Below are positions 1 through 40,110 of a stretch of DNA of 40,110 nt, in pieces (the first letter of the stretch is position 1; every line of letters begins with the position of its first letter). Under the pieces are notes generated by a model, which searched no databases, was not told the DNA's origin, and saw nothing but the letters and a program-made list of their open reading frames with translations. The position numbers were made by a program, and so were the translations under genes. The stretch comes from Crocinitomicaceae bacterium (lineage in GTDB: Bacteria > Bacteroidota > Bacteroidia > Flavobacteriales_D > Crocinitomicaceae): assembly GCA_022425625.1 (NCBI GenBank), contig JAKMFD010000161.1, positions 1 to 40,110 of the forward strand, written 5' to 3'.

Positions 1-24
1 CTCCAAGACAAAGGAAAGAACATA

Positions 25-933
25 TCATTTAATAATTCGCCCAAAACCAACTAGCCTCCCTCGCCAATAATCCGAAGCCTCTATATCTGCGACTGAAATC
101 CCTTTTGACGAACCTGAATGAATCATACGTTTTTGTTCATTTGGCTGATTAACTAAAATACCTACATGAGTGATTTCCTTTCCTTCGGAAAAAAACACAA
201 GGTCACCCATAAAGGCTCTTTTACCTCTTATAGTTTTTGCTACTTTATATTGATCAGATGCAACACGCGGCAATGTTATGCCTTGTTGTTTGAAAATATG
301 ACTTGTGAATCCACTACAGTCAAAACCATCTTCATTGTCTCCTCCCCATTTATATGGAATACCCATAAATTCATATGCATAATGAATAAGATCCGTTCTC
401 TCTGAATTGCTCATACCTTCTGAAACAAAACCTTCTTCATCAACTTCCTCTAGGATTGGGTTCTTAAACTTATATCCTTTGTAAACATTTTCTATCCACT
501 GGGCCAATTGTACCTTGTTCTCTTCGTTGACAGTTGTATTGTTATCCTTCAACCAAATCTCAAAAATAACAGCCATTTCGCCAAGCTCTTGCGCATGACT
601 TTCTTTAATCTCGGACCAACTAGGATGATTGAAAACTAAGGACATGAGTCTACAGCTTTCATCTATTTTTGCAATATTACGCCGCATCCAATATGGATTT
701 TGAAGAAGATGAAATGTACTCATCGCACTATAGTACGAAGGCAAAATATAATCAGCATACATTGGATTCTTTAATAATCTATTTGATTGGCGATAAACTA
801 TTTTGTAGTGCTTTTGACTGTAATATTGTTCTAATCGATCTATTTTCTTGTTTTGTGTAAAAACAATTTTTGACGAAAATGTGAAAATCACAAACAATAA
901 AAGAATGCGGCTAATTTTTGTACTGAACACCAT
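25..933 (-). CDS. Secreted NlpC/P60 (C40) family cell-wall peptidase
   Basis: Predicted 302-residue exported cysteine peptidase that would cut peptidoglycan stem peptides in the periplasm. An N-terminal hydrophobic signal (about residues 7-26, ending near FTQ) precedes an alpha-helical region without a recognised domain. The NlpC/P60 core starts near residue 180: YKWGGDNEDGFDCSGF carries the catalytic Cys, GDLVFFSEGKEITHVGIL carries the His, and MIHSGSSKGI follows. The start codon lies 23 nt inside the upstream repeat protein, so the two are probably co-transcribed and translationally coupled. The family is certain from the motifs; the exact bond cut is inference. Confidence 0.9.
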   Translation of the reverse strand: MVFSTKISRILLLFVIFTFSSKIVFTQNKKIDRLEQYYSQKHYKIVYRQSNRLLKNPMYADYILPSYYSAMSTFHLLQNPYWMRRNIAKIDESCRLMSLVFNHPSWSEIKESHAQELGEMAVIFEIWLKDNNTTVNEENKVQLAQWIENVYKGYKFKNPILEEVDEEGFVSEGMSNSERTDLIHYAYEFMGIPYKWGGDNEDGFDCSGFTSHIFKQQGITLPRVASDQYKVAKTIRGKRAFMGDLVFFSEGKEITHVGILVNQPNEQKRMIHSGSSKGISVADIEASDYWRGRLVGFGRIIK

Positions 934-1999
934 TTTCTAAAACTATATAAGAATTGTTAAACATTGAAACCAGAACCCTGCTCCCATAAATCGAATAATT
1001 TGAATCAGACATATTTGTTAATTCATATGCCTCACCTCCAACAAATGCATTGACGCCACCTAGAATATTTCGATAGGCCAAAACATCATTTTTAATTTGA
1101 TAATCTAAAGGCTTAAAATTCGCAACTTCAGTCTTTTCATCGTTACAATAAGCAAAGAAATAAGAGCTCTCTGTCCAGACAACAATATCATCTTTAACAT
1201 CCCAAAAGTCAGCACCAAAATTTGAAAGTTGAAAACTCTCTCCATCTTTGTAATACCATAGATTCCCGCTATTATCTTCATAAACAACAAAGCCTCTACC
1301 CGCTTTGTATTTAACCATAGGTAGCTGCTCTATATCATAGAAAACACCTTTATCAAACACCACAAAAGTTTGGGTTGTTGGGTCATTAAAACACATAATA
1401 TCAGTACCCACCTCAAAACGTACATATTGTGGGTTATTCCACACATCAATCTCGTATACCTCCCCATTCCAAAAAGTCTTGAACATATTGCCATTATCTT
1501 TAAAAACGACAATATTCTCGCCAATAGCAGCGGGCATTTCAAGATCACGCATGAGTGTTGTCAGCATATAGGAAGAATCTTTCCAATAAGCATTAATTGT
1601 ATTGAAGCGAGTATCTTCAAAAACAATTAAGCTATCCTTGACACTAAAATTTCTCGCAAAATAAGTAAGCGTTGAAAGCTCACCTTGATCCCACATATTT
1701 AATGTTGGCCCAATCATGTAGCCCATTAAGTAATCAGAAACCTGATAAACAACATTGAGATTGGTAATATCACTTCTTTTCTTACCATCATACAACCTTA
1801 AGTTTCCTCGCGTATCTCGGTACGCAATAAGTTCATCTCCAGCTTTATAATCTTGAATGGGCTGTACTTCTACGGAACGAAAAAAACCATCCTGAAAACT
1901 TAGAAAAAAGTTATTGAAGTCAATGACAGGTATTACTCCTTGAGCAAAAACTTTAGAAGTAATAAAAAAAGTAAAAATTAAAATCTTTTTCACAACCAC
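911..1999 (-). CDS. Secreted protein of short tandem beta-type repeats (unknown function)
   Basis: I do not recognise this 362-residue protein. A signal peptide (about residues 1-20, ending VFAQ) is followed by repeated units of roughly 34-39 residues. Each has a hydrophobic strand, an acidic turn and then an aromatic-x-x-G segment, for example AYRDTRGNLRLYDGKK, VFEDTRFNTINAYWKD, VYEDNSGNLWYYKDGE and AYRNILGGVNAFVGGE. The anchors sit near residues 59, 93, 126, 165, 203, 239, 274, 308 and 344. This looks like a beta-propeller or other closed beta-repeat fold (inference). The only plausible start is GTG at 1999 (or GTG two codons later), since no ATG precedes the signal sequence. It overlaps the NlpC/P60 peptidase gene by 23 nt. 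Confidence 0.7.
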   Translation of the reverse strand: MVVKKILIFTFFITSKVFAQGVIPVIDFNNFFLSFQDGFFRSVEVQPIQDYKAGDELIAYRDTRGNLRLYDGKKRSDITNLNVVYQVSDYLMGYMIGPTLNMWDQGELSTLTYFARNFSVKDSLIVFEDTRFNTINAYWKDSSYMLTTLMRDLEMPAAIGENIVVFKDNGNMFKTFWNGEVYEIDVWNNPQYVRFEVGTDIMCFNDPTTQTFVVFDKGVFYDIEQLPMVKYKAGRGFVVYEDNSGNLWYYKDGESFQLSNFGADFWDVKDDIVVWTESSYFFAYCNDEKTEVANFKPLDYQIKNDVLAYRNILGGVNAFVGGEAYELTNMSDSNYSIYGSRVLVSMFNNSYIVLENGVQYKN

Positions 2000-2095
2000 T
2001 AAGTTATCAAAATTCGGACCAACTCAAATGACCTAAATTGAACATTGTTGAACCATAATACTTTCAATGAAATTAGGATTCTACAAAAAGAGGTG

Positions 2096-2103
2096 TATTT
2101 TTG
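2096..2103 (+). promoter_or_regulatory. Bacteroidota -7 promoter element for the M16 peptidase operon
   Basis: TATTTTTG matches the Bacteroidota -7 consensus TAnnTTTG and ends 18 nt before the ATG at 2122. No well-spaced -33 TTG was found. The element overlaps the alternative TTG start at 2101, which favours the ATG at 2122. Confidence 0.45.
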
Positions 2104-2121
2104 ATTCTCAAATTTTCAACT

Positions 2122-3447
2122 ATGAACAAAATATTATTGAGTTTTTCGTTCCTGTCAGTAATCAGCATTGTAATTGCACAACCAAGAATAGACTATACGG
2201 AATATGATCTAAAGAATGGTATGCACGTTATTCTGCACAAGGATAATTCTGCTCCCATAGTTACAACTGCGGTTATGTATCATGTTGGAGCAAAAGATGA
2301 AAACCCAGAAAGAACTGGATTTGCGCACTTTTTTGAGCATCTTTTATTCGAGGGTACTGAAAATATTCCGAGAGGTGAATGGTTTACCATTGTAAGCTCA
2401 AATGGAGGAAGTAATAATGCAAACACAACCTCAGACAGAACATACTATTACGAGGTATTCCCTTCAAACAGCTTAGAGCTAGGACTGTGGATGGAATCAG
2501 AACGTCTGATGCACCCCATAATCAATCAAATTGGTGTAGATACCCAAAACGAAGTAGTTAAGGAAGAAAAAAGAAGTAGAATCGATAATGCTCCCTACGG
2601 AGGCATTCAGTATGCAACTGCAACAAATAAGTATCTTTTTGATCAGCATCCATATAAAATGTCTGTCATTGGGGAAATGGAACACCTCGATGCTGCTACT
2701 CTTGAGGAATTCCAATCATTTAATAAAAAATATTATGTGCCGAACAATGCAGCGTTAGTCGTAGCCGGTGATATTGACATTGAAGCAACAAAAAAAATGA
2801 TTGAGGCTTATTTCGGACCTATTCCGAGAGGTGAAGAAATTGAAAGGAAAATGGTTGTTGAAGAACCGATTACTGAAACGAGAGTAGAAACGGAATATGA
2901 TTCGAACATTGAAATACCTGCCTTAGTATTGTGTTATAGAACACCTTCAATGAAAGATAGAGATGCATACGTACTTGAAATGATTTCTACTTATCTGAGT
3001 GACGGAAAAAGCTCAAAACTTTATAAGAATCTTGTTGATGATAACAAAAAAGCCTTGCAGGTTTTTGCCTTTAATAGAGGAATGGAAGACTACAGTGTAT
3101 ATAATATTATTGCTCTACCTCTTGGAGAAGTGGCCCTGGAAGAATTAACAACTGATATAGATGCTGAGATTCTCAAAGTACAAACAGACCTTATATCAGA
3201 AAGAGATTATCAAAAGCTCCAAAATAAATTTGAAAATACATTTGTAAATGCCAATTCAAGTGTTTCTGGTGTTGCCAATTCATTAGCAAGGTATTATATG
3301 TTGTATGGTGATATAAGCCTCATCAATACCGAAATAGATATCTTCCGATCGATTACAAGAGAAGAGATTAGAAAAGTGGCTAAAAAATATTTAAACCCTA
3401 ATCAAAGATTGATTTTAAACTATTTACCTGAATCGAGTAAAGAATAA
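2122..3447 (+). CDS. M16 family zinc metallopeptidase (catalytic subunit)
   Basis: Insulinase/mitochondrial-processing-peptidase-like protease of 441 residues. It carries the inverted zinc motif HFFEH (about residues 69-73 from the chosen ATG) in GFAHFFEHLLFEGTENIP. A glutamate-rich helix about 75 residues later (NEVVKEEKR) supplies the third zinc ligand. A signal peptide ending near VIAQ indicates export. The start at 2122 gives a proper signal peptide; a TTG at 2101 would add seven residues and overlap the promoter. The next gene, 16 nt downstream, encodes an M16 protein without the zinc motif, as in bacterial M16B heterodimers, where one subunit is catalytic and the other helps bind substrate. 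Confidence 0.93.
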   Translation: MNKILLSFSFLSVISIVIAQPRIDYTEYDLKNGMHVILHKDNSAPIVTTAVMYHVGAKDENPERTGFAHFFEHLLFEGTENIPRGEWFTIVSSNGGSNNANTTSDRTYYYEVFPSNSLELGLWMESERLMHPIINQIGVDTQNEVVKEEKRSRIDNAPYGGIQYATATNKYLFDQHPYKMSVIGEMEHLDAATLEEFQSFNKKYYVPNNAALVVAGDIDIEATKKMIEAYFGPIPRGEEIERKMVVEEPITETRVETEYDSNIEIPALVLCYRTPSMKDRDAYVLEMISTYLSDGKSSKLYKNLVDDNKKALQVFAFNRGMEDYSVYNIIALPLGEVALEELTTDIDAEILKVQTDLISERDYQKLQNKFENTFVNANSSVSGVANSLARYYMLYGDISLINTEIDIFRSITREEIRKVAKKYLNPNQRLILNYLPESSKE

Positions 3448-3463
3448 ATAAAACATATTTAAA

Positions 3464-5536
3464 ATGAAAAATAGCATATTACTTATCCTAACTATTTTAC
3501 TTGCTTCAGCAGGTAGCTATGCTCAAATTGACAGATCAAAGCAACCAGAACCGGGACCAGCTCCAAAAATAAATATGGAGCGCCCCATTGAATTCTCCTT
3601 GGACAATGGCTTGAACGTTCTAATTGTTGAAAACCATAAACTTCCTCGTGTGAGCATCAGTCTCTTTTTTGATAGAACACCTTTTTTAATGAAAGAAAAA
3701 GCAGGTGTTACCTCTCTGCTAGGTTCTATGCTTGGAAACGGAACACAAACTATATCAAAAGATGATTTTAACGAAGAAATTGATTTTCTTGGTGCAGATT
3801 TATCCTTTGGATTTGATGGAGGTTATGCAAGCTCATTATCAAAATATTTTGAGCGAATGTTGGAGCTATTAGCTGATGCGACAATGAACTCATTATTGAC
3901 TCCCGAAGAATTTGAAAAAGAAAAAGAGCGCTTATTAGAAGGACTTAAAAGTCAAGAGAAAAGTGTTGATGCCGTAGCAAGTATTGCTGGAGGAGCATTG
4001 GCCTACGGAAGGAATCATCCATATGGAGAATTTGAAAACGAAGCAACAATTAATAACGTAAGCTTTGAAGATGTTCAAGAATACTATAAAAACTTCTTTA
4101 ATCCAAAACAGGCATATCTTGTCATCATTGGAGACATTAATCCCGAAAAAGTAAAGCCTATCATCGAAAGTCGTTTTAATAGTTGGGAAAATGGATCAAT
4201 TACAGAAATCCCCATGCCTGACGCACAGAGCAACCCGAAAGCGCTAGAAATTAATTTCATAGATATGCCAAATGCGGTGCAATCAAATATTTCTTTAACA
4301 AGTAACGTCAGTCTAAAAATGAATGACTCCGATTATCACGCGGTCCTTATTGCGAACAAGATATTAGGTGGCGGTTTCAATAGCTACCTTAACATGAACT
4401 TAAGAGAGGAGCATGGTTATACGTATGGAGCAGGTTCTTCAGTTGGCGCGGATAAATATATAACAAGATTTAAAACAGGTGCTTCGGTAAGAAACGAAGT
4501 GACGGATAGCGCTGTTGTGCAAACGATTAAAGAGGTAAAAAGAATTCAAGAAAATCCAGTTGAGGAAGAGGCATTAGCGAATGCCAAAGCCAAATATGTA
4601 GGTGATTTTGTATTGGCCTTGGAAAGGCCGTCTACAATTGCCCAATATGCCATAAATATTAAAGCAAATAATTTACCTGCAGATTTCTATGCAGAATATT
4701 TAAAGAAAATAAACGCAGTTACTGTAGAGGATGTACAACGTGTTGCCAACAAATATTTCAATGCTGAAAATGCACGATTCATAGTGGTTGGAAAAGGAAG
4801 CGACGTTATTGAAAATCTTGAAAAAACCGGTATTCCAATCAATTACTTCGACAGAGAAGCGAATGCTGTTGAAAAGCCAGAATTCCAAAAACCCATCCCT
4901 GCTGGTGTTACCGCGCAATCGATAATTTTAGACTACATTGATGCCATTGGAGGTTCAAAATCGCTTTCAGGTGTTAAAACAATACTTACGAATGTTGATA
5001 TCTCTATTCAAGGTGCCCCATTTAAACCAAGTGGCGTAATTAAGACAATGTCCCCGAATAAAGAGTCCATGGAGATGTCAGTTGAAGGGATGGGTACAAT
5101 TATGAAACAAAAGTTTGACGGTAAAACTGGATATGCTGAACAACAAGGAAGAAAAACAGAAATGACAGCCGATGAAATCGCAGAAAAGCAGAAAGAAAAA
5201 GGATTGTTCCCAGAGACCTACCTCTCTGAAGATGCCGTTTCGTTAGTAAGTTTAATTTCCGTTAATGGATCAGATGCCTATAAAATAAAGGTAGCTGGTA
5301 AAAATGATTCTTACAGATATTATGACGCAACCAGTTTCATGCTGATTCGAACGGAGGTTTCACAAGAAGCTCGAGGTCAAAAAATAACTCAGATAACAGA
5401 TATCTCTGATTATAGATCCGTAAATGGAATTCAAATGCCTCACAAAAAAGTAATAACGGCAGGACCACAAATCATAACCTTCGATGCATCAGAAATAAAA
5501 ATAAACGAAGGCGTTAGTAAAAAAGACTTTAAATAA
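3464..5536 (+). CDS. M16 family peptidase-like protein, non-catalytic type, with C-terminal LolA-like region
   Basis: 690 residues with a signal peptide (ending SYAQ). Two M16 domains occupy about residues 35-460. The HxxEH position is replaced (KEKAGVTSLLGSMLGNG), so zinc hydrolysis is not expected. The conserved Arg/Tyr substrate-binding segment is present as NLREEHGYTYGAGSS. Residues about 485-690 (starting DYIDAIGGSKSL) resemble the single-sheet lipoprotein-carrier (LolA-like) regions often found in Bacteroidota exported proteins. That assignment is by pattern only. It is probably the partner of the catalytic M16 protein encoded 16 nt upstream. A strong hairpin terminator follows. Confidence 0.88.
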   Translation: MKNSILLILTILLASAGSYAQIDRSKQPEPGPAPKINMERPIEFSLDNGLNVLIVENHKLPRVSISLFFDRTPFLMKEKAGVTSLLGSMLGNGTQTISKDDFNEEIDFLGADLSFGFDGGYASSLSKYFERMLELLADATMNSLLTPEEFEKEKERLLEGLKSQEKSVDAVASIAGGALAYGRNHPYGEFENEATINNVSFEDVQEYYKNFFNPKQAYLVIIGDINPEKVKPIIESRFNSWENGSITEIPMPDAQSNPKALEINFIDMPNAVQSNISLTSNVSLKMNDSDYHAVLIANKILGGGFNSYLNMNLREEHGYTYGAGSSVGADKYITRFKTGASVRNEVTDSAVVQTIKEVKRIQENPVEEEALANAKAKYVGDFVLALERPSTIAQYAINIKANNLPADFYAEYLKKINAVTVEDVQRVANKYFNAENARFIVVGKGSDVIENLEKTGIPINYFDREANAVEKPEFQKPIPAGVTAQSIILDYIDAIGGSKSLSGVKTILTNVDISIQGAPFKPSGVIKTMSPNKESMEMSVEGMGTIMKQKFDGKTGYAEQQGRKTEMTADEIAEKQKEKGLFPETYLSEDAVSLVSLISVNGSDAYKIKVAGKNDSYRYYDATSFMLIRTEVSQEARGQKITQITDISDYRSVNGIQMPHKKVITAGPQIITFDASEIKINEGVSKKDFK

Positions 5537-5559
5537 GTTTTTTGAAACAAAGAGTATTG

Positions 5560-5588
5560 AAAAGCTGACGGTAATCGTCAGCTTTTTT
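5560..5588 (+). terminator. Rho-independent terminator after the M16 operon
   Basis: The stem AAAGCTGACG / CGTCAGCTTT (10 bp, extendable by one A-T pair) has a GTAAT loop and runs into six Ts. It lies between the second M16 gene and dnaX and separates the two transcription units. Confidence 0.9.
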
Positions 5589-5624
5589 GTTTTCAACATA
5601 TGTAATACCAAACGAAGAAATCAA

Positions 5625-5632
5625 TATCTTTG
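5625..5632 (+). promoter_or_regulatory. -7 element immediately before dnaX
   Basis: TATCTTTG matches TAnnTTTG, and only 4 nt separate it from the dnaX ATG at 5637. Transcription would be expected to begin at or just after the start codon, implying a leaderless mRNA. No correctly spaced TTG is seen upstream. Confidence 0.45.
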
Positions 5633-5636
5633 AAAT

Positions 5637-6752
5637 ATGAGTGACTTTGTTGTTTCAGCAAGAAAATACCGCCCGCAGACTTTCGATACCGTAGTCGGTC
5701 AAAAGTCCATTACAGGCACACTCAAAAACGCCATTAAAAAAGAACATTTAGCACAAGCTTTTCTTTTCTGCGGTTCGCGAGGCGTTGGCAAAACAACAAC
5801 TGCAAGAATTCTAGCGAAGACGATAAACTGCACACAAAGAAGTGAAAATACAGAGGCCTGCGATAAGTGCGACTCGTGTGAAAGTTTTAATTCGGGGGCT
5901 TCACTAAATGTTTATGAACTAGACGCAGCCTCAAACAATTCAGTTGAGGACATAAGAGGTCTTATAGATCAGGTCCGTATTGCTCCTCAGCTAGGAGATT
6001 TTAAGGTCTATATTATTGACGAAGTTCACATGCTTTCAACGAATGCATTTAATGCATTTTTGAAAACTTTAGAAGAACCTCCGAAGCATGCTATTTTTAT
6101 TTTAGCGACTACAGAAAAACATAAAATTATTCCTACTATTTTATCGAGATGCCAAATCTTTGATTTTTCTCGTATCACAGTTAAAGACATTACCGATCAT
6201 TTAGCTGAAATTTCAAAAAAGGAAAAAGTTAAAGCAGAGATTGAAGCCCTTCACCTTATTGCAATGAAAGCAGATGGAGCGCTGAGAGACGCCTTATCTG
6301 TTTTTGATCAAATGGTCACTTTTTCAGGGAATGAACTAACATACAATCAAGTCATAGAAAATCTTCATATTCTTGATTATGATTATTTTTTCAAATTTGT
6401 CGACTTCACTGAAAAAGAGGATATTCCAGGCTCTTTGTTACTCTTCAACGAAATCCTTGAGAAAGGTTTTGACGCCCATAATTTCTTGTCTGGATTGTCG
6501 TCACACTATAGGAATTTATTAGTCTGTAAAGACGATCGATCTACGGCTTTGTTAGAAGTTCCTGAACAGACACAAAAAAGATATGTTGAGCAATCAAAAG
6601 GGATACCTCACCAAACTATTACAAGAGCACTTTACGCATTAAGTAAAGCCGACAATAACTATAAATCTTCAAAAAACCAAAGGCTGCTCGTTGAGGTTGC
6701 ATTAATGGAGCTCTGTTCACTCAAACAAGAGCAAGAAAAAAAAAAGCCCTAA
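5637..6752 (+). CDS. dnaX: DnaX short (gamma-like) product of the zero frame
   Basis: Without frameshifting, translation ends at TAA 6750-6752 and gives 371 residues ending EQEKKKP. The product keeps the complete AAA+ ATPase module and the collar-forming helical region (to the segment around LVEVALMELCSL). It lacks the C-terminal tau-specific region. It would therefore resemble gamma: able to form a clamp loader but lacking the part that in E. coli tau binds polymerase and DnaB. Whether it accumulates in the cell is not shown by sequence. Confidence 0.6.
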   Translation: MSDFVVSARKYRPQTFDTVVGQKSITGTLKNAIKKEHLAQAFLFCGSRGVGKTTTARILAKTINCTQRSENTEACDKCDSCESFNSGASLNVYELDAASNNSVEDIRGLIDQVRIAPQLGDFKVYIIDEVHMLSTNAFNAFLKTLEEPPKHAIFILATTEKHKIIPTILSRCQIFDFSRITVKDITDHLAEISKKEKVKAEIEALHLIAMKADGALRDALSVFDQMVTFSGNELTYNQVIENLHILDYDYFFKFVDFTEKEDIPGSLLLFNEILEKGFDAHNFLSGLSSHYRNLLVCKDDRSTALLEVPEQTQKRYVEQSKGIPHQTITRALYALSKADNNYKSSKNQRLLVEVALMELCSLKQEQEKKKP

Positions 6753-7393
6753 CGGATCGCATTGACTTTTTACCCTTTCCCGAAAAATCACTGCGTAAAG
6801 AAAAAAACAAATCAACACCGAAACAAGAGCAAAAATCAGTCAATATTGCGTCAGTTAAAACAGTTGATATAAAGATTGATACCCAAAAAAAGAAAACTGA
6901 AAATCAGCCTCTTCCAATTCCAAAAATTGTCAAAAAATCTGAAAGCCGCCTTTCTATAAAGGATATGCTAAAAAGAGAAGAGGAGCTAAAAAACAAACCT
7001 ACTGATGAAAATCTTCCTGAAGAAAAATATACTGCTGATAGACTTGTAAGAGTCTGGAGACAATACGCATTTCAGGTCAAGGATGAAGGTCAAGAAACTT
7101 TCTATAATGCATTGGTTAAAAGAGATCCATTAATTGAAAAGAACGATGTACTAAAATTATTTGTAGAAAATCAAATTCAAGTGGACTATATTAAACCTCT
7201 GCTAAATAAACTTATTTCCTTTATAAGAAAAAGCCTGCAAAATTATAATATTACCATTGAAATTGAGCTGACTGAAAACCCTGTGGAAGATATAAAACTA
7301 ATGCACGGAAAGGACAAGTTCAAGGCAATGGCAAAAAAGAATCCAAACCTGAATACTTTGAAAAACTTATTCAATTTAGACATTGAATTTTGA
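5637..7393 (+). CDS. dnaX: DNA polymerase III subunits gamma/tau, long form read through a -1 frameshift
   Basis: Clamp-loader ATPase of the replisome. The zero-frame N-terminus has Walker A GSRGVGKT (residues 46-53), a four-Cys zinc module (C65, C75, C78, C81), Walker B IIDEVH (126-131), sensor ATTE and the SRC arginine motif (170-172). At 6740-6746 the tract reads A AAA AAG in slippery phase, and two codons later the zero frame stops. A -1 shift gives an uninterrupted frame from 6746 to the TGA at 7391-7393. It includes a Lys-rich linker and a conserved C-terminal domain ending DKFKAMAKKNPNLNTLKNLF, typical of Bacteroidota DnaX. The full tau-like product would be about 585 residues. The alternative is a one-base homopolymer error hiding a single continuous frame. 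Confidence 0.9.
6736..6752 (+). other. Probable programmed -1 frameshift / slippage site in dnaX
   Basis: Ten consecutive As (6736-6745) followed by G contain the heptamer A AAA AAG, phased so that the last two zero-frame codons are AAA and AAG. This is the heptamer used in E. coli dnaX. The zero-frame stop TAA lies at 6750-6752. I see no strong downstream stem-loop and no well-placed Shine-Dalgarno-like stimulator. RNA-polymerase slippage on A10, as known for Thermus dnaX, is therefore as likely as ribosomal slippage. Confidence 0.75.
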
Positions 7394-8430
7394 GGATTGT
7401 ACCTCATAAAGATTTTTTAATTGACTTTTATTCAGAAGAGCAAAAAAGCACCATCAACTCTTTTATTGATGAACTAAGAAACGACGCACCGTTTATAACG
7501 TGTCATACTTCTGGATCAACTGGTTCACCAAAAGCCATCCGCATTTCAAAGGAAGCGCTTGTGCTATCTGCAGAAAATACGATTGGTTTTTTTGACCTTA
7601 AACCCAAATACAAGGCCTCATTATGCATTTCGGTAGACTTTATTGCTGGTAAAATGATGCTAGTCCGTGCATTAATTGGAGGTATGCACTTGGAGGTTTA
7701 TCGGGCGAATGCGTCCATAGGGGATCATTTGTTACCAAGCGACTTTATTGCACTATTTCCGATACAGCTTCAAGGCATAATGAATACAAGAGGCGGTTTA
7801 GCCAAATTAAAGCAGTGCAGAAATATTTTAATTGGAGGAGCGCAAATTTCAAAAGAATTAGAAAAAGAGCTTATTAAAAATAAGATTACTGTTTATCAAA
7901 GCTACGGTATGACAGAAACTGTGTCTCACATTGCCTTAAAGAAAACGGGGTACCTTCAGGAGACACATTATAAAGCGATAGAGGGCGTTTCATTTAAAAC
8001 ATTGGATGATTGCTTAATAATACATTATCCAAAAATGTCTACAACCGTCATAAAGACAAACGATCTTGTTGAGCTAAAAGACGCCCATCATTTTAAATGG
8101 ATTGGACGAAATGATTTCGTGATTAATTCCGGAGGATATAAAATCTCACCTGAAATTATCGAAGATAAAATTCAAACAATATTGAGTAATGAAATTCTAT
8201 TAACTGGGATAAATGATTCAGAATTTGGGGAAAAAGTAGGACTGATAATAAAAGGAACAAAGGATAGTATAAATATTCGGAAAGCTGATCTCAAATCAAT
8301 TTTACATCCTTACGAAATCCCTAAAATGGTTACCTTTATTTCCTCGTTCGAGCGAACCAGTAATGGAAAGTTAGACCGGAAGAAGACTGCGTCTAAAATT
8401 AAAAAAAGTGCCTGGCAAATCTTATTATAG
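7390..8430 (+). CDS. menE: MenE-like AMP-dependent acyl-CoA ligase (probable o-succinylbenzoate-CoA ligase)
   Basis: 346-residue adenylate-forming enzyme, short as is usual for MenE proteins of Flavobacteriales. Motifs in order: P-loop [10 protein letters not shown] (39-48), YGMTET (172-177), [16 protein letters not shown] (239-254), and NGKLDRKK with the catalytic lysine (325-332). The likely reaction is activation of o-succinylbenzoate to its CoA thioester in menaquinone synthesis. No other men gene is in the window, so the substrate is inferred. The start is TTG at 7390, overlapping the dnaX stop as TTGA. An in-frame TGA at 7384-7386 and the early P-loop leave no other start. It overlaps the next gene by 23 nt. 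Confidence 0.78.
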
Positions 8431-9223
8431 CATATTAAACCTTCAAGAAGGAGCGTCAAAAGCTGAAATAAAAAAAAGCTACAGAAAGCTCGTTAAAAAA
8501 TATCATCCTGATGTTTCGAAGGATCCCAATTGCCATGAAAAATATATAGAAATAAATGAGGCGTATGAAGCGCTGCTGGAACCAAAACCGAAAATCAAAA
8601 GAAAACCCTCAACGACCAGAGCTCAAAAATGGGAAAACTATAAAGAAGAAAGTAGAAAAAAAACAGCCCAACGAGACGCACAAAAGGCAAAAGAAATTAA
8701 AAGATTTTATCAAAGTCTTAGAACTGGATGGAGAAGAGGATGGATTCGGGTTAATGTTGTATTCAGTGTTATTATTTGTGTTTTCCTTGTAGCAGACCAA
8801 GAAAGTAATTTAACTCAAAGGAAAATTAAAATTACAAGCTTTCAGAATTTATCTAAATTCAATGAGGTCACAACGTTGGAGGGAGGTTATACTCTCCAAA
8901 ACATTCACTCAATTCTGAGATCTAAAACATACGTAGTCTTATTCGAAAGTAAATATTTAAAACAAGCTGTTTATGCTGCTTACAAACACGATGGCAAATA
9001 CATTTACCATAAGGTATTATTCGGACCCAGAGGTCCAAGTTTTTATTGGGGCTTTCCTATAGTATTTGCGGTATCCATGCTCCCCTTCATTTTTTATCTA
9101 TTTTTTAGAAAAAATAATGGCTGGTTTGTTTTTTTCCATTACACAACCTTAATCGTCACTACACCTTGGCTTATTTATTTTATTCTAGAGCATCCCGAAA
9201 TGATAGAAGTTTTGAAATTTTAA
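8408..9223 (+). CDS. Membrane-anchored J-domain (DnaJ-like) protein
   Basis: 271 residues. The J domain occupies residues about 4-60 ([20 protein letters not shown], then the HPD tripeptide in [10 protein letters not shown]), which in J proteins stimulates the ATPase of DnaK/Hsp70. A Lys/Arg-rich linker follows. A transmembrane helix lies near residues 117-136 ([17 protein letters not shown]) and at least two hydrophobic segments lie in the C-terminal 70 residues. No Gly/Phe-rich, zinc-finger or substrate-binding DnaJ domains are present, so this is a type III J protein. The start is GTG at 8408, 23 nt inside menE. Five nt separate its stop from nth. The client is unknown. Confidence 0.85.
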
Positions 9224-9227
9224 TAAT

Positions 9228-9872
9228 ATGACTAAAAAAGAGAAAGCAAAATATATCATTAAAACACTTGAGGATTTATATCCAGAAACGCCGGTTCCAT
9301 TAGATCACAAGGATCCATACACACTATTAATTGCCGTACTCTTATCCGCCCAATGCACTGATGAGCGCGTAAATAAAATTACACCCGCGCTTTTCAAACT
9401 TGCTGATAATCCTCTGGATATGAGTCAGCAAAATGTCGATGACATTAGAGCTATAATAAGACCATGTGGGCTTTCTCCAAAAAAATCAAAAGCCATCTGG
9501 GAACTTTCAAATATTTTAATGGATAAATATAATGGTCGCGTACCTGAAACTTTAATGCAGCTTGAAGCTCTACCAGGTGTTGGTCATAAGACTGCCTCTG
9601 TTGTTGTATCGCAGGCCTTTGGTCAAGCGGCCTTTCCTGTTGACACGCATATTCATCGCCTTCTTACCAGATGGGGTATTACGAGTGGAAAGAATGTAGC
9701 ACAAACTGAAAAAGATGCCAAGAGACAATTTCCAATAGAAACATGGAACAAACTACATTTGCAAATTATTTTCTATGGACGAGCCTACTCCCCTGCCAGA
9801 AACCCTAAACTTGCCATTGATTTCATTACCGCTAAAATTGGCACTAAAAAAGCGATTAAGGAGCTCAAATAA
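9228..9872 (+). CDS. nth: Endonuclease III (DNA glycosylase/AP lyase) without the iron-sulfur cysteines
   Basis: Base-excision repair enzyme of 214 residues that removes oxidised pyrimidines and nicks at abasic sites. The helix-hairpin-helix LPGVGHKTASVVV contains the catalytic Lys121, and FPVDTHIHRL contains the catalytic Asp139. In E. coli the C-terminus carries four cysteines binding [4Fe-4S]. Here that region reads YSPARNPKLAIDFITAK and has no cysteine; the protein's only cysteines are C43 and C80. The cluster is therefore absent, which I believe is common in Flavobacteriales homologues. ATG start 4 nt after the J-protein stop; last gene of the dnaX operon. Confidence 0.93.
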   Translation: MTKKEKAKYIIKTLEDLYPETPVPLDHKDPYTLLIAVLLSAQCTDERVNKITPALFKLADNPLDMSQQNVDDIRAIIRPCGLSPKKSKAIWELSNILMDKYNGRVPETLMQLEALPGVGHKTASVVVSQAFGQAAFPVDTHIHRLLTRWGITSGKNVAQTEKDAKRQFPIETWNKLHLQIIFYGRAYSPARNPKLAIDFITAKIGTKKAIKELK

Positions 9873-9875
9873 ATG

Positions 9876-9885
9876 AACAATTGTT
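9876..9885. repeat. 10-bp perfect palindrome AACAATTGTT in the nth-dnaB gap
   Basis: AACAATTGTT is self-complementary and lies just after the nth stop, about 80 nt before dnaB. It is too short to be a convincing terminator. It could be a protein site or chance in AT-rich DNA. Confidence 0.25.
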
Positions 9886-9955
9886 GAAAAGTGCTCTTAA
9901 TAAGGTGTGTATAAATTATATTTTTAAAAGTCTCTAGTTTGGAGATTCGAATTCC

Positions 9956-9963
9956 TATATTTG
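9956..9963 (+). promoter_or_regulatory. -7 element immediately before dnaB
   Basis: TATATTTG is a perfect TAnnTTTG match, ending 4 nt before the ATG at 9968. If used, the transcript would start at or within the first codon. Either the mRNA is leaderless or translation begins at the in-frame ATG at 10037 (MGKLPPQAIEVEQ). Confidence 0.5.
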
Positions 9964-9967
9964 TTTT

Positions 9968-11548
9968 ATGGATACTTCAGAAGGAAAAAAAACCCCAATT
10001 CAGAGATTAAAAAATACCTCTAGCTTAATTAATGACATGGGAAAGCTACCTCCACAAGCTATTGAAGTTGAACAAGTTGTACTCGGAGCGATGATGTTGG
10101 AAAAGGATGCTGTAAACAACACCATTGATATACTTAATGATGAAAGTTTTTACGATCCAAAGCATCAAATTATTTTCAAGACAATCCATTCATTATTTGC
10201 CAGTACAAGTCCTATTGACTTAGTAACCGTATCAGCTCAATTACAAAAAAACGGTGAACTAGAAGCAGCAGGTGGTGCAGCATATATATCGTCCTTAACT
10301 AACAGAGTTGCATCGTCATCTCATATACAATACCACGCAAGAATCATTTCTGAAAAGCATATAAAAAGAGAGCTTATTCGCGTAAGTACTGATATCATTA
10401 AGGACTCATATGACGAAACAAAGGACGTATTCGAGTTGCTAAATAATGCGGAAACTAATTTATTTAAAATAGCCGAAGCAAATATGAGTAAGCAAGCGGC
10501 GACGATGCAAAATGTTATTAGTGAGGCGATCGATGAAATTGAAAAAGCATCAAAAAATACAGATGGTCTTTCAGGTGTTCCTTCTGGATTTTATGAACTT
10601 GATAAAATAACTGCGGGATGGCAAAGGTCTGATATGATTGTGCTCGCTGCAAGACCAGGTATGGGTAAAACAGCCTTCGTGTTATCAATGGCAAGAAATA
10701 CTGCTGTAGATCATAATAAAGGTGTCGCTGTATTTTCATTAGAAATGTCTTGTGTACAGCTTGTTAAAAGACTTATTGCCAGCGAAGCGAGACTTTCTGG
10801 AGAAAAATTAAGGAAGGGAGATCTAAAAGATTACGAATTCCAGCAGCTTCATACAAGAATTAAAAAATTATCTACTGCTCCAATTTATATAGATGATACA
10901 CCCGGGCTCAGTATCTTTGATTTCAGAGCGAAATGTAGAAGACTTAAGTCTCAATATGACATAGATTTAATCATCATTGATTACTTGCAGCTAATGTCTG
11001 CGAAAACAAGCGAGAATTCAAGATCAAATGGAAATAGAGAGCAAGAAATCTCCATGATTTCAAGGTCCATAAAAGAAATAGCTAAGGAATTAGATGTTCC
11101 AATTATTGCTCTTGCCCAGCTCAGCCGTTCTGTTGAACAACGTGGAGGCGATAAAAGACCCATTCTATCTGACCTTCGTGAATCAGGCGCAATAGAACAA
11201 GATGCTGATATCGTTTCGTTTATCTATCGCCCAGATTATTATGGCTTTATGACAGATGAAGCCACAGGGAATGACAATACGGGCATTGGAGAAATCATTA
11301 TAAGAAAACATAGAAATGGTGCTCAAGGAACTGTAAGACTTAAGTTCATCGATCAGTATGCAAGATTTGACAACCTAGATGAGATGCCAGATTACAATCA
11401 AATCACCCAAGAATCTAGTGAGAAGACAAGTGCTATTAACAATCCAAATAACACATTTACGGTTCCAAGTAAAATGAACGAAACCGAAGACTCAGATGAT
11501 TATGGTGACTTTGGAAAAAATGAGGATACGCACGAAAATGATTTCTAA
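9968..11548 (+). CDS. dnaB: Replicative DNA helicase DnaB
   Basis: Hexameric 5'-3' replication-fork helicase, 526 residues. The N-terminal DnaB domain begins at LPPQAIEVEQVVLGAMML (about residue 27). The RecA-like ATPase has Walker A ARPGMGKTA (about 230-238), Walker B LIIIDYLQLM, and the LAQLSRSVEQR and DLRESGAIEQDAD motifs. The C-terminal tail is acidic and presumably disordered. No intein interrupts it. The first ATG is at 9968, but an in-frame ATG at 10037 starts right at the conserved domain and fits the promoter position better. The following gene starts 1 nt after the stop. Confidence 0.96.
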   Translation: MDTSEGKKTPIQRLKNTSSLINDMGKLPPQAIEVEQVVLGAMMLEKDAVNNTIDILNDESFYDPKHQIIFKTIHSLFASTSPIDLVTVSAQLQKNGELEAAGGAAYISSLTNRVASSSHIQYHARIISEKHIKRELIRVSTDIIKDSYDETKDVFELLNNAETNLFKIAEANMSKQAATMQNVISEAIDEIEKASKNTDGLSGVPSGFYELDKITAGWQRSDMIVLAARPGMGKTAFVLSMARNTAVDHNKGVAVFSLEMSCVQLVKRLIASEARLSGEKLRKGDLKDYEFQQLHTRIKKLSTAPIYIDDTPGLSIFDFRAKCRRLKSQYDIDLIIIDYLQLMSAKTSENSRSNGNREQEISMISRSIKEIAKELDVPIIALAQLSRSVEQRGGDKRPILSDLRESGAIEQDADIVSFIYRPDYYGFMTDEATGNDNTGIGEIIIRKHRNGAQGTVRLKFIDQYARFDNLDEMPDYNQITQESSEKTSAINNPNNTFTVPSKMNETEDSDDYGDFGKNEDTHENDF

Positions 11549-11549
11549 A

Positions 11550-12815
11550 ATGAAGCTGAGCATTCTCTTTCTCTTCTTCTTTCTCTCCTGCAATTTTGCA
11601 AATGCAACACAAATTTTAGTGTTCATGGGAGAAAAACAAAAGAATCATCTTAAAGCTTATGGAATAGCATATTGGGTAATCGAAAAAGATGTGAGTATCG
11701 AATGGTTACTAAACTACAGAGGGGGATCCTTCCTAATGCCTCATTTGGTTACAATAGAGGAAGAATTAATGATTAGAGGTGTCTCTTATCAAATTTTAAC
11801 TGAAGGTCAAGTCTCACAAATCAAAACTCAAATAGCAAATCCAGAGGTGAATATGGAAGTTATTCAATTAGAAAAACCTCCAAAAATTGCTGTATATACA
11901 CCACCAAACAAGCAACCATGGGATGATGCGGTAACAATGGTATTGGAATATGCAGAAATTCCCTATGATAAAATCTACGATTCCTCCATTGTAATGGGTA
12001 AACTTCCTGAATATGATTGGCTTCATTTGCATCATGAAGATTTTACTGGACAATACGGGAAATTCTACAGGTCTGCACGCTATCAAAAATGGTATCAAGA
12101 ACAAATTGACGTTGCAGAAGGAAACGCTAAACTTCTTGGATTTAAAAAAGTTTCAGAACTGAAATTAGGTGTGGCGAAAAATATACAGAATTTTGTTTTG
12201 GGTGGTGGATTCTTATTTACAATGTGCAGCGGTACCGATAGCTTTGACATTGCTTTAGCAGCTCAAAACACAGATATATGTGAAAGTGTATTTGATGGAG
12301 ACCCATCTAATCCTAATAGTGATCAGGAGCTAGATTATTCTAAAACATTTGCATTTAAAGACTTTAAGCTCATCAAAGACCCTATGGTCTATGAATACTC
12401 GGATATTGATGGGACGTATTTAAGAACCAATAGAACCATACCTAAAGAAATGGATGAATTCACATTATTTGATTTCTCTGCAAAATGGGATGTTGTTCCG
12501 ACCATGCTTACGCAGTGTCATCAGGATGTTATAAAGGGTTTTATGGGTCAAACAACAGACTTTAAAAAAGACCTCATTAAATCGAGTGTGCTAATTTTAG
12601 GCGAGACTGAAGCTGCACAAACAGCAAGATACATTCATGGAGAGATGGGACAAGGTACTTGGACATTTTATGGAGGTCATGACCCAGAAGATTATCAACA
12701 TTTCGTTGGAGACCCACCAACAGACTTAAATTTGCATCCAAATTCACCAGGATATAGACTCATATTAAACAACATACTTTTTCCAGCGGCTAAAAAGAAA
12801 AAAAGAAAAACATAA
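11550..12815 (+). CDS. Conserved Bacteroidota secreted protein next to dnaB (function unknown)
   Basis: 421 residues starting MKLSILFLFFFLSCNFANA, a clear signal peptide. The chosen ATG is 1 nt after the dnaB stop; further in-frame ATGs lie upstream inside dnaB. The mature protein contains KNHLKAYGIAYWVIEKDVSI, LNYRGGSFLMP, the middle stretch YDWLHLHHEDFTGQYGKFY and GGGFLFTMCSGTDSFDIALA, and ends in a Lys-rich tail. From memory, close Flavobacteriales homologues in this position are often labelled asparagine synthetase B. I see none of that enzyme's hallmarks (no N-terminal Cys nucleophile, no SGGLDS PP-loop), so I do not accept the name. The GGxL...CSG...D layout loosely recalls glutamine-amidotransferase-like beta-galactosidase-fold proteins, which is a guess. 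Confidence 0.75.
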   Translation: MKLSILFLFFFLSCNFANATQILVFMGEKQKNHLKAYGIAYWVIEKDVSIEWLLNYRGGSFLMPHLVTIEEELMIRGVSYQILTEGQVSQIKTQIANPEVNMEVIQLEKPPKIAVYTPPNKQPWDDAVTMVLEYAEIPYDKIYDSSIVMGKLPEYDWLHLHHEDFTGQYGKFYRSARYQKWYQEQIDVAEGNAKLLGFKKVSELKLGVAKNIQNFVLGGGFLFTMCSGTDSFDIALAAQNTDICESVFDGDPSNPNSDQELDYSKTFAFKDFKLIKDPMVYEYSDIDGTYLRTNRTIPKEMDEFTLFDFSAKWDVVPTMLTQCHQDVIKGFMGQTTDFKKDLIKSSVLILGETEAAQTARYIHGEMGQGTWTFYGGHDPEDYQHFVGDPPTDLNLHPNSPGYRLILNNILFPAAKKKKRKT

Positions 12816-12835
12816 AATCTTTCAATTTTATTGGT

Positions 12836-12916
12836 ATGTCAAAGGATTTTGTTAAACTTGTAAAGCAAAGACAAGGTTCTAAGTCTTTAATTTCCTCATC
12901 TGTTCCTAAAAAGTAA
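12836..12916 (+). CDS. Candidate 26-residue basic peptide
   Basis: An ATG-to-TAA frame between the dnaB operon and rho would encode a lysine-rich peptide with seven basic residues and one acidic residue, starting MSKDFVKLVKQRQ and ending SSVPKK. It lies upstream of the rho promoter element and therefore outside the rho transcript. I recognise no family. It is short enough to arise by chance, so conservation is the only real test. Confidence 0.25.
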   Translation: MSKDFVKLVKQRQGSKSLISSSVPKK

Positions 12917-12956
12917 TGAATAGAATAACTTTATTTAAGTAATTATAACTACAAAA

Positions 12957-12964
12957 TATATTTG
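12957..12964 (+). promoter_or_regulatory. -7 promoter element of rho
   Basis: TATATTTG is a perfect TAnnTTTG match, 42 nt before the rho ATG, giving a predicted leader of about 35 nt. No well-spaced -33 TTG is seen. The inverted repeat TGACGA-CATC-TCGTCA at 12963-12978 spans the expected start of transcription. Confidence 0.5.
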
Positions 12965-13006
12965 ACGACATCTCGTCACAAAAATCCTTAAATCAATTAA
13001 CAAATA

Positions 13007-14515
13007 ATGGAAAATTCATCCGCTGAAGATGCAAAAGACTTATTAGACAACACAAGTAATGAAGCTAAAGATGCTTCTAAAGAAGAAGGTCAGAAACCTG
13101 CTCCTGTAAAAAAGAGAACTCGGAAACGTATTAAAGTTGAAGCTCCTACAGAAGAAAATAAGGGAGAAATCACAGCTAAACCAATGGAAACAACTGCCGA
13201 TACGAAATCCGATGGAGAAGTATTACCTGAGAATAAAAAAACGAATGAGCCAGAGGATATTCACGGTTCCAACGAAAAGAAAATAGAAGATAAGCCAACA
13301 AAGGAACAACGTCATACTAAAAAAGATGATAAAAAAACCAATCATAAAGACCGATCCAAAGATCAAAAAAACAATGACAATAAAAGCAATTATGATTTAG
13401 TTGGGATTGTTTCTGCTGAAGGTGTTCTTGAAGTGATTCAGGATGGTTACGGTTTCTTAAGATCATCGGATTATAATTACCTGCCTTCTCCCGACGATAT
13501 TTATGTTTCGCAAAATCAGGTTAAGCTTTTTGGTTTAAAAACGGGAGACACTGTAAAAGGGACTATTAGACCACCTAAGGAAGGCGAAAAGTTCTTTCCT
13601 TTAGTGCGGGTTGAGTCTATTAATGGAAGAGATCCATCATATATTAGAGACCGTGTTCCTTTCCAGTATTTAACTCCATTATTCCCTTCAGAAAAATTCA
13701 AATTAACCGGACACAAACAAGATTCATTATCTACAAGGATAATGGACCTATTTTGCCCGATTGGTAAAGGTCAGAGAGGGATGATTGTTGCACAACCTAA
13801 AACAGGTAAAACAATGCTCCTAAAGGATGTCGCGAATGCAATCGCTGCAAATCATCCTGAAACATACCTTATCGTTCTATTGATAGACGAGAGACCTGAA
13901 GAGGTAACAGATATGGCCCGAAGTGTAAAAGCTGAAGTAATTGCATCCACATTTGATGAACCTGCAGATAGACACGTTAAAGTTGCAAATATTGTCCTTG
14001 AAAAGGCCAAAAGAATGGTTGAATGCGGTCACGACGTTTGTATACTACTCGACTCTATTACAAGACTGGCGAGAGCCTATAATACCGTTTCACCTGCATC
14101 CGGAAAAGTACTTTCTGGTGGTGTCGATGCAAATGCTTTGCATAAGCCTAAAAGATTCTTTGGATCTGCACGTAAAATTGAAAACGGCGGTTCGTTATCT
14201 ATTTTAGCCACGGCACTTACTGAAACAGGATCAAAAATGGATGAAGTTATTTTTGAAGAATTTAAAGGAACCGGTAACATGGAGCTTCAATTAGATCGAA
14301 AAATTTCAAATAGAAGAATCTATCCAGCCATAGATATTACGGCTTCAGGTACAAGACGAGAAGATCTTTTACTTAGCAAAGATGTGATGCAAAGAATTTG
14401 GCTGATGCGAAAATTCATTGCAGACATGAACCCTGTTGAGGCGATGGAATTCTTAAAGAACCACATGGAAAATACTGTTTCTAATGAAGAGTTCTTGATT
14501 TCTATGAATAGCTAA
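13007..14515 (+). CDS. rho: Transcription termination factor Rho with a charged, disordered N-terminus
   Basis: Hexameric RNA helicase ending transcription, 502 residues. Residues 1 to about 128 are Lys/Glu/Asp/Asn-rich and low complexity. The cold-shock-type RNA-binding domain follows ([21 protein letters not shown]), then the ATPase with Walker [11 protein letters not shown], Walker [14 protein letters not shown] and the Q/R-loop region SGGVDANAL. The usual N-terminal helical Rho_N subdomain is not visible. An in-frame TAA at 12998-13000, three codons upstream, rules out a longer start. The next gene begins 1 nt after the stop. Confidence 0.95.
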
Positions 14516-14516
14516 A

Positions 14517-15086
14517 ATGAAAAAAGCAATAAATATCGGTATTGGTTTTGCCGTTATATGGATCATCTTAAAGCTTGTTGCTTTTAATTTTCAGATCTTT
14601 TTGACTGATCTAAAGCCATTCATTTTCGCCAATATGTTGTTCGTAACCATAGGTATATGCGTCTCACTATATTTAAAGAAAAAAGCAGGAGAAGCTTCAA
14701 ACCTATTGGGTGACGTAAAAACGGGAATGACATCCAGTATTATTTATACTGTATTAGTTAGCGCATTTATCTATTTCTATTATCAATCTATATACCCTGA
14801 ATTCAATAGCTCAAAAATTAGCGAAATGGAATTATTATTAGCCGATGAGACCAAGGTAGCGGAGTTGAGAGCATCGAATCCAGATATGGAAAATAGTAGC
14901 AGTGATGAAATTAGAAATAAGGTAATGACCAGTATTAGTCAATATTATTCCGCACAATTCACAATGACTATTTCACTATTGGGATTACTCGTTTATTCAA
15001 CACTAAACAGTTTATTAATATCCTTAATTTTTCGAAAAATCATTTTTAAGCATCAAACTGAGAATTCCTCACCTAACGCCTCGTAA
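14517..15086 (+). CDS. Four-helix integral membrane protein, DUF4199-like
   Basis: 189 residues with four predicted transmembrane helices: about 4-24 (INIGIGFAVIWIILKLVAF), 33-52 (PFIFANMLFVTIGICVSLYL), 70-88 (SSIIYTVLVSAFIYFYYQS) and 148-170 (FTMTISLLGLLVYSTLNSLL). The loop between helices 3 and 4 is hydrophilic. The layout, including a Lys-Thr-Gly-Met before helix 3 and a proline soon after it, resembles the Bacteroidota family DUF4199, whose function is unknown. It is co-transcribed with rho (1 nt gap). Its 3' end overlaps the convergent mpl gene by 34 nt. Confidence 0.75.
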   Translation: MKKAINIGIGFAVIWIILKLVAFNFQIFLTDLKPFIFANMLFVTIGICVSLYLKKKAGEASNLLGDVKTGMTSSIIYTVLVSAFIYFYYQSIYPEFNSSKISEMELLLADETKVAELRASNPDMENSSSDEIRNKVMTSISQYYSAQFTMTISLLGLLVYSTLNSLLISLIFRKIIFKHQTENSSPNAS

Positions 15087-16408
15087 TTTATTCCGTCAAA
15101 ATTACCTGAGGACATCATGAGAAGAACACTGTTTTGATCTGTAATATCCCGTACAAATTCTAATACTGATTCTGTGGTGTTTTTAACAACCACATGACTT
15201 CCAAAAGCCTGCTGAACTTCATCTATACTTATAGGAGAGAGTTTTTTGTGTGCAACAACCTTCGGGCTGAAATAAACTAAAGCATGATCAGCGGCATTCA
15301 TACAATCCTTATAAAACGGTAAAAAGTCTTTACGCAAGGATGAAAAGGTATGAAGTTCCATACAAGCAATGATCTTTCTTGTGCCATATTGTTCTTTAAC
15401 AGCACTTGTTGTCGCCTTCAACTTTGATGGAGAATGGGCAAAATCTTTATACATTACAAAAGAACCATACTCCACAACCTTCTGTAAACGCTTTCCTGCT
15501 CCTTTAAAATCTGACATACCGTCTAAGAACTGTTCATTCGAAATCCCCATGTGTGAGGATAGGTGCATTGCACCTATCATATTCTGAAGGTTATGACTGC
15601 CAAAAATCTGAAGAGGATATTCTTTACCTTCCCAGGCAACTTCAGTGCCATTATCAATTGATTTGAAAATAGGTGTTTTATAAGGCTTAATATTTAATGA
15701 GTTTTTATAGTTATGAGCTATACGTTCTACTTCATGGTCTAACGAATTATATATCAAATAACCCTTATCCTTAATAACAGAACAGAAAATATCAAATTGT
15801 AGAACATAATTTTCAAAAGTTGGAAATACATTAATGTGATCCCATGCAATACCGCTAATTAAAGCAACATCCGGCTTATATAAATGGAACTTCGGTCTTC
15901 TATCAATTGGCGAACTTAAGTACTCATCCCCTTCTAAAATCATGTAATCAGCAGACTCTGTTAATCTTACCATACAATCATACCCTTCCAACTGTGCACC
16001 CACCATGTAATCTACATCCACATTTTGCTTTTTGCAAACGTGCAAAAGCATAGATGTTATCGTCGTCTTCCCATGACTGCCTCCAATGACAATTCTAGTC
16101 TTTGACTTACTTTGCTCATATAAATATTCAGGATAAGAAAAAATAGGAATAGATAATCGTTTAGCTTCGAGGAGCTCAGGATTATCTGCTCTAGCATGCA
16201 TACCAAGAATAACAGCATCTAAATTCTCGTTAATGCGATTTTTGTTCCAACCAATCTCATTTGGCAAAATACCTTGGTTTTCTAAACGAGACCGAGATGG
16301 TTCGAAAATCTCATCATCAGAACCTGAAACTTCAAACCCTTTTCTACTTAATGCAATAGCCAGGTTGTGCATTGCGCTCCCTCCTATTGCAATAAAATGT
16401 ACTTTCAT
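15053..16408 (-). CDS. mpl: Mpl-type Mur ligase (UDP-MurNAc : murein tripeptide ligase)
   Basis: 451-residue Mur ligase family enzyme. Mpl recycles peptidoglycan by joining the released tripeptide L-Ala-gamma-D-Glu-meso-DAP to UDP-MurNAc. The N-terminal Rossmann motif is IAIGGSAMHNLAIAL, the ATP-binding loop IGGSHGKTTITSML, followed by LEGDEYLSSPIDRRPKFHLY and the central ISGIAWDHINVFPTFENY. These strings are characteristic of the Bacteroidota Mpl/peptidoglycan-synthetase group, not of MurC. It is the last gene of a minus-strand run, 98 nt after apbE, and may have its own promoter, though no strict TAnnTTTG was found. It could work with the NlpC/P60 peptidase at 25-933 in wall turnover (inference). 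Confidence 0.88.
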   Translation of the reverse strand: MKVHFIAIGGSAMHNLAIALSRKGFEVSGSDDEIFEPSRSRLENQGILPNEIGWNKNRINENLDAVILGMHARADNPELLEAKRLSIPIFSYPEYLYEQSKSKTRIVIGGSHGKTTITSMLLHVCKKQNVDVDYMVGAQLEGYDCMVRLTESADYMILEGDEYLSSPIDRRPKFHLYKPDVALISGIAWDHINVFPTFENYVLQFDIFCSVIKDKGYLIYNSLDHEVERIAHNYKNSLNIKPYKTPIFKSIDNGTEVAWEGKEYPLQIFGSHNLQNMIGAMHLSSHMGISNEQFLDGMSDFKGAGKRLQKVVEYGSFVMYKDFAHSPSKLKATTSAVKEQYGTRKIIACMELHTFSSLRKDFLPFYKDCMNAADHALVYFSPKVVAHKKLSPISIDEVQQAFGSHVVVKNTTESVLEFVRDITDQNSVLLMMSSGNFDGINYEALGEEFSV

Positions 16409-16506
16409 TTTAAATAATTTGAACTAAAATATGAATGAAAGCTATTCAAAATAAAGAGGTTCTAAAGAGTTACTGACAAAAGAATATGAATTGCTATTAG
16501 TTTTGA

Positions 16507-17535
16507 TTATTGAGCTGTACTAAAGCTTTGCAGGACACCATCCTCAGAATAAATCAGATAAGCTTTAATATCAAAACCATTATTTAATGAAAGGAAGTCT
16601 TTAGCAGCATCCAAACCAATCACCATAAAATATGTTGCCATCGCATCTGCGTAGGCACATGAACTTGAAATAACAGTTGCAGACAAAAGTTTGTGTCTAT
16701 TCTGTTTTCCCGTTTTAGGGTTAATAGTATGTGCATAACGCTGTCCGTCTTCTTCAAAATATTTTCTGTAATTACCACTCGTGGCAATTGCACAATTGGT
16801 TAAATCAATACTTTTTTGAACGATTTGATTTCTAGCATCATTTGATTCAGAAGGCTTTTCAATACCTATCTTCCACTTTCTTTGGTTCGATTTGAATCCA
16901 GAAAGCTTGATTTCACCACCTAATTCGATGTATATATTCTTATGTCCACACTTTTTGAGGAACTTCATTAAAACATCAACAGAATAACCCTGTGCAATAG
17001 CATTAAAATCTAATTGAAAATTTGGGTTTAACTTCATTAGCTCAATTTGAGCTTCTGACAATGAATATTTAAAGTGTCTTTTGTTTTTAAATCCTACGTT
17101 TTTCAAAGTATTATTGATTTCATTTTCAGTAGGAACACTTGCACTATTTGAACCAATACCCCATAAATCCATAATTGGTTTTATTGATGGGTCGAAATAG
17201 CCATTGCTAAGCTCATACAAAGAATCACTAAAAAGAAGCATTTGACCAAAGTAACTTTGAACTTCAATTACTGAATCTGTAAAAGAAGTTGAGTTTACCC
17301 GTGAAACCAAAGAATTATTTCTGTAGGTCGATAAATCTTTATCAAAATCTAATAAAATTGAATCAATTTCATTTTGATTAAAATTTAATATTGAGTCATA
17401 TATCTGAATGGTGTAGGTTGTACCTTGAGCACGTCCACTGAGCTTAAACATCGCAAAAGAACTTTCTTCAACGGAACCTTTACAGGATATAAGAGCAACA
17501 ATTAGTAAAACAGAGAAGCTAATCCTCGATAACAT
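16507..17535 (-). CDS. apbE: FAD:protein FMN transferase (ApbE), lipoprotein
   Basis: Mg-dependent periplasmic enzyme that transfers FMN from FAD to a threonine of flavoproteins such as Nqr or Rnf subunits. The chosen start MLSRISFSVLLIVALISC gives a lipoprotein signal with lipobox LISC and a 342-residue product. Longer in-frame extensions would run back into the upstream gene and add implausible sequence. Motifs: GRAQGTTYTIQIYD at the mature N-terminus, DFNAIAQGYSVDVL, IELGGEIKLSG, HTINPKTGKQ and YADAMATYFMVIGL, all typical of ApbE. The start overlaps the end of the upstream gene by 17 nt. No Nqr or Rnf gene is present here, so the target is unknown. Confidence 0.92.
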   Translation of the reverse strand: MLSRISFSVLLIVALISCKGSVEESSFAMFKLSGRAQGTTYTIQIYDSILNFNQNEIDSILLDFDKDLSTYRNNSLVSRVNSTSFTDSVIEVQSYFGQMLLFSDSLYELSNGYFDPSIKPIMDLWGIGSNSASVPTENEINNTLKNVGFKNKRHFKYSLSEAQIELMKLNPNFQLDFNAIAQGYSVDVLMKFLKKCGHKNIYIELGGEIKLSGFKSNQRKWKIGIEKPSESNDARNQIVQKSIDLTNCAIATSGNYRKYFEEDGQRYAHTINPKTGKQNRHKLLSATVISSSCAYADAMATYFMVIGLDAAKDFLSLNNGFDIKAYLIYSEDGVLQSFSTAQ

Positions 17536-20032
17536 CTGTCCCTTTAGATTCATTAAACCAAACATGCTCAGATATTGAGGCGTTGTTGCGGGTGTATGAT
17601 GCCGCACCACTTTGGTCGGTTGTTTGCTCATATACGTTACCATGACCATTAGCGTCGACAACGACACGCTGAATTGTTACAGAAACAACATCTCCCTGTG
17701 AATTGGTTCGCTTAAAGACCCTTTGCGTCATCGCGTTAGAAGGAAAAAGAATACCATTTTCGTCCTTTAAAAAATTCGGTTGCATTTCAATCTTTGGTTT
17801 TGATGACTTAAGTGCTTCCATAGCTTTGACTCTATTTTCACCCGAAAGCTTCTCTATAGAATCTCGTTTTTGAACGGCATAGTCCAAACGCAACATTTGG
17901 TTTTGACTCTCAGCCAACCTATCTGTATTGTCATTTTCATTTTGCCTATCAATCATTATACGCTGATTGTCTAAAGTATTTTGACGCTCCGAAAAAGATT
18001 CACCACGAACCAATTGGTTCATCAATTCCATATTATCAAGATACTCCTTTTCGGTCTTCCACTCCTCTATTTGTAAAGCAGATAACTCCTGGTGTTCTTT
18101 ATATTTTTGCGCCTTAAAACCCATCGCTGCATCTAGTTCTTGTCTTGAAATCGCTTGGTCATCTTGAAGAATAACCTTTTGATTGCGCACCTCCTTTTGA
18201 TTTAGTTCGATAGAATTTAGATAAGTCATTAATTGTTGAGAAGAGGCTTCACCTCTAACTTTTTCCTTGGTTTTGGCAAAAAACATCTCGTAATCGATTT
18301 CATTTTTTATGTCTTGTAAATCCTTTAATGGATCGCTTTTCTTTTTCCGAATAGTAGCCGATAAATCGTTAAAAGCCTCAAAATCGGAACCTTGATGTAA
18401 TTCTCCAGGAGACCGCACCGTTGACCCAGAACTTATTCCATTAGCTGTTGGATTATTCGTATTAGTAACAAAATCAGCACCTCCAGACCAGCTTGATAAA
18501 GAATCCTTCATTTGTATCAAATCTGCCTCAGGAAGAATTCTGTAATTTACATTTGCAATCTTAAATGCCTTCTTTAGATCGGCGAGTGCTGCCTTCTTAT
18601 CTGAATTTAGCATTCCAAACGCCTTGTCCTTAAGCGCATACATTTCTTCTAGATTTTTTATTTGTTTTTTTAGTGCAATGACCCGAGCATCGTTGGACCT
18701 AGCCTTCATTGGCTCAGAATCTAATATTCGGCTTGCAAGTTCATAAGATTCTCGTCCCTTTAAAACATTGCTGTATGCTTTTTCTATTTGTTTTCTAAAA
18801 GCCTCCTCTTTAGAGTTCTTTTTACTTGAAATTTGAGCAATACCATTCTCAACTTGAGATGAATAAGTGTTTATCATTTGCTGATTTGATAACTTTTTAA
18901 TCAACATATCAGCCTTTTTATAATTTGCAAGACCGGCGTCAATAGAGTCGGTATTATTTTGATTTTGAGCTCTTTCAATATACTTTTCAATTGAAGTTGA
19001 AAATCTATAATTCTCTGACTCTTTACGAATAGCTTTTATTTCAGCTTGGACTTTAACCCTTTGACCAGGATCTATTACCTGAATCTCTTTGAGCTTATCG
19101 ACACTTTCGGAAAATGCCTTTTGAGCTCTCAAAGAATCTGCAGCACTTCGAAGAGTAATAAGCTTATTATTACTTTCAAGTTGTTTTTCTTGTGATGACC
19201 TTGCTTCATTAATCTTTGTAAGTCGGAATTTCACTTGATTATCATCAACTATTTTTAATGCACTCATATAATTGGATTCAGCCTCGTCCAAATCTCCAGA
19301 GGCAAAGGCTAAGTCCCCTTTTTTCTTCAGTATTTCAAATTGTGCTCTTTCTTCTCTATCCTTTTTTATTTTTTCTATTAGCAGGTTGAGTTCGTTTTTC
19401 TTAGCAGATAGAGAAGTATTGTTTGGTTCATAAGCCAAAACTGAATCAATGTGAACAACCGCATTCTCAAAATCATTTCTTTTAAGTGCTGATGCTAATT
19501 TCTTTTTGAACAAATCCGCTTTAGACCCCTGTTCGGAAAGAGCATACACCTTCAGAACCTCATCCTCAATGTCTTTCTTATATTTTTCCTCTGGAACCGC
19601 TATATTTCTTGAAGCATCCCAATTAAACTTTTCCGCATACGTGTTTTTTACAAAATTTAAATCAGCTCCGTCTCGATCTTCGAAAAGCTCCACTACTAAT
19701 TCCTCCATAGCTTGAAGCACACCATTTGGATTTTGAACCTTCAACTCTTCAAAATCAAGAAGAACCTTTTTAGGAATATATCCCGGCTTTGAAACCATAA
19801 GTTCGAAAGGAATCTTTGTTTGTATTGCACCACTTATGAAATAAAAGCCCTTTGCATCTGAGAGGGATTTTGATACCATTTTTCCATTTTGAAACATATA
19901 CATTGCAGCACCGAAAATCTTTTTCTTCGTCGTGAAATTTTTAATATATCCTTCTAAGGAAATTTCCAAACTTTTCTGAGCGTATGAACTCACAGTCAAA
20001 AGAAGCATCAGAGAAAAAATAATTCGAGTCAT
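17519..20032 (-). CDS. Large secreted coiled-coil/TPR-like protein with N-terminal regulatory-like beta domain
   Basis: 837 residues from the ATG at 20032 (a GTG eight codons upstream is possible). A signal peptide ends SSYAQ. A carboxypeptidase-regulatory-like beta domain follows at about 25-110 (EGYIKNFTTKKKIFGAAMYM, SDAKGFYFISG). A helical region with TPR-like units (KKGDLAFASGDLDEAESNYM) and long Lys/Glu/Gln-rich coiled coils runs to about residue 730. A C-terminal beta-rich segment contains FPSNAMTQRVFKRTNSQGDV. I recognise no specific family; it looks like a periplasmic or outer-membrane scaffold. It overlaps apbE by 17 nt, suggesting coupled expression. Confidence 0.8.
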   Translation of the reverse strand: MTRIIFSLMLLLTVSSYAQKSLEISLEGYIKNFTTKKKIFGAAMYMFQNGKMVSKSLSDAKGFYFISGAIQTKIPFELMVSKPGYIPKKVLLDFEELKVQNPNGVLQAMEELVVELFEDRDGADLNFVKNTYAEKFNWDASRNIAVPEEKYKKDIEDEVLKVYALSEQGSKADLFKKKLASALKRNDFENAVVHIDSVLAYEPNNTSLSAKKNELNLLIEKIKKDREERAQFEILKKKGDLAFASGDLDEAESNYMSALKIVDDNQVKFRLTKINEARSSQEKQLESNNKLITLRSAADSLRAQKAFSESVDKLKEIQVIDPGQRVKVQAEIKAIRKESENYRFSTSIEKYIERAQNQNNTDSIDAGLANYKKADMLIKKLSNQQMINTYSSQVENGIAQISSKKNSKEEAFRKQIEKAYSNVLKGRESYELASRILDSEPMKARSNDARVIALKKQIKNLEEMYALKDKAFGMLNSDKKAALADLKKAFKIANVNYRILPEADLIQMKDSLSSWSGGADFVTNTNNPTANGISSGSTVRSPGELHQGSDFEAFNDLSATIRKKKSDPLKDLQDIKNEIDYEMFFAKTKEKVRGEASSQQLMTYLNSIELNQKEVRNQKVILQDDQAISRQELDAAMGFKAQKYKEHQELSALQIEEWKTEKEYLDNMELMNQLVRGESFSERQNTLDNQRIMIDRQNENDNTDRLAESQNQMLRLDYAVQKRDSIEKLSGENRVKAMEALKSSKPKIEMQPNFLKDENGILFPSNAMTQRVFKRTNSQGDVVSVTIQRVVVDANGHGNVYEQTTDQSGAASYTRNNASISEHVWFNESKGTDVIED

Positions 20033-20047
20033 AGAAAGTTTGCTTGC

Positions 20048-20059
20048 ATTGTGCACAAT
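20048..20059. repeat. 12-bp perfect palindrome ATTGTGCACAAT between divergent genes
   Basis: ATTGTGCACAAT is fully self-complementary. It lies 16 nt upstream of the minus-strand start at 20032 and overlaps the -33 TTG of the plus-strand promoter. The position is right for a shared operator. No regulator gene is adjacent, so its binder is unknown. Confidence 0.35.
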
Positions 20060-20080
20060 AAACGTAAAATTCTATTTTTG
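20049..20080 (+). promoter_or_regulatory. Bacteroidota-type promoter of the FAD oxidoreductase gene
   Basis: TTG (20049-20051) and TATTTTTG (20073-20080) are separated by 21 nt and fit the TTG/TAnnTTTG consensus. The expected start near 20087 gives a leader of about 35 nt before the ATG at 20122. Confidence 0.55.
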
Positions 20081-20121
20081 TTGCACTAATACAAAAATGC
20101 GTAAAAAAGACGAATAAAAAA

Positions 20122-21249
20122 ATGCTTAGAATTGATGAATTAAGCTTTTGGGAAAAAACATCATATTTTGAAAATATTGATTTTTTGATCATTGGTTCAG
20201 GTATTGTTGGTATGAGTACATCGTTATATTTGAAAACCAAATATCCGAATGCGAAAATTGTAATAATAGAAAGAGGTTATTTACCGACTGGTGCCAGTTC
20301 GAAAAATGCTGGATTTACATGTTTTGGAAGTCCTACTGAACTCTTTGATGATTTGAACAGCATGGATGAGAAGCTAGTTTGGAAAACCTTCTCGGACCGC
20401 TATCATGGATTAAAGTGTTTATTTGATTTGGTTGATCCAAAAAGTATTGAATATGACCCCTGTAAATCATGGGATTTGATAGCTTCGAATTCAAAAAATG
20501 AAATCAATCCTGAATTCATCGAATATATTAATGAAAAAGCCAAAGATCTTACGGGGATTGATCAAATTTATTCGGAAGATAAATTAGCCATAAAAACATT
20601 TGGTTTTAAAAACATAGAAACTGCATATTGTAATTCGCTAGAAGGAGGAATCAATACAGGATTACTTATGAAGTCACTACATCAGAAGGCAGTTGATGCA
20701 GGTGTCCAGATTGTTTTTGGAATTGAAGCGCTTTCTATGGAGGCGACTGATCAAGAAATCACGCTGGATACGAATCAAGGTCTTGTCAAAAGTGCACATT
20801 GTATAATTGCAACAAATGGTTTCGCAAAGCAATGGATTAATGAAGACATACAACCTGCTCGTGCTCAAGTATTGGTAACTAACCCAATAAAAGATTTAAA
20901 AATTAAAGGAACCTTTCACTATGAAAAAGGATATTACTATTTCAGAAATATTGGTGATCGAATTCTCCTTGGAGGCGGAAGAAATCTTGATTTTGAAGAA
21001 GAAGAAACAACGAAATTCGGTACCACTCAAAAAATTCAAAATGCATTAGAATCTCTCCTCACTCAAACAATTATACCAAACCAAGATTACAGTATTGATT
21101 ACTCTTGGTCAGGTGTTATGGGGGTTGGTGCGAATAAAAGCCCTATAATTAAGATGCTAAACAAAAACACGGCAATAGGTGTTAGATTAGGAGGTATGGG
21201 AGTCGCTTTGGGTTCTCAGGTGGGTAAAAAGCTGTCTAGCTATTTTTAG
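20122..21249 (+). CDS. FAD-dependent oxidoreductase of the D-amino-acid oxidase (DAO) family
   Basis: 375 residues. The Rossmann FAD motif is FLIIGSGIVGMSTSLYLKTK (about 21-40), followed by an acidic strand end (IVIIERGYLPTGASSKNAGF). Further family features are CIIATNGFAKQW, YYYFRNIGDRILLGGGR and a C-terminal SWSGVMGVGANKSPII with GVRLGGMGVALGSQVG. The reaction is oxidation of a C-N bond of an amine or amino acid; the substrate cannot be told. A leading segment SFWEKTSYFENID before the Rossmann strand is usual in the Bacteroidota subgroup. It is followed 1 nt later by a DUF2452 gene. The protein looks cytoplasmic, with no signal peptide. Confidence 0.88.
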   Translation: MLRIDELSFWEKTSYFENIDFLIIGSGIVGMSTSLYLKTKYPNAKIVIIERGYLPTGASSKNAGFTCFGSPTELFDDLNSMDEKLVWKTFSDRYHGLKCLFDLVDPKSIEYDPCKSWDLIASNSKNEINPEFIEYINEKAKDLTGIDQIYSEDKLAIKTFGFKNIETAYCNSLEGGINTGLLMKSLHQKAVDAGVQIVFGIEALSMEATDQEITLDTNQGLVKSAHCIIATNGFAKQWINEDIQPARAQVLVTNPIKDLKIKGTFHYEKGYYYFRNIGDRILLGGGRNLDFEEEETTKFGTTQKIQNALESLLTQTIIPNQDYSIDYSWSGVMGVGANKSPIIKMLNKNTAIGVRLGGMGVALGSQVGKKLSSYF

Positions 21250-21250
21250 C

Positions 21251-21730
21251 ATGAAAAAAGAAGAAAAAAATCAAACCGAAAAATTTGTCAATCCTATTGA
21301 CCCTGACAAAATAACTGAAAACCCTCATAATCTTGAATATGGGCATCATAGTGGGAGCGCTTTAATCAAGCCTGAAGATGAAGGAAAGCTTAAAGGGCGT
21401 GCTCTTTCAGCAATGGATCATCAAACAGATATGCAATTGGGTCAGATTTATGAACAAATGCAGTTGTTGGCGACCCAAGCCCAAAGATTGAATGAAAGAA
21501 AAAAAATATCAGAGTTTATTTATACCGCTGAATCTAGGTTTGAGCCTTTCATCAATCATACCTACCATTTATATAAAAGAGAGAATGGTACATTCCTGTT
21601 GTCATTAATTGGACCGATGCAATGGGGCAGAACCAAGCACGTTTTTGAATTTGTTGCTACAGTCAAGCTCCTCGCCGACCACACTTGGGATGTTTTAGAT
21701 AAAAATGAAAATTTTGAGTTTAGCGTGTAA
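21251..21730 (+). CDS. DUF2452 domain protein
   Basis: 159 residues, soluble, with no signal peptide. The conserved core runs from FVNPIDPDKITENPHNLEYG through SALIKPEDEGKLKGRALSAM to SRFEPFINHTYHLYKRENG, FLLSLIGPMQWG and a final HTWDVLD, which matches what I know of DUF2452. The function of the family is unknown. The C-terminal half looks like a small beta domain. Its ATG is 1 nt after the oxidoreductase stop, so the two are co-transcribed. Its last 11 nt overlap the convergent yaaA gene. Confidence 0.85.
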   Translation: MKKEEKNQTEKFVNPIDPDKITENPHNLEYGHHSGSALIKPEDEGKLKGRALSAMDHQTDMQLGQIYEQMQLLATQAQRLNERKKISEFIYTAESRFEPFINHTYHLYKRENGTFLLSLIGPMQWGRTKHVFEFVATVKLLADHTWDVLDKNENFEFSV

Positions 21731-22484
21731 AAACCCAATCATTTGCGGAAGATAATCTCTCATCGTAACTATAACCATCTACTTCTAGAAGCTTCAAATC
21801 ATTAAGTTGAGCAATTCGTTTTTTAACTATTGCACCCGCCATGGTTCCCCTCGCACGTTTAGCATACATCATGATGGTTTTTAATTTGCCGTTTTTAAAA
21901 TCTTTAAATACAGGTGTAATAACCTTGTTAGATATTGCTTTAAAATTGATTGCCTTTGCATACTCTAAAGAAGCAAGGTTCAAAATAACATCATCCGAAT
22001 TCAGCTCCGAGATCATTGTTTCTGTTAGTTTTTCACGCCAATATTCATATAAGTTTTTCGAAGACTTATCAATCTGTAACTTTGTACCCATCTCTAATCG
22101 ATAAGGCGCAATACCATCTAATGGCTTTAAAAATCCATATAAACCAGAAATGATTTTTATTGTTTGCTGAGCATAGGCCCAATCCTTCTCATCAAAGCTC
22201 GTGGCATCCAATCCTTTATAAACCTCTCCCGTGAAAGCCACTGCAGGCTGAATCACATTTCTATTTAATTTCAATGGATTCCAATCTTGATATCGAGACC
22301 AATTCAATTCTGACAATGCCGGGGAAATAGACATTAAATCCTGTAGCTCTTTTGGTGTTTTTTGCTTTAAAATTGCTATTAGATCGACTGCCATTTTTTC
22401 GTGTACTGGCGTTGACGGAGAGCCATATAAAACAGGTTCTTTTGCTATAGATTTGGCCGGGGATAAAAGTACTTTAAACATCAT
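21720..22484 (-). CDS. yaaA: Peroxide stress protein YaaA (DUF328 / UPF0246)
   Basis: 254 residues. The family starts with a conserved segment here reading KVLLSPAKSIAKEP. It then contains LSELNWSRYQDW, PAVAFTGEVYKGLDA, ISGLYGFLKPLDGIAPYRLE and a late YAKRARGTMAGAIVKKRI, a complete match to the YaaA pattern. In E. coli YaaA limits free intracellular iron and DNA damage during peroxide stress and is regulated by OxyR. It is convergent with the DUF2452 gene. The metal-uptake locus upstream on the same strand (TonB receptor ending 40 nt away) makes an iron/oxidative link attractive but unproven. Confidence 0.92.
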   Translation of the reverse strand: MMFKVLLSPAKSIAKEPVLYGSPSTPVHEKMAVDLIAILKQKTPKELQDLMSISPALSELNWSRYQDWNPLKLNRNVIQPAVAFTGEVYKGLDATSFDEKDWAYAQQTIKIISGLYGFLKPLDGIAPYRLEMGTKLQIDKSSKNLYEYWREKLTETMISELNSDDVILNLASLEYAKAINFKAISNKVITPVFKDFKNGKLKTIMMYAKRARGTMAGAIVKKRIAQLNDLKLLEVDGYSYDERLSSANDWVFTR

Positions 22485-22523
22485 ACAATTTTATAATTAC
22501 AAGTTAGTAAATTAATATTAACG

Positions 22524-24857
22524 CTAAAGTGCTCCTGAACGAAGCTTTATACCGCCAAAAAAAGTTCGAGGTTGCGCGGGACCGTATATAAAGTTACTGT
22601 CCCTATTTTTTCCAATATCGAAATCGGTTTGATAAGCGTTGAACATATTTTTAATACCAATGTAACACTCGATAATGAGCTTTGGTTTTTTCAAATCTAT
22701 CGCATAGTTCAATTTGAAACTAATATTAGAGAAATCGTTAGTAGTTAACATTTCATCAATCTGCTGATTTTCAGCACCAGAAAAATGAGGCACCAACATC
22801 TCACCGGTATAGACATAATTCAAATTCATACTGACTTTTTTAATGGGATTCAAAGTAATTATTGCAAAACCATAGCTATTTGGTGTACGAATAAAATTTC
22901 TTGTTGGTGAAACTCCATCTATATAAGGAATAGCTATATCATATCGATTGGCTTGAATCGTTCCTCCTGCCTCAAGCTGAATTATTTTTCTATAATTTGC
23001 TCTAAACTCTCCAGTAAGTCCTGATACTTTGGCTGACTGTCCATTTTGTTTTTCAAAAAGAAATCCAAAATCATCTGAGCCATTCGGCTGCAAAAAGAAT
23101 GCATCACTTAAAATAGTTTGAAATCCTTCAAAAGTAAAGCCAAAAATAAAATTCTCGTACGGTTTATCATAGTTGATAGAAGCACTATAGCTTTGAGAAC
23201 GTTCTTCTTTTAAATTAGGATCGAGTGTAACCCTAGAAACTCCTCCTCCCGCAAATGCAATATGCATATCTGTATCAAATGCTTGAGGTGCTCTAAAACC
23301 TGATCCATAGCTCAATCTCAGCTGAGTATTCTTTTTTAATTTATACAATAGGGAAACTCGTGGGCTCCAAATAGGGTTATCAACAGTGTTATTTATATCC
23401 ATTCTGCATCCTGATAACAAATTCAGGTTCGGCAACAAAGCCCAATCACTTTGAAGAAACATCCCTAAATCCTGAATCTCCTGATCTATCAAATACCCAT
23501 ACGAAGGAATTTCATCAAAAACATCGTCATATAAAAGCTCAGCTCCAAATGTAAATATATTTGGCCCTGTTGTTAAAAAGCTTTCAAGCTTATGATTGAG
23601 CTGAACACCGATATTCATGGTGGATACATTAGATATACCATAAGGCGGGTTGGCATAATGCGCCGTCAGCGCTAGCGTGTCATCTGGTATGATGCCCGTA
23701 TAATGACTTCTGTAGGTATGCTGATATGCGGCATAGGCAATAAGTGATGATAAATCTCCGTTGAAATTAATTTGATAATCTGCGCTTGCCATCCATACTC
23801 GATGTGTTCTTTCTTCAGCCTGTTCACGCTCATATACAAATGAAGTTCCTCTCATTTCACCTCCAAATCTGTATTCATTTAAATTACTAATACTCAATTC
23901 AAACTTATGATTTTCTTTAGGCAGATAAAAAGACGTTATTCCAACGGAATTATTTTTTAAAAGTGGTAGCTCTGAAAAACCATCATCATTGTGATCGTAA
24001 AATTCCCGGCGTCTTGTATTTATGAATAATGATAAGCCAAAATTCTTTTCTTTGTTAACGGTAGTGAAATTTCCATTTAAAATTTCATCAATACTTCGAG
24101 TATTGATATTTTGAAGCGTGTAATTGACATCAAAGCTATTTGCTTTTGGCAACTTTGTGATTACATTGACAGTACCTCCAATTGCACTTGACCCATATAG
24201 CGAAGATCCACCACCTCGAATAACTTCCACACGCTCAATCATATTTACGGGTAGCTGCTCGAGGCCATACAACCCTGTTAATGGACTGAATATCGGTCTT
24301 CCATTTATTAATACTTGAGAATATCCTCCAGCTAAACCATTCATTCGGAGCTGCGTATAATTACAAGTTTGACAATCCGTTTCAACGCGCAATCCAGGCT
24401 GAAATCTCAAACCCTCTGCAAGGTTGCACGATTGCAATTCCTCTAAGCTTTCTCCACTTATTACATTGACAATCACATTAGAATTCGTTTTACGCTTAAA
24501 TGTTTTTGTTCCTGTAACAACGATGGCATCTAATTCCATTATTTCTTGGCTAAAGATCATTGATAATTCAAGATCCTTAGTCATATTATCGATGTTAATG
24601 GTATCAAAAATAGATCTCAAACCAATTGCAGAGCATTCAATAATATGCGTTCCAACCGGTAATTCAGAAAAATGGAAAGAACCATTCGCATTTGTCAACA
24701 TATGTTTTGAGAGTGAGTAAATAGATACTCTTGCAAATTCAATAGGTTTACTTTTATAAGTAACAGTTCCCTTAATCGCTATTTGACTTATCGCATCAAA
24801 AGAATTCAGTGAAAAAAGAAGAAGAAATAGGATGTAGAATTTAGAAATAGAATTCAC
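22524..24857 (-). CDS. TonB-dependent outer-membrane receptor, probably for a metal chelate or heme
   Basis: 777 residues. A signal peptide is followed by a carboxypeptidase-regulatory-like domain (27-100). The plug domain (about 110-235) has IVVTGTKTF, GLRFQPGLRVETDCQTCNYT and IERVEVIRGGGSSLYGSSA. The beta-barrel runs to the C-terminus. The plug holds a CxxC (C162, C165) just before QLRMNGLAGGYSQVLINGRP, a pattern I associate with HmuR-like Bacteroidota receptors. The start is GTG at 24857, the only one that gives a signal peptide. It is divergent from a metal-responsive regulator with an operator over its -7 element, so metal repression is likely. The ligand is inferred. Confidence 0.9.
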   Translation of the reverse strand: MNSISKFYILFLLLFSLNSFDAISQIAIKGTVTYKSKPIEFARVSIYSLSKHMLTNANGSFHFSELPVGTHIIECSAIGLRSIFDTINIDNMTKDLELSMIFSQEIMELDAIVVTGTKTFKRKTNSNVIVNVISGESLEELQSCNLAEGLRFQPGLRVETDCQTCNYTQLRMNGLAGGYSQVLINGRPIFSPLTGLYGLEQLPVNMIERVEVIRGGGSSLYGSSAIGGTVNVITKLPKANSFDVNYTLQNINTRSIDEILNGNFTTVNKEKNFGLSLFINTRRREFYDHNDDGFSELPLLKNNSVGITSFYLPKENHKFELSISNLNEYRFGGEMRGTSFVYEREQAEERTHRVWMASADYQINFNGDLSSLIAYAAYQHTYRSHYTGIIPDDTLALTAHYANPPYGISNVSTMNIGVQLNHKLESFLTTGPNIFTFGAELLYDDVFDEIPSYGYLIDQEIQDLGMFLQSDWALLPNLNLLSGCRMDINNTVDNPIWSPRVSLLYKLKKNTQLRLSYGSGFRAPQAFDTDMHIAFAGGGVSRVTLDPNLKEERSQSYSASINYDKPYENFIFGFTFEGFQTILSDAFFLQPNGSDDFGFLFEKQNGQSAKVSGLTGEFRANYRKIIQLEAGGTIQANRYDIAIPYIDGVSPTRNFIRTPNSYGFAIITLNPIKKVSMNLNYVYTGEMLVPHFSGAENQQIDEMLTTNDFSNISFKLNYAIDLKKPKLIIECYIGIKNMFNAYQTDFDIGKNRDSNFIYGPAQPRTFFGGIKLRSGAL

Positions 24858-24877
24858 TAAAACATTTATTTTAAAAA

Positions 24878-24893
24878 GTTAGACAAATCTAAC
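24878..24893. promoter_or_regulatory. Candidate MntR/DtxR operator overlapping the TonB receptor promoter
   Basis: GTTAGA-CAAA-TCTAAC is a perfect inverted repeat with 6-bp arms and a 4-bp spacer. It has the TTAG...CTAA core of DtxR-family sites. On the minus strand it contains TAGATTTG (24884-24891), a TAnnTTTG -7 element for the receptor gene. Occupancy by the neighbouring regulator would block receptor transcription. Confidence 0.65.
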
Positions 24894-24921
24894 ATTTTTT
24901 TTAGGGCAATAAAAATGTATG

Positions 24922-24929
24922 TATATTTA
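24922..24929 (+). promoter_or_regulatory. Possible -7 element of the metal regulator gene
   Basis: TATATTTA differs from TAnnTTTG only at the last base and ends 16 nt before the regulator ATG at 24946. Confidence 0.3.
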
Positions 24930-24945
24930 ACCTCAAAAAAGTTCA

Positions 24946-25599
24946 ATGGCAACGATTACCATCGAAAATTATCTTAAAGCACTATACACCCTGAATCAAG
25001 TGAGCAGCGAGATTTCATTAACGGACCTTAGCAAAGAAATGAATGTGAGTGCACCTACAGTAAATAATATGATTAAGAAGTTGCAAGATAAAGGATGGGT
25101 AGCTTATCAAAAATATAAACCTATAAAACTAACTACAGATGGAGCCTTGCAAGCTGCTACAATTATAAGAAAGCATCGGTTAACTGAGATGTTTTTGGTA
25201 AAAATAATGGGCTTTGGTTGGGAGGAAGTTCATGACATTGCAGAGCAAATTGAGCACATCAAGTCTGATGATTTTTTTGATAGAATGGATGAATTACTGG
25301 GATTCCCAAAAACAGATCCTCATGGCTCTCCTATCCCAGATAAGAATGGTAAAATTTTAGAACAACATTATAAAACACTTGCGCAAATAGAACCAAATAT
25401 AAAAGTGACAATCGTAGCGTTAAAGAATAGTTCTTTTGAATTACTAGATTATCTGAATAACAAAAAAATAAAACTTGGAGATACGATTCAAATCCTTTCG
25501 ATTGAGCCTTTTGATAAAAGCTGCTCAATTCTCTTAGAGGAGACTGTTCGAATGACCATGACGCAACAAGTATGCAGCTCCTTACTCGTTGTTCAATAG
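24946..25599 (+). CDS. DtxR/MntR-family metal-dependent transcriptional repressor
   Basis: 217 residues. The N-terminal winged helix (about 1-65) has the recognition region SLTDLSKEMNVSAPTVNNMI. The dimerisation/metal domain contains KHRLTEMFL (His77) and AEQIEHI (E100, E103, H104), matching the E-x-x-E-H ligand pattern of MntR; DtxR has a Cys in this area. The residue equal to Asp8 of Bacillus MntR is Asn8 here. The C-terminal FeoA/SH3-like domain (about 150-217) has KLGDTIQILSIEPFD. Such proteins bind Mn or Fe and then repress uptake genes. The divergent TonB receptor and the palindrome between them fit that role. Mn versus Fe specificity cannot be fixed from sequence. Confidence 0.9.
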   Translation: MATITIENYLKALYTLNQVSSEISLTDLSKEMNVSAPTVNNMIKKLQDKGWVAYQKYKPIKLTTDGALQAATIIRKHRLTEMFLVKIMGFGWEEVHDIAEQIEHIKSDDFFDRMDELLGFPKTDPHGSPIPDKNGKILEQHYKTLAQIEPNIKVTIVALKNSSFELLDYLNNKKIKLGDTIQILSIEPFDKSCSILLEETVRMTMTQQVCSSLLVVQ

Positions 25600-25615
25600 C
25601 ATTAAATATTTATGT

Positions 25616-25647
25616 ATAAAAAAACCCTCCCATTTTCATGGGAGGGC
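25616..25647 (-). terminator. Terminator hairpin between secDF and the metal regulator
   Basis: A perfect 9-bp stem, CCCTCCCAT / ATGGGAGGG, has a TTTC loop. Read on the minus strand it is followed by seven Ts, so it ends the secDF transcript 20 nt after the stop. On the plus strand the following CATTTTCT is weaker but may also serve the regulator gene. Confidence 0.9.
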
Positions 25648-25665
25648 ATTTTCTAAAATTGTATA

Positions 25666-28611
25666 CTATTTTTTAAGTTGAATCTTTTTCGTTAAATCAA
25701 CAAGTAACGGAGTCGCTACGAACATTGATGAATATGTTCCAACAAGTATTCCTAAAATAAGTGCAAAAATAAATCCTTTAATCGCTGCTCCTCCAAAAAG
25801 GAAAATAATTAAAAGTACAACTAAGGTCGTCATAGAGGTATTAATAGTTCTCGATAATGTTGAATTTAGGGCACCATTAATTTCCGATTTAAAATCAGAA
25901 TCTTTTTTCCATGATAAATCCTCACGTATCCTATCAAACACTACCACAGTATCATTAATGGAATATCCAATTACTGTAAGAATAGCGGCAACGAAAGCCT
26001 GATCTAAATCCATATTAAAGGGCAGAACATCACCCAACAAGGCGAACAAGCCAAGGACAATAACAACATCATGGAACAACGCAAAGATTGCACTTGCCGA
26101 ATACTGCCATTTCCCAAATCGTATGAATATGTATGCAAAAATTATAAGTAGTGAGAGACCAATTGAAATTTTCGAGGAATCCTCTAACTCAGCAGAAACT
26201 GTATTAGATACAAATCTCGACTCAGGCTCAATGAAATATGTTCCTAGCTCTGCTTTACAGTTTTCTAGGGCCTCATTAAGCTTATTTCGAACATCCTCCT
26301 CGGCATTTTCCTTTTCAAGAAGGTAGTTTGTTGTTATTTCAACATTAAATGAGCTAGACTTAGTCTTCACATCAACCGATGACTTGGGCATTGACTTCGC
26401 AAGCTGTGTTTTAATGAATTCAGACTTGTTTTCAGCAGATTTCTCAAACTTAACAGAGTATGTACGACCTCCCGAGAATTCAACTGACTTTGAAATCCCT
26501 TTTGTAAGAAGTAGTCCAAGAGAACCAACAACTAAAATTGTAGAAACAACATAAGCAAACTTTCTCTTATCTAAAAAGTTTATTTTCAATCCCTTAAATG
26601 CATTTTTCGTAAGTTTTGTGTCAAATTCTATTGACTTTCCTTTTCCAAGTCTCCATTCAAAGATCAAACGAGAGATAATTAGCGCTGCAAAAACTGAAGA
26701 GAAAATACCAATGATCAGAGTAGTTGCAAAAGATTCAATTGGTCCTGTACCAAACACTTTAAGAACAATAGCAGTAAGAAGAGTTGTTACGTTGGCATCA
26801 ATAATAGATGAAAGTGCTTTTTGAAAACCTGTTTCAACAGCGCTTGCTAAGTCTTTACCATTCGCTTGTTCTTCACGTATTCTTTCGAAAATAAGTACGT
26901 TCGCGTCAACCGCCATACCAATAGTAAGAACAATACCAGCAATTCCTGCTAAAGTCAATACCGCACCAAACGATGCCAAAGAGCCAAAAATAAATACAAC
27001 ATTGGCAAGCAATGCAATATCCGCGACGATTCCTGATTTACCATAATAAAAGAACATATAAAGAAGAACAATTAGGAAAGCAATTCCGAAAGAAATTAAA
27101 CCTGCACGCGTATTTTCTTTACCTATGGTTGGTCCAACCTTAGTTTTTTCTTTAATTACAAGAGGTGCTGGTAATGCTCCTCCATTTAAAAGGCCTGCAA
27201 GATCATTTGCCTCATCGAAAGTAAAGCTTCCTGAAATCTGTGTATTCCCACCATTGATAGCTCCGCGAACTTGTGGCGCACTATAAACAACATTATCCAT
27301 CGTAATAGCGACGAGTCGATTGACGTTCTCAGAGGTCATTCTTGACCACTGCTCCATTCCTTCATCATTCATAGATAAATCAACGGTAATATCTCCTGCA
27401 ACTTGATCATAACCTTGACTTGCTCTTGCAATGTGGCTTCCATTAACACGGGCTTTACCATTATCCGGAATTCTACATGCATACAAGCGCCAACCTTTCT
27501 TCGTCTGCTGATTATCAACATATTCTCTTTCTGCACCCCACATAAATCTTAGCTGGGCATCGAACTGGGCTGCAATATCACTTCTCTTTAGGAGCGCAGT
27601 AACTGCCGCCTTATCTGCATCATTCTTCGCATAACCAAATGAATAACCACCTGTCGATTGCATTAGAGCCGCTAAACCATTTGAAGACTCTTCTACTTCT
27701 TCGTCAAAAGAGATTTCTTCTGTAGAATCAATCTCAGAACCTTCTTCCTGTAATGAAAGTCTATTTGCTTCACTCCAGTTGGTTTGTACTTGATCAAACG
27801 AATATGTTTCAAAGAACTCAAGATTTGCAGTTGACTGTAATTTCTCAGCGACCGTTCGCTCATCTTGAACACCTGGCAATTCAATATATAAACGATTATT
27901 CGCCTCATCTTTTTGGATATTTGGCTGTGCAACACCAAACTGATTGATTCTTTTATTCATGACATTTTCAATGCCATTCATTGCCTCACTTATTCTAGCT
28001 CTTAATGAGGCTTCAACATCTGCATCAGGTGTTGTTATTTCTATACCTTCTCCATAAAATATAGCATTGAGCTTTGTTCCGTCATTGTATTTTTGGTAAG
28101 CATCAATGAAGAGTGTTAAAAAATCAGCAGAGGCATCATTGCTCCTTTTGGCTAGTGCCTGCTCGAACGGTTTTTTGAAAGAAATATCATTCTGGTTTTT
28201 AACCTGAGATTTTATGAACTCAGGAACTGAAATCTCCAAGGTTACACTCATTCCACCAACAAGATCTAATCCAAAAGCAAGTGAACGCTTCTTAACTTCT
28301 GCGAAGGTCGAACCCAAAAGAGGATAAACCGTCTTTTCAGCTTTACTTCTTAAAATTTGATTGACAAGAATACCTTTTGCAATTTCCATTGCTTCTGGCT
28401 CATTGAAATCTACGATATCGTTATTTGTACCAACAGTAGCTATTCCATTAGAAGAAGCCAACGCTTCTTTTTTGATAGTAGCAATTTTTTGATCTGCCTC
28501 TTTTCCGGCTTGACTTTCTACATCATTTGCTACCCAAGTGAAAGACAATTGGTATAAACAAACAGCGGTCAACAAAATGGTTAAAAACCAAAAGAATCCT
28601 TTAATGCGCAT
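25666..28611 (-). CDS. secDF: Protein translocase SecDF fusion
   Basis: 981-residue inner-membrane fusion of SecD and SecF that uses the proton gradient to help pull preproteins through SecYEG. The SecD part has FGLDLVGGMSVTLEI, the P1 periplasmic region INQFGVAQPNIQK...RLYIELPGV, GGALPAPL and the six-helix block with GMAVDANVLIFERIREE. The SecF part follows a short linker with SVEFSGGRTYSVKF and VIGYSINDTVVVFDRIRED. About twelve transmembrane helices are expected, with a large P1 insert including an acidic stretch near residues 292-312. Single fused SecDF is normal in Bacteroidota. It stands alone between a consensus promoter and a strong terminator. Confidence 0.96.
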   Translation of the reverse strand: MRIKGFFWFLTILLTAVCLYQLSFTWVANDVESQAGKEADQKIATIKKEALASSNGIATVGTNNDIVDFNEPEAMEIAKGILVNQILRSKAEKTVYPLLGSTFAEVKKRSLAFGLDLVGGMSVTLEISVPEFIKSQVKNQNDISFKKPFEQALAKRSNDASADFLTLFIDAYQKYNDGTKLNAIFYGEGIEITTPDADVEASLRARISEAMNGIENVMNKRINQFGVAQPNIQKDEANNRLYIELPGVQDERTVAEKLQSTANLEFFETYSFDQVQTNWSEANRLSLQEEGSEIDSTEEISFDEEVEESSNGLAALMQSTGGYSFGYAKNDADKAAVTALLKRSDIAAQFDAQLRFMWGAEREYVDNQQTKKGWRLYACRIPDNGKARVNGSHIARASQGYDQVAGDITVDLSMNDEGMEQWSRMTSENVNRLVAITMDNVVYSAPQVRGAINGGNTQISGSFTFDEANDLAGLLNGGALPAPLVIKEKTKVGPTIGKENTRAGLISFGIAFLIVLLYMFFYYGKSGIVADIALLANVVFIFGSLASFGAVLTLAGIAGIVLTIGMAVDANVLIFERIREEQANGKDLASAVETGFQKALSSIIDANVTTLLTAIVLKVFGTGPIESFATTLIIGIFSSVFAALIISRLIFEWRLGKGKSIEFDTKLTKNAFKGLKINFLDKRKFAYVVSTILVVGSLGLLLTKGISKSVEFSGGRTYSVKFEKSAENKSEFIKTQLAKSMPKSSVDVKTKSSSFNVEITTNYLLEKENAEEDVRNKLNEALENCKAELGTYFIEPESRFVSNTVSAELEDSSKISIGLSLLIIFAYIFIRFGKWQYSASAIFALFHDVVIVLGLFALLGDVLPFNMDLDQAFVAAILTVIGYSINDTVVVFDRIREDLSWKKDSDFKSEINGALNSTLSRTINTSMTTLVVLLIIFLFGGAAIKGFIFALILGILVGTYSSMFVATPLLVDLTKKIQLKK

Positions 28612-28642
28612 GTAATTTTAGATTAATGTTTTAATAAGCGTG

Positions 28643-28673
28643 CAAATATAGAATTTACATATCTTATATTCAA
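28643..28673 (-). promoter_or_regulatory. Consensus Bacteroidota promoter of secDF
   Basis: On the minus strand TTTG (its TTG is CAA at 28671-28673) is followed after 20 nt by TATATTTG (CAAATATA at 28643-28650). This is a textbook TTG-N20-TAnnTTTG promoter. The expected start near 28636 gives a leader of about 25 nt. Confidence 0.7.
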
Positions 28674-28723
28674 ATAAAAACCTAGTTAAAAGGTAAATAG
28701 ATACTTAGCTATAATTCCTTACC

Positions 28724-29893
28724 TCATTTGGACTTCTCGAAAGAAATAAAGTTTAAGAATTGGTCTGCAAATTCCGACCATTCATCTTTTTGAGCCTCAT
28801 TTTGCCGTAATAGGAACTCTTCAACAATTTGCAATTTACCACCTGAAAAAACATTTTCGATTTTATTTGCCACGGCTTCCTCATTGAGGTGATCTAAAAT
28901 AAATCCATTTTGTCCTTCGTTAATTTGTTCATGCAATCCACCGTTTGTGGACACGAGAACAGGGAGATTAAAGGAGGCGGCTATCGCTTGAATTCCACTT
29001 TGTGTACCGGCTTTATATGGTAATACACAACAATCTGCAGCACTAAAATAATTGGACACGTCATCATCTGAAATAAAACGATCATGAAATAAAACACGCC
29101 CTTCAGAAATTTGCGCTATTTGCTTTAAATACTTATTCTTATCACCATACACCTCACCGGCAATTAATAAAATAAAAGATTCATCTAAGTGTTTCATTGC
29201 GGCTAATAAAACATCCAACCCCTTATAATCTCGAATCAAACCAAAAAACAACAACACCTTTGAGTTTTCAGATATTGAAAATAAAGCACGTGCTTTTGCT
29301 TTCTCTTGAACTTCTCCAAACTGTTTATACTTGGGATGAGGAAGCACCAAACAATTTGCATTTGAGCGATAAGATAAAACATCCTGCTTTACCTTTTCAG
29401 ATAAAACGATAAAAACATCAAACTGTTTGATAAACAATCGATTTAAATAACCATCAAAAAATCTAGGTTCATGAGGGGTTAAATTATGAATCAAGGCAAC
29501 TTTAAATACATTTTTCCCAAATGATTTCGACATATAAATATACATTGGAGCAAAAAAGGGCATCCAATAATTAGCAATAAAAACATCAGAATTGACTTTC
29601 CTTAGCTGCTTTCGGGCACTTATATAGGTTAAGGGGTTATAGCTGGTGATAATCTGTGGATATCGCTTGGATGCCTTCGAGTCAAGCTGAGTCTTACCTG
29701 GAAATAAAAGCTTTGGATATTGTTTTGAAAACGTAAAAGCTTCAATAAGCGCCTTTCTTTTTAATGCCCTAACTAGAAAATCACTAAAGCTCGAAATCCC
29801 CCCTCTAAACGGGGGAAGCGCAGAGAAGAAAGCAATTTTTAACTGTGTAGACTTATTCGATGCCAAAATCAATGCATTTATACATGTACTCAC
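28724..29893 (-). CDS. GT4-like glycosyltransferase (GT-B fold)
   Basis: About 389 residues. The N-terminal half starts LKIAFFSALPPFRGGISSFS, typical of GT4 donors and acceptors. The C-terminal half has VLLFFGLIRDYKGLDVLLAA, LLIAGEVYGDK, a disordered loop, ADCCVLPYKAGTQSGIQAIA and NGFILDHLNEEAVANKIENV, the nucleotide-sugar-binding half of the fold. There is no signal peptide, so it acts in the cytoplasm. There is no ATG start; GTG at 29893 or a TTG 7-9 codons later must be used, overlapping the lipoprotein gene by up to 41 nt. It is the last gene of the GT2-led run. The product glycan is unknown. Confidence 0.88.
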   Translation of the reverse strand: MSTCINALILASNKSTQLKIAFFSALPPFRGGISSFSDFLVRALKRKALIEAFTFSKQYPKLLFPGKTQLDSKASKRYPQIITSYNPLTYISARKQLRKVNSDVFIANYWMPFFAPMYIYMSKSFGKNVFKVALIHNLTPHEPRFFDGYLNRLFIKQFDVFIVLSEKVKQDVLSYRSNANCLVLPHPKYKQFGEVQEKAKARALFSISENSKVLLFFGLIRDYKGLDVLLAAMKHLDESFILLIAGEVYGDKNKYLKQIAQISEGRVLFHDRFISDDDVSNYFSAADCCVLPYKAGTQSGIQAIAASFNLPVLVSTNGGLHEQINEGQNGFILDHLNEEAVANKIENVFSGGKLQIVEEFLLRQNEAQKDEWSEFADQFLNFISFEKSK

Positions 29894-30539
29894 TTCCCGA
29901 TTGAATATTCAATGTATCAAAATTGAATATATTCAAATCTTTATAATACCAATTAATCAAGCCAATATTGTTGGCATATTGGGCATATTTCCTGCGAAAT
30001 GAAATCAAATTCAGGACATCTTCTTGCTCAACCGTTACAACACTGTCATATTGTATTCCATTCAAAATAAGTGATTCATGTATACCATCATAGTTACAAA
30101 ATATTTCATCCTGAATATTTTGTGCATTCAAATCCCAAACCGTAGAGCTCAATGGAGGAAGAACCATCCATATCTTTCGTTCATTCTCTTCTACAACCTC
30201 TACTCTATTTTGATTTATCAATGTCGTCCAGACATCCGAAACGACCCACGGCTCAGTGTTCGAATCGCGCTTTTTACGAATGAATTTTCTTGACAATCGT
30301 CCTTGATTGTCCGTAATTGTATCACCGATAACAGTTCTCAATAAATAACTCAGCGTATCACTTGGTACAGCAGAATTGATATCATGTTGAATTTCTATAA
30401 CTTGATAATCAACATACGTTCCAAACTCAAGAGGAAAATAGGACTCATAGGTATTGTAATCTATTGTCGCATTGTCTTTATCACAAGCGCTTAAAAAAAA
30501 TACAACCAACACAAATATAATTCTGCTAAGCATCTTCAT
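29853..30539 (-). CDS. Predicted lipoprotein, unknown function
   Basis: 228 residues starting MKMLSRIIFVLVVFFLSAC, a lipoprotein signal with lipobox LSAC. The second Met (MLSRII) is also a possible start. The mature part is beta-rich: SYFPLEFGTYVDYQVIEI, LSYLLRTVIGDTITD, WVVSDVWTT, SVVTVEQED and a final YMYKCIDFGIE. It resembles a type of small Bacteroidota lipoprotein that opens with a PLxxGxYxxY motif; I cannot assign a role. It is 14 nt after the MORN-repeat gene and overlaps the following glycosyltransferase, so it is part of the same transcript. Confidence 0.8.
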   Translation of the reverse strand: MKMLSRIIFVLVVFFLSACDKDNATIDYNTYESYFPLEFGTYVDYQVIEIQHDINSAVPSDTLSYLLRTVIGDTITDNQGRLSRKFIRKKRDSNTEPWVVSDVWTTLINQNRVEVVEENERKIWMVLPPLSSTVWDLNAQNIQDEIFCNYDGIHESLILNGIQYDSVVTVEQEDVLNLISFRRKYAQYANNIGLINWYYKDLNIFNFDTLNIQSGSEYMYKCIDFGIE

Positions 30540-30553
30540 CTAATTTACAAAAA

Positions 30554-31306
30554 CTAATGATTCAAGTTAATACCTTTTCTTTTCGAACTTTCGAGGAGTC
30601 TTTGCGTTTGTTTCTTATTTAATCTTTGGCCATTCCTATATAGGGAGCGATCAACAATAGTTCCGGTTTCATCATAAATATTTACCCAGCCATGAAGTTT
30701 TCCTAACTCAAAACTTCGTTCGCTATCCAATAAACCTTCAGCATTGTATTCTTTCCATATCCCGGTCTTCACATCGTTTAAATATTGACCTGTCTCTTGA
30801 ATTGCACCTGATGAAAAAAATAATTTAAAGGGCCCGTTTTTCAAACTGTCTTTGTAATTGGTTTCACTTAAAACTCGTAAATCCCCTCGTTCCAGCTGAT
30901 TTCGCAAGTAAAATACAACTCGTTTTCCTTCAAGTTTTCCTTCTTTAAATTTTTCCGCAGATAATGTCAATCCTGTTCTGTCATAATTTATCCATAATGA
31001 ATCTCGAAGTTGATCTTTATAAAACCCTTCCGACATCACTTCGGCATTTTCGTAATAAAAAGTAACATATGCTGCACGCGCATTTACATGTTCAATTATA
31101 CCGCGTACCTGTCCTTCTGGATAGTAGTACCGGAATTGACCTATTGGAATGCCATCTATGAAGCGACCTTCGTATTCAGTAGTGTTTGAATACTTCCAGT
31201 TTCGTGTCCATAAGCCTTGTTTTCGACCAAGTGAATCTAGTTGATTGACCTGAGCAAATACTCCAAAAAACATAGAAGTGCATAGAATTAAAAGAGAAAC
31301 TTTCAT
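30554..31306 (-). CDS. Secreted MORN-repeat protein (YwqK-like)
   Basis: 250 residues with a signal peptide (ending GVFAQ). At least five MORN-type beta-hairpin repeats follow, for example GLWTRNWKYSNTTEYEGRF, GQFRYYYPEGQVRGIIE, AYVTFYYENAEVMSEGFY, GPFKLFFSSGAIQETGQYL and GIWKEYNAEGLLDSERSF. The same repeats occur in proteins annotated as YwqK-family antitoxins, but no toxin is adjacent, so I do not infer a toxin-antitoxin role. The start ATG overlaps the HAD gene stop as ATGA (4 nt), a strong sign of translational coupling. The tail is basic (RLLESSKRKG). Confidence 0.85.
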   Translation of the reverse strand: MKVSLLILCTSMFFGVFAQVNQLDSLGRKQGLWTRNWKYSNTTEYEGRFIDGIPIGQFRYYYPEGQVRGIIEHVNARAAYVTFYYENAEVMSEGFYKDQLRDSLWINYDRTGLTLSAEKFKEGKLEGKRVVFYLRNQLERGDLRVLSETNYKDSLKNGPFKLFFSSGAIQETGQYLNDVKTGIWKEYNAEGLLDSERSFELGKLHGWVNIYDETGTIVDRSLYRNGQRLNKKQTQRLLESSKRKGINLNH

Positions 31307-31845
31307 GACAAAATCTTATTTAAATCTGCTAGTGAATCTAATTTTAGATCTGGTGAGGACTGACAGTTTTGTTCTGATTCAATTAACACAGTTTTCATGC
31401 CAAGATTTTGACCAAAACTTATATCTGAATCGGTATCTCCTATCATAATTGATTTCTCAAAATCCACATTGGGAAATTTCATCTTCGCTTCCAAGCCCAT
31501 TTCAAGATTCGGTTTACGTCGCCTAGAATCCTTATTGTTAAGCTCTGTGGCGACAAAAACTTCATCTATATGAGCTTTCTTCTTAAGGAATTGTTCAGAC
31601 ATCCAATCGTGAATATCATCCAAAGATGCTTTTGAAATTAAACCTTTTCCGACGCATTGCTGATTCGTTACAATAAAAACGTGAGCGAATTTTCCAAACA
31701 AAAGGCAAGCGTTTTCAAGGACACCTTCTTTGAAAATAAAATCTTTAATAGAAAGGACATAGCCATCGAAAACACGCTCATTTATCACCCCATCCCTATC
31801 AAGGAATAGAGTCCAGGTAGTATCAATATCCCAGTTAAGCTTCAT
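31303..31845 (-). CDS. HAD-superfamily phosphatase (HAD-IIIA, GmhB/HisB-N-like)
   Basis: 180 residues from the chosen ATG at 31845; an ATG nine codons upstream would overlap the GT2 gene by 38 nt. HAD motif I is FLDRDGVINE, motif II is VTNQQCVGKG, the motif III region has the lysine in RRKPNLEMGL, and motif IV is IGDTDSDISFG. This is the histidinol-phosphatase/heptose-bisphosphatase class of D,D-phosphatases. The zinc-binding cysteine loop of GmhB and HisB-N is missing here (ATELNNKDSRRRKP). Substrate is unknown; the glycosyltransferases in the same run suggest a sugar phosphate (inference). Confidence 0.85.
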   Translation of the reverse strand: MKLNWDIDTTWTLFLDRDGVINERVFDGYVLSIKDFIFKEGVLENACLLFGKFAHVFIVTNQQCVGKGLISKASLDDIHDWMSEQFLKKKAHIDEVFVATELNNKDSRRRKPNLEMGLEAKMKFPNVDFEKSIMIGDTDSDISFGQNLGMKTVLIESEQNCQSSPDLKLDSLADLNKILS

Positions 31846-32797
31846 TGGATTTAGCACCAATTCTCTTCTCAATTAAATAAACGTTTCTATGGGTCGCATT
31901 TCTGCCTATGAGTTCAGAAATAAATCCAGTCATGAAGAACTGCACACCAATAACCATTGCAATTAAAGCAACATAGAACTCAGTTCTATCTGCCAATAAC
32001 CTTGCATTTTGATGAATAAATATTTTATCTACTCCTAAATAAAAAATCAACAGAAAGCCGATCAAAAACATTAGAGAACCCAGTGCACCAAAAAAATGCA
32101 TTGGCTTCTTTCCAAATTTCCCCATGAAGGCAACAGTTATTAAATCAAGGGGGCCATTCAAAAAACGATTTAAACCAAACTTAGTTACTCCAAATTTTCG
32201 CGATTGATGCTGAACTACTTTCTCTCCGATATTTGTAAAGCCAGCGTATTTGGCAAGTGCTGGCACGTAACGATGCATATCTCCATAGAGTTCAATACTC
32301 TTGACAACACTTTTTTTATAAGCTTTCAATCCACAATTAAAATCGTGTAAAAAAATACCTGTTATTCGTCGAGCGGCCCAATTATAAAGCTTGGTAGGAA
32401 TCGTTTTAGACAGTGGGTCGTGTCTCTTTTTCTTCCATCCTGAAACGAGATCGAAATCTTGATTGGTAATCATTTCATATAGCGCAGGTATCTCTTCAGG
32501 TGAATCTTGAAGATCAGCATCCATAGTGATAACAACATCTCCTTCGCAAGCTTCAAAACCTTTTTGAAGTGCTGCGGACTTTCCATAGTTTCTTTGAAAT
32601 TTAATTCCTAGTACCGAAGCGTTATTACTAGCCATTTTCGCTACAACTTCCCAGGATTTATCCTTGCTTCCATCATCTACAAATATGACCTCATAACTAA
32701 ATTTACCATCCAATACTTTTTGAATCCACGTTAATAAGTGAGGTAGCGATTCTTCCTCGTTAAATAAAGGAATAACTATTGAAATTTGCTTTGACAT
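31835..32797 (-). CDS. GT2 glycosyltransferase, DPM1/GtrB-like, with two membrane helices
   Basis: 320 residues. The GT-A domain (about 1-230) has ISIVIPLFNEEESLPHLL, EVIFVDDGSKDKSW, GKSAALQKGFEACEGD, the metal-binding DADLQDSPEEIPAL and the family string FNCGLKAYKKSVVKSIELYG. Two C-terminal transmembrane helices (about 236-258 and 272-298) anchor it, as in polyprenyl-phosphate glycosyltransferases such as GtrB and ArnC. The likely reaction is transfer of a sugar from UDP- or GDP-sugar to undecaprenyl phosphate on the cytoplasmic face. It heads the five-gene minus-strand run. Confidence 0.92.
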   Translation of the reverse strand: MSKQISIVIPLFNEEESLPHLLTWIQKVLDGKFSYEVIFVDDGSKDKSWEVVAKMASNNASVLGIKFQRNYGKSAALQKGFEACEGDVVITMDADLQDSPEEIPALYEMITNQDFDLVSGWKKKRHDPLSKTIPTKLYNWAARRITGIFLHDFNCGLKAYKKSVVKSIELYGDMHRYVPALAKYAGFTNIGEKVVQHQSRKFGVTKFGLNRFLNGPLDLITVAFMGKFGKKPMHFFGALGSLMFLIGFLLIFYLGVDKIFIHQNARLLADRTEFYVALIAMVIGVQFFMTGFISELIGRNATHRNVYLIEKRIGAKSNEA

Positions 32798-32804
32798 ACT
32801 AACC

Positions 32805-32837
32805 CAAAGTTAACGAAATCTTATATAGCATTGACAA
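32805..32837 (-). promoter_or_regulatory. Possible promoter of the GT2-led operon
   Basis: On the minus strand TTG (CAA at 32835-32837) and TAACTTTG (CAAAGTTA at 32805-32812) are 22 nt apart. The -7 element ends 7 nt before the GT2 ATG at 32797, so the leader would be nearly absent. Confidence 0.4.
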
Positions 32838-32850
32838 AATATATCTCGGA

Positions 32851-35199
32851 TTAAAGTCTAGTCACTTTCATACGACTATCGCCTATAGCTATAAAATAAA
32901 TACCACTTGAATATTTTTCTAGCTCTATGTCAAAGGCGGCGCCATGCATTGTCCCTTTTTCCATTTCTACTCCTGCCGCGTTTCTTAAAATATATTGAGT
33001 TCCTGATATAAAACCCTCCACCTTACAAGAACCATTCGTGGGATTGGGGTAAATTGATATGCCGCTATTACCGTCGAATTCATTGACTGAACTGTATTCC
33101 GCTACTTGAAATAAATCTATAGCCGCTTCAGTAACATTTGGGTTTTCATCAAAATCTGAAACTTGAAAGGAAACAATAATATTTGACAAATCTAAACCGG
33201 TTAAATAAAAGACTTTAAAACCCCAAGTCATTTGGTCATTTTGAGGAGGGATTAGCTCAACAATTTGGTTTGTTCCGTCACTGAATGTAATCGTCAAGGT
33301 ATCATCAATCGCTCCAGGTCCATGATTACAATAATAATCCATATAGAGTAAAATAACGGGGTCTGAGTAATTTAAGGTAAGATTCATAGGTGGTGAAGTT
33401 AGCGTAGTCACCCCACTATCAACATCATCAAAATCCGCATCTTCATTGTCAGAATTCCCTGTAACAAAAGCAAAAGAACCACAGTCCGAATCAAAGTCAC
33501 CATCCATAACTGTGTTATCTGTTGGGTTTGGTATAGCTCTTTCCCACATTCCTGTTGAGGCATCACCAGATACAGTCCAATCAAAGTCGAATGTAAAGTC
33601 ATCATAATATCCTTCTTGTAAAACAATGGTTAACAAACCTGTAGTTGCATCAATCTCCACATTTTCGCAATAAGTTATAAAACCCCATTTTCCTACATAC
33701 ACATCATGTATATCCTCATAAAACAACGGTAAAACCTCTTGTCCTAACCCGTTACTCTCACCTTCGTAGGTAATTAATGGATGTACCAATTTTATTTTTG
33801 CATTTTGAATTGGATTTCCAGCATTATCTATAACCGCTATATTGATATTAAATGGCTCAATAGGCACCATTGCAACATCTTGGACCGTAATATTATCTTG
33901 CAACAAATTCACAGGGATTGTTTGTGTTTCATAACCCACCTTAAAATATGTAACGTTAAAAGTACCACCGGATGAAAATCCACTTGCATAATCACCCATA
34001 CTATTTGAACGTTCCTCTTGATTGTTTCCTGGAATACTTATTGAGACATTATCAATTGGATCTAATGTAGCTTGATTGAATATATTCCCTTCAAGATATG
34101 CCGCCCTCTGATAATCAGGTTGCAGGACAAACAATCCCTCAGTTCTATCCGAGGCTAGTATGTTTCCAGACGGTAAAAAAGGATATACACCCCAACTTCC
34201 ATCAAAGGTTGGTGTTTGTTCAGGATATGTATCATAGCTAGCCAATTCAATAAGATTATTAGGATATTGTGCATCATGAATAGTTATGCCATCCGCATAA
34301 TAACTCGTAACGAGATAATCGTTTAGTACAAAGGTATTATGGGGTATGACATTTTGACCAGGGGAACTCTGCACGCGATCCAATTCTACGATATTATTTA
34401 CATCCGTAATATCATAAGCTGCTATAAAAGCATCGGGAACTTCATCTGTAGTGTAAACAACCTCTCGATTGTCAGAAGGCCAAATATTATGCGTAAATGA
34501 ATCCACTGTTGTTTTTGTACCCATCAATTGAGGATTTGACGGGTCTGAAATATCCACAATACTTAAAAAGCCATCATTTACATGAGCCAGATAAAGTGTA
34601 TCTCCAAAAGCTACTCCGTCATGAACATACCAATTGTCAAAGGCTCCTACAAAGGTTGGATTCATGGGCATGGCTGTTACGTCGTATATAAGAACTCCTC
34701 CTTCGCCATAATTTGCACCAAAGACATAGAGTAAACCTTGATCGTCAACATGACAATTGTGCGCTGACTCCCAAGATATTGTTTCGTCACCTGTAAAGAG
34801 ATTGGCTATTAAAACATTACTTTCAGGTAAAGGTGACATATTAATTATTGTCAAGCCTTCCTCTGCCTCCGTGCTGATGTAGGCATAATTTCCATAGACT
34901 GAAGGATCACGCCAAATACTATTTTCACCTGGTAACCAAAATACTTCAAACGGATTGGCTGGATTCGAAACGTTCATAATTGAAGTACCGTCCTCAGTAC
35001 CGACAATCGCATATTCATTACCTTGTTCGTCAACATATCCCCACACATCATTCAAACCAGTATTATGCAAGGAAACATAATCTGTTTGAGACACAAATGA
35101 TAATGCTGTTTGACCGATGGTTAACTTACAGCTAAATGATGAAATTAAAAACAGCCAAAACCATAGAACAAACCGGACATTAATTGCAGAACGAAACAT
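32851..35199 (-). CDS. Type IX secreted choice-of-anchor B family protein
   Basis: 782 residues. After a signal peptide, residues about 30-365 hold the choice-of-anchor B repeats (GLNDVWGYVDEQGNEYAIVG, TSIMNVSNPANPFEV, AYISTEAEEGLTIINMS, HNCHVDDQGLLYVFGANYG), a propeller related to LVIVD repeats. A carboxypeptidase-regulatory-like beta domain follows at about 370-430, then another beta sandwich and a jelly-roll-like region near 515-690. The end is a type IX sorting domain (GISIYPNPTNGSCKVEG to DSRMKVTRL). The protein should be exported by Sec and carried to the surface or medium by the type IX system. The function is unknown. Confidence 0.9.
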   Translation of the reverse strand: MFRSAINVRFVLWFWLFLISSFSCKLTIGQTALSFVSQTDYVSLHNTGLNDVWGYVDEQGNEYAIVGTEDGTSIMNVSNPANPFEVFWLPGENSIWRDPSVYGNYAYISTEAEEGLTIINMSPLPESNVLIANLFTGDETISWESAHNCHVDDQGLLYVFGANYGEGGVLIYDVTAMPMNPTFVGAFDNWYVHDGVAFGDTLYLAHVNDGFLSIVDISDPSNPQLMGTKTTVDSFTHNIWPSDNREVVYTTDEVPDAFIAAYDITDVNNIVELDRVQSSPGQNVIPHNTFVLNDYLVTSYYADGITIHDAQYPNNLIELASYDTYPEQTPTFDGSWGVYPFLPSGNILASDRTEGLFVLQPDYQRAAYLEGNIFNQATLDPIDNVSISIPGNNQEERSNSMGDYASGFSSGGTFNVTYFKVGYETQTIPVNLLQDNITVQDVAMVPIEPFNINIAVIDNAGNPIQNAKIKLVHPLITYEGESNGLGQEVLPLFYEDIHDVYVGKWGFITYCENVEIDATTGLLTIVLQEGYYDDFTFDFDWTVSGDASTGMWERAIPNPTDNTVMDGDFDSDCGSFAFVTGNSDNEDADFDDVDSGVTTLTSPPMNLTLNYSDPVILLYMDYYCNHGPGAIDDTLTITFSDGTNQIVELIPPQNDQMTWGFKVFYLTGLDLSNIIVSFQVSDFDENPNVTEAAIDLFQVAEYSSVNEFDGNSGISIYPNPTNGSCKVEGFISGTQYILRNAAGVEMEKGTMHGAAFDIELEKYSSGIYFIAIGDSRMKVTRL

Positions 35200-35366
35200 A
35201 TATTTTTGATTAGAAAGTTTGTTAATTATTTAACGAACAAATACTTGAAAGGTTGATTAGGAATGAAAAAAAATGGAATGTTATCATATTTTAATTGAGT
35301 CATGGGTTAAAAATAAGGTTATTAAATAATACTCTTATTTTTATAGCTGGCATCAATAGAATAAAA

Positions 35367-37259
35367 ATGAAAATTAACACCTTAGAAAAATATCAAGCTA
35401 GCTATAAACAAGGAATTGAAGAACCTGAAATATTTTGGCAAAATATTGCTAATCATTTTGATTGGAGTCAAAAATGGAATTCCGTATGCGAATATGACAT
35501 GCATGAAGCACAATTTTCATGGTTCAAAGGTGGGAAGACAAATATCACGGAAAATTGTATTGATCGTCATCTCAAAACTAAATCAAATCAAACAGCAATA
35601 ATTTTTGAGCCGAATTCACCAAAGGAAGTTGCAACGCACATCACCTATAAAAACTTGCATCAAAAAGTTTGTAAAATGGCAAATGCATTGTTATCTGTAG
35701 GCATCAAAAAAGGAGACCGGGTTGCTATATACTTACCGATGATACCCGAGCTTGCAATTAGTGTCCTGGCATGTGCAAGAATTGGAGCCATACATTCTGT
35801 TATTTTCGCTGGGTTCTCTTCTTCCGCATTAGCCGCCCGTATCAATGACTCCGAATGTAAAATTGTAATTACGGCTGATGGCGGTTTCAGAGGTAACAAA
35901 TCGATTGATCTAAAAAGCATTGTGGATGAAGCGTTAATAGCTTGTCCCTGTGTCCAAAATGTTTTGGTAGCAGAACGGACTAATACTGAAATAAGCATGC
36001 TTGCTAAACGAGACATTTATCTAAAAGATATATTATCCAAAGTATCAGATAAACACAAAGCAGAGCCAATGGATTCGGAGGACCCGTTGTTTATACTCTA
36101 TACATCTGGTTCAACAGGTAAGCCAAAAGGAATGGTCCATACGACTGGAGGATATATGGTCTACACGGCGTATACATTTAAAAATGTTTTTGCTTACGAG
36201 CCAGGTGATGTATATTGGTGTACTGCTGATATAGGTTGGATTACAGGGCATTCATATATTCTTTATGGCCCATTACTAAACGGTGCAACTTCTATTATGT
36301 TCGAAGGCATTCCAACATACCCAAACCCAGGCCGCTTCTGGGATATTGTCGATAAATTTAAAGTAAATCAATTCTACACTGCACCAACTGCCATTCGAGC
36401 GCTGGCAAAGGAACCTTTAACGTACGTCAATAAATACAGCTTAAACAGTTTAAAAGTAATAGGTTCCGTAGGAGAACCTATAAATGAAGAAGCTTGGCAA
36501 TGGTATCACAAAAATATCGGCAAAGAAACCTGTCCTGTTGTAGATACTTGGTGGCAAACTGAAACTGGGGGCATTCTAATTTCACCTATACCAAATATCT
36601 CTCCACAAATCCCCACATATGCAACTACGCCATTGCCGGGAGTGCAACCTGTTTTAATGGATGATAATGGAGACGAAATAAAAGAACTTGAAGGAGAGGG
36701 AAGGCTTTGCATAAAATCCCCTTGGCCCTCTATTGCCAGAACCATATGGGGTGATCATAAAAGATACAAAGAAACTTATTTCACAGCTTATCCAGGTTAT
36801 TATTTCACTGGGGATGGAGCCTTAAGAAATCGTGAAGGCATGTATCGAATCACCGGACGTGTAGATGATGTAATTATTGTTTCTGGCCACAACCTTGGAA
36901 CAGCTCCTATAGAAGATGCCATAAATGAGCACCCTGAAATAGCAGAGTCTGCCATCGTAGGTTTTCCGCACGAGATCAAAGGAAAAGCACTTTATGGTTT
37001 TGTTACATTAAAAACACCGGTGGAGGATACTGAAAAATTAAAAGAAGCCATTAATAAGCTTATATCGTCGAAAATAGGACCGATTGCCAAGCTGGATAAA
37101 ATTCAGTTTACAAATGGACTACCTAAAACACGTTCGGGTAAAATCATGCGAAGAATTCTAAGAAAAATTGCGGAGGGCAATGCCGGTGATTTAGGAGATA
37201 TTAGCACCTTACTCAATCCTGAGGTTGTGGAACATATTAAAAATGGTAGTGAATACTAA
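35367..37259 (+). CDS. acs: Acetyl-CoA synthetase (AMP-forming)
   Basis: 630-residue enzyme making acetyl-CoA from acetate, ATP and CoA. It has the P-loop YTSGSTGKPKGMVHTTGGYM, the acetate-pocket segment WCTADIGWITGHSYILYGPL, WWQTETGG with the acetate-contacting Trp, the hinge FTGDGALRNREGMYRITGR and VDDVIIVSGHN. The C-terminal PKTRSGKIMRRILRKIA carries the catalytic lysine that is acetylated in other bacteria. The ATG at 35367 (MKINTLEKYQ) gives the normal N-terminus; an upstream TTG at 35295 would add 24 unrelated residues. The preceding 167 nt hold no gene. The methyltransferase start lies inside its last codons. Confidence 0.95.
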   Translation: MKINTLEKYQASYKQGIEEPEIFWQNIANHFDWSQKWNSVCEYDMHEAQFSWFKGGKTNITENCIDRHLKTKSNQTAIIFEPNSPKEVATHITYKNLHQKVCKMANALLSVGIKKGDRVAIYLPMIPELAISVLACARIGAIHSVIFAGFSSSALAARINDSECKIVITADGGFRGNKSIDLKSIVDEALIACPCVQNVLVAERTNTEISMLAKRDIYLKDILSKVSDKHKAEPMDSEDPLFILYTSGSTGKPKGMVHTTGGYMVYTAYTFKNVFAYEPGDVYWCTADIGWITGHSYILYGPLLNGATSIMFEGIPTYPNPGRFWDIVDKFKVNQFYTAPTAIRALAKEPLTYVNKYSLNSLKVIGSVGEPINEEAWQWYHKNIGKETCPVVDTWWQTETGGILISPIPNISPQIPTYATTPLPGVQPVLMDDNGDEIKELEGEGRLCIKSPWPSIARTIWGDHKRYKETYFTAYPGYYFTGDGALRNREGMYRITGRVDDVIIVSGHNLGTAPIEDAINEHPEIAESAIVGFPHEIKGKALYGFVTLKTPVEDTEKLKEAINKLISSKIGPIAKLDKIQFTNGLPKTRSGKIMRRILRKIAEGNAGDLGDISTLLNPEVVEHIKNGSEY

Positions 37260-38055
37260 AATTGACCTAAGTGAATGGTTATCATTGAATAGAAAGTCAT
37301 GGGATATGCGCACTGAGATGCATATACATTCGGACTTTTATGACCTTAAAAATTTTAAAAAAGATATTCATTCACTCAATAGCATTGAACTGAACTTACT
37401 TGGTAATATTGAAAATGAATCAATTTTACACCTGCAATGTCATTTCGGGCTGGATTCTTTAAGTCTTGAAAAAAAAGGCGCTAAAGTTACCGCAGTAGAC
37501 TTTAGTCCTAAAGCGATAGCGTTGGCAAATGAACTCAAAAAAGAATTAGGTATGCAAACTACTTTTATTTGTGCTGACGTCTATGAAATTAACACTAAAT
37601 TAAATTCGAAATTTGAAACTATTTTCAGCAGTTATGGAATTGTTGGCTGGCTTCCTGATATCGAAAATTGGGCAAAAGTTATTCAAAAACAACTTGTAAA
37701 GGGTGGTCGCTTTATTTTAGTTGATTTTCATCCAGCACTTTGGATGTTTGACGATAATTTTAAAAAAGTATCCTACTCCTATTTTAATGATGAGCCATAT
37801 ATTGAAATCGAAAAAGGAAGCTATGCCAATCGAGAGAACGTGCAAGAAACGACTTCTATTTGGTGGAGCCATTCTCTTTCTGAAATCACCAGTTCCTTTT
37901 TAAAGCAAGGTCTCAAAATGACGACTTTTAAAGAATTTAATTATTCACCGTATAACTGCTTTAAAAATACAGTAGAATTTGAAAAAGATAAGTTCAGAAT
38001 AAAACATCTAGGCAAAAAATTACCCATGGTATATGCCATGGTTTTTGAAAATTGA
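37243..38055 (+). CDS. Class I SAM-dependent methyltransferase
   Basis: 270 residues from the ATG at 37243, overlapping acs by 17 nt (a TTG six codons earlier is possible). The SAM-binding core has motif I HLQCHFGLDSLSLEKKGAKV, the acidic strand VTAVDFSPKAI, CADVYEI and the catalytic-face strand FSSYGIVGWLPDIENWAKVI, then GGRFILVDFHPAL. The order of elements is that of type-11/25 methyltransferases. The acceptor substrate cannot be read from sequence. The gene is coupled to acs and precedes a PqqB-like gene by 4 nt. Confidence 0.9.
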   Translation: MVVNTKIDLSEWLSLNRKSWDMRTEMHIHSDFYDLKNFKKDIHSLNSIELNLLGNIENESILHLQCHFGLDSLSLEKKGAKVTAVDFSPKAIALANELKKELGMQTTFICADVYEINTKLNSKFETIFSSYGIVGWLPDIENWAKVIQKQLVKGGRFILVDFHPALWMFDDNFKKVSYSYFNDEPYIEIEKGSYANRENVQETTSIWWSHSLSEITSSFLKQGLKMTTFKEFNYSPYNCFKNTVEFEKDKFRIKHLGKKLPMVYAMVFEN

Positions 38056-38059
38056 ATCT

Positions 38060-39007
38060 ATGAAAAGACAAGTGACCTTAATATTGATCATTATTGGCTT
38101 TTGCCTCAACTCCTGTATTCCCAAAACAAATAAACAATCGAAGAGAAAGGGTATTGAATTAATTATTTTAGGCACTGTTCAAGATGCTGGATCTCCTCAG
38201 TTAGGATGCGAAAAAGATTGCTGTAAAGCTTTATTAAAAAGCGATTTCTCTGAACGAATGGTGGTTTCTCTTGGGCTTATCGATCATGACCATAACCAAC
38301 AGTATTTATTTGACGCCACCCCAAACATATCGATGCAGCTAGCGTATTTACAGCGTAGTTCTAAAGAATATCGAATGCCAGATGGGATATTTTTAACACA
38401 TGCACATATTGGCCATTACACAGGCTTAATGTACTTGGGGAAAGAATCTGTGAACAGCAATAATCTCCCTGTTTTTTCTATGACGAAAATGCAAGAGTTC
38501 TTAAAAACCAATGGCCCTTGGGACCAACTTGTAAAAAATGAAAACATCAAGTTAATTGCACTTGAAAATGAGAAAGTAAAAGTTCTAAATAAACATCTGA
38601 AAGTAACACCAATACTTGTTCCACATCGAGATGAATATTCTGAAACAGTAGGATATAAAATATCCGGTAATGAAAAATCTGCTTTATTCATTCCAGATAT
38701 TGATAAATGGACAAAATGGGATAAAGATATCATTGAAGAGATCGCAAAAGTCGATTATGCTTTTATTGACGGCACCTTCTTCAGTGGAGTAGAAATCGGA
38801 CACAGAGATATTGACGAGATTCCACACCCTTCTATAGAGGAATCTATCGAATTATTTCAGACGCTTTCGAAAAAAGAACGTGAGAAAATTCACTTCATTC
38901 ATTTCAATCATACAAATCCTGTTCTCGACAAAAGGAGCCAAGCTTATAGATCTATTATAAAAGAAGGATACCATATCGCTCAAAAAAATGATTCTTTTGA
39001 ACTGTAA
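38060..39007 (+). CDS. PqqB-like metallo-beta-lactamase-fold lipoprotein
   Basis: 315 residues from the ATG at 38060, 4 nt after the methyltransferase stop. The start gives the lipoprotein signal MKRQVTLILIIIGFCLNSC. The mature part opens LIILGTVQDAGSPQLGCEKD with a C-x3-CC cluster (C50, C54, C55), as in PqqB. It continues with LTHAHIGHYTGLMYLG, VPHRDEYSETVGYKI, FIPDIDKW, AFIDGTFF and IHFNHTNPVL. The canonical HxHxDH reads HAHIGH here (H114, H116, H119), so the second-metal Asp is Gly. No other pqq gene is nearby and the protein is exported. PQQ synthesis is therefore unlikely, and a hydrolase of unknown substrate is more probable. Confidence 0.85.
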   Translation: MKRQVTLILIIIGFCLNSCIPKTNKQSKRKGIELIILGTVQDAGSPQLGCEKDCCKALLKSDFSERMVVSLGLIDHDHNQQYLFDATPNISMQLAYLQRSSKEYRMPDGIFLTHAHIGHYTGLMYLGKESVNSNNLPVFSMTKMQEFLKTNGPWDQLVKNENIKLIALENEKVKVLNKHLKVTPILVPHRDEYSETVGYKISGNEKSALFIPDIDKWTKWDKDIIEEIAKVDYAFIDGTFFSGVEIGHRDIDEIPHPSIEESIELFQTLSKKEREKIHFIHFNHTNPVLDKRSQAYRSIIKEGYHIAQKNDSFEL

Positions 39008-39021
39008 GTCACCTAACTAAT

Positions 39022-40110
39022 TTATGATTTTATAAATTTTGCCAACGATACTCCATTGGAGGTAAATACCTTTATCAAGTAACTTCCTTTATTAAAGTGA
39101 CGCACATCTGTTATATATTCTGCAAAATTCATTGTTGCATTCATTTCATCGTTCACAATAACTCTGCCTGACAAATCAAGTATTTCAATTCTTGCTGAAC
39201 CGTCTATACTTCCCTCTAGCTCGATTGTAAGCTCATTTATTGCTGGATTTGGGAAGACTTTAATTACATTTTTAAATTCTGGTTCATCGAGTCCAAGCGT
39301 GAAATCAACTGAAAAATCAAATCTATGCTGACTTCCAAAGTCAGGAGGGAATATTTCTATATAACTACCTCCAACTTTTCTGAGTCTAAATGCCCCAGGC
39401 GTTTCGCCTTCAACTTGAGCCGAGTACCAAAATGACAAACCATCATCATCAGTATCTGTCAATACAATGGAATAACATCCAGGTGCCAAATCAAAAGTAT
39501 CTTTGTACTGTGTATTGTTTTGAAGTTGGCCTCTTTCAAATATCAAATTCCCTGCCCCATCAAACAATTCATAATAGTTTTCGTTTGCTCTATTATTGGT
39601 TGTAAACCAAACAAAGAAAGGTCCATCAATCATTTCAGGCGCATCGAATTTAGATGTCTTCACACTGTTTTGTAAATAATCATCGTTTCCGAATGTTCCA
39701 TTGACATTTCTCACATAAGCTGTAAAGGTCATATTTTGATCCAAATCAGTCCACCAAGCATTAGAGGTTACGGGGATCTCAACAATTTCTTCCTCCATAA
39801 ACCCAAGATTTCCTGTCCACTCAAACTCAATATTATCACCATATGTTATCCAACATTGAATCGTACAAGATGTCAAAGGCTGAGCTCCAGTATTTCTTAA
39901 TATAACTCTCGGATTAGAACATGTAGGGTTCCATTTTCTGTAATATTCATAATTACTAGGATTTAAAACCTCAGTAATGGCCGCATCATTCTGGAAATTC
40001 GGTGCCGAATAAGAAATAAGGTCGTAGGCCGCCCTGTAATTACCACCACCTTGACCAGGATCAAATCCTGGAACTTGATTAATGACATAATCAAGAGCTA
40101 CAGAATCACC
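39022..40110 (-). CDS. Type IX secreted protein, 5' end beyond the window
   Basis: The frame is open from the stop at 39022 to the window edge (362 codons plus stop), so the start lies outside. The visible part begins GDSVALDYVINQVPGFDPGQ and contains PTCSNPRVILRNTGAQPLTS. It continues through a beta-sandwich region (FEWTGNLGFMEEEIVEIPVT) and a calcium-type turn in VLTDTDDDGLSFW, and ends in a type IX sorting domain (VIKVFPNPAINELTIELEGS to VSLAKFIKS). The middle resembles the C-terminal parts of secreted PNGase-F-related proteins, which is a weak recollection. The catalytic part, if any, would be upstream of this window. Confidence 0.82.
   Translation of the reverse strand, partial: GDSVALDYVINQVPGFDPGQGGGNYRAAYDLISYSAPNFQNDAAITEVLNPSNYEYYRKWNPTCSNPRVILRNTGAQPLTSCTIQCWITYGDNIEFEWTGNLGFMEEEIVEIPVTSNAWWTDLDQNMTFTAYVRNVNGTFGNDDYLQNSVKTSKFDAPEMIDGPFFVWFTTNNRANENYYELFDGAGNLIFERGQLQNNTQYKDTFDLAPGCYSIVLTDTDDDGLSFWYSAQVEGETPGAFRLRKVGGSYIEIFPPDFGSQHRFDFSVDFTLGLDEPEFKNVIKVFPNPAINELTIELEGSIDGSARIEILDLSGRVIVNDEMNATMNFAEYITDVRHFNKGSYLIKVFTSNGVSLAKFIKS

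Follow-up and report, generated by a model that had tools for sequence, protein, structure and literature searches.

The window, i.e., the whole stretch of 40,110 nucleotides of Crocinitomicaceae DNA that was analyzed, is one contig of a 2.3-Mb assembly in 196 contigs and carries a dnaX gene that is split into two reading frames (Table 1). The zero frame holds the clamp-loader AAA+ domains and domain III, runs just past a tract of ten adenines, which is followed by a G at 6746, and closes with the residues QEKKKP in front of the stop codon TAA. The -1 frame, read from 6743, meets its first stop with the TGA at 7391-7393. This stop overlaps the TTG start codon of the next ORF (TTGA, 7390-7393), which by eye is AMP-binding ligase-like, and the two ORFs directly before dnaX (2101-3447 and 3464-5536) resemble, also by eye, M16-type peptidases.

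Table 1. Features of the split dnaX locus in the window and the basis of their assignment
Feature	Coordinates	Strand	Basis
dnaX zero frame, gamma, 371 aa	5637..6752	+	Pfam PF13177, PF22608 and PF12169; TIGR02397
Predicted nascent-RNA hairpin 5' of A10	6710..6732	+	fold of 34 nt, -7.7 kcal/mol
Putative A10 slippage tract	6736..6745	+	A≥9 at the same place in 249/266 order loci
Zero-frame TAA, ending gamma on unslipped mRNA	6750..6752	+	sequence read
-1 frame, linker and tau C-terminal part	6743..7393	+	open frame; NF011531 model positions 420-613

Coding content and predicted products

That the split gene is dnaX had been proposed in an earlier reading made from the letters of the DNA alone (referred to as the sequence-only reading), and this is borne out by the Pfam matches, by TIGR02397 (435 bits against gamma, cut-off 250), by a phmmer comparison of gamma with the E. 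coli gamma/tau chains (1.5e-65) and by the NCBIfam model NF011531 (PRK14971), which both halves match in order. The N half covers model positions 1-370 of 614 (3.1e-200) and the C half gives 8.2e-20; both bit scores lie below the curated whole-protein cut-off of 685, as each query represents a half protein only. The same reading had described A10-G, the zero-frame TAA, a heptamer A_AAA_AAG at 6740-6746 in phase for a -1 shift and a -1 frame that leads without interruption into a conserved C-terminal part, and all of this was confirmed on the sequence.

The computed mass of gamma is 41.9 kDa. An mRNA with eleven adenines in the run would encode tau with 585 aa and 67.1 kDa and an mRNA with eight adenines tau with 584 aa, while mRNAs with nine, ten, twelve or thirteen adenines give short products of 375, 371, 376 and 372 aa. 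DnaX forms of approximately 41 and 65 kDa had been anticipated. As was also anticipated, the roles of the frames are reversed compared to E. coli, i.e., the zero frame is short and yields gamma and the shifted frame is long and leads to tau. For the last 135 aa of the tau C-terminal part, the AlphaFold model has a mean pLDDT of 84.8 and a KH-like fold. Its best structural match is DnaA domain I (Z 8.7, rmsd 3.3, 79 aligned residues), which is a likeness of fold in a predicted model and says nothing on binding of the alpha subunit; a tau structure is absent among the structural matches listed for this model, and a Foldseek search of the tau C-terminal part against the PDB returned no match at E≤0.001.

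Within the 40-kb window, the A10 is the sole run of A or T longer than eight, and A8 is rarer than in shuffled sequences (12 matches vs. a mean of 30). The 2.3-Mb assembly contains 15 separate runs of A≥10 and that in dnaX is the only one to join two long ORFs in different frames. Two further ORFs of the same genome carry such a run in frame, a NUDIX-like ORF with A11 (L360) and an ORF perhaps encoding a glycosyltransferase with A10 and a weak predicted hairpin before it (L363; -2.8 kcal/mol), both assigned by eye; these are possible further slippage genes.

Conservation of the A-run and variation of the tau frame

At least 78 of the 86 genomes in the genus, at least 226 of the 240 in the family and at least 239 of the 245 in an order sample with at least 90% completeness contain DnaX. 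The DNA was read at 269 order dnaX loci, a subset of those found; as the sequence of three stops short of the site, 266 could be evaluated. Comparison with the dnaX genes of relatives, which the sequence-only reading had suggested, revealed that the A-tract is conserved (Table 1), with A10 in 216 loci, A11 in 28, A9 or A12-A14 in five and a shorter run in 17. In the genus of the window 64 of the 66 loci read keep the run and have tau in the -1 frame. The split looks like a device for making gamma and tau, as in the earlier view. The remaining two are G049, with A10 and a -1 frame closing after 19 codons, and G053, with A14 and tau in frame 0. An early closure of the -1 frame after an A10 is seen at L012 (the G049 locus) and after 74 codons at L109 (G233), representing either a further break or an assembly error, and L169 (G150) has one TAA within its DnaX N-part match.

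In the family, A≥9 is present in 189 of 206 loci, with tau in -1 in 184, in frame 0 in three (A11, A11, A14), in +1 in one (A9) and unclear in one. These counts bear on the possibility that the split results from a homopolymer error in sequencing or assembly, the true run being A11 or A8 and dnaX one continuous frame, which the sequence-only reading had put forward as the main alternative. A-runs are error-prone and the assembly consists of many contigs, and the four family loci with other frames (G091, G173, G208 and G053, with A9, A11, A11 and A14) could be such assembly errors or could be fresh flips. However, tau lies in -1 in 184 of the 206 family loci read, 161 of them with A10 and 23 with A11-A13, and these include the single-contig assemblies G133, G135 and G146. 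Furthermore, the A11 loci keep tau in -1 because the G after the run is replaced by A rather than an A being inserted. An error at this site is thus already refuted by the relatives and is given next to no credence for the window.

Elsewhere in the order the run is kept and the frame is not. All 60 loci of the other eleven families of the order have A≥9, with tau in frame 0 in 27, in -1 in 18, in +1 in 14 and unclear in one. Among the named Bacteroidia, represented by the best 80 of 594 candidates and 73 loci after removal of duplicates, 59 have A≥9 and 14 do not; the 59 have tau in frame 0 in 47 cases, in -1 in nine, in +1 in one and unclear in two. Of 30 genomes that represent 29 families in the other classes of the phylum, 12 have A≥9, and tau is in -1 in five of these. 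All unique loci with A≥9 in which the frame of tau could be read were pooled, resulting in a set of 302, with tau in -1 in 209, in frame 0 in 77 and in +1 in 16. In this set the run occurs in all three codon phases, with phase 1 dominant, and it is followed by G in 132, by T in 93 and by C in 77 loci.

On a FastTree phylogeny of the DnaX N part (335 rows) the tau frame switched at least 25 times (n=299) and at least 20 times among exact-A10 loci (n=255), and presence of the run changed, by loss or gain, at least nine times. Two Aquimarina isolates illustrate a switch at constant run length, both having A10 but tau in -1 in L339 and in frame 0 in L345. In 283 of the 302 loci, each of the two unused frames meets a stop no more than 10 codons from the run start, compared to 32% both for random codons in these genes and for the tau linker; as the loci share ancestry, comparisons with controls are not independent tests. 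Elsewhere in the 302 dnaX genes, only 11 other runs of A≥9 were found. Together, this fits a selection that would conserve the A-run but not the frame of tau. An uninterrupted dnaX in relatives, which the sequence-only reading had named as evidence against its proposal, indeed exists in many genomes, yet the A-run is kept there, so slippage is not refuted by them.

A predicted hairpin in front of the run

In the window, the stem of the hairpin is predicted to be formed by 6710-6717 with 6724-6726 and 6728-6732, with a loop at 6718-6723, a bulge at 6727 and the spacer AAG (6733-6735) between the stem and the run. The 24 nt before the run fold with -3.1 kcal/mol, the strongest value for the 15 A≥10 sites of the genome (next -2.8 and -2.7). 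The sequence-only reading had seen no strong hairpin, which is true of the sequence downstream of the run in the window (z -0.76) but not of that upstream, where the predicted hairpin lies close against the run. Among relatives, the folding energy of the 24 nt before the run is -5.02 kcal/mol in the family (186 loci), -5.26 in the order (59) and -5.02 in the named set (57), compared to -1.34, -1.85 and -1.93 kcal/mol in control windows of the same genes and -1.75, -1.28 and -1.71 kcal/mol after the run. Compared to dinucleotide-shuffled sequences, the 30 nt preceding the run show a mean z of -1.45 in the family (80 loci sampled), -1.67 in the order and -1.30 in the named set; control windows give 0.22, -0.14 and -0.07 and the sequence downstream of the run -0.10, -0.58 and -0.68, respectively. 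The distance between the 3' arm and the run is 0-3 nt in 173 of 186 family loci, 48 of 59 order loci and 38 of the 54 named loci that fold.

If a hairpin is defined by an energy of ≤-5 kcal and a gap of ≤4, it is present before the run in 128/186 family, 39/59 order and 25/57 named loci, and 58/186, 20/59 and 32/57 fail this rule. The same rule is satisfied at 286/3720, 183/1180 and 190/1140 random anchors (8-17%) and at 40/522, 10/126 and 16/144 runs of A6-A8 in the same genes for family, order and named set, respectively. Sorted by tau frame, it applies to 135/209 loci with tau in -1, 41/77 with tau in frame 0 and 16/16 with tau in +1.

The family stem lies at the same place as that of the window in a slightly different register, and its six-pair register has 83% canonical pairs vs. 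29-52% when slid. The pair at -17/-8, which combines two third-codon positions, is canonical in 68% of the family loci vs. 40% expected (the largest value of 500 shuffles being 49%), the largest excess of canonical pairs among all pairs in the 42 nt. On the tree, this pair underwent 22 double changes, of which 17 end canonical and 14 lead from one canonical pair to another, compared to 0-2 canonical-to-canonical double changes in seven other, unpaired control pairs. The remaining pairs contribute little: -20/-5, -21/-4 and -22/-3 show almost no covariation, with -22/-3 weak, -18/-7 and -19/-6 hardly vary, and the window itself has A.A at the family's -17/-8 pair. The pair (-16,-3), ranked second for covariation, was discarded as it lies outside the stem register and has two canonical double changes. 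A search of the window against Rfam identified no family above the gathering score; at 6600-6950 it returned five sub-threshold matches at chance level, none of them a dnaX element.

Two codons upstream of the GAA that belongs to the run, Glu is encoded by GAG in 174 and by GAA in 12 of 189 family loci, although GAG makes up 26% of the Glu codons across the same family genes, a preference that we attribute to its position in the hairpin's 3' arm. The GAG/GGAG before the run was initially taken as a Shine-Dalgarno (SD) stimulator; it coincides with the 3' arm and the two readings are not fully separable. SD-like words of 4 nt precede the run in 65/189 family, 34/60 order and 24/59 named loci vs. 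9-14% in controls, with no such excess in the run-bearing loci of other classes (2/12).

Mechanism, related systems and loss of the element

The mechanism under which the sequence-only reading had filed the locus is a programmed -1 ribosomal frameshift at A_AAA_AAG as in E. coli dnaX, with the roles of the products reversed. The heptamer has the right phase in the window, and among heptamers of this type A_AAA_AAG is described as the one that shifts most readily in E. coli (PMC5009743). Furthermore, as the G-rich stretch before the run is SD-like and enriched in relatives, it may act as a ribosomal stimulator, and a share of the product could be ribosomal; forms with A11 and AAA, or with AAT or AAC, might also shift weakly. 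However, G follows the run in just 99 of the 209 loci with tau in -1 (T in 72, C in 38), the 16 loci that have tau in +1 cannot obtain it by a -1 step, and ten adenines are conserved where seven suffice. The missing stem-loop downstream in the window has its counterpart in relatives, which show no excess of folding after the run and weak shuffle z-scores of -0.6 to -0.7 outside the family, and an upstream hairpin was reported to weaken -1 shifting at A6G on 70S ribosomes (PMC6321510). For Flavobacterium johnsoniae, low prfB frameshifting and a rare use of SD sequences in initiation were described (PMC12421855). With the A10 kept whether G, T or C comes next and tau found in -1, 0 and +1, a ribosomal shift lacks support as the main mechanism and appears unlikely.

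Polymerase slippage, which the sequence-only reading had mentioned as a serious alternative, is now the favored mechanism, and hairpin-assisted slippage would fit the data of the relatives better than frameshifting at A_AAA_AAG. Slippage was reported at nine A/T, the RNA-DNA hybrid measuring 9-10 bp (PMC5009743), and the A10 has the length of this hybrid. While the run is copied, the hybrid would consist of A:T pairs only and could slide, and an RNA hairpin folding just behind it would aid the sliding. Thereby, mRNAs with 10, 9, 12 or 13 adenines would stop a few codons past the run and give gamma (371-376 aa), whereas mRNAs with 11 or 8 adenines would be read on to tau (584-585 aa). As slippage would supply all three frames, the frame of the DNA would be of little matter, so that relatives can carry tau in -1, 0 or +1. 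In 249 of the 266 order loci the tract is at least nine adenines long, its length being conserved, and the frame step among relatives goes in more than one direction. Stimulation of polymerase slippage by a 5' stem-loop was described for an IS element (PMC5009743), and runs of A10-A11 in other genes cause slippage of bacterial polymerases (PMC6260861). It is therefore very likely, judging from sequence comparison, that the dnaX gene of the window has a built-in element for hairpin-assisted slippage of RNA polymerase; that slippage occurs, at what rate and that both gamma and tau are made from the gene is what we infer from this element.

Several related systems have been described. Antonov et al. 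(2013) reported two-ORF dnaX in 17 genes of 12 genera, Chloroherpeton and Chlorobium among those named, all with a -1 step; nine of the 17 have ten adenines and transcriptional slippage was proposed (PMC3711429). These genes share with the window the -1 step, a zero frame that holds gamma, a poly-A at the step and the proposed recoding to tau, but all are -1, whereas the Bacteroidia analyzed here also have frames 0 and +1 and a predicted hairpin before the run. In Thermus thermophilus, polymerase slippage on an A-run gives gamma and tau, as proposed here, and the two remaining frames soon meet a stop past the run, but the run is A9, tau is in the zero frame and a 5' hairpin is unmentioned in the descriptions consulted (PMC5009743, PMC1088944). 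The Roseiflexus IS element (Penno et al., 2015) has a stem-loop directly 5' of its slippage motif as predicted here, although that motif is T5C5 with a one-base deletion in a transposase gene, compared to A10 in a replication gene (PMC5009743). E. coli dnaX shares the gene, the two kinds of product and A_AAA_AAG, but tau is made in the zero frame and gamma by the shift, and an SD-like element lies upstream and a stem-loop downstream (PMC5009743, PMC3711429). In dnaX of Blochmannia, an A-run also contains a frame break that slippage may correct, yet this is an endosymbiont indel of two species and lies within the part unique to tau rather than where gamma ends (PMC3017870).

The element was lost in one part of the family. 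Sixteen family loci have no run; they belong to the genera g7, g9, g12, g13 and g19 (part of L182-L192, L052-L056 and L069), and the clade of their common ancestor has 17 leaves, including one A10 genome (g20), with a support of 99. In these 16 loci the hairpin is absent (mean -1.18 vs. -2.17 in the control), there is no excess of folding before or after the junction and no slippery heptamer is common to them, A_AAA_AAG occurring in L054, L183 and L189. Their dnaX is still split and ORF2 begins over the stop of ORF1, with the junctions ATGA, TAATG, GTGATC and mostly ATCTTAA or similar. The first codon of ORF2 is ATG in L190 and L069 and GTG in L053. The remaining 13 loci have ATC at this position; in seven of them ORF2 contains a further ATG, GTG or TTG after 9-20 codons, and in six there is none within 35 codons. 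These loci are read as candidates for gene fission, with ORF2 of some perhaps started at AUC. Such a fission, with gamma and the tau C-terminal part as separately started proteins, is conceivable for the window by analogy with this clade. In the window, however, run and hairpin are intact, the first ATG of the -1 frame lies at 6965, about 74 codons in, and conservation of the frame extends from this ATG back to the run, which makes separate starts there most improbable.

For the Bacteroidia, and perhaps for neighboring classes, we consider a broader reading of the comparisons reasonably probable, in which the hairpin and A10 act as a frame randomizer. The element would be under selection and the frame would have drifted between -1, 0 and +1 at least 20 times with function kept, and loss of the element, as in the one Crocinitomicaceae clade, would have left two overlapping genes, some of them perhaps started at AUC. 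Two-ORF dnaX with A10 and the proposal of slippage are already in print (PMC3711429), as is the notion that one base can reverse the gamma and tau roles (PMC5009743). In the open-licence literature, no report was found of a hairpin 5' of the dnaX run, of Bacteroidia dnaX genes in which this run is combined with tau in frame 0 or +1, or of a run-less dnaX clade. If the slippage reading is true, an essential replication gene has a DNA reading frame that is evolutionarily free and the ratio of gamma to tau is set by RNA polymerase and not by the ribosome, which would also explain the short dnaX reported by gene callers in many Bacteroidia. The three frames, the presence or loss of the run and the strong or weak hairpins thereby constitute a natural series for testing slippage driven by nascent hairpins.
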